A DNA stretch of 64,000 nucleotides from Streptomyces sp. NBC_00247 (GTDB lineage: Bacteria > Actinomycetota > Actinomycetes > Streptomycetales > Streptomycetaceae). The position numbers were made by a program, and so were the translations under genes. Below the pieces are notes generated by a model that was given only the letters and a program-made list of their open reading frames with translations, was not told the DNA's origin and did no database searches. Positions 1 to 64,000 of the stretch are shown here, one piece after another; the first letter of the stretch is position 1, and each line of letters starts with the position of its first letter. The DNA lies in the NCBI RefSeq assembly GCF_036188265.1, contig NZ_CP108093.1, forward strand, positions 2,046,001 through 2,110,000, in the 5' to 3' direction.

Positions 1-456
<456 letters not shown>

Positions 457-653
457 GCGGACCGGTTCCGTTCACCCGCGCGTGCCAGGGATCGAACCCG
501 TAGCGATCACTTTCAGCCATCGATGAACCACATCCGTTCCCTCTCCGTGCCGTTGACGGAAACAGTCCCGTCGCCGGGAAGTCATACGGCCGGTGCACCC
601 GGCCGGGGCACCGGCCGGACCCACCGGCGGTCAGCGAGGAACGGAGTCAGACC

Positions 654-911
654 ATGTCAGAAGTGCCCTTGCCCACCCCACCCCCGACGGTGACGCCGGT
701 CCGGGTGGTCATCGCGATATGCCTCGCCGCTCCGTTCGTGGCGCTGCTCTGGGTCGGCTCGTACGCCAAGGCCGACCCGGCGTTCATCGGTATCCCGTTC
801 TTCTACTGGTACCAGATGCTCTGGGTGATCATCTCGACCGGGCTGACGATGCTCGCGTACACGCTCTGGAAGCGCGACCAGCGCTCCCGCAAGGGGGGTG
901 TCTCCGCATGA
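654..911 (+). CDS. DUF3311 small membrane protein, symporter partner
   Basis: Protein of 85 residues with two hydrophobic helices, about residues 16-40 and 48-70, separated by a short FIGIPFFYWYQ-type loop, and a basic tail. This is the pattern of DUF3311 proteins, which are regularly encoded just upstream of sodium:solute symporters. A purine-rich Shine-Dalgarno (GAGGAACGGAG) lies upstream of the ATG. Its stop overlaps the start of the symporter gene (ATGA), so the two are translationally coupled. It is probably an accessory subunit of the transporter in the cytoplasmic membrane; its function is unproven in the family. Confidence 0.85.
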   Translation: MSEVPLPTPPPTVTPVRVVIAICLAAPFVALLWVGSYAKADPAFIGIPFFYWYQMLWVIISTGLTMLAYTLWKRDQRSRKGGVSA

Positions 912-2542
912 AGGACGGTGTGAACGGCGTCGCGCTCGGCGTCTTCGTCTTCTTCTTCCTGGCGGTCACCGTCGTCGGGTTCATGGCCGCCCGCTGGCGG
1001 CGCGCGGACAACGCCCAGAGCCTGGACGAATGGGGCCTGGGCGGGCGGTCGTTCGGGACCTGGGTGACCTGGTTCCTGCTGGGCGGCGACCTGTACACCG
1101 CGTACACCTTCGTCGCCGTCCCGGCGGCGATCTACGGGGCGGGGGCCGCGGGCTTCTTCGCGGTTCCGTACACGATCCTGGTGTACCCGCTGATCTTCAC
1201 CTTCCTGCCGCGGCTCTGGTCCGTGTCGCACAAGCACGGGTACGTCACCACCTCCGACTTCGTCCGGGGCCGCTTCGGCTCCCGGGGACTGTCGCTCGCG
1301 GTCGCGCTCACCGGCATCCTCGCCACGATGCCGTACATCGCCCTGCAACTCGTCGGCATCCAGGCGGTGCTGGACGTGATGGGCGTCGGCGGCGGCGAGA
1401 ACACCAACTGGTTCCTCAAGGACCTGCCGCTGCTGATCGCCTTCGCGGTGCTCGCGGCGTACACCTACTCCTCGGGCCTGCGCGCGCCCGCGCTGATCGC
1501 GTTCGTCAAGGACGGGCTGATCTACCTGGTCATCGCGGTGGCGATCATCTACATCCCGATCAAGCTGGGCGGCTTCGACGAGGTCTTCGCCGGGGCGAAC
1601 GCGAAGTTCTCCGCCGCCAACGAGGCGGCCGGCAAGACGGTCGCCGGTATCGTGCCCGGAGTGTCCGGCCAGTGGGGTTACGCCACCCTGGCGCTGGGCT
1701 CGGCTCTGGCGCTGTTCATGTACCCGCACTCGATCACGGCGACGCTCTCCAGCCGCAGCCGTGAGGTGATCCGCCGCAACACCACGATCCTGCCGCTGTA
1801 CTCGCTGATGCTCGGCCTGCTGGCCCTGCTCGGCTTCATGGCCATCGCGGCCGGGGTCAAGGTGGCCAACGGACAGCTGGCCATCCCGCAGCTCTTCGAG
1901 AACATGTTCCCCGACTGGTTCGCCGGGGTCGCCTTCGCCGCGATCGGGATCGGCGCGCTGGTACCGGCGGCCATCATGTCCATCGCCGCCGCGAACCTCT
2001 TCACCCGGAACATCTACAAGGAGTTCCTGAAGCCGGACGCGACGCCCGCCCAGGAGACGAAGGTCTCCAAGCTGGTCTCGCTCCTGGTGAAGGTCGGCGC
2101 CCTGGTCTTCGTCCTCACCATGGACAAGACCGTGGCCATCAACTTCCAGCTGCTGGGCGGGATCTGGATCCTCCAGACGATGCCGGCGCTGGTCGGCGGG
2201 CTGTTCACCCGGTGGTTCCACCGCTGGGCGCTCATCGCGGGCTGGGCGGCGGGCATGCTGTACGGCACCCTCGCCGCGTACGGCGTGGCCTCCCCGACCC
2301 AGAAGCACTTCGGCGGCTCGTCCAAGGAGATCCCGGGCATCGGCGAGATCGGCTACATCGGCCTCACCGCGTTCGTGCTGAACGTCGTGGTGGTGATCGT
2401 GGTGACCCTCGTACTCAACGCGCTCAAGGCGCCGGCGGGCATCGACGAGACCTCGCCGGAGGACTACACGGCGGACGTCGGCGACCCCGGCGTGCAGGAG
2501 AAGCTGGCGCCGGCCACCGTGGGTGCGCCGGGCGGCCACTGA
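908..2542 (+). CDS. Sodium:solute symporter (SSS family, monocarboxylate type)
   Basis: Protein of 544 residues from the ATG that overlaps the preceding stop codon; an upstream in-frame GTG at 593 is rejected because it would overlap the whole DUF3311 gene. About 13 hydrophobic segments are seen, starting with GVFVFFFLAVTVVGFMAARW, followed by the SLDEWGLGGRSFG element typical of SSS transporters. The family moves solutes such as acetate, pyruvate, proline or sugars with sodium. Members with a DUF3311 partner resemble the MctP monocarboxylate group, but the substrate cannot be read from sequence. The tail is acidic and cytoplasmic. Confidence 0.9.
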   Translation: MKDGVNGVALGVFVFFFLAVTVVGFMAARWRRADNAQSLDEWGLGGRSFGTWVTWFLLGGDLYTAYTFVAVPAAIYGAGAAGFFAVPYTILVYPLIFTFLPRLWSVSHKHGYVTTSDFVRGRFGSRGLSLAVALTGILATMPYIALQLVGIQAVLDVMGVGGGENTNWFLKDLPLLIAFAVLAAYTYSSGLRAPALIAFVKDGLIYLVIAVAIIYIPIKLGGFDEVFAGANAKFSAANEAAGKTVAGIVPGVSGQWGYATLALGSALALFMYPHSITATLSSRSREVIRRNTTILPLYSLMLGLLALLGFMAIAAGVKVANGQLAIPQLFENMFPDWFAGVAFAAIGIGALVPAAIMSIAAANLFTRNIYKEFLKPDATPAQETKVSKLVSLLVKVGALVFVLTMDKTVAINFQLLGGIWILQTMPALVGGLFTRWFHRWALIAGWAAGMLYGTLAAYGVASPTQKHFGGSSKEIPGIGEIGYIGLTAFVLNVVVVIVVTLVLNALKAPAGIDETSPEDYTADVGDPGVQEKLAPATVGAPGGH

Positions 2543-2684
2543 CGCGCTCCGGCGGGCCGGGCCGGAACGCCGGGGCGAAACCGACCACCGGGCCGTCGCG
2601 TCCTCCCTCACCGGGAGGGGCGGCGGCCCGGCGGCGTTCCCGCCCCGCGGCCGGACCGCCAGACCCGTACGGAAGGATGTGCTC

Positions 2685-3326
2685 ATGACATCTCGCGCGC
2701 GACTGCACGGCTTGTGGCCCGCCCTGCTGGTCCTCACCCTCGTCGGCTGCGGCACCGAGCACGCCGTGGCGGGGGCCGAAGCCCCGGAGGGCGTAGCGGA
2801 CCACGCCGAGCTGGAGGCGCGGGCGACGGCGCTCCAGACCCGGACCGACCGCGTGTACGTCACCGAGGTGCCCGGCTACACCCTGGCCACGCAGTCGGTG
2901 GGCGTGCTGGGCGACGACGGCTTCGGCAGCTCCTACACGGACAAGCACGGACACGTGATCCAGCTCGGCGTGGAGCGCGCCGACTACTCCCCCGCCGACT
3001 GCGGCAAGAAGCCGGTGAGCGACGGCTCGGCCGGATACACCGTCTGCGAGCGCGAGGGCGAGCGCTGGTACAGCGAGACCGCCCTCGGCCGCGCCTACGC
3101 CCGCACCAAGGGGGATCTCGTGGTGACGGTGAGCGCCGAACTCGCCGCCGCGGACCGGGACACCCTGCGTGCGGCGGCCGACGCGGCCCACCTGGCGGAC
3201 GACGCGGAGCTCGACACCGTCCTCCCGCCACTCGGCCAGGCCCCCGGGTCGCAGCCGATCGAGCGCGGCGACCTCCCGCCGGAGGGCGACGGCGCCCCGG
3301 ACAACCACGTGGGCGCGAGCGGCTGA
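2685..3326 (+). CDS. Putative secreted lipoprotein
   Basis: Protein of 213 residues. The N-terminus has a basic start, a hydrophobic core (WPALLVLTL) and a lipobox LVGC at residues 19-22, so it should be lipidated on Cys22 and anchored outside the membrane. The mature part contains two further cysteines (DCGKK and YTVCERE) that could form a disulfide, and many acidic residues. No enzyme motif is recognised. It stands between the symporter and an acetyltransferase gene on the same strand; a functional link is not evident. The ATG at 2685 is chosen because it starts the signal sequence. Confidence 0.82.
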   Translation: MTSRARLHGLWPALLVLTLVGCGTEHAVAGAEAPEGVADHAELEARATALQTRTDRVYVTEVPGYTLATQSVGVLGDDGFGSSYTDKHGHVIQLGVERADYSPADCGKKPVSDGSAGYTVCEREGERWYSETALGRAYARTKGDLVVTVSAELAAADRDTLRAAADAAHLADDAELDTVLPPLGQAPGSQPIERGDLPPEGDGAPDNHVGASG

Positions 3327-3373
3327 GCCCCGCCCCGCACCGGCCTGTCCCCCGGGCCCGTGGACCACGCAGA

Positions 3374-3895
3374 ATGGCGGTCATGGACCTGACGATCAGA
3401 AGGGCCGAACCCGAGGAGTACGCGCTCCTCGGCGAGATCACGGCCCAGGCGTACCTCGGTGACGGCCTGTTGGGCGGAGGCGAGGACGACCCCTATCTGG
3501 ACCGGCTGCGGGACGTGTCCGGCCGGGCCGCCGTGGCGGAGGTGCTGGTGGCGGTCGACGCCGACGGCACGGTGCTCGGCGGGGTGACGTACGCGCCGCC
3601 CGGCAGCCCCATGTGCGACGTCGCACCGCCGGACGAGGCGGAGTTCCGCATGCTGGCCGTGGGCAGAGCCGGGCGCGGTCGGGGAGCCGGAGAGGCGCTC
3701 GTACGGGCGTGCGCGGCACGTGCCCGGGCCACCGCCGGGGTCACCGGTCTCGCTCTCTCCACCCAGCCCGCGATGGCCGGGGCGCACCGGGTCTACCACC
3801 GCCTCGGCTTCGCCCGCACCCCGGAGCGCGACTGGTCTCCCGTGCCGGGCCTGACCCTGCTCACCTACCGGCTGGACCTGGCCGGCAGGGGCTGA
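3374..3895 (+). CDS. GNAT-family N-acetyltransferase
   Basis: Protein of about 173 residues (170 if the ATG at 3383 is used). It has the GNAT fold order: N-terminal IRRAEPEEYALLGEI, a central strand before FRMLAVGRAGRGRGAG that holds the acetyl-CoA pyrophosphate-binding loop (RGRGAG), and a C-terminal YHRLGFARTPERDW segment. It should transfer an acetyl group from acetyl-CoA to an amine; the substrate is unknown. It is a single gene before the ribonucleotide reductase control region. Confidence 0.88.
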   Translation: MAVMDLTIRRAEPEEYALLGEITAQAYLGDGLLGGGEDDPYLDRLRDVSGRAAVAEVLVAVDADGTVLGGVTYAPPGSPMCDVAPPDEAEFRMLAVGRAGRGRGAGEALVRACAARARATAGVTGLALSTQPAMAGAHRVYHRLGFARTPERDWSPVPGLTLLTYRLDLAGRG

Positions 3896-3964
3896 GAGCC
3901 CGCCGCCAGAGGCCCCGGACGGCCCGTCGCGCCCGTCCCCGTACGGGAACACCGCCCCTCACCG

Positions 3965-3980
3965 CCACTACATGTGGGGT
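3965..3980 (+). promoter_or_regulatory. Candidate NrdR box 1
   Basis: The 16-bp site contains CTACATGTGG around a perfect ACATGT core and resembles the NrdR box consensus (acaCwAtATaTwGtgt). A second site is centred 31 bp downstream, three helical turns away. Paired NrdR boxes with this spacing are known upstream of bacterial nrd operons, where NrdR represses ribonucleotide reductase genes. The assignment rests on sequence and context. Confidence 0.7.
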
Positions 3981-3995
3981 GTCGGTGCTCCCCGG

Positions 3996-4011
3996 CCACC
4001 ACATGTATGCT
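3996..4011 (+). promoter_or_regulatory. Candidate NrdR box 2, overlapping a possible -10
   Basis: The site contains CCACATGTATG with the same ACATGT core as box 1. It overlaps a possible -10 hexamer (TATGCT at 4006-4011), so a repressor bound here would block the promoter. The transcript would then start near 4017, just ahead of the cobalamin riboswitch. No good -35 is visible. Confidence 0.65.
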
Positions 4012-4017
4012 CGTCTC

Positions 4018-4115
4018 GCTGTCGTCGCAGGGGAATCCGGTGCGAATCCGGAACTGTCCCGCAACGGTGTGAACCGCGCGTTTCGCGCACCTTCGAGTCC
4101 GGCTACCTGCCGACA
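4018..4115 (+). promoter_or_regulatory. Cobalamin (adenosylcobalamin) riboswitch
   Basis: The leader carries the hallmarks of a B12 riboswitch: GGGAATCCGGTGCGAATCC from 4031, the CCCGC segment near 4058, and a full B12 box (GAGTCCGGCTACCTGCCG) at 4095-4112. It lies upstream of nrdA. In Streptomyces coelicolor the class Ia nrdABS operon is known to be switched off by coenzyme B12 through such a riboswitch, so that the B12-dependent class II enzyme is used when cobalamin is present. The same logic is expected here. Confidence 0.95.
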
Positions 4116-4117
4116 GC

Positions 4118-4155
4118 GCGTCCGGCTCACCCGAACCGGACGCCCGTACGTCCGG
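4118..4155 (+). promoter_or_regulatory. Putative riboswitch expression platform with alternative hairpins
   Basis: Immediately after the B12 box, GCGTCCGG at 4118-4125 can pair with CCGGACGC at 4136-4143. The overlapping CCGGACG at 4136-4142 can instead pair with CGTCCGG at 4149-4155. The two hairpins exclude each other. No U-tract follows, so how they control nrdA (start at 4271) is not clear. Confidence 0.45.
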
Positions 4156-4270
4156 GCCTCGCGGTTGGGCCGGTGGACGCCGTGTGCGGTGCCGCCCGTC
4201 TCCAGGTGGCGCGCCCCGCGGCCCTCCCCATCCCCCGCCGGTCCAGAGCCGAGCGAGGGAGAGCACCACC

Positions 4271-6682
4271 GTGACCATCGCGCCCGCCGATCCGGCGTCC
4301 GTGCCCGCAGCCACCGCAGCGACCGAACCCGCCGACGGCCCCGGGGCCGCACTGCTGCGCACCCTGACCGCCCTCACCGCGGACCTGCCGGACACCGACC
4401 CGGGCAGGGTCGCCGCCGCCGCGCTGCGGGGCCGCAGCGCGCACGCCGACGAGGCGGAGCTGCTGACCCTGGCCACCGAATCGGCCGCCGGTCTGATCGC
4501 GGAGGACCCCGCCTACTCGCGGCTCGCCGCCCGGCTGCTGACCCGGACCATCGCCGCCGAGGCGGCCGGTGAGGGCGCGGTGTCCTTCTCCGCCTCGGTC
4601 GCCGTCGGCCACCGCGAGGGCCTGATCGCGGACCGTACGGCGGCGTTCGTGGAACTGCACGCCGAGCGGCTGGACGCCCTGGTCGAGGAGGCCCTCGCGG
4701 GCGGCGCCGACGACCGCTTCGGTTACTTCGGCCTGCGCACCCTCTACAGCCGCTACCTGCTGCGCCACCCGATCACCCGCCAGGTCGTGGAGATCCCGCA
4801 GCACTTCATGCTGCGGGTCGCCGCCGGGCTGGCCGAGAACGACTCCGCCGGCGCGGTGGACGAGGTCGAGGCGCTCTACGGACTGATGAGCCGGCTCGAC
4901 TACCTGCCCTCCTCCCCCACGCTCTTCAACTCGGGCACCCGCCACCCGCAGATGTCCTCCTGCTATCTGCTGGACTCCCCGCTGGACGAACTGGACTCGA
5001 TCTACGGCCGCTACCACGAGGTGGCGCGGCTCTCGAAGCACGCGGGCGGCATCGGTCTGTCGTTCTCCCGCATCCGCTCGCGCGGCTCCCTGATCCGGGG
5101 CACCAACGGGCTCTCCAACGGCATCGTGCCGTTCATGAAGACGCTGGACGCCTCCGTCGCGGCCGTCAACCAGGGCGGCCGGCGCAAGGGCGCGGCCGCG
5201 GTCTACCTGGAGACCTGGCACGCCGACATCGAGGAGTTCCTGGAGCTCCGCGACAACACCGGTGAGGACCAGCGGCGTACGCACAACCTGAACCTGGCGC
5301 ACTGGATCCCCGACGAGTTCATGCGCCGGGTCGAGACCGACTCCGCCTGGTCGCTGTTCTCGCCCGCCGACGTGCCCGAGCTGGTGGACCTGTGGGGCGA
5401 CGCCTTCGACACCGCCTACCGGGCCGCCGAGGCGAAGGGCCTGGCCCGCCGCACGATCCCCGCCCGTGAGCTGTACGGCCGGATGATGCGCACCCTGGCG
5501 CAGACCGGCCAGGGCTGGATGACGTTCAAGGACGCGTCCAACCGCACCGCGAACCAGACCGCCGAGCCGGGCCGGGTCGTGCACTCCTCGAACCTCTGCA
5601 CGGAGATCCTGGAGGTCACCGACGACGGCGAGACCGCCGTCTGCAACCTCGGCTCGGTCAACCTGGGCGCCTTCGTGGCGGACGGGGCGATCGACTGGGA
5701 GCGGCTGGACGCCACCGTGCGCACGGCCGTGACCTTCCTGGACCGGGTCGTCGACATCAACTTCTACCCGACCGGGCAGTCCGGCCGGTCCAACGCCCGC
5801 TGGCGGCCGGTGGGTCTGGGCGCGATGGGCCTCCAGGACGTCTTCTTCCAGCTGCGGCTGCCGTTCGACTCCCCTGAGGCCCGCGAGCTCTCCACCCGTA
5901 TCTCGGAGCGGATCATGCTCGCCGCGTACGAGGCCTCCTGCGACCTCGCGGAGAAGTCCGGCCCGCTGCCCGCGTGGAGCGAGACCCGCGCCGCGCGCGG
6001 GGTGCTGCACCCGGACCACTACGACACGGCGCCGGCCTGGCCGGAGCGGTGGGAGGCGCTGCGCGCCCGGATCGCGAAGACCGGAATGCGCAACTCGCTG
6101 CTGCTCGCCATCGCGCCGACCGCGACCATCGCCTCGATCGCCGGGGTGTACGAGTGCATCGAGCCGCAGGTCTCCAACCTCTTCAAGCGCGAGACGCTCA
6201 GCGGTGAGTTCCTCCAGGTCAACGCGTACCTCGTGGACGAGCTGAAGCGGCTCGGCGTGTGGGACGCGCGGACCCGTGAGGCGCTGCGCGACGCGAGCGG
6301 CTCGGTACAGGGCTTCGGCTGGATTCCGGCGGAGGTGCGCGCGCTGTACCGCACCGCGTGGGAGATCCCGCAGCGCGGCCTGATCGACATGGCCGCCGCC
6401 CGTACGCCGTACCTCGACCAGAGCCAGTCGCTGAACCTGTTCCTGGAGACGCCGACCATCGGGAAGCTCTCCTCGATGTACGCGTACGCCTGGAAGCAGG
6501 GGCTGAAGACGACGTACTACCTGCGTTCGCGTCCGGCGACCCGGATCGCCCGTGCCGCCTCCGGCACCGCGAAGGCCGCCGCCCCCGCCCCCGCCACCGT
6601 CCCCGTGCAGCAGGCCTACTCCGACGCGGAGGCCCTCGCCTGCTCCCTCGAAAACCCCGAGTCCTGCGAGGCCTGCCAGTAA
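4271..6682 (+). CDS. nrdA: Class Ia ribonucleoside-diphosphate reductase, alpha subunit
   Basis: Protein of 803 residues that, with NrdB, reduces ribonucleoside diphosphates to deoxyribonucleotides. The GTG start is chosen because GAGGGAGAG lies 6-15 bases upstream and the 5' region is the riboswitch leader. Visible signatures are SSCYLLDS, the NLCTEI and AVCNLGSVNLGAF segments holding catalytic cysteines, the AVNQGGRRKGAAAVYLETWH block, and the C-terminal redox pair in SCEACQ. The N-terminus is Ala/Pro-rich and lacks the usual first half of an ATP-cone (no KRDG-like start), although the following helices are alignable. NrdB follows with a one-base overlap. Regulation by B12 and NrdR is predicted from the leader. 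Confidence 0.95.
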   Translation: MTIAPADPASVPAATAATEPADGPGAALLRTLTALTADLPDTDPGRVAAAALRGRSAHADEAELLTLATESAAGLIAEDPAYSRLAARLLTRTIAAEAAGEGAVSFSASVAVGHREGLIADRTAAFVELHAERLDALVEEALAGGADDRFGYFGLRTLYSRYLLRHPITRQVVEIPQHFMLRVAAGLAENDSAGAVDEVEALYGLMSRLDYLPSSPTLFNSGTRHPQMSSCYLLDSPLDELDSIYGRYHEVARLSKHAGGIGLSFSRIRSRGSLIRGTNGLSNGIVPFMKTLDASVAAVNQGGRRKGAAAVYLETWHADIEEFLELRDNTGEDQRRTHNLNLAHWIPDEFMRRVETDSAWSLFSPADVPELVDLWGDAFDTAYRAAEAKGLARRTIPARELYGRMMRTLAQTGQGWMTFKDASNRTANQTAEPGRVVHSSNLCTEILEVTDDGETAVCNLGSVNLGAFVADGAIDWERLDATVRTAVTFLDRVVDINFYPTGQSGRSNARWRPVGLGAMGLQDVFFQLRLPFDSPEARELSTRISERIMLAAYEASCDLAEKSGPLPAWSETRAARGVLHPDHYDTAPAWPERWEALRARIAKTGMRNSLLLAIAPTATIASIAGVYECIEPQVSNLFKRETLSGEFLQVNAYLVDELKRLGVWDARTREALRDASGSVQGFGWIPAEVRALYRTAWEIPQRGLIDMAAARTPYLDQSQSLNLFLETPTIGKLSSMYAYAWKQGLKTTYYLRSRPATRIARAASGTAKAAAPAPATVPVQQAYSDAEALACSLENPESCEACQ

Positions 6683-7698
6683 TGACCACCGACATGAACA
6701 AGAACCTGCTCGACCCGGGCTTCGAGCTGACCCTGCGCCCCATGCGCTATCCGGACTTCTACGAGCGCTACCGGGACGCGATCAAGAACACCTGGACCGT
6801 GGAGGAGGTCGATCTCCACTCCGACGTGGCCGACCTCGCCAAACTGTCCCCGGGCGAGCAGCACATGATCGGCCGGCTGGTGGCGTTCTTCGCCACGGGC
6901 GACTCGATCGTCTCCAACAACCTCGTGCTGACGCTGTACAAGCACATCAACTCCCCCGAGGCACGGCTGTACTTGTCGCGGCAGCTGTTCGAGGAGGCCG
7001 TGCACGTCCAGTTCTATCTGACGCTGCTCGACACCTACCTGCCCGACCCGGACGACCGTGCCGCCGCGTTCGACGCGGTGGAGGAGATCCCGTCGATCCG
7101 CGAGAAGGCGCAGTTCTGCTTCCGCTGGATGGACTCGGTCGAGAAGATCGACCGGCTGGAGACCAAGGCCGACCGGCGCCGGTTCCTGCTGAACCTGATC
7201 TGCTTCGCGGCCTGCATCGAGGGTCTGTTCTTCTACGGCGCGTTCGCGTACGTCTACTGGTTCCGCTCGCGCGGCCTGCTGCACGGCCTCGCCACCGGCA
7301 CCAACTGGGTGTTCCGCGACGAGACGATGCACATGAACTTCGCCTTCGAGGTCGTGGACACCGTCCGCAAGGAGGAGCCGGACCTCTTCGACGACGAACT
7401 CCAGCAGCAGGTCACCGACATGCTGAAGGAGGCCGTGGAGGCGGAGCTCCAGTTCGGCCGCGACCTGTGCGGCGAGGGCCTGCCGGGCATGAACACCGAG
7501 TCGATGCGCCAGTACCTGGAGTGCGTCGCGGACCAGCGCCTGGTCCGGCTGGGCTTCCCGGCGCTGTACGGCTCCGAGAACCCGTTCTCGTTCATGGAGC
7601 TCCAGGGCGTGCAGGAGCTGACGAACTTCTTCGAGCGGCGCCCGTCCGCCTACCAGGTCGCGGTGGAGGGCACGGTCGGCTTCGACGACGACTTCTGA
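6682..7698 (+). CDS. nrdB: Class Ia ribonucleoside-diphosphate reductase, beta subunit
   Basis: Protein of 338 residues, the radical-generating small subunit. The iron ligands and radical site are visible: Asp74 (ATGDSIVSN), Glu105 and His108 with Tyr112 in EEAVHVQFY. The presence of Tyr at the radical position points to a tyrosyl-radical class Ia/Ib enzyme rather than a tyrosine-less class Ic enzyme. The second ligand set is in the FFYGAF and DETMHMNFAF regions. The ATG overlaps the nrdA stop (TAATG), so the subunits are co-translated. A strong hairpin follows the gene, so the operon seems to end here as nrdAB. Confidence 0.95.
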   Translation: MTTDMNKNLLDPGFELTLRPMRYPDFYERYRDAIKNTWTVEEVDLHSDVADLAKLSPGEQHMIGRLVAFFATGDSIVSNNLVLTLYKHINSPEARLYLSRQLFEEAVHVQFYLTLLDTYLPDPDDRAAAFDAVEEIPSIREKAQFCFRWMDSVEKIDRLETKADRRRFLLNLICFAACIEGLFFYGAFAYVYWFRSRGLLHGLATGTNWVFRDETMHMNFAFEVVDTVRKEEPDLFDDELQQQVTDMLKEAVEAELQFGRDLCGEGLPGMNTESMRQYLECVADQRLVRLGFPALYGSENPFSFMELQGVQELTNFFERRPSAYQVAVEGTVGFDDDF

Positions 7699-7716
7699 TC
7701 CTCCCGGTCCGCTCGC

Positions 7717-7756
7717 ACGGCGGCGGGCACTCCCACGAGGGGGTGCCCGCCGCCGT
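7717..7756. terminator. Perfect 14-bp hairpin between nrdB and a convergent gene
   Basis: ACGGCGGCGGGCAC at 7717-7730 pairs perfectly with 7743-7756 around a 12-nt loop. It lies between the plus-strand nrdB and the minus-strand gene ending at 7761. It is the likely transcription end for both. Confidence 0.8.
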
Positions 7757-7760
7757 TGCG

Positions 7761-8435
7761 TCAGGCCCCGGTCGAGGCGCGCACCTCGGCGAAACGGGCC
7801 CGGGCCGGCTCCGCTCCCGGCGGTGCCCAGAGCGCGGTGACCTCGCCGTGCAGCGGCCCCGCGTCGCCCTTGGCCTCCTCGGCGTCACCCCTCAGCGCGC
7901 GGACCACCCGCAGGGTCCAGCTTCCGCCCCCCGCAGGGTCCGTCAGCAGGACGTCGGTGCCGTACATCCCGCTCCGCACGGTCTCGACGACCGCGCTCCC
8001 GGGGATGTCGTCCCCCATGAACCGGCTGTGCACGGTCGGGTCGACGGTGTCCGACTCGCTCTGCGCCTGCGGTACGGCCCGGCCGTGCAGCAGGGCCAGG
8101 AGCCGGTCGGTCAGTACGGCGTCCCGGGTGCCGTCGTACACCCAGCGTGTGCCGAGCACCCCGTGCTCGGTGGTGCCGATCAGGGCTGCCTCGGCGCCGT
8201 CGAGCGGGGCGCCCCGGTAGGTGACGGGCACGTGGTACGGGACCGGGCGGCCCGCCGAGGCGTCGGTGACCACCATGAACTCGATGCCCACCTCGCCCTC
8301 CGGGTCGTCGAGCCGGAAGCCGCCCGCCTTCGCCAGTTCGGGCTCCTCGCCCGCGTACCAGGGCTGGGCGGGCAGCCAGGCGGCGACCAGGTCGAGCTTG
8401 CCGGGGTTCATGGTGGTGCGGTGGATGACTGCCAT
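7761..8435 (-). CDS. Maltokinase N-terminal-cap-like domain protein
   Basis: Protein of 224 residues starting MAVIHRTTMNPGKLDLVAAW. This beginning and the WYAGEEPEL and LGTRWVYDG segments resemble the N-terminal cap domain of actinobacterial maltokinases, found as a stand-alone protein in many Streptomyces (sometimes annotated as a glucan-branching-related protein). No kinase domain is present, so it is not itself a maltokinase. Its role is unknown. It is encoded on the minus strand between nrdB and the AraC-type gene, separating them. Confidence 0.65.
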   Translation of the reverse strand: MAVIHRTTMNPGKLDLVAAWLPAQPWYAGEEPELAKAGGFRLDDPEGEVGIEFMVVTDASAGRPVPYHVPVTYRGAPLDGAEAALIGTTEHGVLGTRWVYDGTRDAVLTDRLLALLHGRAVPQAQSESDTVDPTVHSRFMGDDIPGSAVVETVRSGMYGTDVLLTDPAGGGSWTLRVVRALRGDAEEAKGDAGPLHGEVTALWAPPGAEPARARFAEVRASTGA

Positions 8436-8534
8436 GTCTCACTTCGTCCGTCGGGTGAACAGGTCGTCCCATGATCGCGTGCCGGCCGGGCGCGCACGCG
8501 GTCCCGACGCGGGACTCCCGCGCGGCGCCCTCCG

Positions 8535-8759
8535 TCAGATACGGGCCCAGGACCGGAGGCGCGGGAGGCTTGCGGCGTGCCGGGCCGGGGCGGCCGCCGG
8601 CGGGTCGGCGGAGGGGGCGGGCGGGTCGGCGCGGCGGGCGTCCCGAGCCGCGCGCAGCTCACGGGAGATGCGGCGCTCCCGGGCGGACCCGACGAGCGCC
8701 GGGAGCAGGACGAGGGCGGCGAGGACGGTGACACCGAGGAGGCTCAGGAGTGTGTTCAT
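8535..8759 (-). CDS. Small single-pass membrane protein, unknown function
   Basis: Protein of 74 residues with one N-terminal hydrophobic helix (LLSLLGVTVLAALVLLPALV), a basic stretch rich in Arg (ARERRISRELRAARDARR) and a Pro/Ala-rich tail. The topology is probably one membrane helix with a cytoplasmic basic tail. No family is recognised. It is divergent from the AraC-type regulator, with about 80 bp between the start codons. Confidence 0.55.
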   Translation of the reverse strand: MNTLLSLLGVTVLAALVLLPALVGSARERRISRELRAARDARRADPPAPSADPPAAAPARHAASLPRLRSWARI

Positions 8760-8791
8760 GGCTCCACTCTGGCGGTCGGGAACACATCCGA

Positions 8792-8836
8792 GCAGTGGCA
8801 GGACTGTCATCGACCATCGAATTGCTGCCACACTGC
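8792..8836. promoter_or_regulatory. Imperfect inverted repeat in divergent promoter region
   Basis: GCAGTGGCAG at 8792-8801 and CTGCCACACTGC at 8825-8836 form an imperfect inverted repeat directly before the AraC-type gene. It could be an autoregulatory operator. Only the symmetry and position support this. Confidence 0.3.
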
Positions 8837-8840
8837 CACC

Positions 8841-9815
8841 ATGCTGAAAAACGTCGCCGCTCTCCTGCTGGACGAGGTCCACCCCTTCGAACTCGGCGTC
8901 CTGTGCGAGGTGTTCGGCCTCGACCGCAGCGAGGAGGGGCTGCCGGTGCACGATTTCGCGGTGGTGTCGGCGGAGGGGCCGGCACTGCGTACCCATGCCG
9001 GTTTCACCATCTCCACCGAGCACGGCCTCGAACGGCTGGAGGAGGCCGACCTCGTCGCCGTGCCGGCGGGCAGCCGCTTCCTCGCCCGGGATTACCCCGA
9101 GGAGGTCCTGGAAGCGCTGCGGAGGGCCGTGGCGCGCGGTGCGCGGGTGCTGTCCGTCTGCTCCGGCGCGTTCGTCCTCGGGGCTGCGGGGCTGCTGGAC
9201 GGCCGCCGCTGCACCACGCACTGGCGGCACTCCGACGAACTGGCCCGCCGCTTCCCGCTGGCGCGGGTGGAGCCGGACGTGCTCTACGTCGACGAGGGCC
9301 GGGTGATCACCTCGGCCGGGACGGCGGCCGGTATCGACGCCTGTCTGCATCTGGTGCGCCAGGAGTACGGCCAGGAGGTCGCCAACGTCATCGCCCGCCG
9401 GATGGTGGTCCCCCCGCACCGGGACGGCGGCCAGGCGCAGTACGTCAAGCGCCCGTTGCCGCGCACCCGGTGCGACACCGTCGGGGACACCCTGGCGTGG
9501 ATGGAGAACCATCTCGACCAGGAGATGACCGTCGATCAGCTGGCGAGCCTCGCCCACATGTCGCCGCGCACCTACGCGCGCCGGTTCCAGCAGGAGACGG
9601 GCACGACCCCGTACCGCTGGCTGCTGCGGCAGCGGGTGCTGCTGGCCCAGCATCTGCTGGAGTCCTCGGACGAGACCATGGAGGCCATCGCCGGGCGGAC
9701 CGGCTTCGGCAACGCGGCCGCGCTGCGGCACCAGTTCGTACGCTCGCTGGGGACGACCCCCAACGCCTACCGGCGGACCTTCCGAGGCCCGGCCGAGGTG
9801 CCGGGGGCGGCCTGA
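8841..9815 (+). CDS. nrdS: GlxA-type AraC regulator, probable NrdS homologue
   Basis: Protein of 324 residues with an N-terminal DJ-1/PfpI (GATase1-like) domain, about residues 1-180, containing the nucleophile-elbow-like VLSVCSGAFVLG, and a C-terminal AraC double helix-turn-helix (MTVDQLASLAHMSPRTYARR and ETMEAIAGRTGFGNAAALRH). In S. coelicolor the third gene of the nrdABS operon encodes an AraC-like protein, NrdS. This gene is downstream of nrdAB on the same strand, but about 1.1 kb away with a terminator and two minus-strand genes in between. The nrdS assignment is therefore inferred from location and family. Confidence 0.72.
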   Translation: MLKNVAALLLDEVHPFELGVLCEVFGLDRSEEGLPVHDFAVVSAEGPALRTHAGFTISTEHGLERLEEADLVAVPAGSRFLARDYPEEVLEALRRAVARGARVLSVCSGAFVLGAAGLLDGRRCTTHWRHSDELARRFPLARVEPDVLYVDEGRVITSAGTAAGIDACLHLVRQEYGQEVANVIARRMVVPPHRDGGQAQYVKRPLPRTRCDTVGDTLAWMENHLDQEMTVDQLASLAHMSPRTYARRFQQETGTTPYRWLLRQRVLLAQHLLESSDETMEAIAGRTGFGNAAALRHQFVRSLGTTPNAYRRTFRGPAEVPGAA

Positions 9816-9875
9816 GAGCGGCCCACGGACCCGCGGAGTCCGCCGCGGGTCCGTGCGCACGCGTGGGGGCGACGG

Positions 9876-10613
9876 TCAGATGCCGCAGTTGGGGGCCGAC
9901 CAGAAGTGGCTCGGGCCCTGGTTGACGTGCACGTGGTCACCGTGGTCCGGGTAGCCCGGGCCGAGGATTCCGTTGAAGCCGTGGTTGCGTGCCTGGAGCG
10001 CCATGGTGCAGAGCGAGTGGGCCCCGACCCCGAGGTCGACCGCGTCACCGTAGAGATGGCGGCTGCCCGAGGCGCCGCCCACCGCCGCGTTGCAGGAGGT
10101 GGACCGGAAGCCGCTGGTGACGCGGATCGGCTGGTCGCCGAGCGCGTGCCGCAGGGCCTCCAGCTTCCACATGCTGGTGAGGGCGTTGGCCTTCGCCGTT
10201 CCGGCGGCGACCGCGCCGCCGGCCCAGGTGCTGTTGCAGGTGTTCAGCTCCGCGTACGTGAAGTGGACCGGGGTGCAGTCGTCGTCCTGGAGCGCGTAGA
10301 TCTTGGCCTGGGTGGCCGGTCCGGCGATGCCGTCGGCGGTGAGGCCGTAAGCCGCCTGGAAGCGCTTGACGGCGGCGGTGGTGGCGGGGCCGTACGAGCC
10401 GTCGACGGCGAGCACCGTGTTGTAGCCGGGGTATCCGGCGACCCGGATCTGGAGCTGGGTGACGTCGTTGCCGGTAGCACCGGAGGACAGGGTGCGGGTG
10501 AAGGTGAAACAGCCGTCCGCGTGGGCGGTGCCGGCCGTGAGCACGGCCCCGCCCCACGCCAGTGAGATGGTCATGACAAATCCGAGCAGGACACGCGCGG
10601 TGCGCCTGAGCAT
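9876..10613 (-). CDS. Secreted zinc D-Ala-D-Ala carboxypeptidase (M15 family) with peptidoglycan-binding domain
   Basis: Protein of 245 residues. The signal peptide runs to the AHA site at about residue 32. A peptidoglycan-binding domain follows (about 41-108, TLSSGATGNDVTQLQ to DGIAGPATQAKI), then the catalytic domain. Zinc ligands fit the HxxxxxxD...HxH pattern: His186 and Asp193 in SRHLYGDAVDL and His229 in DHVHVN. The layout matches the Streptomyces albus G DD-carboxypeptidase, which trims stem peptides of peptidoglycan outside the cell. Six cysteines in the mature part suggest disulfides. A run of 17-bp repeats lies just upstream of its start. Confidence 0.92.
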   Translation of the reverse strand: MLRRTARVLLGFVMTISLAWGGAVLTAGTAHADGCFTFTRTLSSGATGNDVTQLQIRVAGYPGYNTVLAVDGSYGPATTAAVKRFQAAYGLTADGIAGPATQAKIYALQDDDCTPVHFTYAELNTCNSTWAGGAVAAGTAKANALTSMWKLEALRHALGDQPIRVTSGFRSTSCNAAVGGASGSRHLYGDAVDLGVGAHSLCTMALQARNHGFNGILGPGYPDHGDHVHVNQGPSHFWSAPNCGI

Positions 10614-10627
10614 GTGGGGTGCTCCCT

Positions 10628-10722
10628 CTCGCGGTGGAATGTGACTCGCGGTGCGACGCGCCTCGCGGTGTACTTCGCGGTGCGGTGTACCTCGCGGTGC
10701 GGTGCGCCTCGCGGTGCGGTGT
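10628..10722 (-). repeat. 17-bp tandem repeats upstream of the carboxypeptidase gene
   Basis: The nonamer CTCGCGGTG (one copy TTCGCGGTG) begins at 10628, 10645, 10662, 10674, 10691 and 10708, giving spacings of 17, 17, 12, 17 and 17 bp. Flanking bases are also shared, especially in the last three copies. The array starts 15 bp before the carboxypeptidase start codon and probably lies in its leader or promoter. Confidence 0.85.
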
Positions 10723-10801
10723 GGGAGCGAGCCTGACGCAGCGGTCGACGCGCGTCAACTCCCCCTGGTAAGAGCCTGGTTGAGGTGACGCACACACGAA
10801 A

Positions 10802-10841
10802 GGGGTCCGGCCGCCGAAGTCTCCTTGCCCGACCGGACCCC
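10802..10841 (-). terminator. Terminator after peptide deformylase gene
   Basis: GGGGTCCGG (10802-10810) pairs with CCGGACCCC (10833-10841). Read on the minus strand the stem is followed by TTTC. It lies just after the deformylase stop codon. Confidence 0.6.
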
Positions 10842-10866
10842 CTCACCGCCAACGCGCGGTACGGAA

Positions 10867-11505
10867 TCAGTCGTTGGCGACGATCTCGTAGCGCGGGGTG
10901 CCCTCGGCCATCTGCTTCAGCGCGTCCTTGCGGTCCCGCTTCGACAGCCGGTCGATGTAGAGGTAGCCGTACAGGTGGTCCGTCTCGTGCTGGAGGCAGC
11001 GCGCGAAGTAGCCGGTGCCCCGCACCTTGATCGGGTTGCCCTGCGCGTCCTGGCCGCTGACCACGGCGTAGTCCGGGCGGGCCAGCTCGGCGTAGGCGGT
11101 CGGGACCGACAGGCAGCCCTCGTTGGAGTCGTCCAGCACCCTGGCCTGGGGGGGCAGTTCCTCCAGGACCGGGTTGACGACGACACCCACGTGCCGCACC
11201 CCGTCGTCGTCCGGGCAGTCGTAGACGAAGACCTTCTGGTCCACGCCGATCTGGTTGGCGGCCAGGCCGACGCCCTCGGCCGTCCGCTGGCTGGCGAACA
11301 TGTCGTCGATCAGCCGCGCCAGCTCGTCGCCGAACTCGGTGACGTCCTGGCACTCCTTGTGCAGGACCGGGTTGCCCACGACCGTGATCGGACGGGAGGT
11401 GCCGCGTCCGCGGTACGCCGCCTCACGCTCCTCGCAGTCCTCCGTGTCCACGACGAAAACCTCGTCGTCCACGCCGATCCGCTCGTCCGTCTCCTGCTGC
11501 GACAT
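10867..11505 (-). CDS. def: Peptide deformylase
   Basis: Protein of 212 residues that removes the formyl group from nascent protein N-termini. All three metal-site motifs are present: [10 protein letters not shown] (78-87), EGCLSVP (129-135) and QHETDHLYG (172-180), giving Cys131, His173 and His177 as ligands with Glu174 catalytic. It carries an acidic N-terminal extension of about 35 residues before the GTSRPI start of the core. The ATG at 11505 is preferred over an upstream in-frame start that would overlap the TPR gene. Two initiator tRNA genes elsewhere in the window serve the same pathway. Confidence 0.95.
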
Positions 11506-11620
11506 GTCCGCCGTACGCCTTCCTGCAAACCGTGAACCGTGAAACCCGGAGTCCGGGCAGATCAGCACCTGGGAATCGGTGCCCGTACAGCCTACGGGGA
11601 GACGGAGCCCGGGGGCACGG

Positions 11621-12691
11621 TCAGCAGACTTCTTCGAGATCCCGCCACTCACGGCTGTCCGGACTGTCGGCGACCCAGCCGTCCAGCAGCCCTCGCACCA
11701 GTCCTGCCGGGGCGGCGAGGCCGCATTCGCGTTCGGGGGCCCAGAGGCCGCCCGCCGTGCGATGTCCCAGCGGACCGGGGTGACCCGGCTCACTGTGGTC
11801 GTGCGGGTCGAGGTGCTCGCCGTCGCCCTCGTCGCTCTCCATCCGGCTCTCCGAACAGGACCGGCAGAGCAGCCGCACCGACGAGGACCAGTCCTCGGCG
11901 GCGAACCCGGCGTCCGAGGCGAGCTTCTCCAGCGCGTCCCGGTCCTCCTCGGTGGCCGCCTCCAGCAGCACCACCCAGGTCGGCACCGGCGAGGGCGCCC
12001 ACAGCTCGATCTCGTCGAAGACCGGGTACGAGGGACCCGCCGCGGTCACCCGCTCACCGTTGGGCACCCCGTCGTGCAGCACGACCTCGCCCCAGCGGCG
12101 CCCGGAGGACGGCAACGGGATCGACAGGACCTCGATCCGGGCCGGGTCGAGCCGGCGCCCCCAGACCACCTCGGCTTCGCCCTCCGGCGACAGCCGTACC
12201 GCGGCGCTGCCCAGCTCCATGCCGGTCGGCTCGGTGGTCGCGGCGGCCCCCTGCGCCCCGGTGCCGGGCACCTTCAGGCCGTACGCCTGCCAGGCCCTGC
12301 GGGCCAGCGGCCAGTCCTGGAGCGCGGTCGCGGCGATGCCCACGTTCCACCAGTCCGGAGCGCCGGACTCCCGGTCCAGCAGCGCGACGGCCCGCAGTCC
12401 CGCCGACCGCGCCTGCTCCCAGTCGTGCCGGAACTTGTGCAGCAGCGCCAGGTTGAACCAGGACTCCGAGAGCCAGGGTTCCAGGTCCGCCGCGCGCGTC
12501 AGCAACGCCCCCGCGTCCTCGTACCGGCCGTCGCCGATCAGGGTGAACGCCCGGTCGGTGGCCTGCCGCCACGAGGCGGACGGCCGATGCCGTGCCTTCC
12601 CGAAGATCCTCACGATTCCCGCCTGTCCCGACTGGACACCCTCTTCTTTCGCATCCAACCATGCCCGGCCGGACGCCCGCTCATTACCCAT
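11621..12691 (-). CDS. TPR-containing protein, function unknown
   Basis: Protein of 356 residues. Residues about 40-140 form tetratricopeptide-like helices ([40 protein letters not shown] and [20 protein letters not shown]). The C-terminal two thirds contain conserved Trp/Glu-rich segments ([21 protein letters not shown]) and a CRSCSESRM motif but no recognised enzyme. The start may be GTG at 12613 ([10 protein letters not shown]) instead of ATG 12691, because the first 26 residues look unconserved. It follows the degenerate HD-GYP gene on the same strand with a gap of only 3 bp, so the two may be co-transcribed. Confidence 0.75.
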
Positions 12692-12694
12692 GGG

Positions 12695-14002
12695 TTACCC
12701 CGTGCGCACCCGGGACGGACCGCCCCTCGCCAGGACGCCGGCCAGCGCCTCGACCACCTGCGGCTGGTAGTCGTGGCCGGTGCCGATGCGCAACTGCTCC
12801 AAGGCCCCCAGAGCCCCTCCCACGGCTTCCCCGCACAGGTCCTCGTACGCGTTGACCGCACGGACGATCCGCGCGGTGAGCGGCTGCTCCCGGTACGGGT
12901 CCGCCTGGGTCTCCACCACCACCGCCACCTTCGCGTCCACCCCGGTCTGCCGCACCACGGCCCCGCCGAGCAGCGCGATCCGGCGCTGCTCGGCGGCGGG
13001 CAGCCGGGCGGTGGCCCCGTCCGCCAGTGGATCGACCAGGGAGAGCTGGCCGATGTCGTGCATCAGCGCCGCGTACTCCAGCACGGTCAGCTCGCGGCCC
13101 GCCAGCCCCAGCTCGCGGCCGACCGCCGTGGAGAGCTCGGCGACCCGGCGGGCGTGGCCGGGCGGGGTGTACCCGGCGATCTCGGTGGAGCGGGCCAGGG
13201 AGGCGATGGTCTGCCGGTAGGTCTCGCGGACCGCGGCGTACCGGCGGAAGGAGACCTGGGTGAGGAGGAGCGGTACGCACAGCACGGGCAGCGCCCACAG
13301 CCCGGCGACGGCGACCCCGAGCGCCATCACGGCGCCGGTCGCGCACACCGCCGACCCGATGCCGGGCAGGCCGCACAGTTCGTCGCGCAGGTGCGAGCCG
13401 AACGGGTAGCGGGTCCGCGCCGCCAGCACCGACGCGGCGAGCACCGCGTCGCACAGCGCCGTCAGCCCCAGCAGCCCGACCAAGAAGGCGGCGTACGCCG
13501 GCCCCTCCCCCAGCGCCCCGGTGGACTGCTCGGCGATCCGCAGCGGCTGGAAGCAGACCGCGGCGAAGGCCACGGTCAGGATCCGCCGGGCCGCCCCGTC
13601 GGCGTCGGGACCGCCGCCGCGCACCAGGGCGTGCCGCGAAAGCACCTTCGCAACACGCTTGAGATGCGGTACGGCGGCAAGGAGCTGGGCCGCGGTGACG
13701 ACGGTGATCACCTGGAGCACCCCCTGCCCGGTCGGCTCCCCGGCGCTCCGCCCGAGCAGGGCGTACGCGAGGGCCCCGGCGGCGCCGAGCGGCGCGGGCT
13801 CCCGTTCGCCGGGCAGGGCGCCCCGGCGGGCGAGTTCGCCGCCGGCGACGAGCGCGCCGAAGGCGAGGGCGTGGCCCGGTTCGGCGAACCCGGCCCGGAG
13901 GGTGTGGACCACGGCGACGAGGATCAGCACGAGGGCGGCCACGCGCAGCGCGCGGACGGCGGACGGCGGTCCGCCACCGGGGCGGCCGGTCGGGGAGGTC
14001 AC
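12695..14002 (-). CDS. Membrane protein with degenerate HD-GYP domain
   Basis: Protein of 435 residues. Several hydrophobic helices occupy about residues 18-250, and an HD-type domain follows. The HD pair is seen in ALMHDIGQL (315-316), preceded by GHARRVAEL, but the second half has lost the HHExxDGxGYP signature of c-di-GMP phosphodiesterases; the matching region reads VVVETQADPYREQ. It is therefore probably inactive or has another activity. The GTG start overlaps the stop of the upstream intact HD-GYP gene by four bases, so the two are coupled. A regulatory partner role is an inference. Confidence 0.8.
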   Translation of the reverse strand: MTSPTGRPGGGPPSAVRALRVAALVLILVAVVHTLRAGFAEPGHALAFGALVAGGELARRGALPGEREPAPLGAAGALAYALLGRSAGEPTGQGVLQVITVVTAAQLLAAVPHLKRVAKVLSRHALVRGGGPDADGAARRILTVAFAAVCFQPLRIAEQSTGALGEGPAYAAFLVGLLGLTALCDAVLAASVLAARTRYPFGSHLRDELCGLPGIGSAVCATGAVMALGVAVAGLWALPVLCVPLLLTQVSFRRYAAVRETYRQTIASLARSTEIAGYTPPGHARRVAELSTAVGRELGLAGRELTVLEYAALMHDIGQLSLVDPLADGATARLPAAEQRRIALLGGAVVRQTGVDAKVAVVVETQADPYREQPLTARIVRAVNAYEDLCGEAVGGALGALEQLRIGTGHDYQPQVVEALAGVLARGGPSRVRTG

Positions 14003-15450
14003 CGCTCGCTCCGTCCGTCGCCGTCGGCGGTCCGTGCCGCGCCGGCCGCTCCCCCGGCGCCCGGCACCTGACCGCGCGGGGGCGGCAGCGTGGCCTCGTC
14101 CGAGGTCACGGCGACCGTCGCCGCCGACCAGTCGTACCGGTCCAGGGCGCGGACCAGCGCGCGCACCATCCGGGGGTCGAAATGGCTGCCCGCGCAGCGG
14201 CGCAGTTCCTCGACGGCGGCGGCCACCGGGCGCCCGCGCCGGTAGGAGCGGTTGGAGGTCATCGCGTCGAAGGCGTCGGCGACGGCGACCACCCGGGCGG
14301 ACTCGGGGATGTGGGCGCCCCTGAGTCCGTGCGGGTAGCCGGTGCCGTCCAGCCGCTCGTGGTGGTGGAGGATCGCCGCCCTGGCCTCGTCGAGGAAGCC
14401 GATGCCCCGCACGATCTCGTGGCCGTACTCGGGATGGAGTTCGATGACCCGCCGCTCCTGCGGGGTGAGCGGTCCGTCCTTGCGCAGGATCCGTGTCGGC
14501 ACGCCGAGCTTGCCGACGTCGTGCAGGATGCCGGCGAACCGCAGGGCCTCCACCCGCTCGGGCGCCATGCCGATCTCACGGGCGATGAGGACGGACGCAC
14601 GGCCGACGCGCTCGCTGTGGCCACGCGTGTAGGTGTCCTTGATGTCGACGGCCTGGACGAGGGCGCGGATGGTGGCCCGATGCGCGGCCCGCTCCCGGTG
14701 GTACTGGGCGAAGACCCAGCAGGAGATGTACATGGGCAGCAGCACGAAGAGCGAGGAGAGCGGGCCGTAGGGGCCGCGCCACAGGACCGCCATCATCAGC
14801 CCGGCGAGCGCGTGCACGAGATGCGGCCCGAACGAGGAGGCGAACAGGCCGTGCCAGGCGTTCCGTACGGGCACGTGTTCGGCGGGCACCCGGATGGCGC
14901 CGTCGAGCAGGGCGAGGACGAGGCTGAAGGCGAGAGCGGCGGCGCAGGCGGGCACCAGCACGTGGGGGAAGTCGGGCACGGCCCCCCGCTGCCCGCCCGG
15001 CCCGTGCTGCCCGCCGAGCGCGGCCGGGCCGCCGAGCGCCCCGTAGACCGAGGAGGCCGCCCCGACGGTGAGGGCGAGCTGCGCGGCGCGCCAGATCCGG
15101 CGGGCGGCGGACGGCCGGTGCTCGACGCGGCCGGCCAGCGCGCCGGGTACGGCGACGAGCGCGGCCGCCGAGGGCGGCAGCAGGAAGGCGGCGGCAAACA
15201 GGAACGGGAAGAACGATCCGGCGCGGACCGGCACCCGCTCGCCGAAGAAGGGGCAGCGGCCGGGGAGTTCGCCCGCCAGGTAGAGCGCGGCCAGCAGCCC
15301 GAGGCTCGGCCAGGCGACGGGAGCCCCGCCCGCCCCGGTGGGCACCTGCCCTGCCCAGGGGACTCGGGTGAGTACGGGGCTGATACAGCCGACCGCACAG
15401 ACCGCCACGACCGCGATGAACGCCCGTGCCGCGACCGGTGTTCTCCTCAT
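13999..15450 (-). CDS. HD-GYP domain membrane protein, putative cyclic-di-nucleotide phosphodiesterase
   Basis: Protein of 483 residues. The N-terminal 250 residues hold six to eight membrane helices. The C-terminal half is a complete HD-GYP domain: RGHSERVG (about 276), LHDVGKLG with the HD pair at 310-311, HPEYGHEI (339) and HHERLDGTGYP ending at 373, then DAFDAMTSNRSYR. HD-GYP proteins hydrolyse c-di-GMP or related nucleotides on the cytoplasmic side. The C-terminal 40 residues are Gly/Ala/Pro-rich and poorly conserved. It is encoded directly before the degenerate paralogue. Confidence 0.88.
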   Translation of the reverse strand: MRRTPVAARAFIAVVAVCAVGCISPVLTRVPWAGQVPTGAGGAPVAWPSLGLLAALYLAGELPGRCPFFGERVPVRAGSFFPFLFAAAFLLPPSAAALVAVPGALAGRVEHRPSAARRIWRAAQLALTVGAASSVYGALGGPAALGGQHGPGGQRGAVPDFPHVLVPACAAALAFSLVLALLDGAIRVPAEHVPVRNAWHGLFASSFGPHLVHALAGLMMAVLWRGPYGPLSSLFVLLPMYISCWVFAQYHRERAAHRATIRALVQAVDIKDTYTRGHSERVGRASVLIAREIGMAPERVEALRFAGILHDVGKLGVPTRILRKDGPLTPQERRVIELHPEYGHEIVRGIGFLDEARAAILHHHERLDGTGYPHGLRGAHIPESARVVAVADAFDAMTSNRSYRRGRPVAAAVEELRRCAGSHFDPRMVRALVRALDRYDWSAATVAVTSDEATLPPPRGQVPGAGGAAGAARTADGDGRSER

Positions 15451-15587
15451 GCCTGCACCCGCCCCCGCGTGGTCGATGGAGGCGTCACGCTAGCGAGTAG
15501 TCGGAGCTCAGGTGCCGCAACGATCGCGATTAGCGCGTTCGGGTGATGCGTCGGAGGGCCGGATGCTGGACCGTGTCCGTCCGGGCG

Positions 15588-15638
15588 CAAAACGGCCGGG
15601 AGGCGCACCGCGTCCCGCGCGGTGCGCCTCCCGGCCGT
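15588..15638 (-). terminator. Rho-independent terminator of sigR-rsrA
   Basis: A 21-bp perfect stem (15592-15612 with 15618-15638) and a 5-nt loop lie just after the rsrA stop. On the minus strand the stem is followed by TTTT. It ends the sigR-rsrA transcript. Confidence 0.85.
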
Positions 15639-15648
15639 CGTCCACGTG

Positions 15649-15969
15649 CTATTCGGCCGTGGCCGCCGGCCGGCCCGTGTCGCCCAGCGACACGTCCTGG
15701 TCCGGCACGGCCTGGCCGGAACGGATCAGGTCGATCCGTCCCATCACCTTCGAGCGCAGGTCGGTCGGGACGTCGTCCTGACCGCAGCAGCGCTTGACCA
15801 GCTTCTTGACTGCCTGCTCCAGACCGTACTTCTCCAGGCACGGGGAGCACTCACCGAAGTGCGTCTCGAACTTGGTGCAGTCGCCCTCGGGCATCTCGTG
15901 GTCGAGGAACTCGTAGAGATGGTCGAGAACCTCTGAGCAGTCCGTCTCGTGCGGCTCTCCGCAGCTCAT
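15649..15969 (-). CDS. rsrA: Zinc-binding redox-sensing anti-sigma factor RsrA
   Basis: Protein of 106 residues. It has the ZAS-family signature: Cys11, His37, Cys41 and Cys44 (HFGECSPC), with Cys3 and the Cys61-Cys62 pair also at positions reported for S. coelicolor RsrA. Reduced RsrA holds zinc and binds SigR; disulfide stress oxidises it, releases zinc and frees SigR. The ATG overlaps the sigR stop codon (ATGA), ensuring coupled production of sigma and anti-sigma. The terminator downstream closes the operon. Confidence 0.96.
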
Positions 15970-16622
15970 GAGGCCGAGCCTTTCCGATCGTCCGACTCAC
16001 CGGCGCCGGCGGGAACCAGCCCGCGCTCGCGGGCGTAGTCCTCCAGCATGCCGCGCAACTGGCGGCGTCCGCGGTGCAGTCGGGACATCACCGTACCGAT
16101 GGGAGTCCCCATGATGTCCGCGATCTCCTTGTAGGCAAAGCCCTCGACGTCCGCGAGATAGACCGCTATGCGGAATTCCTCGGGGATCGCCTGGAGCGCC
16201 GACTTCACGTCGGAGTCCGGGAGGTGGTCGAGCGCCTGCGACTCTGCCGAACGCAGCCCGGTCGACATGTGCGACTCGGCCCGCGCCAGCTGCCAGTCCT
16301 CGATCTCCTCGGCGGCGCTGCGCTGGGGCTCGCGCTGCTTCTTGCGGTACGAGTTGATGAAGGTATTGGTGAGAATGCGGTACATCCACGCCTTGAGGTT
16401 GGTGCCCTCACGGAACTGGTGGAAGGAGCCGTACGCCTTCGCGTAGGTCTCCTGGACCAGGTCCTCGGCGTCCGCGGGGTTGCGCGTCATCCGCAGTGCC
16501 GCGGAGTACATCTGGTCGAGAAAGACGAGCGCGTCCCGCTCGAAACGTGCGTTCCGCTCGTCCGTCGTCTCCTCCGGGCGGCCGTCGTCGGTCCCTGTGT
16601 CGTTACCAGTGACCGGACCCAC
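15966..16622 (-). CDS. sigR: ECF sigma factor SigR (thiol-oxidative stress)
   Basis: Protein of 218 residues from GTG 16622 ([10 protein letters not shown]). Region 2 is visible as [24 protein letters not shown] with the [13 protein letters not shown] segment, and region 4 as [23 protein letters not shown] followed by [15 protein letters not shown]. It directs RNA polymerase to thiol-stress genes. The frame stays open upstream; an ATG at 16808 would add 62 residues. In S. coelicolor an unstable longer isoform (SigR') is made from the SigR-dependent transcript, and a matching promoter is found here at 16905-16934, upstream of that ATG. RsrA follows with overlap. Confidence 0.94.
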
Positions 16623-16904
16623 CTCCTCCAACGCTGTTGCGGGGCCGAAACCGGACCCGCTCGCCTCGGAGAATAGTCGACCATGGTCCCGCGCGTGCGG
16701 TCGATCGCTTCCGCCCGGCGCGCGCACGGGAACGGTGCTCGGCGCGTGCAGCACCGTCCATTCCAGATCCGCGGCGTTCGAACGACGCGGGCAGATGGTC
16801 GAACCCATGCGGCGGACTCCCTCTCCACAACCAGAAGACTCGTGCCGGTGTACCGGAGGTGCCGGTGTACCGATCGCGTCGGCGTACGGGGCGCCGATGT
16901 ACCG

Positions 16905-16934
16905 AACAACAGCGGTCCCCCGGCCCGCATTCCC
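16905..16934 (-). promoter_or_regulatory. SigR-dependent promoter of sigR (P2)
   Basis: On the minus strand GGGAAT (16934-16929), an exact 18-nt spacer and GTTGTT (16910-16905) match the SigR consensus GGAAT-N18-GTT. The transcript would begin near 16898 and include the ATG of the longer SigR form, giving positive autoregulation. Confidence 0.88.
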
Positions 16935-16996
16935 CACGCCCGTGCGCCGTCGGCGGGGTGTGACGGGTACCACCTCCGGCGGGGGTTCCGGGCAGC

Positions 16997-17656
16997 TCAG
17001 CCGGGAAGCCGGGCCAGCCAGCCGGTGACCGCGCCGGTCAGGCCCTCCATCGCCTGGGCCTCCGTCAGCCCCGCCCGCTTGGGCACCGCGAAGCCGTGGT
17101 CGCCCTGCGGGACCTCGGCCATCTCGTACGCACCGGAGGGAAATTCGGCGGGGCGGCCGAAAGGGTCGTTGCCGCCCTGCACCACCAGGGTGGGGACCCC
17201 GGCGCCCAGGAGTTCGTCGGCGCGGGACCTCTCGGGCCTGCCCGGCGGGTGCAGCGGGAAGCTCAGCGCGAGGACGGCGTGGGCGCCGAGCTCCCCGGCG
17301 GTGCGGCAGGCGACCCGTGCGCCGGCGCTCCGCCCGCCCGCGACGACCGGCGTTCCGTGGGCGGCCAGCTCGGGCCAGAGCGCCCGCCAGCCGGCGTCCA
17401 GGGTCTTCGGTGCGGGCGCGACCTTCTTCCCCGCGACCCGCCAGGGCTGCTCCACCAGGGCGACGCTCACCCCGTGTCCGGGTACGGCGGCGGCCAGCGC
17501 CGCCAGGTCCCGCGCCCCGATGCCGCCACCGGCCCCGTGACCGAGGGCCAGCACGAGCCGGGCGCCGGTGGCGGGGAACCAGGTGATCCTGGCCTCCCCC
17601 GCCGGGGTGTCGACACGGACGGGCCGCCCGCCCGGGGTGGTTCCTTCGCTGCTCAT
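16997..17656 (-). CDS. Small alpha/beta hydrolase (KANL3/Tex30-like)
   Basis: Protein of 219 residues (222 if ATG 17665 is used). It has a compact alpha/beta hydrolase core: [12 protein letters not shown] (oxyanion region), a nucleophile elbow [10 protein letters not shown], an acid loop QGGNDPFG and a late GDHGF histidine. The catalytic triad is therefore complete. Proteins of this type are cytoplasmic hydrolases with unknown natural substrate. It stops about 60 bp upstream of the SigR promoter of sigR on the same strand; read-through is possible but not shown. Confidence 0.82.
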
Positions 17657-17687
17657 GGGACCCATCCTGCCCGGCCCCGGCCCGCCG

Positions 17688-18503
17688 TCAGAACAGCGTG
17701 GTCTCCTCGGGCGCGGCCAGCTCCGCCTGGAGTTCGGGCCCGTTGTTGCGGACGTTGCTGACGGCGGTGGCGACCGGGTAGGCGCGCATCAGTCCGCCCT
17801 CGGGCGGTGCGACCAGGGCGCGCAGTTCCTCGCTGTCGCTGCGCGCCGGGTCGAGCCAGGCGTCCCAGCGGTCGGGCGTCAGCATCACGGGCATCCGGGG
17901 GTGGATGTCGGCGAGGGCGGACGGGCCCTCGGCGGGGGCGACCGCGAGCGGGGTCGTCTCCGCCTCGGTGGTGATCACCGAGCAGGTCACCCACCACGCC
18001 CCGGGATGGTCGGGCGGGAGGGTGGCGTCGCGCCAGAACTCGTAGAGCCCGGCCATCGCGAAGACGGACCCGTCGGCGGGGGTCACGAAGTACGGCTGCT
18101 TGCGGGGCCGCTTCTTCTTCCCCGCCTCCTCCAGCTGCCGCTCGTCGGCGCCGGTCATCCACTCGTAGTACCCGTCGGCAGGGAGGATGCAGCGGCGCTG
18201 GAGGAACGCCTTGCGGAAGGAGGGCTTCTCGTGGACGGTCTCGGCGCGGGCGTTGATCATCCGCGCGGCACCCTCCGGCGTCTTGGCCCAGGAGGGTACG
18301 AGGCCCCACTTGAGGGTACGGAGCTGGCGAACCGGACGGCGGTCCGCGGCGTCTTTCACGGGACGCTCCAGTACGGCGTAGACCTCCTTGGTCGGCGCCA
18401 CGTTCCAGTCGGGGTCCAGGGTCTCCTCCGGGTCCCACCGCTCCACCTGGAAGAGTCCGGTCAAGTCCTCTGGCCGCCGGCTCGCCGCATAACGTCCGCA
18501 CAT
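17688..18503 (-). CDS. SRAP-domain protein (YedK/HMCES type abasic-site shield)
   Basis: Protein of 271 residues beginning MCGRY, which leaves Cys2 as the new N-terminal catalytic residue after Met removal; this fixes the start at 18503. Other active-site elements are MINARAET (Asn), LPADGYYEW (Glu) and DIHPRMPVML (His). SRAP proteins crosslink to abasic sites in single-stranded DNA and protect them. The gene sits divergently from the M50-type protease with about 50 bp between starts. Confidence 0.93.
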   Translation of the reverse strand: MCGRYAASRRPEDLTGLFQVERWDPEETLDPDWNVAPTKEVYAVLERPVKDAADRRPVRQLRTLKWGLVPSWAKTPEGAARMINARAETVHEKPSFRKAFLQRRCILPADGYYEWMTGADERQLEEAGKKKRPRKQPYFVTPADGSVFAMAGLYEFWRDATLPPDHPGAWWVTCSVITTEAETTPLAVAPAEGPSALADIHPRMPVMLTPDRWDAWLDPARSDSEELRALVAPPEGGLMRAYPVATAVSNVRNNGPELQAELAAPEETTLF

Positions 18504-18556
18504 GTCTGCCAGCCTGCCACGACACCCCGTCCCCGCCGCAAGGAGTCCCAGCCGCA

Positions 18557-19270
18557 ATGGACAGCAACGAACTGGGCGCCCTGTGGGACCAGGTGTTCGG
18601 CACCCAGCCCGCACCGGCACAGTGGCTGGTGGTGGTGACCGCGACCGCCGCGCTCGTCGCCGTCGTCCCCAACATGCTGTGGCGGCTGGCCCGTAACTCG
18701 ATCACCATCGCGCACGAGGGCGGCCACGGGCTGATCGCCCTGCTCACCGGCCGGAAACTCTCCGGTATCCGGCTGCACTCGGACACCAGCGGGCTCACCG
18801 TCAGCCGGGGCAAGCCGACCGGCATCGGCATGATCCTCACCGCCGCCGCCGGCTACACCGCGCCCTCGCTGCTCGGCCTGGGCGGCGCCTGGCTGCTGAC
18901 CAACGGCCGCATCACGCTGCTGCTGTGGCTGGCCACCGCGCTGCTCGCGGTGATGCTGGTGATGATCCGCAATCTGTTCGGGGCGCTGACCGTGATCTTC
19001 ACGGGCTCCCTCTTCCTGCTGGTCTCCTGGCTCACCTCGGCCGCCGTCCAGTCGGCGTTCGCGTACGCGGTGGTCTGGTTCCTGCTGATGGGCGGGGTGC
19101 GCCCGGTCTTCGAGCTCCAGTCCAAGCGGCGGCACGGCGGTGCTCCGGACTCCGACGCGGACCAACTGGCCCGGCTGACGGACGCCCCGGCCTGGCTCTG
19201 GCTGTTCCTCTTCCACGCGGTGTCCCTCTGCTCGCTCATCGGCGGCGGACGCTGGCTGCTGGGGATCTGA
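18557..19270 (+). CDS. M50B-type membrane zinc metalloprotease-like protein
   Basis: Protein of 237 residues with an HEGGH zinc motif at residues 53-57 inside the second hydrophobic segment and five to six further membrane helices. This is the arrangement of the M50B peptidase-like family of actinobacteria, related to site-2 proteases that cleave within membranes. Substrates are unknown. AAGGAG precedes the ATG. It is followed by aroA after about 108 bp. Confidence 0.87.
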   Translation: MDSNELGALWDQVFGTQPAPAQWLVVVTATAALVAVVPNMLWRLARNSITIAHEGGHGLIALLTGRKLSGIRLHSDTSGLTVSRGKPTGIGMILTAAAGYTAPSLLGLGGAWLLTNGRITLLLWLATALLAVMLVMIRNLFGALTVIFTGSLFLLVSWLTSAAVQSAFAYAVVWFLLMGGVRPVFELQSKRRHGGAPDSDADQLARLTDAPAWLWLFLFHAVSLCSLIGGGRWLLGI

Positions 19271-19378
19271 CCGGTTCCCGGGACAGCCCCTCGTGGGGCG
19301 TCCTGGCGGGGGACACGCGCCGGGAGCCGGTCCGGCCCGTCGGGGAGCCCTCTGCCGGACACCCCCTAAAGTGAAGGC

Positions 19379-20728
19379 ATGACCGAAAGTTCCGTGCACC
19401 CCGCCCTCTGGCCCGCCCCCCACGCGAGCGGCCCCGTCGACGCGACCGTCACCGTGCCCGGTTCCAAGTCGGTCACCAACCGGGCGCTGGTCCTGGCCGC
19501 CCTCGCCGCCGAGCCCGGCTGGCTCCGCCGGCCGCTGCGCTCGCGCGACACCCTGCTGATGGCCCAGGCGCTGCGCGCGATGGGCGTCGGCATCGAGGAG
19601 ACGGTGTCGTCGAGTTCGGCGGCGGCGCCGGGCGGCACGGACGTCACGGGTGAGGCATGGCGGGTCATCCCCGCCGGGCTGCACGGCCCGGTCACGGTCG
19701 ACGTCGGCAACGCCGGTACGGTCATGCGCTTCCTGCCCCCCGTCGCCACCCTCGCGGACGGCCCGGTCCACTTCGACGGCGACCCGCGTTCCTACGAGCG
19801 TCCGCTGCACGGCGTCATCGACGCGCTGCGCGCGCTCGGCGCCCGGATCGAGGACGGCGGGCGCGGCTCGCTCCCGCTGACGGTGCACGGCGCGGGCGCG
19901 CTGGAGGGCGGTCCGGTACGGATCGACGCCTCCGCCTCCTCCCAGTTCGTCTCCGCGCTGCTGCTCTCCGCCCCCCGGTTCAACCAGGGCGTGGAGGTAC
20001 GGCACGTGGGTTCGGCCCTGCCGTCGATGCCGCACATCCGGATGACGGTGGAGATGCTGCGCGCGGTCGGCGCCCAGGTGGACGAGCCGGAGACGGGCGG
20101 CGAGCCGGACGTCTGGCGGGTCGCCCCCTCCGCGCTGCTCGGCCGGGACCTGACGATCGAGCCCGACCTCTCCAACGCCCAGCCGTTCCTGGCCGCCGCC
20201 CTGGTGACCGGGGGGCGCGTCACCGTACGCGACTGGCCGGAGCGCACCACGCAGCCCGGGGACGCGCTGCGCGAGCTGTTCACGGCGATGGGCGGTTCCT
20301 GCGAACTGACGCCGCAGGGACTGACCTTCACCGGTTCGGGCCGCGTCCACGGCATCGACGCGGATCTGAGCGAGGTCGGCGAGCTGACTCCGGGCATCGC
20401 CGCGGTCGCCGCGCTCGCCGACTCCCCCTCCACGCTGAGCGGTGTCGCCCATCTGCGGCTGCACGAGACGGACCGGCTGGCCGCCCTCACCAAGGAGATC
20501 AACGAGCTCGGCGGTGACGTCACGGAGACGGCGGACGGGCTGCACATCCGGCCGCGTCCGCTGCGCGGCGGGGTGTTCCACACCTACGACGACCACCGGA
20601 TGGCGACGGCGGGCGCGATCATCGGCCTGGCGGTGCCCGGGGTGGAGATCGAGAACGTGGGGACGACCGCGAAGACCCTGCCGGACTTCCCGGACATGTG
20701 GACCGGCATGCTCGGTGCCGGGGCCTAG
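19379..20728 (+). CDS. aroA: 3-phosphoshikimate 1-carboxyvinyltransferase (EPSP synthase)
   Basis: Protein of 449 residues of the shikimate pathway, joining phosphoenolpyruvate to shikimate 3-phosphate. Signatures seen are [16 protein letters not shown] near the N-terminus, [15 protein letters not shown], the [10 protein letters not shown] segment and [11 protein letters not shown] near the C-terminus. The length is normal for the family. rsgA begins three bases after the stop codon, so the two are likely one transcript; this pairing is common in actinobacteria. Confidence 0.96.
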
Positions 20729-20731
20729 AGA

Positions 20732-21748
20732 ATGCGCCGCTACGGGAAGAACCCCGACGAGGACGACATCCGCGTCCGTCCGAACCGCAAGGGCAACCGC
20801 CCCCGCACCCATATCCGGCCCAAACACGAGGACGCCGAGGACGGCATGGTCCTCACGGTCGACCGGGGCCGGCTGACCTGCCTCGTCGAGGGGCGCACGG
20901 TCGTCGCGATGAAGGCCCGCGAGCTGGGCCGCAAGGCCGCCGTGGTCGGCGACACCGTGTCGATCGTCGGGGATCTCTCCGGCGACAAGGACACCCTGGC
21001 GCGCATCGTCCGTATCGGCGAGCGCCGCTCGGTGCTGCGGCGCACCGCCGACGACGACGACCCGTTCGAGCGGGTGGTCGTGGCCAACGCGGACCAGCTC
21101 GCCATCGTCACCGCGCTCGCCGACCCGGAACCGCGCCCGCGCATGATCGACCGGTGCCTGGTCGCCGCGTACGACGGCGGGCTGACCCCGCTGCTGGTGC
21201 TGACCAAGTCCGACCTGGCCTCCCCGGACAAGCTCCTGGAGGCGTACACCCCGCTGGGTGTGCCGTTCATCGTCACCAACCGCGACGAGCTGGCCAACGG
21301 CGACGCGGCCGACCGGGTGCGCGAGCAGCTGAACGGCAAGATCACCGCCTTCGTCGGGCACTCCGGGGTCGGCAAGACCACGCTGGTCAACGCCCTGGTG
21401 CCGGCGGACCGCCGGCGTACGACGGGTCATGTCAACGCGGTCACCGGGCGGGGCAGGCACACCACCACCTCGGCGCTGGCGCTGCCGTTGCCGGACGGCA
21501 TCGGGTGGGTGGTCGACACCCCGGGCGTGCGGTCGTTCGGCCTGCACCACATCGACCCGTCCCGGGTGATCAACGCCTTCCCCGACCTGCAGCCCGGCAC
21601 GGAGGACTGTCCGCGCGGCTGCGCCCACGACGACAACGCGCCGGAGTGCGCGCTCGACGCGTGGGTGGCCGGCGGGCACGCCGATCCGGCGCGGCTCTAC
21701 TCACTGCGCAGGCTGCTCGCGACGCGCGAGCGGCGCGAGGGCGACTGA
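20732..21748 (+). CDS. rsgA: Ribosome small-subunit biogenesis GTPase RsgA
   Basis: Protein of 338 residues. It has an N-terminal OB-fold (about 35-105), then a circularly permuted GTPase with motif order G4 (LTKSD, 158-161), G1 (GHSGVGKTT, 209-217) and G3 (DTPG, 262-265), and a C-terminal zinc element Cys293-Cys297-His299-Cys306. RsgA acts in late maturation of the 30S ribosomal subunit. It lies directly after aroA. The N-terminal 30 residues are basic and may contact RNA. Confidence 0.95.
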   Translation: MRRYGKNPDEDDIRVRPNRKGNRPRTHIRPKHEDAEDGMVLTVDRGRLTCLVEGRTVVAMKARELGRKAAVVGDTVSIVGDLSGDKDTLARIVRIGERRSVLRRTADDDDPFERVVVANADQLAIVTALADPEPRPRMIDRCLVAAYDGGLTPLLVLTKSDLASPDKLLEAYTPLGVPFIVTNRDELANGDAADRVREQLNGKITAFVGHSGVGKTTLVNALVPADRRRTTGHVNAVTGRGRHTTTSALALPLPDGIGWVVDTPGVRSFGLHHIDPSRVINAFPDLQPGTEDCPRGCAHDDNAPECALDAWVAGGHADPARLYSLRRLLATRERREGD

Positions 21749-21790
21749 GCGGGAGCTCCGGCCGGACCGGCTGCCGCGACTCGCGCACGC

Positions 21791-21822
21791 TTGCGACCAC
21801 ACGACCGGGGTAGGGGCATAAT
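21791..21822 (+). promoter_or_regulatory. Possible promoter of the SMR transporter gene
   Basis: TTGCGA (21791-21796) and CATAAT (21817-21822) are separated by 20 bp, longer than ideal. The start codon is at 21869. The -10 is good, but the spacing makes this tentative. Confidence 0.35.
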
Positions 21823-21868
21823 CGCAGCGGGCAGGCGGACCGGTGACCGATGCGGAGGACTACGGACG

Positions 21869-22192
21869 ATGGCGTGGCTGCTGGTCGTGGTCGCGGGGCT
21901 GCTGGAGACGGGCTTCGCCGTGTGTCTGAAGCTGTCGCACGGTTTCACCCGGCTCTGGCCGACGATCGCGTTCGCGGCGTTCGCCCTCGGGAGTTTCGGC
22001 CTGCTGACCCTCTCGCTGCGGAAGCTCGACGTGGGCCCCGCGTACGCGGTGTGGACCGGCATCGGGGCGGCCGGCACGGCGATCTACGGCATGGTCTTCT
22101 TCGATGACGTGGTGAACGCGCTGAAGCTCGTCTCGATCTCGCTGGTGATCATCGGCGTGATCGGCCTCCAGCTCTCCGGCTCCTCGCACTGA
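21869..22192 (+). CDS. Small multidrug resistance (SMR) family transporter
   Basis: Protein of 107 residues with four membrane helices and the essential membrane glutamate at residue 13 in VVVAGLLETGFAV. The WTGIGAAGTAIYGMVFFDD loop is typical of the SugE/Gdx branch, whose members export guanidinium and small quaternary ammonium ions; other SMR proteins export larger drugs. The substrate class is inferred. The ATG at 21869 starts right before the first helix. A 35-bp tandem duplication covers the stop codon. Confidence 0.88.
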   Translation: MAWLLVVVAGLLETGFAVCLKLSHGFTRLWPTIAFAAFALGSFGLLTLSLRKLDVGPAYAVWTGIGAAGTAIYGMVFFDDVVNALKLVSISLVIIGVIGLQLSGSSH

Positions 22193-22253
22193 CGCCCGTC
22201 CGTGAGCCCTCCGGCCCCTCGCGCTGACGCCCGTCCGAGAGCCCTCCGGCCCG
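22184..22253 (+). repeat. 35-bp tandem duplication across the SMR gene stop codon
   Basis: TCGCRCTGACGCCCGTCCG and the following bases (to about GGCCC) occur at 22184 and again at 22219 with a few substitutions. The first copy contains the stop codon at 22190-22192. The period is 35 bp, not a multiple of three. Confidence 0.85.
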
Positions 22254-22345
22254 TCGCACCGGCTGCCGCCCGCCCCGCGCGTGCTCCGGCCGGGTGACGC
22301 CGGGCCGTGTGGCCCCGCGCGGACCGGGCTGGATACTGTGACGGC

Positions 22346-23146
22346 ATGTCCGACTACCACGATGATCTGCGTCTCGCCCACGTACTGGCGGACGCCGCCG
22401 ACGCGGCGACGATGGACCGGTTCAAGGCCCTCGACCTCAAGGTGGAGACCAAACCGGACATGACTCCGGTGAGCGAGGCCGACAAAGCCGCCGAGGAGCT
22501 GATCCGGGGCCACCTGCACCGGGCCCGCCCGCGCGACGCGGTCCTGGGCGAGGAGTACGGACTGGAGGGCACCGGCCCTCGCCGCTGGGTGATCGACCCG
22601 ATCGACGGTACGAAGAACTACGTGCGCGGGGTGCCGGTCTGGGCGACCCTGATCTCGCTCATGGAGGCGGGCGAGAACGGTTTCCAGCCGGTGGTCGGCG
22701 TGGTGTCCGCTCCGGCGCTGAGCCGGCGCTGGTGGGCGGCGAAGGGCTCCGGCGCGTACTCGGGGCGCAGCCTCACCTCCGCGACCCGGCTCGAAGTCTC
22801 GAAGGTCGGGCAGATCTCGGACGCCTCCTTCGCGTACTCCTCGCTGACCGGGTGGGAGGAGCAGGGGCGGCTGGACGGTTTCCTCGACCTGTCCCGGGCC
22901 TGCTGGCGGACGCGGGGCTACGGCGACTTCTGGTCGTACATGATGGTCGCCGAGGGGGCCGTGGACATGTGTGCGGAGCCCGAGCTCTCGCTCTGGGACA
23001 TGGCGGCCACCGCGATCGTGGTGCAGGAGGCCGGTGGCAGCTTCACCGGCCTGGACGGCGTCCCCGGCCCGGGCGGCGGCAACGCGGCGGCGTCGAACGG
23101 CCTGCTCCACGACGAACTGCTGGGCTATCTCAACCAGCGCTACTGA
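22346..23146 (+). CDS. hisN: Histidinol-phosphatase, inositol-monophosphatase-like type
   Basis: Protein of 266 residues of the IMPase superfamily. Metal-binding motifs are GEEYG (68-72), [11 protein letters not shown] (81-91) and a C-terminal LWDMAA aspartate. In Streptomyces the gene in this neighbourhood is the HisN-type histidinol-phosphate phosphatase of histidine biosynthesis; the [16 protein letters not shown] segment fits that subgroup. A related inositol phosphatase cannot be excluded from sequence alone. Three 25-bp repeats begin at its last codons. Confidence 0.85.
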
Positions 23147-23202
23147 CGACCGACGCGACCAGCGCTACTGACGACCGACGCGACCAGCGTTACTGACGAC
23201 CG
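23135..23202 (+). repeat. 25-bp tandem triplication at the hisN 3' end
   Basis: A unit beginning CAGCGCTACTGACGACCG starts at 23135, 23160 and 23185 (third copy shortened and with one substitution). Each copy repeats the hisN end QRY-stop, but only the first is in frame. The period of 25 bp is not a multiple of three. Confidence 0.9.
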
Positions 23203-23401
23203 CGCCGTCCCGGCCGGGGTACCGCCCCGGTCGGCGGAGCGCCAGGGGCGCCCGGGGGCCGCGGGGCGTGCGCGCGCACGCCCTGTGGCCGCCTCGCGCA
23301 CCTCTTGTCGGGTCTCGGGCGGGGTGCCATCCTGAAACCCCCGCTTGTGAACTTGTGAATCGGCTCACTTTCCGGCCGGTCCACCGAGGAGGTGCCCCGT
23401 C

Positions 23402-23806
23402 ATGCTGGTCCGAGACGCCATGACCACCGTGGTGCTCACCATCGGCCCCACCCACACACTCCGTCAGGCGGCCGCACTGATGTCGGCCCGCCGCGTCGGA
23501 GCCGCCGTCGTCCATGATCCGGACACCTGCGGATTCGGCATCATCACCGAACGCGACATCCTGGACGCGGTCGGGCTCGGCCAGGACCCGGACCGCGAGT
23601 CCGTGTCCGGCCACACCACCACGGACGTGGTCTTCGCAGCCCCCACCTGGACCCTGGAAGAGGCCGCCGAGGCCATGACGCACGGCGGGTTCCGGCACCT
23701 GATCGTGCTGAACGACGACGGCCCGGTGGGCCTGGTGTCGGTCCGCGACATCATCCGCTGCTGGGCTCCGGTGCGCCGCCGTCACACGGTCGAACTGGCT
23801 GGCTGA
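23402..23806 (+). CDS. CBS-domain pair protein
   Basis: Protein of 134 residues made of two CBS motifs: DAMTTVVLTIGPTHTLRQAA through FGIITERDILDAV, and TTDVVFAAPTWTLEEAAEAM through GLVSVRDIIRCW. Free-standing CBS pairs bind adenine nucleotides and act as sensors. The start has an excellent Shine-Dalgarno (GAGGAGGTG). A bidirectional terminator follows. No partner enzyme is encoded next to it; the neighbour is catalase on the other strand. Confidence 0.88.
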   Translation: MLVRDAMTTVVLTIGPTHTLRQAAALMSARRVGAAVVHDPDTCGFGIITERDILDAVGLGQDPDRESVSGHTTTDVVFAAPTWTLEEAAEAMTHGGFRHLIVLNDDGPVGLVSVRDIIRCWAPVRRRHTVELAG

Positions 23807-23836
23807 GCGAGCCCTTCGGGGCGCCTGGACGACGGG

Positions 23837-23872
23837 ACGGGCCGGACACCGCGTGCGGGGTGTCCGGCCCGT
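23837..23872. terminator. Bidirectional terminator between CBS gene and catalase gene
   Basis: A 14-bp perfect stem, ACGGGCCGGACACC at 23837-23850 with 23859-23872, lies between two convergent genes. Confidence 0.82.
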
Positions 23873-23893
23873 TCTCGCGCGTGCCGTCCGTGA

Positions 23894-25345
23894 TCAGGCG
23901 CGCAGGGCCTGGACCGCGTCCTCCAGCCGCTTGCCGAAGTCGCCGTCGGCCCGGCGGAAGTTGTCCACCGCGCGCTCGGCGATGTCGTCACGAGAGACCT
24001 TGGCGATGAACTGGGCGAGGTTCTCGATCAGGCGCCCCTGCTCGTCCTCGGAGAGCAGCCGGTAGAGGTTGCCCGCCTGCACGAAGTCGTCGTCCTCGGC
24101 GTGCAGGGGCGTCACGTGGTTGCCGGTGGCACCGTCGACCGGGCTCGGTCGCCAGAGCGGCCGGCCGGTCTGGGCGGGACCACCGAAGCTGTTCGGCTCG
24201 TAGTTCTTCGAGTCGGCGTGACGGCCGTCGTAGAGGTGTCCGTCGCGGCTGTTGGTCCGCGCCTCGGTGGCGTGCGGGCGGTTCACCGGCAGGTGGTCGG
24301 CGTTGATGCCGACGCGGTAGCGGTGGGCGTCGCCGTACGCGAAGAGGCGGCCCTGGAGCATCTTGTCCGGGGACGGGCCGATGCCGGGCACGAAGTGCGC
24401 GGGACTGAAGATGGACTGCTCGACCTCGGCGAAGATGTTCTCCGGGTTGCGGTTGAGCTCCAGCTTCCCGATCTCGACCGGCGGGTAGTCCTCGTGCGGC
24501 CACACCTTGGTGAGGTCGAACGGGTTGAAACGGTAGGTCGCCGCGTCCGCCGCGGGCATGATCTGCACCTGCACGGTCCAGGACGGGAAGTCACCGCGCT
24601 CGATGGACTCGCGCAGGTCGCGCTGGTGGCTGTCGGGGTCGACGCCGGAGAGGCGGTTGGCCTCGTCGGTGGTGAGGTTCTTGATGCCCTGGTCGGTCTT
24701 GAAGTGGTACTTGACCCAGAAGACCTCGCCGGCCTCGTTGTTCCACTGGTACGTGTGCGAGCCGTACCCGTTCATGTGGCGCAGCGTGGCCGGGATGCCG
24801 CGGTCGCCGAAGAGCCAGGTGACCTGGTGGGTCGACTCGGGTGACAGGCCCCAGAAGTCCCAGACGTTGTCCGCCTCCTGCGAGCCGGTGTACGGGTCGC
24901 GCTTCTGGGTGTGGATGAAGTCGGGGAATTTGACGGCGTCCCTGATGAAGAACACCGGGGTGTTGTTGCCGACGAGGTCGTAGTTGCCCTCTTCGGTGTA
25001 GAACTTCAGCGCGAAGCCGCGGGGATCGCGCACGGCGTCGGCGGATCCGAGGTTTCCGGCGACGGTGGAGAAGCGGAGGAAGGTCTCCGTCTGCTTGCCG
25101 ACCTCGGAGAGGAACGCGGCGCGCGTCCACTGCGAGACGTCGCGGGTCAGCGTGAAGGTGCCGTACGCGCCGGCGCCGCGGGCGTGCACCACGCGCTCCG
25201 GTATGCGCTCCCGGTTGAAGTGGGCGAGCTTCTCCAGCAGCGCCTGGTCCTGCACGAGCACCGGACCGCCGACGCCCGCCGTCTCGCTGTTCTGGTTGTC
25301 GGCGACCGGCGCTCCGGCCTCCGTGGTGAGCGGTCCCTGCGTCAC
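23894..25345 (-). CDS. catA: Monofunctional haem catalase
   Basis: Protein of 483 residues that splits hydrogen peroxide. Active-site residues are His54 (RVVHARGAG) and Asn127 (VGNNTPVFF), and the haem-ligating tyrosine is in [13 protein letters not shown] near residue 337. The length fits small-subunit clade 3 catalases. The GTG start at 25345 has a strong GCAGGAGG site. It is divergent from a Fur-type regulator gene, the arrangement known for catA-catR in Streptomyces, so peroxide induction is expected. Confidence 0.94.
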
Positions 25346-25429
25346 GTGCGCCTCCTGCGTGATGTCCGCCGTGCGCCCGCCGTCTCCCGGCGGCGCGCAC
25401 GGCCGTTCCCTTGGCTTCTGCCGGATTCG

Positions 25430-25457
25430 ATCCTACGATGGACTTTGTCTAAGTCAA
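25430..25457 (-). promoter_or_regulatory. Promoter of the catalase gene with overlapping palindrome
   Basis: On the minus strand TTGACT (25457-25452) and TAGGAT (25435-25430) are 16 bp apart. The inverted repeat GACTT-N5-AAGTC at 25441-25455 overlaps the -35 and spacer and is a candidate regulator site. Confidence 0.7.
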
Positions 25458-25504
25458 GTGAACATCCAATGTCACACCTGTTCGGGACTGATCCTGCCCG
25501 CTGT

Positions 25505-25510
25505 TAGGCT
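25505..25510 (+). promoter_or_regulatory. -10 element of the Fur-type regulator gene; probable leaderless start
   Basis: TAGGCT ends six bases before the ATG at 25517, so transcription would start at or very near the start codon. A weak -35 (TTCGGG at 25481-25486) lies 18 bp upstream. No Shine-Dalgarno is present. Confidence 0.5.
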
Positions 25511-25516
25511 GGTGCC

Positions 25517-25939
25517 ATGAGTGACCTGTTGGAACGACTCCGTGGACGTGGCTGGCGCATGACGGCGCAGCGCCGCGTGGTCGCCGAGGTCCTCGACGGC
25601 GAACACGTGCACCTGACGGCCGACGAGGTGCACGCGAGGGCCGTGGACAGACTGCCCGAGATCTCGCGGGCCACGGTCTACAACACCCTGGGCGAGATGG
25701 TGTCGCTGGGCGAGGTGCTGGAGGTCTCCACGGACCGCCGCGCCAAGCGGTACGACCCGAACGCCCGCCGCCCGCACCACCACCTGGTCTGCGCGAACTG
25801 CGGAGCCATCCGGGACGTCCACCCCACCGGCAATCCACTGGCGGACCTGCCCGACGAGGAGCGCTTCGGCTTCACGGTGTCGGGCGTCGAGGTGACCTAC
25901 CGCGGCCTCTGCCCGAACTGCGCGACGACCACCGCCTGA
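25517..25939 (+). CDS. catR: Fur/PerR-family peroxide-responsive repressor
   Basis: Protein of 140 residues with the Fur fold: winged helix with recognition region PEISRATVYNTLGEMV (48-63), a metal-binding RRPHHHLVCANCG segment, and two structural CxxC pairs at Cys92/Cys95 and Cys132/Cys135. Divergence from a catalase gene identifies it as the CatR-type PerR homologue, a repressor inactivated by metal-catalysed oxidation. The gene may be translated from a leaderless mRNA. Fur iron-sensor or Zur roles are less likely from context. Confidence 0.88.
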   Translation: MSDLLERLRGRGWRMTAQRRVVAEVLDGEHVHLTADEVHARAVDRLPEISRATVYNTLGEMVSLGEVLEVSTDRRAKRYDPNARRPHHHLVCANCGAIRDVHPTGNPLADLPDEERFGFTVSGVEVTYRGLCPNCATTTA

Positions 25940-26031
25940 CCGTCACCGCCCGATCCGCCCGCACGCGCCACGACCGGCCGGGGTTCCTCACCGGCCGGTC
26001 CTGCGTGTGACGGCGTCGCGCACGCGCGCAC

Positions 26032-26068
26032 GACGAAGGCCCGGATCCAGTGGATCCGGGCCTTCGTC
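26032..26068 (-). terminator. Hairpin after initiator tRNA copy 1
   Basis: A long perfect inverted repeat (GACGAAGGCCCGGATCC and its complement) follows the tRNA. It is identical to the hairpin after copy 2. Confidence 0.75.
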
Positions 26069-26074
26069 TTTCAG

Positions 26075-26148
26075 TAGCGGGGACAGGATTTGAACCTGCG
26101 ACCTCTGGGTTATGAGCCCAGCGAGCTACCGAGCTGCTCCACCCCGCG
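26075..26148 (-). tRNA. Initiator tRNA-Met (anticodon CAT), copy 1
   Basis: The 74-nt minus-strand gene begins CGCGGGGTGGAGCAG and ends CCCCGCTA without an encoded CCA. The anticodon loop is CTCATAA, closed by three consecutive G:C pairs (GGG/CCC), the hallmark of initiator tRNA. The first base is unpaired with position 72, also typical. Sequence is identical to copy 2. Confidence 0.95.
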
Positions 26149-26160
26149 TCGTTGAATGCA

Positions 26161-26189
26161 ACATTACGTCACCCGGTCGGCCGTGGCAA
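26161..26189 (-). promoter_or_regulatory. Promoter of initiator tRNA copy 1
   Basis: On the minus strand TTGCCA (26189-26184), a 17-bp spacer and TAATGT (26166-26161) lie just upstream of the tRNA. This is a good housekeeping-type promoter. Confidence 0.75.
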
Positions 26190-26246
26190 ATCCATTCAGC
26201 GGGGTGCCCGCCGGGGCGCACGCCGTCGCTCCGGTGGGCACCCCGC

Positions 26247-28340
26247 TCACGCCGTGAGTTCCTGGTGCAGCGCCTCCTGGAGGCGGGCGGCGCGCTCCGC
26301 GACCTCGGCGGGGCCCAGCTCGACCGCGCGGGCGCACCAGCGCTGCCCCTCGGTGAGTTCACCCCGGCGGGCGGCGAGCAGGGCGAGCCGGAGCGCCGCC
26401 CGGCCGTGGCCGTCGTTGGCGGCGCGGCTCCACCACAGGGCCGCCTCGCGCTCACTGCCCTCGCGGGCCAGCAGCAGCCCGAGGTTGAAGGCACCGTTGC
26501 GGCTGCCCGCTTCGGCGGCCTCGCGGTACCAGCGCGCGGCGCTCTCCACGTCCCCGCGCGCGGAGCAGAGCATGCCGACCCTGACCTGGGCGCGGCGGTG
26601 CCCCTGCTCGGCGGCGCGCTCGTACCACTCTTCGCACTCCGTCTTCTCCGGCATCGGCTCGCCGAGGACCGGCGTCGCGCGCGGCGGGCGGCGCGCGTCG
26701 AGCACCCCGGCCAGCCGGAAGGCGGCTTCGGCGCTGCCCCCGCCCGCGGCGGTACGCAGGTGGCGTTCGGCCTCCTGGTCCTCGCCCTGGCGCAGCAGCG
26801 CCATGGCGACCTGGAGCGCCGCGTCGGTGTGTCCGGCGGATGCGGCGCGCTTGTACCAGCCCAGCGCCGCGAGTTCCTCGTCCCGGCCGGCGTGCAGGAT
26901 GCCGAGGTTGAAGGCGGCGTCCACGCTGCCCGCCTCGGCCGCCTTGGAGAACCAGGGTTCGGCACCCGTCGCGTCGCCCGCCTGCAGGAGCAGCACGGCG
27001 AGCGCGTTGGAAGCCTCGCGGTGGCCCGCGTAGGCGGCCCGGCGGTACCACTGCTCGGCCTGCGGGGTGCGGTCCTGGGCGGCGCAGAGCAGCCCGAGGT
27101 TGTACGCGCCGTTCACGTCGCCCGCGTCCAAAGCGGCCCGGTACCACCGCTCGGCGGTCTGCGGCTCGCCCCGGTCGGCGTGCAGGGCGCCGAGCGCGTT
27201 GGCGGCGTTGCCGTCGCCCTCCTGGGCGGCGCGGAGCCACCACACGGCGGCACTCTCCACGTCGCCGACGTCCCGCAGCAGGAAGGCCAGGGCGCAGGCC
27301 GCGCGCGCCTCGCCCGCCCGCGCGGAGGTGAGGTACCAGCGCCCGGCCTCCTTGAGCTCGCCACGCCGCTCCAGGATGGCGCCGAGGTGCAGCGCGGCGC
27401 GGCGGTGGCCCCGGGCCGCCGCCTGCCGGTACCACTGCTCGGCCTCGCCGACGCGCCCCTCGGCGGGGCCCGCGACCGGGCCGTCGCCGATGGCACGGGC
27501 GGGGCCGGGAGCGGGCTCCACGGCCTCGACGGGCAGCCGCCCGAGCCCGAAGGCCTGGTGCGGGTCCTCGACGGCGTTGCGCTCGATGGTCCTGGCCAGG
27601 CGGTACGCGGCCTCCCGGTGGCCCTGCTCGGCGGCAGCACGCAGCCAGCGCTCGGCGCCGACGTCGCTGCGGTGTTCCAGCAGGTCCGCGAGGGCGTAGG
27701 CGCCCAGCGCGTGGCCCTGTTCGGCGGACTGGCGCAGCCAGTACTCGGCGCCCGGCTCGTCGCCCCGCTCGCGCAGGTGCCGGCCGAGCGCGTGCGCGGC
27801 GGAGGCGGAGCCCGCGACTGCCGCGATGCGCCACCACCCGGCCGCCTCGTCCGGGTATCCGCGCTGGTGCAGCAGGACGCCGAGGTTGTTCGCGGCGGCC
27901 CGGTCGCCGTCGGCGGTGGCCCCGCGCAGATAGGGTTCGGCGGCGTCGAGTTCGCCCCGGCGCAGCAGCAGCGCGCCGACGACGCTCATCGCGGCGGTGT
28001 CGCCCGCGTCGGCGGCACGCCGGTGGCGCTCCTCTTCCTCGGTGGTCTCGGCGCTCCCCGGGGCGCCGATCGCGTCGGCGACGTCTCCGGCGTCGCTCAC
28101 CCCGGCCGTGTACGAGGACCGGGCGGCGGTGTCCGTGTCTTCTGGGTTGCCTGGCGTGACCGTGCCCCCCGTCGTCTCGGTGGCCCCGGTGGTGAAGTGG
28201 TCGCTGGTCACGGCCTGCTCGGCGGCCCCCGCCGCCCCGTCGGTCACCGCGGACGACGCCGCGGCCGGCGCCCGCTCCGGGCCCCGTGTCCGCCGTTGCA
28301 CAAACCGCCCTGTCTCCAACAGAGTTGCCCTGTCCCCCAT
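26247..28340 (-). CDS. Sel1/TPR-repeat protein
   Basis: Protein of 697 residues from ATG 28340 (MGDRATLLETG); ATG 28349 would add three residues. After a low-complexity Ala/Thr/Gly-rich stretch (about 25-105) the protein consists of roughly fifteen Sel1-like repeats of about 36 residues, each with the pattern AEQGHxxAAYxLAxLxxxxG and AExWYRxAA. Such solenoids are protein-interaction scaffolds. There is no signal peptide, so it is probably cytoplasmic. The gene lies between the two initiator tRNA copies. Partners are unknown. Confidence 0.85.
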   Translation of the reverse strand: MGDRATLLETGRFVQRRTRGPERAPAAASSAVTDGAAGAAEQAVTSDHFTTGATETTGGTVTPGNPEDTDTAARSSYTAGVSDAGDVADAIGAPGSAETTEEEERHRRAADAGDTAAMSVVGALLLRRGELDAAEPYLRGATADGDRAAANNLGVLLHQRGYPDEAAGWWRIAAVAGSASAAHALGRHLRERGDEPGAEYWLRQSAEQGHALGAYALADLLEHRSDVGAERWLRAAAEQGHREAAYRLARTIERNAVEDPHQAFGLGRLPVEAVEPAPGPARAIGDGPVAGPAEGRVGEAEQWYRQAAARGHRRAALHLGAILERRGELKEAGRWYLTSARAGEARAACALAFLLRDVGDVESAAVWWLRAAQEGDGNAANALGALHADRGEPQTAERWYRAALDAGDVNGAYNLGLLCAAQDRTPQAEQWYRRAAYAGHREASNALAVLLLQAGDATGAEPWFSKAAEAGSVDAAFNLGILHAGRDEELAALGWYKRAASAGHTDAALQVAMALLRQGEDQEAERHLRTAAGGGSAEAAFRLAGVLDARRPPRATPVLGEPMPEKTECEEWYERAAEQGHRRAQVRVGMLCSARGDVESAARWYREAAEAGSRNGAFNLGLLLAREGSEREAALWWSRAANDGHGRAALRLALLAARRGELTEGQRWCARAVELGPAEVAERAARLQEALHQELTA

Positions 28341-28513
28341 AAATACCATCGTCGCACCACCTGTAACCCGCGTACACCTGGTATATCGCGGACAGTGAGG
28401 TCACTTCAGCGTTTTGTCGACATGCCCACAGAGAGACAAGTCAAACACGACCCCGGACAACTGGTGCCCCGCGAACCGCACTTCACGCCCGCTCTTCGAG
28501 GACACCACGACAT

Positions 28514-28550
28514 GACGAAGGCCCGGATCCAGTGGATCCGGGCCTTCGTC
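28514..28550 (-). terminator. Hairpin after initiator tRNA copy 2
   Basis: Identical to the hairpin at 26032-26068. It separates this tRNA from the Sel1-repeat gene. Confidence 0.75.
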
Positions 28551-28556
28551 TTTCAG

Positions 28557-28630
28557 TAGCGGGGACAGGATTTGAACCTGCGACCTCTGGGTTATGAGCC
28601 CAGCGAGCTACCGAGCTGCTCCACCCCGCG
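28557..28630 (-). tRNA. Initiator tRNA-Met (anticodon CAT), copy 2
   Basis: Identical over all 74 nt to copy 1, with the GGG/CCC anticodon stem of initiator tRNA. Its upstream region differs: a TACTGT -10 is possible, but no good -35 is seen, so it may depend on read-through from the UPF0182 gene. Confidence 0.95.
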
Positions 28631-28672
28631 TCGTTGTGTTCAAACAGTACCACGACGCGGGGGTGGGTTTTC

Positions 28673-31642
28673 TCAGCTGCCCTGGTCGGCGGCCCCTTCG
28701 GCCGAGGTGCCGGTGGACCGGGCGGTGCTGCCGGAAGCGGAGCCCGTGCCGGAGCCGGCCGCGGAGCCGCCCGATCCGGACTGGGCCTCCGCGGCCCGCT
28801 TCAGGGCGTCCTGGAGGTCGTCCTGGGCCTTGGCGTAGGCCGTCCAGTCCGGCTTCCGGAGCGCTTCCTGGCCGGCGTCGTACGCCTCCTGGGCGTCCGC
28901 GATGGCCTCCTTGAGCGCCGCGTCGCCGGTGGCCGGCGGCTTGGTCGGCTCGTTCGGCTTGGTCGGTTCGGTGGGTTCCGTGGGTTCGGTGGGCTGGGTC
29001 GTGCCCGAGTCCACGTCGAAGACCGCGTTCAGCGCCTCGCCGAGACTGTTCTCGAAGACGATCTTCGACCCGAACGAGGCGGCCACCTTGCGCAGCAGCG
29101 GGTAGTTCTGGTTGCCACCGCGCGTGTAGACCGGCTCGATGTAGAGGAACCCGCCGTCCAGGGGCACGGTGAGGAGGTTTCCGTACTCGATGTCCGAGTC
29201 GGTGCCCTTGAGGTTCCTCACGAACTCGGCTACGTCGTCGTTGCCGTTGAGCTCGCTCTGTACCTGCCCGGGCCCCTTCACCGTGTTGGTGACTCTGAGG
29301 AGTCTGATCGTGCCGTAGTCGGAGCTGGCCGCGTCGGCGTCCACCGCCATGAACGCCCCGAGGTCGGGACGGCCTCTCGGCGTGAACGTCGTGGTCAGCG
29401 AGAACGTCTGCTGGTCCTGGTCCGGCATCTTCATGGAGAGGTAGTACGGCGGAACGGAGCCCGGTTCCTTGTTGGTCGGGTCGTCCGGCACCTGCCACGC
29501 GTCACTGCCGCTGTAGAACTGCGCGGGGTTGGTGACGTGGTAGCGGGTCAGCAGCTCCCGCTGGACCTTGAAGAGGTCCTGCGGGTAGCGCAGGTGGTCC
29601 ATGAGATCCGCCGGAATGGCGGACTTGTCCTTCACGGTCCCGGGGAACGCCTTGCGCCAGGTCTTGAGGACCGGGTCCTCGGTGTCCCACTCGTAGAGCG
29701 TGACGGTGCCGTCGTACGCGTCGACGGTGGCCTTCACCGAGTTGCGGATGTAGTTGACCTGGTTCTGCTGGGCGACGACCGCGCGCTGGTTGGTCGTCAG
29801 CGAGTCGGCCGTGGTGTCGCCGAGCGTCGTACGGGACGCGTACGGGTAGCCGTTCGTCGTGGTGTACGCGTCGACGATCCACTGGATGCGGTGGTCGACG
29901 ACCGCCGGGTAGGCGTCGCCGTCGATGGTCAGCCACGGGGCGACCGCCTCGACGCGCTCCTTGGGCGTGCGGTTGTAGAGAATCCGCGAGCCGTCGCCGA
30001 TGGCCCCCGAGTAGAGGATCTGCGGCTCGCTGAACGAGACCGCGTACGCGGCGCGGTTGAAGGCGCTGGCGAGGCTGACCCCGCTGTCACCCTTGTAGCT
30101 GGTGGTCTTCTCGCCGTCGTCCTCGTAGTCGAGCTCCTTCTGGGGCCCGCCGACGATGGAGTACTGCTCGGTCTTCTCGCCGTAGTAGATCCGCTGCTCG
30201 TACTCGCCGAGCTTGCCCGTCGTCGGCAGTCCGGACTCGGTGAAGTCCGGGGAGCCCACGGGGTTGGTGCCCGTGCTGGTGCCCTTGGCCGCGATGGCGC
30301 CGTAGCCGTGGGTGTACGTGAAGTGGTCGTTGATCCAGTTCCGCTTGGGCAGACCCGCGAGGTTGAGCTCGCGCAGGCCGACGACGGTGTCCTGCTCCTT
30401 GCCGTCCTCCTCGTAGCGGTCCACGTCCAGCGTCGCCGGGAACTGGTAGTAGTTCCGCTTCTGCTGGAGCTGCTGGAACGCCGGGGAGACGACGTTGGGG
30501 TCCATCACGCGGTAACTCGCGGCGGCGTCGGCCTGGGTGCGCAGCGCGGCGCCCTCGGTCTCCGTACTCTTGCCGGCGTAGTCGTCGACCTGTGCGTCGT
30601 CGATGTCGTACGCGTCGCGGGTCGCCTTGATGTTCTTCTGGATGAACGGGGCTTCCTTGGCCTGCTCGTTCGGCTGGACCTGGAACTTCTGGACGATCGC
30701 CGGGTAGAGCCCGCCGATCAGGATGGCCGAGAGGACCATCAGCCCGAAGCCGATCACCGGGAGCTGCCAGGTGCGGCGCCAGAGCGTCGCGAAGAACAGC
30801 ACCGCGCAGATCGCGGCGATGCAGAACAGGATCGTCTTCGCCGGCAGATAGGCGTTGGCGTCGACGTACCGCAGGCCGGTCCAGTTGTCGGTGGCCTTGA
30901 AGTCACTCGACTTCACGGCCAGTCCGTACCGGTCGAGCCAGTACGCCACGGCCTTCAGCGAGACGAAGACGCCCAGGAGCACCGAGAGGTGCCCGGTGGC
31001 CGCGCCGGTCGCGCGGGCGCCGGGGCTGGTGATCCGCAGACCGCCGTAGAGGTAGTGCGTCAGGGCCGCCGCGATGAGCGACAGCACGACCGCGGCGAAG
31101 CCGAAGCCGAGCAGGAAGCGGTACCACGGCAGGTCGAAGGCGTAGAAGGAGACGTCCAGGTGGAACTGGGGGTCCTTCTGCCCGAAGGAGACGCCGTTGA
31201 CGTACATCAGCCAGGTGCGCCACTGGCCCGACGCGGAGGCCCCGGAGATCAGCCCGACGAGCGCGGTGACCGCGAGGAGCACCCACTTCTTGAACGGGGC
31301 GACACCCATGCGGTAGCGGTCCAGGCTCTGCTGCTCCAGCGACATCGCGCTCAGTGGCGGCCGGAGCCGGTGGGCGAGCCAGACGTTGAGGCCGACGGCG
31401 AGGGCCATCAGCAGTCCGAAGACGAGGAACAGACCGATCTTGGTCCACAGCGTCGTGGTGAAGACCGACGAGTACGACACCGAGCGGTACCAGAGCCAGT
31501 CGGTCCAGAACCCGGCGAACATGACGAACGCCATGCAGAGCGCCGCGAGGACGCCCAGCGTCAAGAGAAGGGTACGGGCACGCCGGGACGGGCGGCCGAC
31601 TCTGATCCGTGGCCCGGTCGGGCCTCCGCCGCGGTCCGGCAT
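28673..31642 (-). CDS. UPF0182 family membrane protein
   Basis: Protein of 989 residues of the UPF0182 (COG1615) family. The first 330 residues hold about seven membrane helices ([40 protein letters not shown] and others); the rest is a large domain, probably extracytoplasmic, with conserved [18 protein letters not shown] and [18 protein letters not shown] segments. The C-terminus is a TEP-repeat linker and a Gly/Ser/Ala tail. The function is unknown; the family is nearly universal in actinobacteria (Rv3193c in M. tuberculosis). ATG 31642 is chosen over an upstream frame extension. Confidence 0.88.
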
Positions 31643-31688
31643 CTGGAAAGCCAACGTGCGCACCTCGTACTTCGGGGTCGTGTGGAAC

Positions 31689-31710
31689 GGGCTCCGCGAT
31701 CGTGGAGCCC
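31689..31710. promoter_or_regulatory. Inverted repeat between divergent genes
   Basis: GGGCTCC (31689-31695) and GGAGCCC (31704-31710) flank an 8-bp centre. The site lies between the divergent UPF0182 and PPA1309-type genes and just upstream of the -35 at 31715. It could be an operator. Confidence 0.35.
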
Positions 31711-31714
31711 TTCC

Positions 31715-31743
31715 TTGCAACTTACGGAGGCTTTACCTAGTTC
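31715..31743 (+). promoter_or_regulatory. Promoter of the PPA1309-family gene
   Basis: TTGCAA (31715-31720), a 17-bp spacer and TAGTTC (31738-31743) precede the start codon at 31778. Good housekeeping-type match. Confidence 0.65.
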
Positions 31744-31777
31744 CCGCTCCCGGTGCGAAAAGAGGCAGGATATTGGT

Positions 31778-32338
31778 ATGCCCAACGTTTCTTCCTCAGG
31801 CCCTCCGATGGCCGCGAGTCCCCTCACCGTCGCGGTGCTCGAGATCGACGAGTACGCCGCCGGTCTCGGATGGGACCGCCCCGCCCGCCTTTTCGCCCTC
31901 GTCGACACCACCAGCCTGCGCGCCCAGGAGCCGGGCCTCGCCGCCCAGCTCGGCCTCGGCGCCGACGGTACGGTGCCCGCCGCCTACACCCCCGTCGAGC
32001 AGGAGGAGATCCCCTCCGGCAAGCCGCTGGACGAGTTCCTCGCCACGATCGCCTGGCCGGACGGGGTGGCGGGGTGCGCGCTGACGGTCGAGCGGCTCAT
32101 GCTGCCGCCGTCCGCCGAGGCCTCCGTACCCGAAGGGCTCAGTGGGAAGAAGCTGACCGCCTGGGTGGCGGCGCACCCGGCGCGGCAGGAGGTCCGGATG
32201 ACCGTGGCCGTCCTGCGGAACGGCAAGCGCGAGTCCGCGATCCGGCTGCGGGAGAAGGACTCCGCCAACGAGGTCCTCACGGGCCCGGCGCTCGTCCCGG
32301 GACTGGCCGACGCGCTGGCCGCGACCTTCGAGTCCTGA
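31778..32338 (+). CDS. PPA1309-family conserved protein, function unknown
   Basis: Protein of 186 residues starting MPNVSSSGPPMAAS. The conserved block AVLEIDEYAAGLGWDRPARLFALVDT, then EEIPSGKPLDEFLATIAWPDGVAGCALTVERL, is characteristic of a small actinobacterial family (PPA1309) of unknown role. It is cytoplasmic, with no membrane segment. The Shine-Dalgarno AGAGGCAGG supports the start. It is divergent from the UPF0182 gene and convergent with the PDZ protease; this neighbourhood is conserved in actinobacteria. Confidence 0.82.
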   Translation: MPNVSSSGPPMAASPLTVAVLEIDEYAAGLGWDRPARLFALVDTTSLRAQEPGLAAQLGLGADGTVPAAYTPVEQEEIPSGKPLDEFLATIAWPDGVAGCALTVERLMLPPSAEASVPEGLSGKKLTAWVAAHPARQEVRMTVAVLRNGKRESAIRLREKDSANEVLTGPALVPGLADALAATFES

Positions 32339-32343
32339 GGGTC

Positions 32344-32374
32344 CGGCCGGGGCCCCGCCGCGGGGCCCCGGCCG
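32344..32374. terminator. Bidirectional terminator hairpin
   Basis: A 14-bp perfect stem, CGGCCGGGGCCCCG at 32344-32357 with 32361-32374, lies between two convergent genes. Confidence 0.75.
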
Positions 32375-32406
32375 TCGGTTCCGCGGGCCCCGCCGTCAGC
32401 CGGCCG

Positions 32407-33495
32407 TCAGCTCTTCGAGCAGCTCGGCAGCGCGGCGGTGTCCCCGGTGCGGATCTTGTCCAGGGACTTCTTGGCGTCGTCGATCGTCTTGACCCGGACC
32501 AGGGTGAGACCGGACGGGATGTCGGCCGCGGCGGCGGCGCAGTTCTCGTCGGGGGTGAGGAAGTACCGCGCCCCCGCGTTCCGCGCGCCGACCAGCTTCA
32601 TGTTGATGCCGCCGATCGGGCCGACCGTGCCGTCGTCGTCGATGGTGCCGGTGCCCGCGACGAACTTCCCGCCGGTGAGCTGACCCGGCGTGAGCTTGTC
32701 GACGATGCCGAGCGAGAACATCAGCCCGGCACTCGGGCCGCCGACGTCGGCGAGATTGATGTCGATCTCGAACGGGAAGGTGTGGTCGGTTCCCGCCTGG
32801 ATACCGACGATCGCCCGGCCGTCGTCCTCCGCCTCGCGGGTGGTGAGGGTGACGTCCTGGGTGCCCTCGGGTTCCTTGCCGGCCTTCTCGGCGGCGGCGG
32901 CCCGCTCGGCCGGGACGACCGTGAACGTCACGTCCTCGCCGGCGTCGCGCTTGCTCACCAGCTCGGCGACGTCCGCCGGGTTCTTCACCGCGGTGCCGTC
33001 CACGGACTTGATCACGTCGCCCGCGTGGAGCTTGCCCTCGGCCGCCCCGCCCTTCACGACGGTCGACACGACGACGCGCGAAGTCACCGGGATGTCCAGC
33101 TCCTTCAGGGCGGCGACCTTGGCGCTCTCCTGGGACTGGCTGAACTCCTCGGCGTTCTCCTGCGTGGACTGCTCCTCGGTCTTCCCGTCCGGGTAGAGGG
33201 TGTCGTGCGGCACGATCACACTGTCGTGGGCCAGCCAGCCGTACACGGCCTCGACCAGGTTCATGTTGTAGTCCGCACCGGTGACGCGGACCGTCGTCAT
33301 GTTGAGGTGCCCCGACGTCGGGTAGGTCTTGCGACCGGAGATCTGCAGTACCGGATCGCCGTCCGCGTCGCCCAGCGTGTTGAAGGTCGGCCCCGGGGAC
33401 ATCTCCGCGTACGGGACGGGAAGCACCACGCCCACACAGATGAGCGCGATGAAGATGAGAATCGAGGCGAGCATCGTCGCGGTGCGGCGTGGCAT
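32407..33495 (-). CDS. Membrane-anchored PDZ/Lon-type (S16) serine protease, YlbL family
   Basis: Protein of 362 residues. One N-terminal membrane helix (about 8-27) is followed by an extracytoplasmic part with a PDZ domain (about 135-195; VVKGGAAEGKLHAGDVIKSVDG) and a C-terminal Lon-protease-like domain. The catalytic dyad is Ser255 in DVGGPSAGLMF and Lys300 in GGINMKLVGA. ATG 33495 gives the membrane helix directly. It is conserved next to the UPF0182 gene in actinobacteria (Rv3194c type). Substrates are unknown. Confidence 0.9.
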   Translation of the reverse strand: MPRRTATMLASILIFIALICVGVVLPVPYAEMSPGPTFNTLGDADGDPVLQISGRKTYPTSGHLNMTTVRVTGADYNMNLVEAVYGWLAHDSVIVPHDTLYPDGKTEEQSTQENAEEFSQSQESAKVAALKELDIPVTSRVVVSTVVKGGAAEGKLHAGDVIKSVDGTAVKNPADVAELVSKRDAGEDVTFTVVPAERAAAAEKAGKEPEGTQDVTLTTREAEDDGRAIVGIQAGTDHTFPFEIDINLADVGGPSAGLMFSLGIVDKLTPGQLTGGKFVAGTGTIDDDGTVGPIGGINMKLVGARNAGARYFLTPDENCAAAAADIPSGLTLVRVKTIDDAKKSLDKIRTGDTAALPSCSKS

Positions 33496-33706
33496 GGAAC
33501 GACAGTACGGTAAGCACCTGTCAGTGCACCGCCGGGGCCGGTCCGTACGAGATCGGCGGGGGTGGGGCGGCACATCGGAGGCTCACGGTCCGCTCGTGGC
33601 GCCGGAAGCGCGCGGGAGGTGCGCGGGCGGAGCGGGGGCGTCGCGGGGCGACGCCCGGGGGGCGGTCGCGGACGGCTGACGCGGTCCTCGCGGTCACCGT
33701 CGTTCG

Positions 33707-33877
33707 TCAGACGGCGTCGGAACCGGAGTGCGATCTCTCCATCGCTTCCCGGAACCGGGCGTACCCGGCGAGTTCGGTGACATCGCCGGTCGTGCGGTTA
33801 CGTGCGGCCCAGCCTCCCCATATCGCCGCGCCGAGAGCGGCGAAAAGCGGAATCAAGAGCCATGCGAGTGCGGCCAC
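33707..33877 (-). CDS. Small conserved membrane protein (56 aa)
   Basis: The frame from GTG 33877 encodes 56 residues: a single hydrophobic helix (LAWLLIPLFAALGAAIWGGW), then a charged tail containing TTGDVTELAGYARFREAMER and ending SDAV. A strong Shine-Dalgarno (GGGAGG) sits 5 bases before the GTG. The charge pattern (helix, basic patch, amphipathic tail) and codon usage look real. I recognise it as a type of small membrane protein common in Streptomyces, but no function is known. Confidence 0.72.
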   Translation of the reverse strand: MAALAWLLIPLFAALGAAIWGGWAARNRTTGDVTELAGYARFREAMERSHSGSDAV

Positions 33878-34058
33878 TACGACCTCCCTACCCCATGAGC
33901 GACCGCGACGGGCGGTCTGCGTATTGAACCAGCGGCAGGACCAACGCTGCTGGCAGGGGGGCGGTTACGCAAATCGGGGCTGATCCGTGCCCGTACGGTT
34001 TGCGGCCGGGAACCACGGTCGGGCGCGGTCGGGCGGTCATCGGGTCGTCCCGGCCGGT

Positions 34059-34532
34059 TCAGCAGGCGCCGACCCATTCCTCGGTGCCGTCCAGGAAGCG
34101 CTGGTGCTTCCAGATCGGCACCTCGTGCTTGAGGTCGTCGATCAGCTTCCGGCAGGCCTCGAACGCCTCCGCCCGGTGCGGGCAGGCCACGGCCACCACT
34201 ACCGCCAGATCGCCCACGTCGAGTTCACCCACCCGATGGACGGCGGCCAGCGCGCGGACCGGGTAGTCGGCGACGACCTTCTCCGCGACCCTGCGCAGCT
34301 CGTCCTCGGCGGACGGATGGCAGGAGTAGCCGAGCGCCCCGACGTCCTGGCCCCCGTCGTGGTTGCGCACCGTGCCGACGAAGAGCGAGATCCCTCCGGC
34401 CGCGTCGTCCCCCACCGCCCGGAAGACCTCGTCGAGGGAGAGCGGGGTCTCGCGGATCGCGAGGAGCCGGAGCGGGTCGGCCGCGGCCCGCTCGCCGGGG
34501 TGGTCGCCGCGGTGGTCGTGAAGGGATGCCAT
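34059..34532 (-). CDS. moaE: Molybdopterin synthase catalytic subunit MoaE
   Basis: Protein of 157 residues. The MoaE core is visible: AGGISLFVGTVRNHDGG, LGYSCHPSAEDELRRVAEKV, VHRVGELDVGDLAVVVAVACPHRAEAF and the catalytic lysine region DLKHEVPIWKHQ (Lys135/Lys142). It transfers sulfur from MoaD to precursor Z in molybdenum-cofactor synthesis. It is the only Moco gene in this window; the other subunits must be elsewhere. The ATG 34532 is chosen as the first Met near the conserved core. Confidence 0.94.
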   Translation of the reverse strand: MASLHDHRGDHPGERAAADPLRLLAIRETPLSLDEVFRAVGDDAAGGISLFVGTVRNHDGGQDVGALGYSCHPSAEDELRRVAEKVVADYPVRALAAVHRVGELDVGDLAVVVAVACPHRAEAFEACRKLIDDLKHEVPIWKHQRFLDGTEEWVGAC

Positions 34533-34670
34533 GGGGCCATGGTGCCGCACGGCGCGGGCGCGACGGAAACACGTGTTCCCTCCCGCCGGGAAGCGGCCTG
34601 CCGCGAACGGTGGCAGCGGTGCGGAGCGCGGGCGGCGGGGCGCGTGGGCGGATCGGCGGGCCGCCGGGGG

Positions 34671-35762
34671 TCAGATCCGGCGGCGGGCCTTGCGGGCGCG
34701 GCGGACCAGGGCGGCCGTACCGAGCAGCGCGACCGTCGCCCCGGCGGCGCCCGCGGCGGTGGCGTCCTTGCGGCCGAGCCGGCGGCCGGCCAGCGTGTGG
34801 CGGCCCTCCACCTCTTCGAGGAGCGCGGCCAGCACGTCCTCGTTGGTCCAGCGGGGGCGCCAGCCGACGTCGTGCAGCCGGCCCACGCTGACCACCCAGG
34901 GGTGCATCGTGTAGGCGAGGTCGCCGGCCGGGGAGGGGGTCAGTCCGATCCGGTGCAGCCGGGCGGCGGCGCCCAGCGCGACCGCGGAGGGCAGCTCCAT
35001 GCGGCGTACCCCGCTGAGCTCCTCGACCTGTTCCTGCTCCAGCCACCCGTCGCAGCCGACGGCGAACTCCCCGTCGATCCGTTCCAGCGCCGCGTACTCC
35101 AGGGCGCTGACCAGGTCCTCCACGTGGCAGAACTGCCAGGTCGGCCGCGATCCGGCCACCACCAGCAGCCGGGGGGACTCGAAGTAGCGGGTGAGCGCGG
35201 TGTCCGTCCCGCCGACCAGGACGGCCGGGCGGACGACGGTGACGTTCAGGCCGGGGTGGGCACGCGGGGCGCGGCGGCCGAGACGCTCGATCTCCAGCAG
35301 GTCGCCGACGCCGGTGGCCTCCGCGGTGGCCCGCAGTTCGGCGTCCTCGGAGAGGGGGATGTCGTTGTCCGGCAGGGCGCCGTAGACCATCGCGGAGGTG
35401 CAGAGCACCACCCGGTGGACGCCCACCGCAGCGGCGGCGGTGAGCACGGTCTGGGTGCCGCGCACGTTGTAGGCGGTACGGGCCGCCGCGTCGGTCTCCA
35501 GATCCAGGTCGACGGCGAGGTGGACCACGACGTCCGCGCCCCGCAGCTTCTCGGCGATGGCGGGATCCCGCACGTCCAGGACGTGCCAGGTCACCCCGGG
35601 TACGTCCGCGCGCCGCTCGTCGATCGCGACGACCCGCCCGATCTCGTCCGACGCGGCGAGGTGCGCGGTCAGCAGCGCCCCCACTCCGGTCGCCGCGCCG
35701 GTGACCGCGACGACGGGGCCCCGCTTCCCGGAAATGTTTTTCGCGGGCTTCTTCTCGGTCAT
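34671..35762 (-). CDS. Extended SDR/epimerase-fold protein lacking the YxxxK motif
   Basis: Protein of 363 residues. The NAD(P)-binding motif is clear (VAVTGAATGVGALLTAHL), as are DVVVHLAVDLD, RVVLCTSAMVYGA and VTVVRPAVLVGG, typical of NAD-dependent epimerases. The catalytic YxxxK expected after the SAMVYG segment is not found; the region reads VGDLLEIERLGRR. The C-terminus ends in an Ala-rich hydrophobic helix followed by RRARKARRR, suggesting a membrane anchor. It may be a non-catalytic or atypical SDR. The start follows from the MTEKKPAKN N-terminus. Confidence 0.82.
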   Translation of the reverse strand: MTEKKPAKNISGKRGPVVAVTGAATGVGALLTAHLAASDEIGRVVAIDERRADVPGVTWHVLDVRDPAIAEKLRGADVVVHLAVDLDLETDAAARTAYNVRGTQTVLTAAAAVGVHRVVLCTSAMVYGALPDNDIPLSEDAELRATAEATGVGDLLEIERLGRRAPRAHPGLNVTVVRPAVLVGGTDTALTRYFESPRLLVVAGSRPTWQFCHVEDLVSALEYAALERIDGEFAVGCDGWLEQEQVEELSGVRRMELPSAVALGAAARLHRIGLTPSPAGDLAYTMHPWVVSVGRLHDVGWRPRWTNEDVLAALLEEVEGRHTLAGRRLGRKDATAAGAAGATVALLGTAALVRRARKARRRI

Positions 35763-36006
35763 GGGGTCGTTCAGGTTTCGCGCTCCGCGAACCTGAGGAT
35801 CTGGGGAACTCACCAGGCGTCTCCAGCGGTTGTCTTCAGTACGTACCCGAGTCGAGGCGTGCGTACCTGGTGGCGTCCATCCTGCCGCAGCCCGAGTCCC
35901 GGCGGAGCACTGAGCCCCTGAGCCGGAGCGGGTGTCTACGCTGGATGGTGACAAGCCGGGCACCGCCGCCGGTTCCAGCCGGCGGCCCTACGAGCCGAGG
36001 AAACCC

Positions 36007-37500
36007 GTGAGTGACACCCCATTCGGATTCGGCCTTCCGCCGGAGGAGCCGGAGAACGGCGACGGCAAGAAGAAGGACCCCATCGAAGGTGGGCAGGGTC
36101 AGAGCGGACCGGCGAACCCGTTCGGCTTCGGTCCCGGTGCCGCCGGCGACAACCCGTTCGCGGCCATGTTCGGTTCGATGAACCCGAACGACCTGGGCGC
36201 CGCCTTCCAGCAGCTCGGCCAGATGCTGAGCTACGAGGGCGGGCCGGTGAACTGGGACATGGCCAAGCAGATCGCCCGCCAGACGGTCTCGCAGGGCACC
36301 CAGGACGGCAGCAAGGACGCGAGCGTCGGCCCCGCCGAGCGCGCGGCCGTCGACGAGGCCCTGCGGCTCGCCGACCACTGGCTGGACGGTGTGACCTCAC
36401 TGCCCTCCGGCGCGGTCACCACCGTGGCGTGGAGCCGTGCGGAGTGGGTCGAGGCGTCCCTTCCGGCGTGGCAGCAGTTGGTGGACCCGGTGGCCGAGCG
36501 CGTCGGCATGGCCATGGGCGACGTGCTGCCCGAGGAGATGCAGGCGATGGCCGGCCCGCTGATCGGCATGATGCGGTCGATGGGCGGCGCCATGTTCGGC
36601 CAGCAGATCGGGCAGGCGGTGGGCGTCCTCGCGGGCGAGGTCGTCGGTTCCACGGACATCGGGCTGCCGCTCGGTCCGGCGGGCAAGGCGGCCCTGCTCC
36701 CGCTGAACGTCGAGCGTCTCGGCAAGGACCTGAGCGTCCCGCTGGAGGAGGTGCGGCTCTACCTCGCCCTGCGCGAGGCCGCCCACCAGCGGCTCTTCGC
36801 GCACGTCCCGTGGCTGCGCTCGCACCTGTACGGCGCGGTCGAGTCCTACGCGCGCGGCATCAAGGTCGACACGTCCAAGCTGGAGGACGTCGTCGGGCAG
36901 TTCGACCCCTCGGAGCCCCAGCAGCTTCAGGACGCCCTTCAGCAGGGCATGTTCCAGCCGGAGGACACCCCGGAGCAGAAGGCCTCGCTGGCCCGTCTGG
37001 AGACGGCGCTCGCGCTGGTCGAGGGCTGGGTGGACGCGGTGGTCCACGAGGCGGCGAAGCCCCGTCTGGGCTCGGCGGACGCGCTGCGCGAGACGATGCG
37101 CCGACGCCGTGCCTCCGGCGGTCCCGCCGAGCAGACCTTCGCCACGCTCATCGGGCTGAAGCTGCGCCCGCGCCGGCTGCGGGACGCCTCGCGCCTGTGG
37201 GCCTCGCTCACGGACGCCCGGGGCGTGGAAGGCCGCGACGGCCTCTGGGAGCACCCGGACATGCTGCCGACCGCCCAGGACCTGGACGATCCGGACGGCT
37301 TCGTCCACCACGAGCAGCTGGACTTCTCCGAGCTCGACAAGATGCTCGGCGAGGCCGCGAGCGGCGGTGCCCCGTCCAAGGACCCGGCACCCGAGGACCC
37401 GGCACCCGAGGGCACCACGCCGAAGGACACTGCGGCCGGGAGCGACGGCGGGACCGACGGCAAGGACGGCTCCGACCCGAAGGGCGACACGGACCGGTGA
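36007..37500 (+). CDS. Zinc-dependent metalloprotease-like protein (DUF2342 type)
   Basis: Protein of 497 residues from GTG 36007 (VSDTPFGFGLPPEEP); GAGG lies eight bases upstream. The core contains PAWQQLVDPVAERVG, a Gly-rich FGQQIGQAVGVLAGEVVGS segment and a degenerate zinc signature LREAAHQRLFAHVPWL at about 255-270, the pattern of the actinobacterial DUF2342/zinc-protease family (Rv3195 type). The N- and C-termini are Gly/Pro/Asp-rich. Protease activity is not established. The Nudix gene overlaps its stop codon. Confidence 0.82.
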   Translation: MSDTPFGFGLPPEEPENGDGKKKDPIEGGQGQSGPANPFGFGPGAAGDNPFAAMFGSMNPNDLGAAFQQLGQMLSYEGGPVNWDMAKQIARQTVSQGTQDGSKDASVGPAERAAVDEALRLADHWLDGVTSLPSGAVTTVAWSRAEWVEASLPAWQQLVDPVAERVGMAMGDVLPEEMQAMAGPLIGMMRSMGGAMFGQQIGQAVGVLAGEVVGSTDIGLPLGPAGKAALLPLNVERLGKDLSVPLEEVRLYLALREAAHQRLFAHVPWLRSHLYGAVESYARGIKVDTSKLEDVVGQFDPSEPQQLQDALQQGMFQPEDTPEQKASLARLETALALVEGWVDAVVHEAAKPRLGSADALRETMRRRRASGGPAEQTFATLIGLKLRPRRLRDASRLWASLTDARGVEGRDGLWEHPDMLPTAQDLDDPDGFVHHEQLDFSELDKMLGEAASGGAPSKDPAPEDPAPEGTTPKDTAAGSDGGTDGKDGSDPKGDTDR

Positions 37501-38033
37501 GCCTGCACCACGACGCCGCCCTCGTGCTCAAGGCGTACGAGGGCGGCGGTCACGCCGGTCAGGCGGAGCTCCGCCAGACGTACCTCGACCATCTCGACGC
37601 CCATCCCGACGGGATGTGGAAGGCCTGCGGGGCGGGGCATCTGACCGCCAGCGCGCTGGTGCTGGACCCGGCGGCGGACAGGGTGCTGCTGACCCTGCAC
37701 AGGAAGCTCGGCATGTGGCTCCAGATGGGCGGCCACTGCGAGCCGGAGGACGCCACCCTCGCGGACGCCGCGCTGCGGGAGGCCACCGAGGAGTCCGGCA
37801 TCGACGGCCTGGTGCTGCTGGCCGGCGGCCCGGTGCGCCTGGACCGGCACCCGATCCCGGCTCCCTGCCACTGGCACCTCGACGTGCAGTACGCCGCGCT
37901 GGCCCCCGCCGGGGCCACGCAGCGGATCAGCGAGGAGTCGCTGGATCTGCGCTGGTACCCGTACGACGAGGTGGCCGGGGTCGCCGACGCCTCGGTGGTA
38001 CGGCTGATGGAAGCCGCCCGAGCGGCGCTCTGA
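37497..38033 (+). CDS. Nudix hydrolase
   Basis: Protein of 178 residues starting at a GTG that overlaps the previous stop (GTGA), so it is coupled to the zinc-protease-like gene. The Nudix helix is GGHCEPEDATLADAALREAT followed by EESG; spacing in the first half is two residues longer than the textbook box. An HWHLDVQYAALAP strand follows. The enzyme should hydrolyse a nucleoside-diphosphate-linked substrate, not predictable here. Confidence 0.87.
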   Translation: MSLHHDAALVLKAYEGGGHAGQAELRQTYLDHLDAHPDGMWKACGAGHLTASALVLDPAADRVLLTLHRKLGMWLQMGGHCEPEDATLADAALREATEESGIDGLVLLAGGPVRLDRHPIPAPCHWHLDVQYAALAPAGATQRISEESLDLRWYPYDEVAGVADASVVRLMEAARAAL

Positions 38034-38044
38034 CCCGCCCGTAC

Positions 38045-38090
38045 GCCACAGGGGCGGCCCCTCCGTCGATGGAGGGGCCGCCCCTGTGGC
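38045..38090. terminator. Perfect 20-bp terminator hairpin
   Basis: 38045-38064 pairs perfectly with 38071-38090 around GTCGAT. It lies between the Nudix gene and the convergent AIM24 gene. Confidence 0.85.
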
Positions 38091-38143
38091 GCAGCTGGGC
38101 GCGTGGTCCGTCCTGGGACGTGTCGCGGAGTCCCGGCTGTCCG

Positions 38144-38173
38144 ACGGGAATGGCCGGACACGGCCATTCCCGT
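38144..38173. terminator. Second hairpin in the convergent region
   Basis: ACGGGAATGGCCG (38144-38156) pairs with 38161-38173, three bases from the AIM24 stop codon. It probably ends the minus-strand operon. Confidence 0.7.
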
Positions 38174-38175
38174 GC

Positions 38176-38922
38176 TCAGTTCCAGGCGTTGTTCTGGTTC
38201 TGGTTCTGCGAGCCCACGCCGTACTGGCCGCGTATGCCCTGGCCGATCTGGGCGTGCTGCGGGGGCATGACCTCGCTGGGCTGGACCAGCGCGAAGCCCT
38301 CGCCGAGGAAGCTCAGCTCCCAGCCCTCGCCGGTGTTGCCCCGCCTGCGCATGACGCCCGAGGAGTGCGTCTGCGCCTGCATCTGGACCCGGAGCGAGCT
38401 TGACCAGGCGACGATGGCGTCGGCGTCGGCGTTGACGTACTTGTCCGGCGTGACCTGGAGCATCAGCGGCTGCCCCGAGGTCATCAGCGCGACCTTGCCG
38501 GAGCCGGTGATGTTGAGCTGGTACTTGCCCGTGCCGGAGATGCCGTACTGGCTGTCCACGGCGATGACCTCGGTGTGCAGCGAGGAGTCGAGCGCCAGGA
38601 CGTAGGCGCTGTCGACCGTCATCCCCGCGTGGTCGACGTCGACCACGTGGATGTACTGCGCGAGGTTGGCGAAGTACACGGTGCCCTGGCCCGTGCAGCG
38701 CATCAGGTCGAGACCCTCGCCCGTGCGGGCCCGGGCGTTGCGCTGGGAACTCGACTGGTACTCGCCGTCGAACTCCATCAGCCCCTGGTAGGCGACCATG
38801 GCGCCCTTGCGGGCGAGCACGGCGTCGCTGCCCGTCAGGGAGACCCGCAGCAACTGCGGGTTCTGAACGGTGTACCGCTCCGAGGACTGCTGCTCGGTGT
38901 GGGCGAAAAGCGGACTCTGCAT
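38176..38922 (-). CDS. AIM24-family protein (third gene of TerD-AIM24 operon)
   Basis: Protein of 248 residues of the AIM24 beta-sandwich family (domain about 15-225). Typical segments are NPQLLRVSLTGSDAVLARKGAMVAYQGLMEF, LDLMRCTGQGTVYFANLAQYIHVV and a C-terminal GEGFALVQPSEV. A short Gln/Asn-rich tail ends the protein. AIM24-type proteins occur in bacteria and mitochondria; the bacterial function is unknown. It starts 17 bp after the second AIM24 gene, so all three genes form one operon. Confidence 0.88.
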   Translation of the reverse strand: MQSPLFAHTEQQSSERYTVQNPQLLRVSLTGSDAVLARKGAMVAYQGLMEFDGEYQSSSQRNARARTGEGLDLMRCTGQGTVYFANLAQYIHVVDVDHAGMTVDSAYVLALDSSLHTEVIAVDSQYGISGTGKYQLNITGSGKVALMTSGQPLMLQVTPDKYVNADADAIVAWSSSLRVQMQAQTHSSGVMRRRGNTGEGWELSFLGEGFALVQPSEVMPPQHAQIGQGIRGQYGVGSQNQNQNNAWN

Positions 38923-38939
38923 GGTGTCTCTCCCTCCCT

Positions 38940-39620
38940 TCAGGACCGGACGCGGAGGCGGTCGGTGCTGTCCTCGCTCGGCTGGACGACGACGATGCCC
39001 TGGCCGGAGAAGGCCATCTGGTACGCCTCGCCGCTGCCGCGCCCGATGAGCGCGCTCGCCTTGAAGCTCCGCTTGCCCTTGATCTTGAGGTTCGGCGACC
39101 AGGCGACGAGGGCGTCCGGGTCGACGTACGTCTCGTCCTCGCCCCGGCCGCAGTCGACCACGATCGGGGTGCCCCGGGAGGTGATGGCCACCCATCCGGT
39201 GCCTTCCACGACGACGTTCCACAGGCCCTGGCCGGCGAACTTCGCCATCCCCTTGACCCGCTCCACGCCCCAGCCCAGGTGGGCGTCGAAGGCGAGGAGG
39301 TTGGTGCCGTTGACCGAGATCGACTCGTTGTTGAGGTTGATGACGACCACGTCGGCGCCGTAGTCGGCGAGGTAGAGCAGGCCGTCGCCGGAGCACTTCA
39401 TGACGGGGGTGCCCTCGCCGGTGACCCACTGGGAGGCGATCTGCCGGACGGCGGGCGGGTTGGGTTCGTACTGGATGAAGCCTTCGTAGGCCACCATCGA
39501 ACCCGTACGGGCGTAGAGGTCCTGGCCGGTGGCCATCGCCACCTTGAGCATCGAGTGGCCGTGGTTCTCCATCCGCGCGGTGACGGGGGTCGGGGCGTAG
39601 GCCGCGAGTTGCTGGTTCAT
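38940..39620 (-). CDS. AIM24-family protein (second gene of operon)
   Basis: Protein of 226 residues, almost entirely one AIM24 domain: MLKVAMATGQDLYARTGSMVAYEGFIQYE, PVMKCSGDGLLYLADYGADV, VNGTNLLAFDAHLGWGVERVKG and FSGQGIVVVQPSED. It is paralogous to the neighbouring gene and to the C-terminal half of the upstream gene. It starts 11 bp downstream of the TerD-AIM24 fusion gene. No signal peptide is seen, so it is probably cytoplasmic. Confidence 0.88.
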   Translation of the reverse strand: MNQQLAAYAPTPVTARMENHGHSMLKVAMATGQDLYARTGSMVAYEGFIQYEPNPPAVRQIASQWVTGEGTPVMKCSGDGLLYLADYGADVVVINLNNESISVNGTNLLAFDAHLGWGVERVKGMAKFAGQGLWNVVVEGTGWVAITSRGTPIVVDCGRGEDETYVDPDALVAWSPNLKIKGKRSFKASALIGRGSGEAYQMAFSGQGIVVVQPSEDSTDRLRVRS

Positions 39621-39631
39621 GGCAGGCTCCC

Positions 39632-41233
39632 TCAGACCTCGTAGGGCTGGACGACGATGAAGTTGCCGGGGGCTCCCCGGAACTGGAGGTTCACGGTCTC
39701 CCCGCTGTGGCCGGGGTACGCGTTGCGGCGCAGCCGGACCTGGCTGGAGATGATGACCTGGGCGGCCGACGACCAGGCGACGACGGCGTTGCAGTCGGCG
39801 AAGGTGGTCGGGGTGACCGGCAGGACGACCGGCACACCGTGCGTCTTGACGACCACGGTGCCGGTGCCCTGGAACTGCATGGTGAACAGGGCTCCGCCGG
39901 GGATGCCGTGGCCCTCCACCCTGCGGACCTCGTACTGGAGTGATTCGTCGAAGGCCAGGACGTTCTCCGCGGAGACGCAGATGCCGTCGCCCTGGAGCTC
40001 GATGGGGTGCAGGTGGGCACCCTCCTCGGCGAGGAAGACCTGGCCGCGGCCGGTACAGCGCATGAGCTGCATCTCCTGGCCGGTGGCGTTGCCCACGACC
40101 CGGCCGGTGAAGCCGGCGCCCTTGTAACCGAAGTCGACCTTGCCCTGGTACATCACCATGCTGCCCTGACGGGCCAGCACGGGGTTGCCTCCGAGGGTGA
40201 GATCGACCCGCATGAGCTGCTGGTTCTGCGGGGTCCAGCGCTGTCCGGTCGGCTTCTCCTTGTACGGCTGGAGTGCCGCCGCGAGTCCGGCGCCGGCCGC
40301 CGGGGCGCCTTGCGGCACTCCCTGCGGGAGACCGCCGGGCTGCTGGCCGAAGGGTGCCTGCGGCGGCTGGCCGAACTGCTGCGGGGGCTGCTGGCCGAAC
40401 TGCGGCTGCCCGTAGGCCTGCGGGGGCTGCTGGCCGTACGGCGGGCCGGCCTGGCCCGGGACCTGCCCGAACTGCGGCTGCTGCGGCGGCTGGCCGTACG
40501 GGGCGGGGGCCTGCGGTGCGACCGGGGCGGCGATCGTGGGCGCCGCGTGCAGCGGCTGCGCGGGGGCCGCCGGCGCTCCGAACGACGGCGCGGGCTGCGG
40601 CGGCGCCTGGGAAGCGGCGGGCGCGCCGAAGGCCGGCGGCGCGGACGCCTGGGCCGGCGGCGCGAAGGAGGGTGCGCCCTGCTGCGCGGCGGCAGGCGCT
40701 TCCTCCTCGGCGACCTCGCCGCCGAAGTTGCGCAGGAGCGCGTCGAGCCCGCCGTCGAATCCCTGTCCGACCGCGGCGAACCGCCAGACGTCCTTCAGAT
40801 AGAAGTCCCCGAGCATCACCGCGCGTTCGGTGGTGAATTCGGAGCCGGTGAAGGCGTACCGCACCACTTCCTCACCGCCCGCGACGATCCGGATGTATCC
40901 GGGGCCGACCTGGGACATCTGGCCGGCGCCGTCGACGGTCGCCGTGAACGACAGCTTGTGGATGTTGGCCGGAATACGATCCAACGTCACCCGGAACGAC
41001 TCGGTGTCACCGGACTGCGCGCCGAGCAGCTGAATGGACTCCTCGGGCGATTTCGGCTGATTGAAGAAGATGAAATACCGGTCGTCCGACAGCTGTTCGT
41101 CGGCGTCGAGGCCGAAGCAGCTGATGTCGAAGGTCAGCCCCGGGCCTGCGATCTGCACACCTACGTACAGATCCGTCCCTGACGTGAGATCACTGATCTT
41201 GGCCTTGTGGCCGCGTTGGAATTCCCTGGCCAT
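39632..41233 (-). CDS. TerD-AIM24 fusion protein
   Basis: Protein of 533 residues. Residues 1-175 are a TerD domain: DLYVGVQIAGPGLTFDISCFGLDAD, DDRYFIFFNQPKSPEESIQLLG and VVRYAFTGSEFTTERAVMLGDFYLKDVWRFAAVGQGFDGG. Residues about 180-318 are a Pro/Gln/Ala-rich linker with many QPPQ and FGQ repeats. Residues about 319-533 form an AIM24 domain (QQLMRVDLTLGGNPVLARQGS onward). TerD proteins bind calcium and act in tellurite and phage resistance or stress. This fusion is the first gene of a three-gene operon with two AIM24 paralogues. Exact role unknown. Confidence 0.9.
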   Translation of the reverse strand: MAREFQRGHKAKISDLTSGTDLYVGVQIAGPGLTFDISCFGLDADEQLSDDRYFIFFNQPKSPEESIQLLGAQSGDTESFRVTLDRIPANIHKLSFTATVDGAGQMSQVGPGYIRIVAGGEEVVRYAFTGSEFTTERAVMLGDFYLKDVWRFAAVGQGFDGGLDALLRNFGGEVAEEEAPAAAQQGAPSFAPPAQASAPPAFGAPAASQAPPQPAPSFGAPAAPAQPLHAAPTIAAPVAPQAPAPYGQPPQQPQFGQVPGQAGPPYGQQPPQAYGQPQFGQQPPQQFGQPPQAPFGQQPGGLPQGVPQGAPAAGAGLAAALQPYKEKPTGQRWTPQNQQLMRVDLTLGGNPVLARQGSMVMYQGKVDFGYKGAGFTGRVVGNATGQEMQLMRCTGRGQVFLAEEGAHLHPIELQGDGICVSAENVLAFDESLQYEVRRVEGHGIPGGALFTMQFQGTGTVVVKTHGVPVVLPVTPTTFADCNAVVAWSSAAQVIISSQVRLRRNAYPGHSGETVNLQFRGAPGNFIVVQPYEV

Positions 41234-41276
41234 GCGTAACGACCGTCCCCCATCCCGAATGTGAATGCGTCGCGTC

Positions 41277-41307
41277 AGGCTATCCGCAAACTACGACATT
41301 GAGCCAA
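41277..41307 (-). promoter_or_regulatory. Possible promoter of the TerD-AIM24 operon
   Basis: On the minus strand TTGGCT (41307-41302) and TAGCCT (41282-41277) are 19 bp apart, 44 bp upstream of the start codon. Spacing is slightly long. Confidence 0.45.
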
Positions 41308-41340
41308 GTCGGTACACACTCGGTACAGAGTCACCGATCG

Positions 41341-41961
41341 TCACTCCTCCCGCGCGGTGGGCAGATGCGGCAACCGGTCCACCGCCACCACGCCTTCGAG
41401 GTACCCCCGGGCCCGCTCGGTACGCGGATAGGCCTCCAGCAGGCGCCAGAAGTCGGGCCCGTGTCCGGGCACGAGCAGGTGGGCGAGTTCGTGGACGAGT
41501 ACGTAGTCGACCACGTACTCCGGCATCCCCTGCAGCCGGTGCGAGAGGCGGATGCTGCCCTCGGCGGGCGTGCACGAGCCCCAGCGGGTGTTCTGGTTGG
41601 TGACCCACCGCACCGAAGCCGGCCGGGCCCGGCCTCCGAGGTACTGGGCGGAGAGGCTCGCGGCCCGCTCCACGAGCGCGCCGTCGCCGAGCACCCGGCG
41701 GCTCTCCTGGGCTGCCAGTTTGTCCAGCATCACCCCGACCCATCGGCGCTCCTCGGCCTCGGACATCCGGGCGGGGATGAGCACGATCGTGCGGTCGCCC
41801 TCGCGGTAGGCGGAGACCGTCCTGCGGCGCCGGTCGCTCCTGCGCACCTCCACGGCGCTCGTCGCGGCCGGGCGGATCGGGCGGGTGGCACCGCGCTGCG
41901 GTACAGCGGCGGAGCGCGCGGGAATCTCCCCGGCGAGGCCGGGTGACGGATCGGCGGGCAC
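41341..41961 (-). CDS. YgjP/SprT-like zinc metallopeptidase
   Basis: Protein of 206 residues from a GTG start. The metal site is VDYVLVHELAHLLVPGHGPDFW, with His157 and His161 of HELAH and a third histidine at 167. The upstream VRWVTNQNTRWGSCTPAEGSIRLSHRL block is diagnostic for the YgjP-like (DUF45/M48-related) family. The first 35 residues are variable. It is probably a cytoplasmic peptidase of unknown target; family members are often linked to DNA-repair systems. It is upstream of the TerD-AIM24 operon with a 107-bp gap. Confidence 0.88.
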   Translation of the reverse strand: MPADPSPGLAGEIPARSAAVPQRGATRPIRPAATSAVEVRRSDRRRRTVSAYREGDRTIVLIPARMSEAEERRWVGVMLDKLAAQESRRVLGDGALVERAASLSAQYLGGRARPASVRWVTNQNTRWGSCTPAEGSIRLSHRLQGMPEYVVDYVLVHELAHLLVPGHGPDFWRLLEAYPRTERARGYLEGVVAVDRLPHLPTAREE

Positions 41962-42150
41962 GCCTCGACGTTACCCGCTGTTCCCGGCAGAAGTACCGCC
42001 TCCCCTGCGGTTCCTCTCCGATCCCCGCAGGAAGCACACCATTTGAACGACTAATTCCCTCCCTTGTGGATAACTTTCGGCGGGTTTCGGGCTCCGACGA
42101 CATTCTGTGAGCGGAGGGAGACCGGAGGAGTCCGGCCCGACGCTCCGCCG

Positions 42151-42177
42151 TATCCGCCGTATCCGCCGTATCCGCCG
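42151..42177. repeat. 9-bp tandem repeat, three copies
   Basis: TATCCGCCG is repeated exactly three times at 42151, 42160 and 42169. Confidence 0.95.
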
Positions 42178-42218
42178 ACGAGCCGTATCGGGTCGCCGGC
42201 CGCATCCGTCGTCAACCA

Positions 42219-42258
42219 CGTCCGTGAACTGCCTCGTCCGTGAACTGCCACGTCCGTG
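42219..42258. repeat. 16-bp tandem repeat upstream of the E1-like gene
   Basis: CGTCCGTGAACTGCC begins at 42219 and 42235, and a third partial copy (CGTCCGTG) begins at 42251; the period is 16 bp. It lies 40-80 bp before the start codon and may bind a regulator. Confidence 0.85.
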
Positions 42259-42300
42259 GCCGACCGCGGAAGAGCGGCCCGACCGTAAAGGGAGAAAGAG

Positions 42301-43443
42301 ATGCATCCGATGCTGAAGCCCGCACTGCGCCGCGCTTGGCGTGGACGGAGCACCGTGCAATTCGGGGTCACTCCCGCGCACGCGGTCACCTTCGGTCCTC
42401 TGGATATCGCCACGGGAAGTTTCCTGGAGCTGCTCGACGGCACCCGGGGGCTGCCCCTGCTGAAGGAGGAGGCCCGCTCCCTGGATCTGGCGGAGCGCCA
42501 TGTGGACGTGCTCGTCGAGCGGCTGGCGGGCGCAGGCCTCTTGGACGACCCCCACGCGGGTGGCGCGGAGGCTGCGGCCCTACGCCGCCGGGCCGATGTC
42601 CTGGACCGCCAGCGCCCGGACGCGGCCTCACTCTCCCTGGTGCATCCCGAACCGGGGAGCGCGGTCCGCCGGCTCGCCGCGCGGCGGGCGATGCGCGTAC
42701 AGGTCCGGGGCGCAGGCCGGGTCGGTGCGGCGATCGCGGCCCTGCTCTCGGGTTCGGGGGTGGGCCGGGTGGACGTGCTGGACGGTGGTCTGACGGAGCC
42801 GTGGGACGTGGCACCCGGCGGCCTCCCGCCCTCGGCGGTCGGGGAGCGCCGCGATGTCTCGGCCCGTCGGCTCGTGCGCCGGTCGGCCGCCGGAGCCGCC
42901 CCGCGCACGACGGAGGCGGACGTAGGGCCGGAGGGCGGCGGCCCCGGCCTCTCCTTGGTCGTGGTCGCCCCGCGCGACGGACTCGCGGTGTACGCCCCCG
43001 ACCCGGGGACGGCCGAACCATGGATCTCCTCGGGCACCCCCCACCTGTACGCGGGAGTGATCGAAGCCACCGGGGTGGTGGGCCCGCTGGTGCTGCCCGG
43101 AGGCACGGGATGCGCGGGCTGTCTGGGCCTGCACCGGGCGGACCAAGACGCGCAGTGGCCTCGCATGGTGGCGCAGTGGCGGACCGGACGGCGGGGGGCG
43201 GTACCCGCCTGCGACCTCGCGCTGTCGGCAGCGGTGGCCGGGCTCGCCGCCTCGCACGCCCTGTCTTTTCTGGACGGTGAACTGCCGGCGATCACGGGCT
43301 CCCGGTGGGAAGCCGCGCTTCCCCTCATGGAGTGGCGCGGCGAACGAATCGCTCCCCACCAGGCGTGTGTGTGCGGCGCCGCTCGCACCACCGGGGCGCT
43401 TTCCCCCGCCTCGGGCCCGGCGCGCGACACAATGGCCGGGTGA
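42301..43443 (+). CDS. Orphan E1/ThiF-like protein with TOMM-cyclodehydratase character
   Basis: Protein of 380 residues. Residues about 18-85 resemble a winged-helix/RiPP-recognition-like module. A nucleotide-binding Rossmann motif VQVRGAGRVGAAIAALL follows at 133-149, with the acidic strand VDVLDGG. The C-terminal half has GPLVLPGGTGCAGCLGLHRA (Cys271, Cys274) and ACVCGA (Cys356, Cys358), a zinc-type Cys4 set found in E1-like TOMM cyclodehydratase partner proteins. No YcaO, dehydrogenase or precursor gene is nearby, so a RiPP pathway is not indicated. The next gene is an ABC1 kinase. Confidence 0.75.
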   Translation: MHPMLKPALRRAWRGRSTVQFGVTPAHAVTFGPLDIATGSFLELLDGTRGLPLLKEEARSLDLAERHVDVLVERLAGAGLLDDPHAGGAEAAALRRRADVLDRQRPDAASLSLVHPEPGSAVRRLAARRAMRVQVRGAGRVGAAIAALLSGSGVGRVDVLDGGLTEPWDVAPGGLPPSAVGERRDVSARRLVRRSAAGAAPRTTEADVGPEGGGPGLSLVVVAPRDGLAVYAPDPGTAEPWISSGTPHLYAGVIEATGVVGPLVLPGGTGCAGCLGLHRADQDAQWPRMVAQWRTGRRGAVPACDLALSAAVAGLAASHALSFLDGELPAITGSRWEAALPLMEWRGERIAPHQACVCGAARTTGALSPASGPARDTMAG

Positions 43444-43506
43444 CCGCCATCGCCGGATCGATGCGAAGGGCGCACCGGCACCGCAGTTCACGAACTGGAG
43501 GAGCAC

Positions 43507-45168
43507 ATGTCCGATCTTCCCCGCAAGGCGGTCACCCGCACCGCGAAACTGGCCGCCCTGCCGCTCGGCTTCGCCGGCCGGGCCACGTGGGGCCTGGGCA
43601 AACGGATCGGGGGCAGGCCGGCCGAGCTGGTGGCCAGGGAGGTGCAGCAGCGGACGGCGGACCAGCTCTTCAAGACCCTCGGGGAGCTGAAGGGCGGTGC
43701 CATGAAGCTCGGTCAGGCGCTCTCCGTGTTCGAGTCCGCGCTGCCCGAGGAGGTGGCCGGTCCGTACCGGGCGGCGCTGACGAAGCTCCAGGAGGCCGCT
43801 CCCCCGATGCCGGTGCGGACGGTCCACGGGGTGCTCACGGAGCGGCTCGGTGAGGGCTGGCGCGATCTCTTCCTCTCGTTCGACGACCAGCCGGCCGCCG
43901 CCGCCTCCATCGGCCAGGTACACCGGGCGGTCTGGCACGACGGGCGCGATGTCGCGGTGAAGGTGCAGTATCCGGGTGCCGGGGAGGCGCTGCTGTCGGA
44001 TCTCACTCAGCTCAGCAGGTTCGCGCGGCTCCTCGGGCCGTTGATCCCCGGCCTGGACGTCAAGCCGCTGATCAAGGAGATGCGCGACCGGGTCTCGGAG
44101 GAGCTGGACTACGCGCTGGAGGCGCGGGCGCAGGAGGAGCACGCGGCCGAGTTCGCGGGCGACCCCGACGTGGTCGTCCCCGGAGTGGTGCTCCAGTCGG
44201 ACCAGGTTCTGGTGACGGAGTGGATGGACGGCATCCCGCTGTCCGAGGTGATCGATCGGGGGACGGTCGAGCAGCGGAACCGGGCGGGCCAGTTGCTCTC
44301 GCGTTTCCTCTTCTCCGGGCCGGCCCGGACGGGCCTGCTCCACGCCGACCCGCACCCGGGCAACTTCCGCCTCCTGCCACCCGTCGGGGAGGAACCGGCC
44401 GCCGTCGCGCCGGAGGCCCCCCTGCCGGATGCCCCGCCTTGCTCCGGGGAGTGGCGGGAGTGGCGGCTCGGGGTGCTCGACTTCGGGACGGTCGACCGGT
44501 TGCCGGGCGGGCTGCCCGAGATCATCGGCGAGGCCCTGCGGATGACGCTGCTCGGCGAGGCGGAGGAGGTGTATGCCCTGCTGCGGCGGGCGGGCTTCGT
44601 TTCGGAGTCGGTGGATCTGGACCCCGACGCGGTCCTGGACTACCTGGTCCCCGTCATCGAACCGGCCCAGGTGGAGGAGTTCGCCTTCAGCCGGGGGTGG
44701 CTGCGCACCCAGGCGGCCCGGATCGCAGATCCCCGCTCCCCCGCGCACCGGCTCGGGAGGCAGTTGAACCTTCCACCCTCCTATCTCCTCATACACCGGG
44801 TGACGCTGAGCACGATCGGGGTGCTCTGCCAGCTGGGCGCGACGGTGCGCCTGCGGGACGAGCTCGAAGCGTGGCTGCCCGGCTTCCCGGAACCGGGCGG
44901 TGCGGGTGGGACGACCGGTGCGGGCGATGCGGACGGCGCGGGCAGTGCGGGTGGGACGACCGGCGCGGGCGGCGGCGGCGAGGGCCCGGACGCCTTGATC
45001 GGCGCGGAGGGTCCGGACGGCGCGGAGGGTCCGGGACGTCCCGGACTACGGGGTACCTCGGACGACCCGAGTACGCGGACGGAGCGCGCGGCGGGCGCCG
45101 AGCGAACGGGCCGAGGGCGGCGGAGTGCTTCCGACGGACGGACCGGGCGGGAGACCGAGGAGGTGTGA
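43507..45168 (+). CDS. ABC1/UbiB-family atypical protein kinase
   Basis: Protein of 553 residues. Family motifs are present: KLGQALS (67-73, the KxGQ motif), the Ala-rich nucleotide loop AAAASIGQVH, VAVKVQYPG with the lysine, LLHADPHPGNF (catalytic loop) and LDFGTVDRL. ABC1 proteins act in isoprenoid-quinone or lipid biology and have ATPase activity. The last 120 residues are a Gly/Ala/Asp repeat region with no fold visible. It lies 63 bp downstream of the E1-like gene; in M. tuberculosis the homologue is next to whiB7 as here. Confidence 0.92.
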   Translation: MSDLPRKAVTRTAKLAALPLGFAGRATWGLGKRIGGRPAELVAREVQQRTADQLFKTLGELKGGAMKLGQALSVFESALPEEVAGPYRAALTKLQEAAPPMPVRTVHGVLTERLGEGWRDLFLSFDDQPAAAASIGQVHRAVWHDGRDVAVKVQYPGAGEALLSDLTQLSRFARLLGPLIPGLDVKPLIKEMRDRVSEELDYALEARAQEEHAAEFAGDPDVVVPGVVLQSDQVLVTEWMDGIPLSEVIDRGTVEQRNRAGQLLSRFLFSGPARTGLLHADPHPGNFRLLPPVGEEPAAVAPEAPLPDAPPCSGEWREWRLGVLDFGTVDRLPGGLPEIIGEALRMTLLGEAEEVYALLRRAGFVSESVDLDPDAVLDYLVPVIEPAQVEEFAFSRGWLRTQAARIADPRSPAHRLGRQLNLPPSYLLIHRVTLSTIGVLCQLGATVRLRDELEAWLPGFPEPGGAGGTTGAGDADGAGSAGGTTGAGGGGEGPDALIGAEGPDGAEGPGRPGLRGTSDDPSTRTERAAGAERTGRGRRSASDGRTGRETEEV

Positions 45169-45212
45169 GGAAGGGCGGCTTCGGAGCGGGAGACAGCGAC
45201 TTCCGACTGTCG

Positions 45213-45247
45213 GCTGCGGGCTGCGGGCTGCGGGCTGCGGGCTGCGG
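45213..45247. repeat. 7-bp tandem repeat, five copies
   Basis: GCTGCGG is repeated at 45213, 45220, 45227, 45234 and 45241. The surrounding 45170-45420 is low-complexity CTGC/CCAGCCGC sequence between two convergent genes, with no gene that I can see. Confidence 0.95.
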
Positions 45248-45421
45248 GCTGTCGGCAACGGGCCGCCTACTGGCGACCACCGGCTGCTGGCTTCTGGCCG
45301 GCGACTGCCGGCTCCTCGGCAGTCGCCTGCTGCCAGCCGCCTACTGCCAGCCGCCAGCCGCTCTGCGCTCCGCGCTCTGCGCTGCGTCCGAGCGGGCAGC
45401 CGAGTCCCGGACCTTCGGCCT

Positions 45422-45961
45422 TCAGCCGAGATCGAGGTGGAAGCTGGAGACGCTGCCGTCGGCCGCGGTCAGGGTGACCGGGCCGAAGGTCATGACCAGG
45501 GAGCTGCTTCCCTGGCTCCGGTAGTAGCCGGTGGCCTCGGTGACCCGGACGGCCAGGGCCGCGAGGGTGGCGGCGACTGTCGCGTCCGCCTCGATCTTCG
45601 GCTGGGCGAGCCCGGGGTGGCCGTTCGCCTCCGCCCAGTCCTGGAAGCCGCGCGCGTCGCGGCTCATGCCAGGAAGGATGCTCGGATTCGCCCAAGCCCA
45701 CAGCCAGGAGTTCGACGTGGAGCTGAAACTTCCCAGTATCTGCGCCGGGGCCGTCGCGGTCTTGTCGGGGAAGGTCCACGTGATCGTGCCGGTCGTCTGG
45801 TCGAGATCCCAGCGGTCCGCCGATCCCAGACCCCAGGTCATGTGCGCGCGACCAAGTCGTTCGATCAAGTTCTCGCCCTGCTGGAGCAACGCACCCAACA
45901 GAGCCTGGTCCCCGGGCTGACCGGCTTTCTTCGCGTCATTGCACCGCTTGAACATGCCCAT
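45422..45961 (-). CDS. DUF6882-like conserved protein
   Basis: Protein of 179 residues (MGMFKRCNDAKKAG; a second ATG at 45955 is possible). The conserved part contains LGRAHMTWGLGSADRWDLDQ, TGTITWTFPDK, AQILGSFSSTSNSWLWAWANPS and DWAEANGHPGL, a pattern of the actinobacterial DUF6882 family. It is soluble, with many Trp and no catalytic signature. The frame extends further upstream but crosses the next gene, so the Met near 45961 is preferred. Confidence 0.75.
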   Translation of the reverse strand: MGMFKRCNDAKKAGQPGDQALLGALLQQGENLIERLGRAHMTWGLGSADRWDLDQTTGTITWTFPDKTATAPAQILGSFSSTSNSWLWAWANPSILPGMSRDARGFQDWAEANGHPGLAQPKIEADATVAATLAALAVRVTEATGYYRSQGSSSLVMTFGPVTLTAADGSVSSFHLDLG

Positions 45962-46104
45962 GCCGCGAACCCTACCCAGCGGCCTACGGGCCGGTCGGCC
46001 GCAGCTCAGCCCCGTATTCCTGCTGCGCAGCGGGTCCAGGGACGTTCCCGGGCCGGGTGGGCCGGGTCCCGCGTTCTCGCGTACCCGAGTGACACGGCCC
46101 GAAC

Positions 46105-46305
46105 TCACCAGGAGGCGACGTCGAGCCGGCTTTCGACGGCCCTGATATGGGCGCGGGCGCAGTTCTCGCAGAAGTAGTGGCGCCCGTCCTTCTCCACCGC
46201 GCACATCCAGGTGGGTGGTGCGCTCGCGCCGGCGGTGACGCCGCACCGCCCACAGGAAACGTGGGGGGCTTGGGGCATCGGGGGGTGATACGTCTGCTCG
46301 TCCAC
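46105..46305 (-). CDS. Small zinc-ribbon-like protein
   Basis: Protein of 66 residues from GTG 46305 (VDEQTYHPPMPQAPHV). It contains two CxxC pairs, Cys18/Cys21 (SCGRCG) and Cys46/Cys49 (FCENCA), with a further Cys35, so it should bind one zinc ion. The tail RAHIRAVESRLDVASW is helical. A longer frame upstream is Arg/Pro-rich and probably not translated. Function unknown; conservation of the motif supports a real gene. Confidence 0.7.
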   Translation of the reverse strand: MDEQTYHPPMPQAPHVSCGRCGVTAGASAPPTWMCAVEKDGRHYFCENCARAHIRAVESRLDVASW

Positions 46306-46412
46306 GCCGTGACGATAACTCCGTGGATGACGGGCGGCACGGCGGAACGCACGGGCGGAAACGAGACCGGGGCACACCCGACACACGGACGAAACCCCAG
46401 GTCCGGCGCGCA

Positions 46413-46436
46413 CGAAAAACCCCGCCCGCCGGGGCC
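46413..46436 (-). terminator. Rho-independent terminator of the wblC transcript
   Basis: On the minus strand CCCCG-GCGGG-CGGGG forms a hairpin followed by TTTTT. It lies about 115 bp after the stop of the small gene downstream of wblC. Confidence 0.8.
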
Positions 46437-46551
46437 TGCCTGTTCGGCGGCCCCGGCGCGCGGGGGTGGTGGTTCCTGCTCGCACGGCTGTGCTCCGGAC
46501 GCGTGGCTGCTGCCGGGGGCCGTACTGGAGGCGCTGCTGGAGGCGCTGTTC

Positions 46552-46818
46552 CTACTGCATGACCGCCATGGCGAGCGCACGGCGGGCGCGCAGGGACACG
46601 CGCTCCGCCCGGCGCTGCATCCGCCGGGCGGAGACCAGGCGAAGGGCCCGGCGTTCCACCTCGGCAGTGGTCAGGCGGTCGTGCATATGCGCACGCGCCA
46701 GGGCTTCTGGGATGAGTTGCATCTCGCGGTTCCTGTTCTGACGCGAGTCGTTCGCGCCGGAGTTCGTGACGTCGAGCGTGGCGGAGCCGACGGGCTCCTT
46801 CGTGGGGGTGGTCGTCAT
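46552..46818 (-). CDS. Conserved small basic protein downstream of wblC
   Basis: Protein of 88 residues (MTTTPTKEPVGSATLD). The C-terminal two thirds are helical and very basic (LTTAEVERRALRLVSARRMQRRAERVSLRARRALAMAV), which suggests nucleic-acid or membrane contact. No family is recognised. It begins 92 bp after wblC on the same strand and precedes a terminator, so it is probably part of the wblC transcript and would share its antibiotic induction. Confidence 0.72.
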   Translation of the reverse strand: MTTTPTKEPVGSATLDVTNSGANDSRQNRNREMQLIPEALARAHMHDRLTTAEVERRALRLVSARRMQRRAERVSLRARRALAMAVMQ

Positions 46819-46910
46819 GGGTGCCTGATTTCGCGGGTCATGAGTGTGGGGGCGGTCGATGGTGCCGACCAACTGCAGTACTGCGGGAGCCATGGCTCCC
46901 AGGTCGGCGG

Positions 46911-47279
46911 TCACGCCGCGACCGGGTTCTTGCGCGGACGGCCGCGGGGCCGCTTCCGGGCGACGACGACGCCCTGGACGAAGAGCTCGCCGCCCCAGAC
47001 GCCCCAAGGCTCACGCCGCTCCTGGGCGCCGGCGAGGCACGCCTCGACGAGGGGACAGGTCCGGCAGAGGGACTTGGCGTACTCGACGTCGGCGGGCGAC
47101 TCGGCGAAGAAGACCTCGGGGTCGTAGGAGCGGCAGGGCACCGGGGTGCCGAGGTTCTCGATGGCGTCGTCGAGAGCGGTGAGGGTGGTGAGGGGCAGCA
47201 AGGTGGGGTCCTCCGTGGAACCTGGCGGGACGATCGAGGGGGAAGGCGGTACGGACGGGGCGTGCGCTTCGAGTTGCAC
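46911..47279 (-). CDS. wblC: WhiB-like iron-sulfur regulator WblC/WhiB7
   Basis: Protein of 122 residues from GTG 47279 (VQLEAHAPSV). It has the four iron-sulfur cysteines Cys49, Cys72, Cys75 and Cys81 (CRTCPLVEAC), the GVWGGE turn (93-98) and a C-terminal AT-hook RGRPRK (112-117). WhiB7/WblC binds the housekeeping sigma factor and AT-rich DNA next to the -35 and induces resistance to ribosome-targeting antibiotics. The long leader contains a WhiB7-type promoter, an upstream ORF and an intrinsic terminator. In S. coelicolor WblC also induces sigR, which is present in this window. Confidence 0.96.
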   Translation of the reverse strand: MQLEAHAPSVPPSPSIVPPGSTEDPTLLPLTTLTALDDAIENLGTPVPCRSYDPEVFFAESPADVEYAKSLCRTCPLVEACLAGAQERREPWGVWGGELFVQGVVVARKRPRGRPRKNPVAA

Positions 47280-47382
47280 GGTGGGTGGTGTCCTCGTCTG
47301 GTCGTTCCGGCTGTTGGCCGGTTGTCGGCTGGTACCAGGTACTGCTTGTCCCGAGGCTCCTTCGTTCCGTTTCATCCGTTCG

Positions 47383-47428
47383 GACAAAACAAAAGGGCCG
47401 CGGATCCCGAGTGGGGTTCCGCGGCCCT
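47383..47428 (-). terminator. Attenuator terminator in the wblC leader
   Basis: An 11-bp perfect stem (47394-47404 with 47418-47428; three further G:C pairs inside) is followed on the minus strand by TTTTGTTTTG. It lies between the uORF stop (47452) and the wblC start (47279), so transcription should stop here unless the leader is rearranged. Confidence 0.9.
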
Positions 47429-47438
47429 GAAGGCGCCG

Positions 47439-47457
47439 GCCTGATGCTGGATCAGGC
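47439..47457 (-). promoter_or_regulatory. Hairpin over the uORF stop codon
   Basis: GCCTGAT and ATCAGGC form a 7-bp stem with a 5-nt loop that includes the uORF stop codon (47454-47452). A ribosome at the stop would melt it, possibly affecting the next terminator. Confidence 0.5.
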
Positions 47458-47787
47458 TGGATCGCTCCAGGGTTCAGGCCCACGGAAGGCCCACATCGTG
47501 TGGTGATACGTCGTCTGCTGCTTGCTCGCGAATCCGGCACCGGCTGCCGCAAAGGCAGAGGCCTGAGCCTTTTCCGCCTTCGCTCCTGCTGCCGCCGATG
47601 CCTGGATCGGTCGCTCATTGCGCTCTCGGACTACCGGCAGGGATGCCAGAGGCAGCGGACGCGCGGCGGAAATGCCGGACAGACCGGTGCCGAGAAGCGA
47701 GACGTCCGAGGAGCCGAGAAGGCCGAGTGAGCATGCGGAGACGACGGGGCGATCGGTCATTTTGACGTTCTTGATGATGCTGATCAC
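47452..47787 (-). CDS. Upstream ORF in the wblC leader (111 aa)
   Basis: GTG 47787 has a strong GGAGG site eight bases upstream and opens a frame of 111 residues (VISIIKNVKMTDRPVVSA to FRGPEPWSDPA). It ends 24 bp before the attenuator stem. A prominent uORF ahead of a terminator is known for whiB7/wblC in several actinomycetes, where its translation status sets expression. The peptide is Ala/Ser/Leu-rich without a recognised fold, so its translation rather than its product probably matters. Conservation of the peptide could not be checked. Confidence 0.78.
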   Translation of the reverse strand: MISIIKNVKMTDRPVVSACSLGLLGSSDVSLLGTGLSGISAARPLPLASLPVVRERNERPIQASAAAGAKAEKAQASAFAAAGAGFASKQQTTYHHTMWAFRGPEPWSDPA

Positions 47788-47910
47788 TGGAATCGCCTCC
47801 TCTCGGCGTCTCGGGGGACCGGCCGGGGCCGGTCCTGCTTATTCGGATGGGTACGGACAAGTACAGCACGGAAGGCGGGCTTCGGAGAAGCCGCTGTTTC
47901 CGTGGTTAAG

Positions 47911-47949
47911 AACCTATGGTGACGACTGGCACGGGCGCAAACTATTTTT
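47911..47949 (-). promoter_or_regulatory. WhiB7-type autoregulated promoter of wblC
   Basis: On the minus strand AAAAAT lies 3 bp upstream of TTGCGC (-35, 47940-47935), followed by 18 bp and TAGGTT (-10, 47916-47911). An AT-rich box three bases before the -35 is the recognised WhiB7/WblC target. Transcription would begin near 47904. Confidence 0.85.
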
Positions 47950-47963
47950 CCGACGAGTTTTCC

Positions 47964-50186
47964 TCAGCTCTCGCCGAAGCCCTCGCGATCTTCCTCATCC
48001 AGGCTCTCACCTGCGCAGATGGCCAGGACATCGCTGCCGAATCGACCCATCTTGCGGTTCCCGACACCTGCGATCGTGACGAGTTCGCGCTCGCTGCCGG
48101 GGACGGCCTCCGCGATGGCCATCAGGGTCTTGTCGGTGAACACGCACCAGGCGGGCTGGGAGAGTTCCCCGGCCCGGGCTGCCCGCCAGACGCGGAGCCG
48201 TTCGTAGAGCGCCTCGTCCATGTCGGAGGGGCAGTCCTCGCAGCGCATCAGTTTCATCTCGCCGGCCTCGGTCAGGGTCCGGCCGCAGACCCGGCACCGC
48301 ACCGGGCCCCACTTCTTGCGCTGGACGGTGCTCTCGGTGCGCGTGGCCGTGGCGCCGCCCGTGCCCGTACCGCGATCGATGCCTCCGCCACCTCCGGCCC
48401 CGCCTCGGGCACTCGCCCCGGAACCGCTGCGGAGTCCGTTGAGGAAGCGGGTGGGCCGTCGGCCGGCCCGGCCTCCCGGCGAACGTGACACCGCCCAGGA
48501 GAGCGCGAGGTGGAAGCGGGCACGGGTGATCCCGACGTACAGCAGGCGGCGCTCCTCCTCGACCTGCTCGTCGGTCTTGGCGTAGGCGATCGGCATCATG
48601 CCCTCGGTCAGCCCGACCAGGAACACCGCGTCCCACTCCAGCCCCTTGGCCGCGTGCAGCGATGCCAGGGTGACGCCCTGGACGGTCGGCGCGTGCTGGG
48701 CGGCGGCGCGCTCGTCGAGCTCCCGGACGAGATCGGCGAGCGTCGCGCCGGGCTTCGCGGCTCCGAAGTCCTCGGCCAGCCGGACCAGCGCGGCCAGCGA
48801 CTCCCACCGGTCGCGCACCGCCCCGGAGCCGGCGGGCGGCCGGTGCGACCAGCCCTGGGTGGAGAGCACGGCCCGCACCTGGGCGGGCAGTCCCTCGGCG
48901 CCGTCGAGGAGGGAGTCGTTCCCCCCGGCCCGGGCGGCGCCCCGCAGGGCCACCCACGCCTCACGGACCTCACGGCGTTCGAAGAACCGCTCGGCCCCGC
49001 GCAGCTGGTAGGGCACCCCGGCGTCGGCGAGCGCCTGCTCGTAGACGCCGGACTGGGAATTCACCCGGTAGAGGACGGCGATCTCCCCCGCCGGGACTCC
49101 TGCGGCGATGAGGTCCCGGATGCGGCGAGCGGTCCCCTCCGCCTCCGCCGGCTCGTCCGCGTACTCCGTGTAGACGGGCTCGGGGCCCTTGTCGCGCTGG
49201 GAGACGAGTTCGAGGCGGTGCTCGGCGGCCCGTCCGCTCGCCTGGCGCAGCAGCCCGTTGGCGAGGTGGACGACCTGCGGGGTGGAGCGGTAGTCCCGGA
49301 CCAGTTTGACCACGGTGGCGTTCGGGTGGGCGGTACGGAAGTTCAGCAGGTGGTCGGGGGTGGCGCCGGTGAAGGAGTAGATCGTCTGGCTGGCGTCGCC
49401 GACGACGCAGAGGTTGTCCCGGCCGCCGACCCAGAGGTCGAGCAGCCGCTGCTGGAGCGGGCTGACGTCCTGGTACTCGTCGACCACGAAGTGCTGGTAC
49501 TGGGCTCGGACGTTCTCGGCGATGTCCTTGCGGTCCTGGAGGATCGCGACGGTGAGCAGCAGCACGTCCTCGAAGTCGATCACGGACCGGTCGCGCTTCA
49601 GCTGTTCGTACGTCGCGTAGATCTTGGCGAGTTCCGCGGGGTCGCGGGGGGCGTCGCGGAGGCTCTTGGCCACCGCGGCCGGGTAGTCGGCCGGAACGGT
49701 CTGGGTGACCTTGGACCACTCGATCTCGCTCGTGGCGTCACGGAGTTCGTTGCGGTCGAGACGGATCTCGCAGCGGGCCGCCGCCTCGGCGACCAGCTGC
49801 ACCTTGCGCTCCAGCAGCCGGGGAAGATCACCACCGACTGCTTTCGGCCAAAAATACTGGAGCTGGCGCAGCGCGGCGGAGTGGAAGGTCCGCGCCTGTA
49901 CCCCCGAGGCGCCGAGCTGGCGGAGGCGTCCGCGCATCTCTCCGGCGGCCCGGTTGGTGAACGTGACGGCCAGCACGGTGGAGGGCTGGAGGATCCCGGC
50001 GCGGACGCCGTACGCGATGCGGTGGGTGATCGCGCGCGTCTTGCCCGTGCCCGCTCCGGCCAGCACGCACACCGGCCCGTGCAGGGCGAGGGCGACCTCG
50101 CGCTGCTCGGGGTCGAGCCCTTCCAGGACCGCGTCCGGAGACTCGGGCACCTGCGGGAAGAGAGTGGAATGCGTTGCTGCTGTCAC
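47964..50186 (-). CDS. uvrD2: ATP-dependent DNA helicase UvrD2
   Basis: Protein of 740 residues from GTG 50186 (VTAATHSTLFPQ). Superfamily 1 motifs are clear: Walker A AGAGTGKT (43-50), VDEYQDVSP (motif II), GDASQTIYSF (III), LVRDYRSTPQVV (IV), ASLHAAKGLEWDAVFL (V) and RRLLYVGITRAR (VI). The C-terminus has a Cys4 element (CRVCG and CEDC) and an HRDC domain, the known UvrD2 architecture of actinobacteria. It unwinds DNA in repair. The gene starts about 2 kb upstream of the wblC promoter on the same strand. Confidence 0.95.
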   Translation of the reverse strand: MTAATHSTLFPQVPESPDAVLEGLDPEQREVALALHGPVCVLAGAGTGKTRAITHRIAYGVRAGILQPSTVLAVTFTNRAAGEMRGRLRQLGASGVQARTFHSAALRQLQYFWPKAVGGDLPRLLERKVQLVAEAAARCEIRLDRNELRDATSEIEWSKVTQTVPADYPAAVAKSLRDAPRDPAELAKIYATYEQLKRDRSVIDFEDVLLLTVAILQDRKDIAENVRAQYQHFVVDEYQDVSPLQQRLLDLWVGGRDNLCVVGDASQTIYSFTGATPDHLLNFRTAHPNATVVKLVRDYRSTPQVVHLANGLLRQASGRAAEHRLELVSQRDKGPEPVYTEYADEPAEAEGTARRIRDLIAAGVPAGEIAVLYRVNSQSGVYEQALADAGVPYQLRGAERFFERREVREAWVALRGAARAGGNDSLLDGAEGLPAQVRAVLSTQGWSHRPPAGSGAVRDRWESLAALVRLAEDFGAAKPGATLADLVRELDERAAAQHAPTVQGVTLASLHAAKGLEWDAVFLVGLTEGMMPIAYAKTDEQVEEERRLLYVGITRARFHLALSWAVSRSPGGRAGRRPTRFLNGLRSGSGASARGGAGGGGGIDRGTGTGGATATRTESTVQRKKWGPVRCRVCGRTLTEAGEMKLMRCEDCPSDMDEALYERLRVWRAARAGELSQPAWCVFTDKTLMAIAEAVPGSERELVTIAGVGNRKMGRFGSDVLAICAGESLDEEDREGFGES

Positions 50187-50436
50187 CCTGCCATGCTGCC
50201 AGGTCGCCGACGACCACCGGAATCGTTGTCCACAGGGGTGACGCATCCGTCATACCGGAGCGGTCGGCCCGGCCGCCGGCACCGGTCACACGGGGGGCGG
50301 ACGGCCTTCGCCGACGTGCGACCGCACGGAACAGCAGGTCACCGGGCTCACCCGGGCGCTGTCGGTGGTGGGTGGGACGATCTTCGCGGTCGGCCCGAGC
50401 GGGCCGGTACCCGAATCCGCAGGGGGTCGCGTGGAC

Positions 50437-51051
50437 ATGTGGCAGAAGCTCTCGGCGCAGGTCGAAGAACGGCTGGGGACGGTGTCGGCCGACCAGCGCG
50501 GCGTCTTCGCCGCGGCGGTCGCTGAACGCCTGATGAGCCGGCACGAGGCGTTGCCGGAGGACGAGCGTGTGCCGTTCACCCTGAGCCTGCGCCCCCTGCT
50601 GAATTCCGTGTGGGACGGCGTTCTGGGCGACAGGTCGGCCTTCTCGGCGGTCAACCGGGGAGTCGCCGAGTACATGCTCAGCGAGTACTGCCACAACGAC
50701 GGCCAGGACGGACCGGACGAGGCGGACGAGTCCGCCGCGGCAGCGACGTTGCACGCCGCTCACGCCTACCTGTTCGGCTGCCGGGACTTCGCCGTGTGGA
50801 CCGGCGCCCGGGCGGTGGAGGCCGTCGACCAGCACCTTCAGTACCTCGCCGAGACGACGGAGGACGAAGCGGTCGACCTCCCGGTCGACACGGACGAAGC
50901 ACTCGTCGCCGAGTTGCGGCGGCAGCTCCGTGACCTCGATCTGATAGCCGGGTTCTCGGAGCGGCTCCGCCACGCCGCCATGGGATTGCCCCTCGACGCC
51001 TCGGCCCGGCTCCGTGCGGAGCTGCGGGCTCCGCTGTCCTGCCGGGAGTGA
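50437..51051 (+). CDS. DUF416-like hypothetical protein
   Basis: Protein of 204 residues starting MWQKLSAQVEERLG; GTG 50431 two codons upstream is an alternative, since AGGGGG lies just before it. The helical pattern (QRGVFAAAVAERLM, FTLSLRPLLNSVWDGVL, AATLHAAHAYLFGCRDFAVWTGARAVEAVDQHLQYL) resembles DUF416/YjaG-type proteins, though I am not certain. The frame extends upstream to 50365 but that part looks non-conserved. It is divergent from uvrD2. Function unknown. Confidence 0.68.
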   Translation: MWQKLSAQVEERLGTVSADQRGVFAAAVAERLMSRHEALPEDERVPFTLSLRPLLNSVWDGVLGDRSAFSAVNRGVAEYMLSEYCHNDGQDGPDEADESAAAATLHAAHAYLFGCRDFAVWTGARAVEAVDQHLQYLAETTEDEAVDLPVDTDEALVAELRRQLRDLDLIAGFSERLRHAAMGLPLDASARLRAELRAPLSCRE

Positions 51052-51196
51052 CTCCGGCCAGGAGTGAGCCTCTCCGAGGGCCGAGCCGTTCGGCCCATGG
51101 ACCGGGGCCCCGGCCAGGGTCGGAGCCGGGGTCGGGGTCGGAGGAGCCGGGGTCCGGGTCGGGATTGGCGGAGGGGGCTCGTCGCGCAGGGAGGGT

Positions 51197-51226
51197 GGGA
51201 ATGGTGGCGGAGGTCCGAGCGTTGTG
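51197..51226 (+). promoter_or_regulatory. SigR-dependent promoter of the mycoredoxin gene
   Basis: GGGAAT (51197-51202), an exact 18-nt spacer and GTTGTG (51221-51226) match the SigR consensus and the sigR P2 promoter at 16905-16934. The start codon is 133 bp beyond the -10. This places mycoredoxin in the SigR regulon. Confidence 0.82.
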
Positions 51227-51358
51227 CGAGCGGGTGCCACGTGCGCGCTTCCGGTGACGGGTGCGCGGTGCGGAGACCCGGACACCGCACCTTTTCGGCC
51301 TTTTCCGGCTTCGGGCGTGCGGCGAAACGGACGAGACGACCAGAGGAGCACCAGCGAC

Positions 51359-51616
51359 ATGCCGGGCACTGTGACGATGTACAGCACCACGTGGTGCGGC
51401 TACTGCCGCCGCCTCAAGGGCCAGATGGACCGCGAGGGCATCGGGTACACCGAGATCAACATCGAGCTGGACCCGGAGTCGGCCGCCTTCGTCGAGAAGG
51501 CGAACGGTGGAAACCAGACGGTCCCCACCGTCCGGATCGTTCCCGCGCAGGGCGGCTCGGAGGTCGTCATGACCAACCCGAGTCTGGCCCAGGTGAAGCA
51601 GGCCCTCGGCGCCTGA
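51359..51616 (+). CDS. mrx1: Mycoredoxin (glutaredoxin-like, mycothiol-dependent)
   Basis: Protein of 85 residues with the CGYC active site in MYSTTWCGYCRRLKGQ, the TVPTVRI cis-proline segment and a glutaredoxin fold. In actinobacteria this group reduces protein-mycothiol mixed disulfides. The Shine-Dalgarno GAGGAG and ATG 51359 fix the start. A consensus SigR promoter precedes it, so thiol stress should induce it. In M. tuberculosis the homologue (Rv3198A) also lies between uvrD2 and nudC. Confidence 0.94.
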   Translation: MPGTVTMYSTTWCGYCRRLKGQMDREGIGYTEINIELDPESAAFVEKANGGNQTVPTVRIVPAQGGSEVVMTNPSLAQVKQALGA

Positions 51617-51628
51617 CCGCCACACCCG

Positions 51629-51690
51629 CCGCACGACGAGCGAGGCCCCCGCCGGTGAATGACCCGGCGGGGGCCTCGCTCGTCGTGCGG
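51629..51690. terminator. 27-bp perfect inverted repeat, bidirectional terminator
   Basis: 51629-51655 pairs with 51664-51690 without mismatch around an 8-nt loop. It follows mycoredoxin and faces the convergent nudC gene. Confidence 0.88.
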
Positions 51691-51816
51691 TGGGCGGCTC
51701 GCGCCGCGGCGCTCCGGCCGGGGCGGGGATGACGGGCACAGGACAGCCGGACTCCCGCACGCCAGGACACCGGAGCGCCCGGCTCACGACGCCGCTGCCG
51801 GACGCGGGTGGCTGCC

Positions 51817-52764
51817 TCAGCCCAGCGGGCGGGCCTTCGGGAGCGGCTTGCCGTACCACATCTCGATGAGCCGGGCGGCGATGGAGATGCCGTTCGGGGG
51901 CAGGACCGCACCCGACTCGAAGGCCTCCGTCAGTTCGTCGCGGGAGAACCAGCGGGCCTCCTCGATCTCGTCGCCGTCGACGTCGATCTTCGACGTGGTC
52001 GCCCGCGCCATGAACCCGAGCATCAGGCTGGAGGGGAAGGGCCAGGGCTGGCTGGCGACGTACTCGACGTCACCGATGGTGATCCCGGCCTCTTCCAGCA
52101 CCTCGCGGGCGACGGACTGCTCTATCGACTCGCCCGGCTCCACGAACCCGGCGAGGGTCGAGAACCGGCCCTCGGGCCAGTGCACCTGGCGGCCGAGGAG
52201 AGCACGGTCCTGATCGTCGATGACCAGCATGATCACGGCGGGATCGGTACGGGGGTAGTGCTCGGCGCCGCATGCCTGGCAGCGGCGGATGTGCCCGGCC
52301 GCCGCGATCATGGTGCGCTCGCCGCAACGGGAGCAGAAGCGGTGCAGCCGCTGCCAGTTCTCCAGCGCCACCGCGTGGACCATGAGACCGGCGTCCCGGT
52401 CGCTGAGCAGCATGCCCGCTTCGCGCAGTCCGGCGGGCCGGGCCTGCTGGTCCATACGTCCGGGCAGCGAGTCCTTCTGGAGGGCGAAGTAGCTGACGCC
52501 GTCCCCGTCGGTGCCGAGGAAGTAGCGGTGGGTCTCCGTCATGGGGGCCTCGAAGGCCGGGGTCATGACGATCTCGGTGCCGCCGTCGGCGGTGTCGTCG
52601 ACCAGCACCTGGCCGCCGGAGACGACGAAGACCTTGGTGGTGGGGTGGCTCCAGGCGACGGCGAGCCACGCCTCGTCCAGACGGTGGTGGGCCGCCCGGT
52701 CGATGCCGCTCGGTGCGGTGAGGCCGATGGGACGGGCGATGCGGTCGGTGTCGAAGGTACTCAC
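51817..52764 (-). CDS. nudC: NAD(+) diphosphatase / RNA decapping Nudix protein NudC
   Basis: Protein of 315 residues from a GTG start. It has a zinc ribbon Cys144/Cys147 and Cys162/Cys165, a perfect Nudix box GFVEPGESIEQSVAREVLEE (206-225), and the family-defining SQPWPFP (239-245). NudC cleaves NAD(H) and removes NAD caps from RNA. The downstream end faces the long inverted repeat shared with mycoredoxin. Confidence 0.95.
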   Translation of the reverse strand: MSTFDTDRIARPIGLTAPSGIDRAAHHRLDEAWLAVAWSHPTTKVFVVSGGQVLVDDTADGGTEIVMTPAFEAPMTETHRYFLGTDGDGVSYFALQKDSLPGRMDQQARPAGLREAGMLLSDRDAGLMVHAVALENWQRLHRFCSRCGERTMIAAAGHIRRCQACGAEHYPRTDPAVIMLVIDDQDRALLGRQVHWPEGRFSTLAGFVEPGESIEQSVAREVLEEAGITIGDVEYVASQPWPFPSSLMLGFMARATTSKIDVDGDEIEEARWFSRDELTEAFESGAVLPPNGISIAARLIEMWYGKPLPKARPLG

Positions 52765-52803
52765 AGTGCTTGTCTTCCTACTCCCCCGGGGCGGATCGGG
52801 TGT

Positions 52804-54207
52804 TCAGTTGTTTCGGCGGAGTGCGGTGGCCAGCTCACCCCAGAGGTGGGCGGTGGTCTCCACGCCCTTGAAAAGAAGGCCGAGCTCGACTTTCTCGTCG
52901 GGCGCGTGCCAGCCGTCGGACGGTACGGAGATGCCGAGGAAGAGGACGGGTGCGCCGAGCACGTCCCTCAGGTCGGCGGCGGGGCCGGAGCCCCCCTCGC
53001 GGGTGAAGAGGATCTTCTGGCCGAACGCCCGTCCCATGGCCCGGGCCAGTGCCTGGAGGGCGGGGTGGTCGAGCGGGGTCAGACAGGGGCGGGTCGCGGG
53101 CATGAAGGTGATCCGGTGGCGGATGCCGGCCGGTACCCGGCTCCCGGCCCAGTCGCGTACGAGTTTCTCCACCCGGTCCGGCTCCTGGCCGTCGACCAGC
53201 CGGAAGCTGATCTTGACCAGTGCGGAGGAGGGGATGATCGTCTTGCTGCCGGCGCCCTGGTAGCCGCCGCCGATGCCGTTGACCTCGGCGGTGGGGCGGG
53301 CCCAGACGCGTTCGAGGGTGGAGTAGCCGGCCTCGCCGGAGGCGGCGGTGGACCTGGCGGTGCGCAGCCAGGTTGCCTCGTCGAAGGGGAGCTCGGCGAA
53401 GAGGGCACGCTCGGTGTCGGTGAGCTCGGCCACACCGTCGTAGAACCCGGGGACGGCGACGCGGCCGCGCTCGTCGTGGAGGCCGGCGACCAGCCGGGCC
53501 ACCTCGGTCGCGGGGTTGGGGACGGCGCCCCCGAACGATCCGGAGTGGATGTCCTGCTCGGGGCCGTACAGCTCGATCTCGCATTCGGCGAGGCCCCGCA
53601 TGCCGGTGCAGACGGTCGGGGTGTCCTCGTCCCACATGCCGGTGTCGGAGACGATCACGACGTCGGCGGCGAGGCGGTCGGCGCGTTCCTCGACCAGGGC
53701 ACGGAAGTGCGGGGAACCGGACTCCTCCTCGCCCTCGATCACGAGCTTGAGGTGGACGGCCGGGGTGGTGCGGCCGGTCGCGGCGAGGTGGGCACGGACG
53801 CCGAGTGTGTGGAAGAACACCTGACCCTTGTCGTCCGCGGCGCCCCGTCCGTACATCCGGCCGTCCGTGACGACCGGTTCGAACGGGTCGGTGTGCCAGC
53901 CGTCCTCACGCGTGGCCGGCTGCACGTCGTGGTGGCCGTAGACCAGGACGACGGGGGCCCCGGGATCGTCGGAGGGCCACTCGGCGAAGACGGCCGGGGC
54001 GCCGGGCGTCTCCCAGACCTCCGCGACCGGGAATCCGGTGTCCCTGAGCTTGTCGGACAGCCATGCGGCGCTGCGTCGTACGTCCCCGGCGTGCTCCGGC
54101 TGGGCGGAGACGGAGGGGATGCGGAGCCATGCGGCGAGGTCTTCGAGGAAGGACTCGCGGTGCTGCTCGATGTACGGCTGGACGGCGCTGTCCGGGGTGT
54201 CGCTCAT
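52804..54207 (-). CDS. M20-family dipeptidase
   Basis: Protein of 467 residues. Metal-site segments of M20 peptidases are present: VYGHHDVQPA, the DGRMYGRGAADDKGQ block with the bridging aspartate, VIEGEEESGSPHF with the catalytic glutamates, IVSDTGMW and a late SDGWHAPDEKVEL histidine. The intervening dimerisation domain includes DIHSGSFGGAV. It should cleave dipeptides or related amides. It lies between nudC and adnB on the same strand, 10 bp from the adnB stop. Confidence 0.92.
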   Translation of the reverse strand: MSDTPDSAVQPYIEQHRESFLEDLAAWLRIPSVSAQPEHAGDVRRSAAWLSDKLRDTGFPVAEVWETPGAPAVFAEWPSDDPGAPVVLVYGHHDVQPATREDGWHTDPFEPVVTDGRMYGRGAADDKGQVFFHTLGVRAHLAATGRTTPAVHLKLVIEGEEESGSPHFRALVEERADRLAADVVIVSDTGMWDEDTPTVCTGMRGLAECEIELYGPEQDIHSGSFGGAVPNPATEVARLVAGLHDERGRVAVPGFYDGVAELTDTERALFAELPFDEATWLRTARSTAASGEAGYSTLERVWARPTAEVNGIGGGYQGAGSKTIIPSSALVKISFRLVDGQEPDRVEKLVRDWAGSRVPAGIRHRITFMPATRPCLTPLDHPALQALARAMGRAFGQKILFTREGGSGPAADLRDVLGAPVLFLGISVPSDGWHAPDEKVELGLLFKGVETTAHLWGELATALRRNN

Positions 54208-54217
54208 GTCATTGAGC

Positions 54218-57200
54218 CTAACGGGCTCGCGCGGGTGGCTCGTCCAGCAGCAGTCGTTCCAGCTCCGGGCGGCCGGGCAGTGAGCGGGGCCGGACGGTCT
54301 CTCCGGTGCGTACGTAGAGGAAGGTCGCTGTGACGGATTCGATCGGCAGGTCGTGGAGTTCGGCCCAGGCGAGCCGGTAGACGGCGAGCTGGAGCGGGTC
54401 GGCGGTGCGGTGGCGGCTGGTCTTCCAGTCGACGATCTCGTACGAACCGTCCTCCGCCCGGTACACGGCGTCGATCCGTCCCCGGACGATCCGGCCCGCG
54501 AGCGAGATCTGGAAGGGGGTCTCGACCCGGTACGGGGTGCGGCGGGCGTACTCGGTCCGTTCGAACGCCTCCTTCAGCTCGGCGAGCTCACGCTCGTCCG
54601 CGATGTCGACGTCGTTGTCGCCGCCGCCGGGGAGCTCGTCGGGGCCGAGCATCGGCAGCGGGAGCTCCTCGTAGCGGGACTCGACCCAGGCGTGGAACCG
54701 GGTGCCCCGGCGGGCGGCGGGCTGCGGAGGGCGGGGCATCGGGCGGGCCAGCTCGCGGGCGAAGGCGTCGGGGTCCTCGGCGAGGAGGAGCAGCTGGGTG
54801 GCGGAGAGCGAGGCGGGTACGACGACGTCCCGCACGGTGGCGCGGGCCCGGCGCAGCTCGCCCGCGAGGGCGTCGAGGTCGCGGTCCCAGGAGGCGATGG
54901 TGCGGCTCTCCTCGGGGGTGGGCTCGCCGGGGTGCCGGGCGGCGGGAATGTACGGGAGCGGGCCGGCGGGGGCCTCCTCGACGGCGGGCCCGGTGGGCCC
55001 GGCAGCCCCGGTGGCGGGCCGTACGGGATCGGCGCTCTCCGCGGCAGCCCCGGCGGCCGCGGTGGCGGGCCCGGTGGGGTCGCCGTCCGCCTGGGGGGCC
55101 GTGGGCTCCTCGGGCCGCTCGGTGGCGAGGGAGTCCCAGTCGTCCCAGTCCGGCTCGTCGTCCGGGCCCGGGTCCGGTTCCAGTTCCAGGGGCGGGTCCC
55201 CGTACTCGTGGACCTCGGCGGGGGCCGGTTCCGGCTCGGCGTACGAGGCGTACGGGGGCGCCTCCGCGCCCGCCCAGGCGTCCAGGTGGGCGAGGACCGT
55301 GTCGCGGGCGGCGCGGCGGCGGGCGGTCGCGGCGGCGTCCAGGGGCAGCGGCCAGGCGATGTCGGCGTCCTGGCCGGCGAGAGCCGGGTTCTCCTCGTCG
55401 GCCTCCGGCTCGTCCGCCCAGACCTCGATCTCGCCGTGTCCAGCCACGCAGTGCTCGTACAGCGCGTCCAGGAAGACCGAGGGGCCCCTGGTCTTCTTCT
55501 GCGAGGGGCCCCACCAGTGGCCGGAGCCGAGCAGCAGGGAGCGGGGGCGGGTGAAGGTGACGTAGCCGAGACGGAGTTCCTCGGTGTGCTGGTGCTCCTT
55601 CATCTCCTGCTGGTACGCCTTGAGCGCCTTGGCGTCGTAGGTGTCCAGCGCCGGGAGGGTGGCCGCGTCGCCGCGCAGGGCGTGCGGGAGCACCTTCGCC
55701 TGGGAGGTCCAGGACTCGCGGGCGCGGCTGCTGGGGAACTGACCGGTGACCAGGCCGGGTACGGCGACCACGTCCCACTCCAGCCCCTTGGACTTGTGGG
55801 CGGTGAGCACCTTGACGGTGTTCTCGCCGCCGGGCAGGGCGTTGTCGAGCCCCTTCTCGTACTGGGCGGCGGTGCGCAGGAAGCCGAGGAACGCGAGGAG
55901 GGTGGCCTCGCCGTCGAGGGAGGTGAAACCGGCCGCGACGTCGAGGAAGTTGGCGAGGGTCTCGCGGCGGCGGGCGGCGAGCGCGTGCGGGGAGGCGGAC
56001 AGTTCGACTTCGAGCCCGGTGGTGGCGAGGACCCGGTGCAGTACGTCCATCAGCGGGTCGGCCAGCGAGCGGCGCAGGTCGCGCAGTTCGGCGGCCAGGC
56101 GGGCGAACCGGACCCGGGCCTCGGCGGAGAACGGCAGGCCGTCGTCCTCGTCGCCGCCCCGGTCGAGGAAGGTGTCCAGGGCGTCGGCCAGCGAGACGAC
56201 CTCGGCCGGGTCGGTGCCTTCCACGGCTTCGGCGAGCCTCAGGTCGGCGTCGCCCTCTCCGTCGCCCGCGGAGGCCCGGTGGACGAGGAGGCGGGCCCGG
56301 CGGCCGAGGAGCGCGAGGTCGCGGGGGCCGATGCGCCAGCGTGGGCCGGTGAGCAGCCGGACCAGGGAGGCGTTGGCTCCCGGGTCCTGGAGGACCTCGC
56401 AGACGGCGACCAGGTCGGCGACCTCGGGCAGGTGGAGCAGTCCGGACAGGCCGACGACCTCGACGGGAACGTCACGGGCCACCAGCGCGGCCTGGATCTG
56501 CGGGAAGTCGGAGGCGGTGCGGCAGAGCACGGCGATCTCGGCGGGCTGGGTACCGGTCCGCACGAGGTGGGCGAGGGAGTCGGCGAGCCAGTCGATCTCC
56601 TCGGCGTGGGTCCGGAGCAGGGCGCAGCGGACCATGCCGTCGTGTTCGGCCCCGGGGGCGGGGCGCAGCGCCTCGACCCCCTCGTGCCGGGCGCGCAGCG
56701 GTTCGGCGAGGCCGTTGGCGAGCTGGAGGAGGCGTCCGCCGCTGCGGCGGTTCTCGCTGAGGCTGTGGCGGGTGGCGGGGGTGCCGTCGGCGTGCGGGAA
56801 GTGCTGGGGGAAGTCGTCGAGGTTGGCGACGGAGGCGCCGCGCCAGCCGTAGATGGCCTGGCAGGGGTCGCCGACGGCGGTGACGGCGTGGCCGGTACGG
56901 CCGGCCGGGCCGTGGCCGAAGAGGGCCGACAGCAGCAGCCGCTGGGCGACGGAGGTGTCCTGGTACTCGTCCAGGAGCACCACCCGGAACTCGTCGCGCA
57001 GCAGCGCGCCGACCTCGGGCCGGGTGAGGGCCAGCTGGGCGGAGAGGGCGATCTGGTCGCCGAAGTCGACGAGGTCCCGGCCTCGTTTGGCCTGCCGGTA
57101 CCGCTCGGTGAGGCTGAGCAGTTCGCCCCGGGCCCGGGCGGTGGCGGGGAGCTTGCGCAGCTGCTCGTTGGAGAGCTTGACGCCTTCGAGGGTACGGAGG

Positions 57201-57781
57201 AGGCCGGTGTCGTACCCGGAGAGGGCGTCCGGCCCGACCAGGTGCTCGGCCAGCTCGGCGTCGAGTGCGAGGAGGTCGCCGACCAGAGTGGGGAAGGAGT
57301 GGGTGAGCTCCGGGTAGGGGCCCGGGGCGTCGCGCAGCACGCGGGCGGCGAGCTGGTAGCGGGTGGCGTCGGCGAGCAGCCGGGTGGTGGGTTCGAGCCC
57401 TATCCGCAGCCCGTGGTCGGTGAGCAGCCGGCCGGCGAAGGCGTGGTACGTGGAGATGCTCGGCTCGCCGGGCGGGTTGTCCGGGTCGATGACGTCCGGG
57501 TCGGTGACCCCGGCGGCCACCAGGGCCTTGCGGACGCGTTCGGCGAGTTCGCCTGCGGCTTTGTTGGTGAAGGTGAGGCCGAGGACCTGTTCGGGGGCGA
57601 CCTGGCCGGTGCCGACCAGCCAGACCACGCGGGCGGCCATCACGGTCGTCTTGCCGGAACCGGCTCCGGCCACGATCACCTGCGGGGCGGGCGGCGCGGT
57701 GATGCAGGCCGTCTGCTCCGGGGTGAAGGGGATGCCCAGCAGCTCCTTGAGCTGCTCGGGATCGGTGAGGCGTGAGGACAC
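54218..57781 (-). CDS. adnB: Helicase-nuclease subunit AdnB
   Basis: Protein of 1187 residues from GTG 57781 (VSSRLTDPEQL). A UvrD-like motor carries Walker A VAGAGSGKTTVM (37-48), LLDEYQDTS, GDPCQAIYGWRGAS and HKSKGLEWDVVAVPGL. A long low-complexity linker (about 830-960, Glu/Pro/Ala-rich) precedes a RecB-type nuclease domain with GRIDAVYRAEDGSYEIVDWK and QLAVYRLAW. AdnAB is the heterodimeric double-strand-break resection machine of actinobacteria. It lies downstream of adnA, as in mycobacteria. Confidence 0.93.
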   Translation of the reverse strand: MSSRLTDPEQLKELLGIPFTPEQTACITAPPAPQVIVAGAGSGKTTVMAARVVWLVGTGQVAPEQVLGLTFTNKAAGELAERVRKALVAAGVTDPDVIDPDNPPGEPSISTYHAFAGRLLTDHGLRIGLEPTTRLLADATRYQLAARVLRDAPGPYPELTHSFPTLVGDLLALDAELAEHLVGPDALSGYDTGLLRTLEGVKLSNEQLRKLPATARARGELLSLTERYRQAKRGRDLVDFGDQIALSAQLALTRPEVGALLRDEFRVVLLDEYQDTSVAQRLLLSALFGHGPAGRTGHAVTAVGDPCQAIYGWRGASVANLDDFPQHFPHADGTPATRHSLSENRRSGGRLLQLANGLAEPLRARHEGVEALRPAPGAEHDGMVRCALLRTHAEEIDWLADSLAHLVRTGTQPAEIAVLCRTASDFPQIQAALVARDVPVEVVGLSGLLHLPEVADLVAVCEVLQDPGANASLVRLLTGPRWRIGPRDLALLGRRARLLVHRASAGDGEGDADLRLAEAVEGTDPAEVVSLADALDTFLDRGGDEDDGLPFSAEARVRFARLAAELRDLRRSLADPLMDVLHRVLATTGLEVELSASPHALAARRRETLANFLDVAAGFTSLDGEATLLAFLGFLRTAAQYEKGLDNALPGGENTVKVLTAHKSKGLEWDVVAVPGLVTGQFPSSRARESWTSQAKVLPHALRGDAATLPALDTYDAKALKAYQQEMKEHQHTEELRLGYVTFTRPRSLLLGSGHWWGPSQKKTRGPSVFLDALYEHCVAGHGEIEVWADEPEADEENPALAGQDADIAWPLPLDAAATARRRAARDTVLAHLDAWAGAEAPPYASYAEPEPAPAEVHEYGDPPLELEPDPGPDDEPDWDDWDSLATERPEEPTAPQADGDPTGPATAAAGAAAESADPVRPATGAAGPTGPAVEEAPAGPLPYIPAARHPGEPTPEESRTIASWDRDLDALAGELRRARATVRDVVVPASLSATQLLLLAEDPDAFARELARPMPRPPQPAARRGTRFHAWVESRYEELPLPMLGPDELPGGGDNDVDIADERELAELKEAFERTEYARRTPYRVETPFQISLAGRIVRGRIDAVYRAEDGSYEIVDWKTSRHRTADPLQLAVYRLAWAELHDLPIESVTATFLYVRTGETVRPRSLPGRPELERLLLDEPPARAR

Positions 57782-57860
57782 CCAAGAACGGTAACCGGCC
57801 CCACCGACACCGTGCCCCGGACCATCGCCACCGCTCCTCGGGCCGTAGGGCCCGGGCGCG

Positions 57861-57896
57861 CGGCCGTGAACAGGCCCGCGGCCGTGAACAGGCCCG
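57861..57896. repeat. 18-bp tandem duplication between adnA and adnB
   Basis: CGGCCGTGAACAGGCCCG occurs at 57861-57878 and again at 57879-57896 without change. It lies in the 147-bp gap between the two subunit genes. Confidence 0.95.
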
Positions 57897-57928
57897 TGCC
57901 CTCAGCGGGCGCGCGGCCATGAGGCTCG

Positions 57929-60900
57929 TCACTCCACCACGTGCTTCCCCTCGGGCTGGGCGCTGCACGAGGCGCGGAAGGCGCAGTGGCCGCAGTGCGT
58001 GCCGGTCGTCGGGGTGAAGCGCTCGTCGAGCACCCGCCCGGCGGCCGTGGCGAGCAGGTCGGAGACCCACTCCCCGGCGAGCGGTTGCTGGGCCTGTACC
58101 TGGGGCGAGGTCTCCCCGCCTTCGCGTACGGGGGCGGGGCGGCGCAGCTGGACGAGTTCGGCGCCGCCGGGTTCGGGGCGCAGGCCGCCGAAGACCTCGT
58201 CCACGGCGCCTTCGCGGACGGCCAGCTGGTAGACGGCGAGCTGGGGGTGGCGGGCCACCTCGTCCTTGGTGGGTGCCTGCTTGCCGGTCTTGAAGTCGAC
58301 GACGTACGCCCGGTCCTCGGCGTCTCGTTCGACGCGGTCCATGGAGCCCCGGATGCGGACGGCGTACTCCCCCGCTTCGAGGGTCACGTCGAATCCGTGC
58401 TCCCCCGCGACGGGGGTGCGGCCGGAGCGGTCCATGACGTGCCAGTGGAGGAAGCGTTCGAGGGCGGCGCGGGCCTGGCCCTTCTCCTGGTCGGACTTCC
58501 AGGGGGCGTCGAAGGCCAGGCCGTTCCAGACCGTGTCGAGCCGTTCCATGAGGACGTCCAGGTCGGCGGGGGTGCGGCCGGAGGCCACCTCGTCGGCGAG
58601 TACGTGGACGACGTTGCCGAAGCCCTGCGCGGCGGTGGCGGGGGCGTCGGCCTTGACCTCCCGGCCGAGGAACCACTGGAGGGCGCAGGTGTGGGCGAGC
58701 TGGTCGAGGGCGCTGCCCGACAGCACGACGGGCTGATCCCGGTCGCGGAGCGGGACGGCGGAGCGGGTCGGCTCGTCCACGCCCCACCAGCGGTGCGGGT
58801 GGGCGGCGGGCACCAGCGGGCGGTCCTCGTCGTCGGTGAGGGCGGCGAGCCGGGCGAGGCGCCGGGCGGCGGCCTCGCGCAGGGCGTCGGAGGCGGCGGG
58901 GTCCACGGTGGTGGCGCGCAGTTCGGCGACGAGCGCGGCGACGGCGAGCGGCCTGCGGGGCCGGCCGGTGACGTCGCGGGGTTCGACGCCGAGTTCGGCC
59001 AGGAACCGGGACGGTTGGTCGCCGTCGTCGGCCGGCGCCTTGACGGCGGTGACGACGAGGCGTTCGCGGGCCCGGGTCGCGGCGACGTAGAAGAGCCGGC
59101 GTTCCTCGGTGAGGAGCGCGCCGGGCGAGAGGGGTTCGGCGAGTCCGTCGCGGCCGATCCGGTCGGCCTCCAGCAGGGAGCCCCGGCGGCGCAGGTCGGG
59201 CCAGAGCCCTTCCTGTACTCCGGCGACCACGACGAGCCGCCATTCCAGGCCCTTGGAGCGGTGGGCGGTCATCAGCCGGACGGCGTCGGGCCGGGCGACC
59301 CGGCGCGACAGGGTGTCGGCGGCGATGTCCTGGGCGTCCACCTCTTCCAGGAAGTTGAGGGCCCCGCGCCCGCCGGTGCGCTCCTCGGCGCGCGCCGCCG
59401 TCTCGAAGAGGGCGCACACGGCGTCCAGGTCCCGGTCGGCGTTGCGCCCGCCCGCGCCCCCGCGCAGCGCGGCGCGCTCCAGGCGGCCGGGCCAGGGGGT
59501 GCCGTTCCAGAGGGTCCAGAGCGCCTCCTCCGCGGTGCCCCCTTCCTGGAGGAGGGTCCGGGCCCGGACCAGCAGGGCGCCGAGGCGCTGGGCGCCCCGG
59601 GCGTGGACGGGGTCGTGGGTGGCGAGGCGTTCGGGTTCGGCGAGGGCCAGCGCGAGCAGTTCTCCCGACGGCGGCGGTACGCGGTTGCCTGCGGCCCGCT
59701 CGTCGTCGCGCAGGGCCCGGCCGAGGCGGCGCAGATCGGCGGCGTCCATGGCGCCGAGCGGGGAGGTGAGCAGGGTGAGGGCGGTCTCCTCGTCCAGGAC
59801 GCCCGAGACACCCGAGACACCCGAGACACCCGAGACACCCGAGGACGAGGCCGCCGGGCGGCCGGCGGGGCCGGGCCCGGCAGCGTCCGCCCCCGCACCG
59901 ACGGCGGCCGGCTGCCGCAGGGCGTCCTCCGCCACCACGCGCAGGGCGGTCAGCAGCGGGGCGACGGCGGGTTCGTGGCGGAGCGGGAGGTCGCCGCCGT
60001 CGACCTCCAGCGGGACCCCGGCCGAGGTGAGCGCCCGGCGCACGGAGGGCATCGAGCGCCCGCCGGCGCGCACCAGTACGGCCATCTCGTTCCAGGGCAC
60101 ACCGTCCTCCAGGTGGGCGCGGCGCAGCAGGTCGGCGATGTTGTCGAGTTCGGTGGATGCGGTCGGGTAGGTGTACACCTCCACCTGGCCGCCCTCCCGG
60201 GCGGCGGAGAGCTCGCGGTGGGCGCGTACCTTCTCGGCGGGCAGCCGGGTGAGCGGCATCCGGCGGGTGAGCAGCCGGGTCGCGGCGAGCAGGCCGGCGC
60301 CGGAGCGCCGCGAGGTGGTGAGGACGCCCACCGGCGCGGGCGCCCCGTCCGCACGCGGGAAGGTGTCGGGGAAGTCGAGGATGCCGTTCACGTCGGCGCC
60401 CCGAAAGGCGTAGATGGACTGGTCCGGGTCGCCGAACGCGATCAGCGTCCGGCCGCCGCCCGGCGCCGCCGCCCGCGATCCGGCGCGCGCCCCGGTACGG
60501 CCTCCGGCGTGCGTGCCCGCGCCCGGACCGGTGCCGGTACCACCCTGCGTACGCCCGAGGCGGTTGCCGGCCAGCGCGTGCAGCAGCCGCACCTGGGCCG
60601 GGTCGGTGTCCTGGTACTCGTCGACGTATACGGCGTCGTACTCCCCCGCCAGCCGCTCCGCGACTTCGGGGCGCTCGACGAGCAGGACCGCGCGGTGGAC
60701 CAGCTCCGCGTAGTCGAGGACGCCCTGCGCGTCGAGGACGTCGAGGTACTCCGCGAGGAACTGGGCCGCCGCGCCCCAGTCCGGGCGGCCGGTCCTGCGG
60801 GCGAAGTCCGCCAGGGCGTCCGCGCCGAGTCCCAGCTCACGGCTGCGGGCCAGGACGGCACGCACCTCGTCGGCGAAGCCGCGGGTGGTCAGGCAGGCGC

Positions 60901-61420
60901 GCAGTTCGTCGGGCCAGCGGACGTGGGCGAGGCCGGACTTCTCCAGGTCGAGCTGGCCCGCGAGCAGCTCGCGGACGGTGACGTCCTGTTCGGGTCCGGA
61001 GAGCAGGCGCAACGGGTCGGCGAACAGGTCGGCGTCCTGATGGGCGCGGACCAGGGCGTAGCAGTACGAGTGGAAGGTGGTGGCCTGCGGTCCGCGCGCC
61101 GCACCGAGCCGGGCCGCCATCCGGTCGCGCAGCTCCACGGCGGCCTTGCGGCTAAAGGTGAGGACGAGGATGCGGGCCGGTTCCGTACCGGCGGCCACGC
61201 GCGCGGCGACGGACTCCACGAGCGTCGTGGTCTTGCCCGTGCCGGGCCCTGCGAGCACAAGGAGCGGCCCGCCCGGGTGGTCAACCACCGCACGCTGTGC
61301 CGCGTCCAGTACAGGGGGCTCCACGGCCCCGGGGGGCGTGCGCACCAGCCGGTACGCGCCCGGCGCCCGCCGTCGCGTTTCGCGGGGCGGGTCCTGCCGG
61401 GTGGTGGAGGAGGAGCTCAA
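57929..61420 (-). CDS. adnA: Helicase-nuclease subunit AdnA
   Basis: Protein of up to 1163 residues; the first possible start is TTG 61420, and GTG 61345 is an alternative. The UvrD-like motor has Walker A LAGPGTGKTTTL (56-67), VYVDEYQDTDPAQ and GDPDQSIYAFRGAD, and TAHRSKGLEWRLVVVAG. The C-terminal nuclease domain has GSMDRVERD, VVDFKTGK and QLAVYQL, and an iron-sulfur cysteine set (HTCALQW with CGHCAFRASC), as in AddB-type nucleases. Partner of AdnB. A run of five 9-bp repeats encodes (SGV) units near residue 530. Confidence 0.92.
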   Translation of the reverse strand: MSSSSTTRQDPPRETRRRAPGAYRLVRTPPGAVEPPVLDAAQRAVVDHPGGPLLVLAGPGTGKTTTLVESVAARVAAGTEPARILVLTFSRKAAVELRDRMAARLGAARGPQATTFHSYCYALVRAHQDADLFADPLRLLSGPEQDVTVRELLAGQLDLEKSGLAHVRWPDELRACLTTRGFADEVRAVLARSRELGLGADALADFARRTGRPDWGAAAQFLAEYLDVLDAQGVLDYAELVHRAVLLVERPEVAERLAGEYDAVYVDEYQDTDPAQVRLLHALAGNRLGRTQGGTGTGPGAGTHAGGRTGARAGSRAAAPGGGRTLIAFGDPDQSIYAFRGADVNGILDFPDTFPRADGAPAPVGVLTTSRRSGAGLLAATRLLTRRMPLTRLPAEKVRAHRELSAAREGGQVEVYTYPTASTELDNIADLLRRAHLEDGVPWNEMAVLVRAGGRSMPSVRRALTSAGVPLEVDGGDLPLRHEPAVAPLLTALRVVAEDALRQPAAVGAGADAAGPGPAGRPAASSSGVSGVSGVSGVSGVLDEETALTLLTSPLGAMDAADLRRLGRALRDDERAAGNRVPPPSGELLALALAEPERLATHDPVHARGAQRLGALLVRARTLLQEGGTAEEALWTLWNGTPWPGRLERAALRGGAGGRNADRDLDAVCALFETAARAEERTGGRGALNFLEEVDAQDIAADTLSRRVARPDAVRLMTAHRSKGLEWRLVVVAGVQEGLWPDLRRRGSLLEADRIGRDGLAEPLSPGALLTEERRLFYVAATRARERLVVTAVKAPADDGDQPSRFLAELGVEPRDVTGRPRRPLAVAALVAELRATTVDPAASDALREAAARRLARLAALTDDEDRPLVPAAHPHRWWGVDEPTRSAVPLRDRDQPVVLSGSALDQLAHTCALQWFLGREVKADAPATAAQGFGNVVHVLADEVASGRTPADLDVLMERLDTVWNGLAFDAPWKSDQEKGQARAALERFLHWHVMDRSGRTPVAGEHGFDVTLEAGEYAVRIRGSMDRVERDAEDRAYVVDFKTGKQAPTKDEVARHPQLAVYQLAVREGAVDEVFGGLRPEPGGAELVQLRRPAPVREGGETSPQVQAQQPLAGEWVSDLLATAAGRVLDERFTPTTGTHCGHCAFRASCSAQPEGKHVVE
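59798..59842 (-). repeat. 9-bp tandem repeats inside adnA, five units
   Basis: GACACCCGA and a variant first unit are repeated at 59798, 59807, 59816, 59825 and 59834. They encode VSG repeats within a linker and keep the frame, so copy number may vary between strains. Confidence 0.95.
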
Positions 61421-61871
61421 TGGTTCGCCGGTCCTGTCGGTGGTGCGCTGCCTGATGGTGCGCCGACCGTCGCACCGGGCGTCGCACCGGGCGGTGGACG
61501 GTCACGGACAGGGACGGTCGGGTCGGGCGGGTCGGGTCGGGTCGCTCGTGAGCGGTTCGGCGGGCGGGGTCGGGCCGCTCGTAGCGATTCGGCGGGCGGG
61601 TGGCGGGCGGTTCGGCGGGCTGTCGAAGAGAGGCTGAGAGGTACGGAGGGGTGCGCGGATGAACACGGTGCGGCGGGGGCTCGGAGCCGCGTCGGGCTTC
61701 GACGCTACGCCAGTGGGGGCGCGGGCGGACGAGGGTCGGCTGCGTCACTCGTCACGTGTCCGGTGCGCCGCGGCCGGCCGGGGGTGTTTCCGGTCCCGCC
61801 GGTCGCGTCCGGCGACGCGCGGGATACCGGACCGGAGGAGGGCGACTGCCGGGCCCCGATGGCCGAAGCTG
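61421..61871. other. Intergenic region upstream of adnA, GC-rich repeats
   Basis: About 450 bp contain no gene that I can support. Degenerate repeats of GGTCGG and GGCGGG occur at about 61515-61620. It probably carries the adnA promoter on the minus strand. Confidence 0.65.
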
Positions 61872-62348
61872 TCAGGTGTGAGCTTCCTCGCCCCTGTCCG
61901 GTCCGGCACTCCCGCCGGGTCCCCCGGTCCTGCCGTCCCACCGTGCGCGCCGCATGTCGATCCGCGGCAGATGCCCGTCCGCGGACCGGGCGGCGCCGCG
62001 CAGCGGTGTGCCCTCGTCGCGGTAGCGCGCCAGTGCGCGCAGTTCGTGCCCGGGCAGGAGCGTGCCGTCCGACCGCACGACGCGCCACCAGGGCACCGCC
62101 GATCCGTAGAGCGCCATCGCCCGGCCGACCTGGCGCGGTCCGCCGTCGCCCAGCCACTCGGCGACGTCGCCGTAGGTCATGACGTGACCGGGCGGGACCA
62201 GGTCGGCGACGTCGAGGACCCGCTCGGCGTACTCCGGAAGCTCGGCGTGGGCCTGCGCGGCCGGCGCACCGGCGGTGTCGTCCTCCGCCGGCGGGCGGCG
62301 GAGGGTGCCGTCGTCCGCGCCGCCGCGGGGCGTCCGGTCCTGTCTCAT
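61872..62348 (-). CDS. Alkyltransferase-like (Atl) DNA-damage-binding protein
   Basis: Protein of 158 residues (ATG 62357 would add three). The MGMT C-terminal fold is visible: VLDVADLVPPGHVMTYGDVAEWLG, PRQVGRAMALYG and the active-site segment. There the catalytic Cys of PCHRV is replaced: PWWRVVRSDG has Trp87 at the cysteine position. Such Atl proteins bind O6-alkylguanine without repairing it and signal to excision repair. It has extra N- and C-terminal tails compared with the usual 100-residue Atl proteins. It is encoded next to AdnAB, as in mycobacteria (Rv3204). Confidence 0.88.
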   Translation of the reverse strand: MRQDRTPRGGADDGTLRRPPAEDDTAGAPAAQAHAELPEYAERVLDVADLVPPGHVMTYGDVAEWLGDGGPRQVGRAMALYGSAVPWWRVVRSDGTLLPGHELRALARYRDEGTPLRGAARSADGHLPRIDMRRARWDGRTGGPGGSAGPDRGEEAHT

Positions 62349-62600
62349 CCGTCCCATCCTGCCGTACGCCACCGACAGCGGGGTGCCCGTCCGGAGATTT
62401 CCGCCGGCCCCTGCGGGGAGCGCGCGCACCCCGCGGACCGCGAGCGCGCTCGCGGGCAAAGGAGCGAATCCTCCCCTTCGCGCGCGCGGGCAATGCACCC
62501 TGATGGCTCCGCGTGTCCGTGCGCCGTGCCACCATCGTGCGGGCGGTGACCGGTGATACGAGAACACGAAGATCGACCAGATGCGACGAAGGAGCAGGGC

Positions 62601-64000
62601 GTGCAGCCATCCAGGGCGGCGGACGCCTCCGATGCCGACTCGCAGCCAGGTGGTTCCGGCTCCACGCCGGAACCCACCGGTGACCCCACCGAGCCCACCC
62701 GTACCGAAGAAGCCGGAGCAGCCGGGAACTCCGGAGAAGCCGAGAACCCCGGAGCAGCCGGAGCAGCCGGGAACAGCGATGACGCCACCGCCGGCCGCGA
62801 CGGCACCCCGCGCCTGACCGGTTCGACCCGTGCGGGCACCGGCGACGGGCCCACCGGGCGTGTCTCCGGCGACGAACCGCTGCTCGCGGCCCGGGTGCAC
62901 CGCCCGTCCGACCTGATGCGCCTGCTCGTCGGCGTGCTCGCCATCGCCGTCCTGCTGGCCGTCGCCGCGTTCGCGCAGGGCACCACGACGGGCCTGGAGG
63001 ACGACATCTCCCGGGGCACCGAGCAGGCGCCCGATCTCCTGATCAAGGTCGCCGGGCTGGTGTCGAGCATCGCGGTGCTGCTCGTCCCGGTCGCCTTCGC
63101 CATCGAACGTCTGATCAAACGCGACGGGCTGCGCATCGCGGACGGGGTGCTCGCCGCCGTGCTCGCGCACGGGGTGACGCTCGCCACCGATCTCTGGGTC
63201 TCCCGGTCCGCCCCCGGCTCGATCCAGGACGCGCTGACCCAGCAGCAGCCCGGTCACGCGCTGACCGACCCGGTGCACGGCTACCTCGCGCCCGTCATCG
63301 CCTACATGACGGCGGTGGGCATGGCCCGGCGTCCGCGCTGGCGGGTCGTGCTCTGGGTGGTGCTGCTGCTCGACGCGTTCGCCATGCTGGTCGGCGGGTA
63401 CACCACCCCGTTCTCGATCGTCCTCACCGTGCTGATCGGCTGGACCGTCGCGTACGGGACGCTGTACGGGGTCGGTTCCCCGAACGTCCGGCCCACCGGC
63501 CAGCATCTGATGGCCGGGCTGCGGCACGTCGGTTTCCGGCCGGTCGCCGCGCTGCGCGCCGACGAGGCTCCCGACAACCCGGACCAGAACGACCGGGGGC
63601 GCCGCTATCTGGTCACCCTGGAGGACGGCCCCCCGCTCGACGTGACGGTCGTGGACCGGGAACAGCAGGCCCAGGGGTTCTTCTACCGGGCCTGGCGGCG
63701 GCTCACCCTGCGCAGCATCACCCAGCGGCGTTCCATCCAGTCGCTGCGCCAGGCCCTGGAACAGGAGGCGCTGCTCGCGTACGCGGCCATCGCGGCGGGG
63801 GCGAACGCGCCGAAGCTGATCGCCACGTCCGAGCTGGGCCCGGACGCCGTGATGCTGGTGTACGAGCACATCGGGGGCCGGTCGCTGGACTCGCTGGAGG
63901 ACGAGGAGATCACCGACGACCTGGTACGCGGCGCCTGGGAGCAGGTGCGGTCGCTCCAGTCGCGGCGGATCGCCCACCGCAGGCTCGCGGGGGACGCGAT
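62601..64000 (+). CDS. Membrane protein with kinase-like domain, LPG-synthase-TM type (3' truncated)
   Basis: The frame starts at GTG 62601 (GGAG seven bases upstream) and is open to the window end, giving about 466 residues. The first 90 residues are Gly/Ala/Glu-rich and low complexity. Hydrophobic helices follow (LLVGVLAIAVLLAVAAFA, VSSIAVLLVPVAFAI, VVLWVVLLLDAFAMLVGG and others), then a cytoplasmic part with FYRAWRRLTLRSI, MLVYEHIGGRSLDSL and an HRRLAGDA catalytic-loop-like segment. This is the pattern of actinobacterial lysylphosphatidylglycerol-synthase-TM proteins with a kinase-like module. The remaining C-terminus is outside. Confidence 0.75.
   Translation, partial: MQPSRAADASDADSQPGGSGSTPEPTGDPTEPTRTEEAGAAGNSGEAENPGAAGAAGNSDDATAGRDGTPRLTGSTRAGTGDGPTGRVSGDEPLLAARVHRPSDLMRLLVGVLAIAVLLAVAAFAQGTTTGLEDDISRGTEQAPDLLIKVAGLVSSIAVLLVPVAFAIERLIKRDGLRIADGVLAAVLAHGVTLATDLWVSRSAPGSIQDALTQQQPGHALTDPVHGYLAPVIAYMTAVGMARRPRWRVVLWVVLLLDAFAMLVGGYTTPFSIVLTVLIGWTVAYGTLYGVGSPNVRPTGQHLMAGLRHVGFRPVAALRADEAPDNPDQNDRGRRYLVTLEDGPPLDVTVVDREQQAQGFFYRAWRRLTLRSITQRRSIQSLRQALEQEALLAYAAIAAGANAPKLIATSELGPDAVMLVYEHIGGRSLDSLEDEEITDDLVRGAWEQVRSLQSRRIAHRRLAGDA

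Follow-up and report, generated by a model that had tools for sequence, protein, structure and literature searches.

A TerD-AIM24 fusion gene and two further AIM24 genes form a conserved trio in Streptomyces and other Actinobacteria, with a possible scaffolding role in the Ter stress system

In Streptomyces sp. NBC_00247 (genome of 7.34 Mb) three adjacent genes, here called A, B and C, encode a TerD-AIM24 fusion protein and two further AIM24 proteins, an arrangement that goes beyond chance, since different families keep both the number and the order of its genes. With a confidence that falls a little short of even, it is proposed that the three products make up one mixed AIM24 oligomer which carries a single TerD domain on a flexible tether and serves the Ter stress system as a scaffold arm. 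The association between AIM24 and TerD was already known; the fixed trio appears to be a new form of it, and no study of the A-B-C trio was found in the literature. Both domains are widespread, yet to our knowledge there is no agreement on the molecular function of either.

The window analysed comprises 64,000 nucleotides (positions 2,046,001-2,110,000 of contig NZ_CP108093.1) and the three genes lie on its minus strand. The nearest protein in the database, P0001, is from Streptomyces (96% identity). Gene A (39632..41233) encodes a TerD domain, a Pro/Gln/Ala-rich linker and an AIM24 domain, as assigned from the list of open reading frames, Pfam, fold comparison and 25 aligned sequences; gene B (38940..39620) encodes an AIM24 protein of 226 residues (open reading frames, Pfam); and gene C (38176..38922) encodes an AIM24 protein of 248 residues with a Gln/Gly/Asn-rich C-terminal tail (sequence, Pfam). 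The start of gene C is the ATG at 38922, the protein beginning MQSPLF, and it was found again in relatives. The A-B spacer (39621..39631, minus strand) measures 11 bp and the B-C spacer (38923..38939, minus strand) 17 bp, according to the reading frame coordinates and the sequence. The Pfam family AIM24 (PF01987, curated cut-off 25.7) matched A, B and C with 88.4, 127.3 and 107.4 bits, and TerD (PF02342, curated cut-off 25.3) matched A with 124.3 bits, in agreement with the original prediction of a TerD-AIM24 fusion and two AIM24 genes 11 and 17 bp apart.

In the product of gene A the TerD domain spans residues 1-170, the linker residues 176-330 and the AIM24 domain residues 339-530. The linker, described beforehand as Pro/Gln-rich, does contain 39 Pro and 29 Gln, together with 36 Ala and 19 Gly, among its 155 residues; it is variable in length and sequence in the alignment, in which both domains are strongly conserved. 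Nearly all residues from 176 to 327 have a pLDDT below 50 in the predicted structure, where the AIM24 part is also poor past residue 476, and the linker is predicted to be a flexible tether for the TerD domain. By structure comparison the TerD part shares its fold with the TerD structures 3ibz of S. coelicolor (E 5e-12) and 2kxt of Klebsiella (E 4e-10), and the best-ranked match with this common TerD fold was 9a6r_B (E 5e-13), by the title of its entry SCP2 in a GlpD-SCP2 model. B is predicted to adopt the fold of the solved AIM24 proteins SpyM3_0169 (1pg6) and PA3696 (1yox), which show 15-23% identity and differ from the fusion in being single-domain proteins without TerD.

A single transcript for A, B and C is likely from the layout of the genes, since the short gaps in Streptomyces leave scant room for extra promoters within the trio; in Frankiaceae the intergenic gaps reach about 190 bp. 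Upstream of A, sequence and alignment point to a promoter-like box, TAGCCT (41277..41282, minus strand), whose last base stands 44 nt upstream of the start codon of A, and the G-rich 5' leader is strongly conserved in an alignment of 37 upstream regions, including a ribosome-binding-site-like G run (GGGATGGGGGACGG; 41243..41256, minus strand). In the named scan described below, TAGCCT was found within 110 nt upstream of the A start in 36 of 36 Streptomycetaceae-type loci among the matches listed, counting those whose A start was mapped and whose upstream DNA was long enough. Its distance from that start is 48-66 nt in 33 loci and 83-107 nt in three (49 nt in the window by the same measure); among 5500 random 110-nt segments from the same loci it occurred in 36.

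Conservation of the operon, which the original prediction had set as its own test, was borne out in the genus and in further families. A class survey was made on an even draw of 246 genomes, of which 121 have AIM24; its listing leaves out 105 genomes without a match. Three adjacent AIM24 genes were found in 24 of 24 genomes of the same genus among the matches listed. Twenty-one of these Streptomyces genomes were read as loci, with TerD in frame in 20 and one cut by a contig edge, and the other three, judged by coordinates only, have three adjacent AIM24 places with the same spacing. The trio-type loci read from the survey amount to 36 (21 Streptomyces, 15 Frankiaceae), and the full set of TerD-AIM24, AIM24 and AIM24 was seen in 31 of them, the remaining five stopping at contig edges.

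A named scan gave at least 80 loci, partly overlapping with the survey contigs; it was seeded with B, so that loci without B cannot be returned. Among the matches listed are Frankia, Parafrankia, Pseudofrankia, Dactylosporangium, Virgisporangium, Streptomyces, Actinacidiphila and others. Of the 80 listed loci, 79 have exactly three AIM24 domains in the order A-B-C on the match strand, the exception (L138) stopping at a contig edge. TerD is in frame with the first AIM24 in 53 of the 80, and 23 lie too near a contig edge to show it; in L148, L175 and L204 TerD is in a different frame from AIM24, and in L166, with full upstream DNA, three AIM24 domains and no TerD were detected. The gene order A-B-C is kept in all loci read. 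Three Dactylosporangium loci have another three TerD domains directly upstream of A (the Pfam check covers L151), and several Frankiaceae carry Pro/Gly-rich extensions on C. The trees do not include row L133, which shares its contig with L092; L093, 10 bases long, was omitted from the later scans, and L110, an out-of-frame row, was dropped.

Neighbouring genes were compared by means of a rough custom gene caller. The trio is accompanied in Streptomyces by a metallopeptidase, a ThiF-type protein, an ABC1 kinase and a zincin, and in Frankiaceae by an aldo/keto reductase and further genes, one of them Spo0M-like; as the neighbours change and the trio stays intact, it is a conserved unit. In the window a YgjP-like metallopeptidase gene (41341-41961, minus strand; Pfam) lies upstream of A on the same strand, and downstream an open reading frame at 37508-38033, convergent with the trio, gave no Pfam match.

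In a tree of 155 AIM24 domains the A (36), B (36) and C (35) domains each form a single clade spanning Streptomyces and Frankiaceae, with supports of 0.997, 0.984 and 1.0, and A and C are sisters (0.94); the proteins of Dactylosporangium and Virgisporangium join the same clades. Identity between C and B is 30-33%, and between families it reaches 50-54% for A and 51-58% for B. Because the paralogues are less alike than the same gene is between families, and form separate clades, the trio is judged to be old and the separation of A, B and C to predate the family split. The A and C clades contain trio members only among the domains treed, which include those of 8 lone and 3 lone-fusion loci.

The AIM24 domains of this genome number seven, namely the A-B-C trio, a second trio and one domain alone. 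The second trio (1892528-1894427) is without TerD and is followed by a MarR-type regulator; 12 loci of this type were read, with three AIM24 domains in 11 and four in L079. Its members, termed D, E and F, are also largely separate in the tree: D forms a single clade (0.996), 11 of 12 E domains stand together (0.95) and F is single, with the fourth L079 copy included. The second-trio type of Tsukamurella lies within a Ter gene cluster and is headed by a TerD that is not fused; the cluster also contains two further TerD genes, DUF475, an HpcH/HpaI aldolase and a phosphoribosyltransferase. In addition, lone TerD-AIM24 fusions occur in four loci (L081, L091, L130 and L224, the last from Nocardia), and Deinococcus has a further TerD-AIM24 fusion beside TerD and VWA genes. 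In the four lone fusions the AIM24 domain belongs to the B side and the TerD domain falls outside the A-TerD clade (0.87; other supports 0.1-0.98), which suggests separate events, so that TerD and AIM24 have probably been fused more than once, a recurrence that counts as good evidence for joint action of the two domains. A lone AIM24 protein (L088) groups with B in one tree and not in the 155-domain tree, and on two Bacillota plasmids the single AIM24 gene detected adjoins TerD.

The AIM24-TerD association was noted in 2012 by Anantharaman, Iyer and Aravind (as cited in PMC5822837). As far as that citing text describes the clusters, the likeness lies in the co-occurrence of the domains and in the core genes for TerC/DUF475, lyase and PRTase, which are present in Tsukamurella and in the genome studied here; the trio differs by its long-linker fusion, by its exactly three consecutive AIM24 paralogues and, in this genome, by its position apart from the Ter core. 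The core genes lie at about 5.149-5.157 Mb, some 3 Mb from the trio, and encode TerD, TerD, TerC/DUF475, TerD, a C-C bond lyase and a PRTase/StiP protein with PRTase_2, TRSP, StiP and PELOTA domains. Unlike a terZABCDE-type Ter operon, in which TerC and further TerD genes share one cluster, the surroundings of the trio (33987-45168; nine proteins scanned with Pfam) contain TerD only in A, and none of the nine is TerC. The trio could serve the Ter core from afar, in trans.

Several eukaryotic AIM24 proteins offer a comparison. The available text of PMC13075794 describes the fungal EOP-1 as a Pro/Gln-rich arm joined to AIM24, a protein that interacts with itself and is recruited in an oscillating manner to the membrane at the tips of germlings and at fusion tips, and that of PMC6162560 presents IDC4 as its Podospora relative and states that bacterial AIM24 proteins are without the Pro/Gln stretch. 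The linker of A contradicts this statement, as it stands in that text. A resembles EOP-1 and IDC4, as portrayed there, in a disordered Pro/Gln-rich stretch (residues 176-330) directly before a C-terminal AIM24 domain; the fungal proteins differ in having neither TerD nor a paralogue trio, and the resemblance is likely convergent. Yeast Aim24, a mitochondrial, single AIM24 protein without TerD, shares the AIM24 domain and has been reported to act as a scaffold connected with MICOS (cited in PMC6162560). By analogy, the EOP-1 parallel supports a scaffold-like way of working and not common descent.

A, B and C are proposed to bind one another; a 1:1:1 trimer is the probable form, since AIM24 proteins can form trimeric or ring-like assemblies. 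The TerD arm would then dock this scaffold at the inner membrane, onto TerC and other TerD proteins, and the scaffold would organise membrane proteins under stress, as reported for fungal AIM24, although the membrane scaffolding is extrapolated from distant eukaryotic relatives. The heteromeric AIM24 assembly as such is likely and, as something we infer, well supported by the fixed set of A, B and C, which stays whole in differing neighbourhoods. The second trio, which keeps three AIM24 domains in 11 of 12 loci and in Tsukamurella sits inside a Ter cluster, argues both for a mixed assembly and for a Ter role, and the latter would also fit the extra TerD domains upstream of A in the three Dactylosporangium loci and the Ter core of this genome. 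Against the mixed assembly stand the B-side AIM24 domains that occur without A and C (the four lone fusions and L088), the absence of a detected TerD in L166 and its different frame in L148, L175 and L204; against the Ter link stand the tie to the Ter core in trans and the lack of TerC among the nine proteins scanned around the trio.

Related paralogues, even when co-expressed, can still form separate homo-oligomers, which weighs against a mixed assembly. Each AIM24 protein might thus form its own homo-oligomers with separate tasks, the operon serving only to co-regulate them, a reading regarded as possible but rather doubtful. It would accord with the 1yox entry, whose six chains of one protein suggest that AIM24 self-assembly may occur, with the self-binding of EOP-1 (according to the available text of PMC13075794), with the existence of B-side AIM24 without A and C, and with the one AIM24 gene detected beside TerD on the two Bacillota plasmids. 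It is opposed by the A and C clades, which hold trio members only among the treed domains even with the lone and lone-fusion loci included, and by the constancy of three AIM24 domains, both in the named loci listed (79 of 80) and in the second trio. A bolder form of the mixed assembly, held with low confidence, would be an obligate hetero-trimeric AIM24 ring of three different paralogues in Actinobacteria, its TerD sensor arm attached by a disordered tether, acting as a membrane-organising Ter effector and counterpart of the fungal AIM24 scaffolds of hyphal tips and mitochondrial membranes.

It is improbable that the Pro/Gln-rich linker drives the formation of condensates or filaments, with AIM24 supplying multivalency only. 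A low-complexity, low-confidence stretch of 155 residues in A and the Pro/Gly-rich extensions of C in several Frankiaceae would suit such a role, whereas a linker that varies in sequence and length between two strongly conserved domains is what is expected of a simple tether.

The DNxTGxGxGDDE loop and the DxDxD positions, which we take to be the calcium-binding residues of TerD, bear on the claim that a calcium-binding TerD domain recruits the assembly. The canonical loop is present in none of 52 A orthologues, and neither a GDDE box nor a DxDxD motif was found in any of the 52 (TerD part, first 190 residues). Aligned to 3ibz and 2kxt, with which it has the fold in common, A shows a five-residue deletion ahead of the loop and differs at two of the three DxDxD positions, one of which is retained in 2 of 25 aligned A sequences. 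The loop is also absent in the four lone fusions, in the Deinococcus fusion and in the TerD that heads the Tsukamurella trio. This genome has 10 TerD domains besides A; of the nine checked, the partial L018 being left out, four have the loop and also the DxDxD motif, and five, all without AIM24, are without the canonical loop, so its loss is not peculiar to fusions. The third TerD of the Ter core is likewise without it. The calcium part of the original prediction finds no support here: a calcium step in the trio is unlikely from these sequences, and a switch by which calcium bound to the TerD domain turns the assembly on is very improbable, even though calcium binding by the Klebsiella TerD and an influence of a Streptomyces TerD gene on calcium homeostasis are on record (both cited in the available text of PMC8123226). 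Since the TerD domain of A does not have the canonical calcium loop, it would, in the proposed mixed assembly, recognise a partner or some other ligand at the loop site rather than calcium; in a published view, as given in part of PMC7159879, TerD may bind specialised nucleotide derivatives.

That the trio is an anti-phage or toxin-type conflict system is hardly credible, for although an effect of Ter operons on phage infection has been reported (as cited in the available text of PMC5822837) and TerD domains are found in predicted conflict systems (per the available part of PMC7159879), the trio is present in all 24 listed Streptomyces genomes, where defence systems are usually patchy, no effector domain was found among the nine Pfam-scanned proteins around it, and the PADLOC protein models gave no match to A, B or C at E 0.01, an absence that excludes nothing.

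A conserved unit that fuses TerD to AIM24 and fixes the number of paralogues at three predicts a defined complex. The trio would reveal by what route the Ter stress system acts on its targets, and whether bacterial AIM24 is a scaffold, as reported in fungi.

In the window, a TerD-AIM24 fusion (gene A) is followed by two AIM24 genes (B and C). In the first 3.4 kb of three Dactylosporangium loci (L151, L153 and L154), two TerD-bearing ORFs, overlapping or nearly so, lie immediately 5' of the trio, one carrying two TerD domains and the other a single TerD domain with a long further part. In five Frankiaceae loci (L137, L146, L150, L155 and L161) gene C bears a long Pro/Gly-rich N-terminal extension which is absent from the Streptomyces gene C. 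Among loci with three AIM24 domains in a row, no TerD was detected at L166, and at L148, L175 and L204 the first AIM24 and TerD are not in the same frame; the L148 and L175 sequences contain N bases.

The same Streptomyces genome encodes, outside the window, a second trio of AIM24 genes without TerD (C1:1892528-1894427 on the same contig, equivalent to L077:6535-8428), which is followed by a MarR-type regulator gene. In other actinobacteria as well, the AIM24 members of this second trio form largely position-specific clades.

Beyond actinobacteria, a Deinococcus taeanensis plasmid encodes a TerD-AIM24 fusion (L225:5995-7377), annotated as AIM24 family only, with TerD and VWA genes nearby. AIM24-like or TerD-like stretches occur in phage records MT835541.1, OP628075.1 and OP628076.1, the TerD-like ones being annotated as TerD, in Lysinibacillus phages.

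On the plus strand of the window, a ThiF-type protein (42301-43443) gave a sub-threshold match to a TOMM leader-peptide-binding model (31.9 vs 36.9 bits) and weak matches to E1-E2 models of PADLOC, a collection of anti-phage system proteins. An ABC1-type kinase (43507-45168, plus strand) matched the macrolide-binding ATPase MABP-1 model over a long stretch, far under its cut-off (441 vs 800 bits).

The top structural match of the TerD part of gene A was PDB 9a6r_B, an integrative model titled GLPD-SCP2; judged by its title alone, this entry suggests a TerD protein modelled together with a metabolic enzyme.
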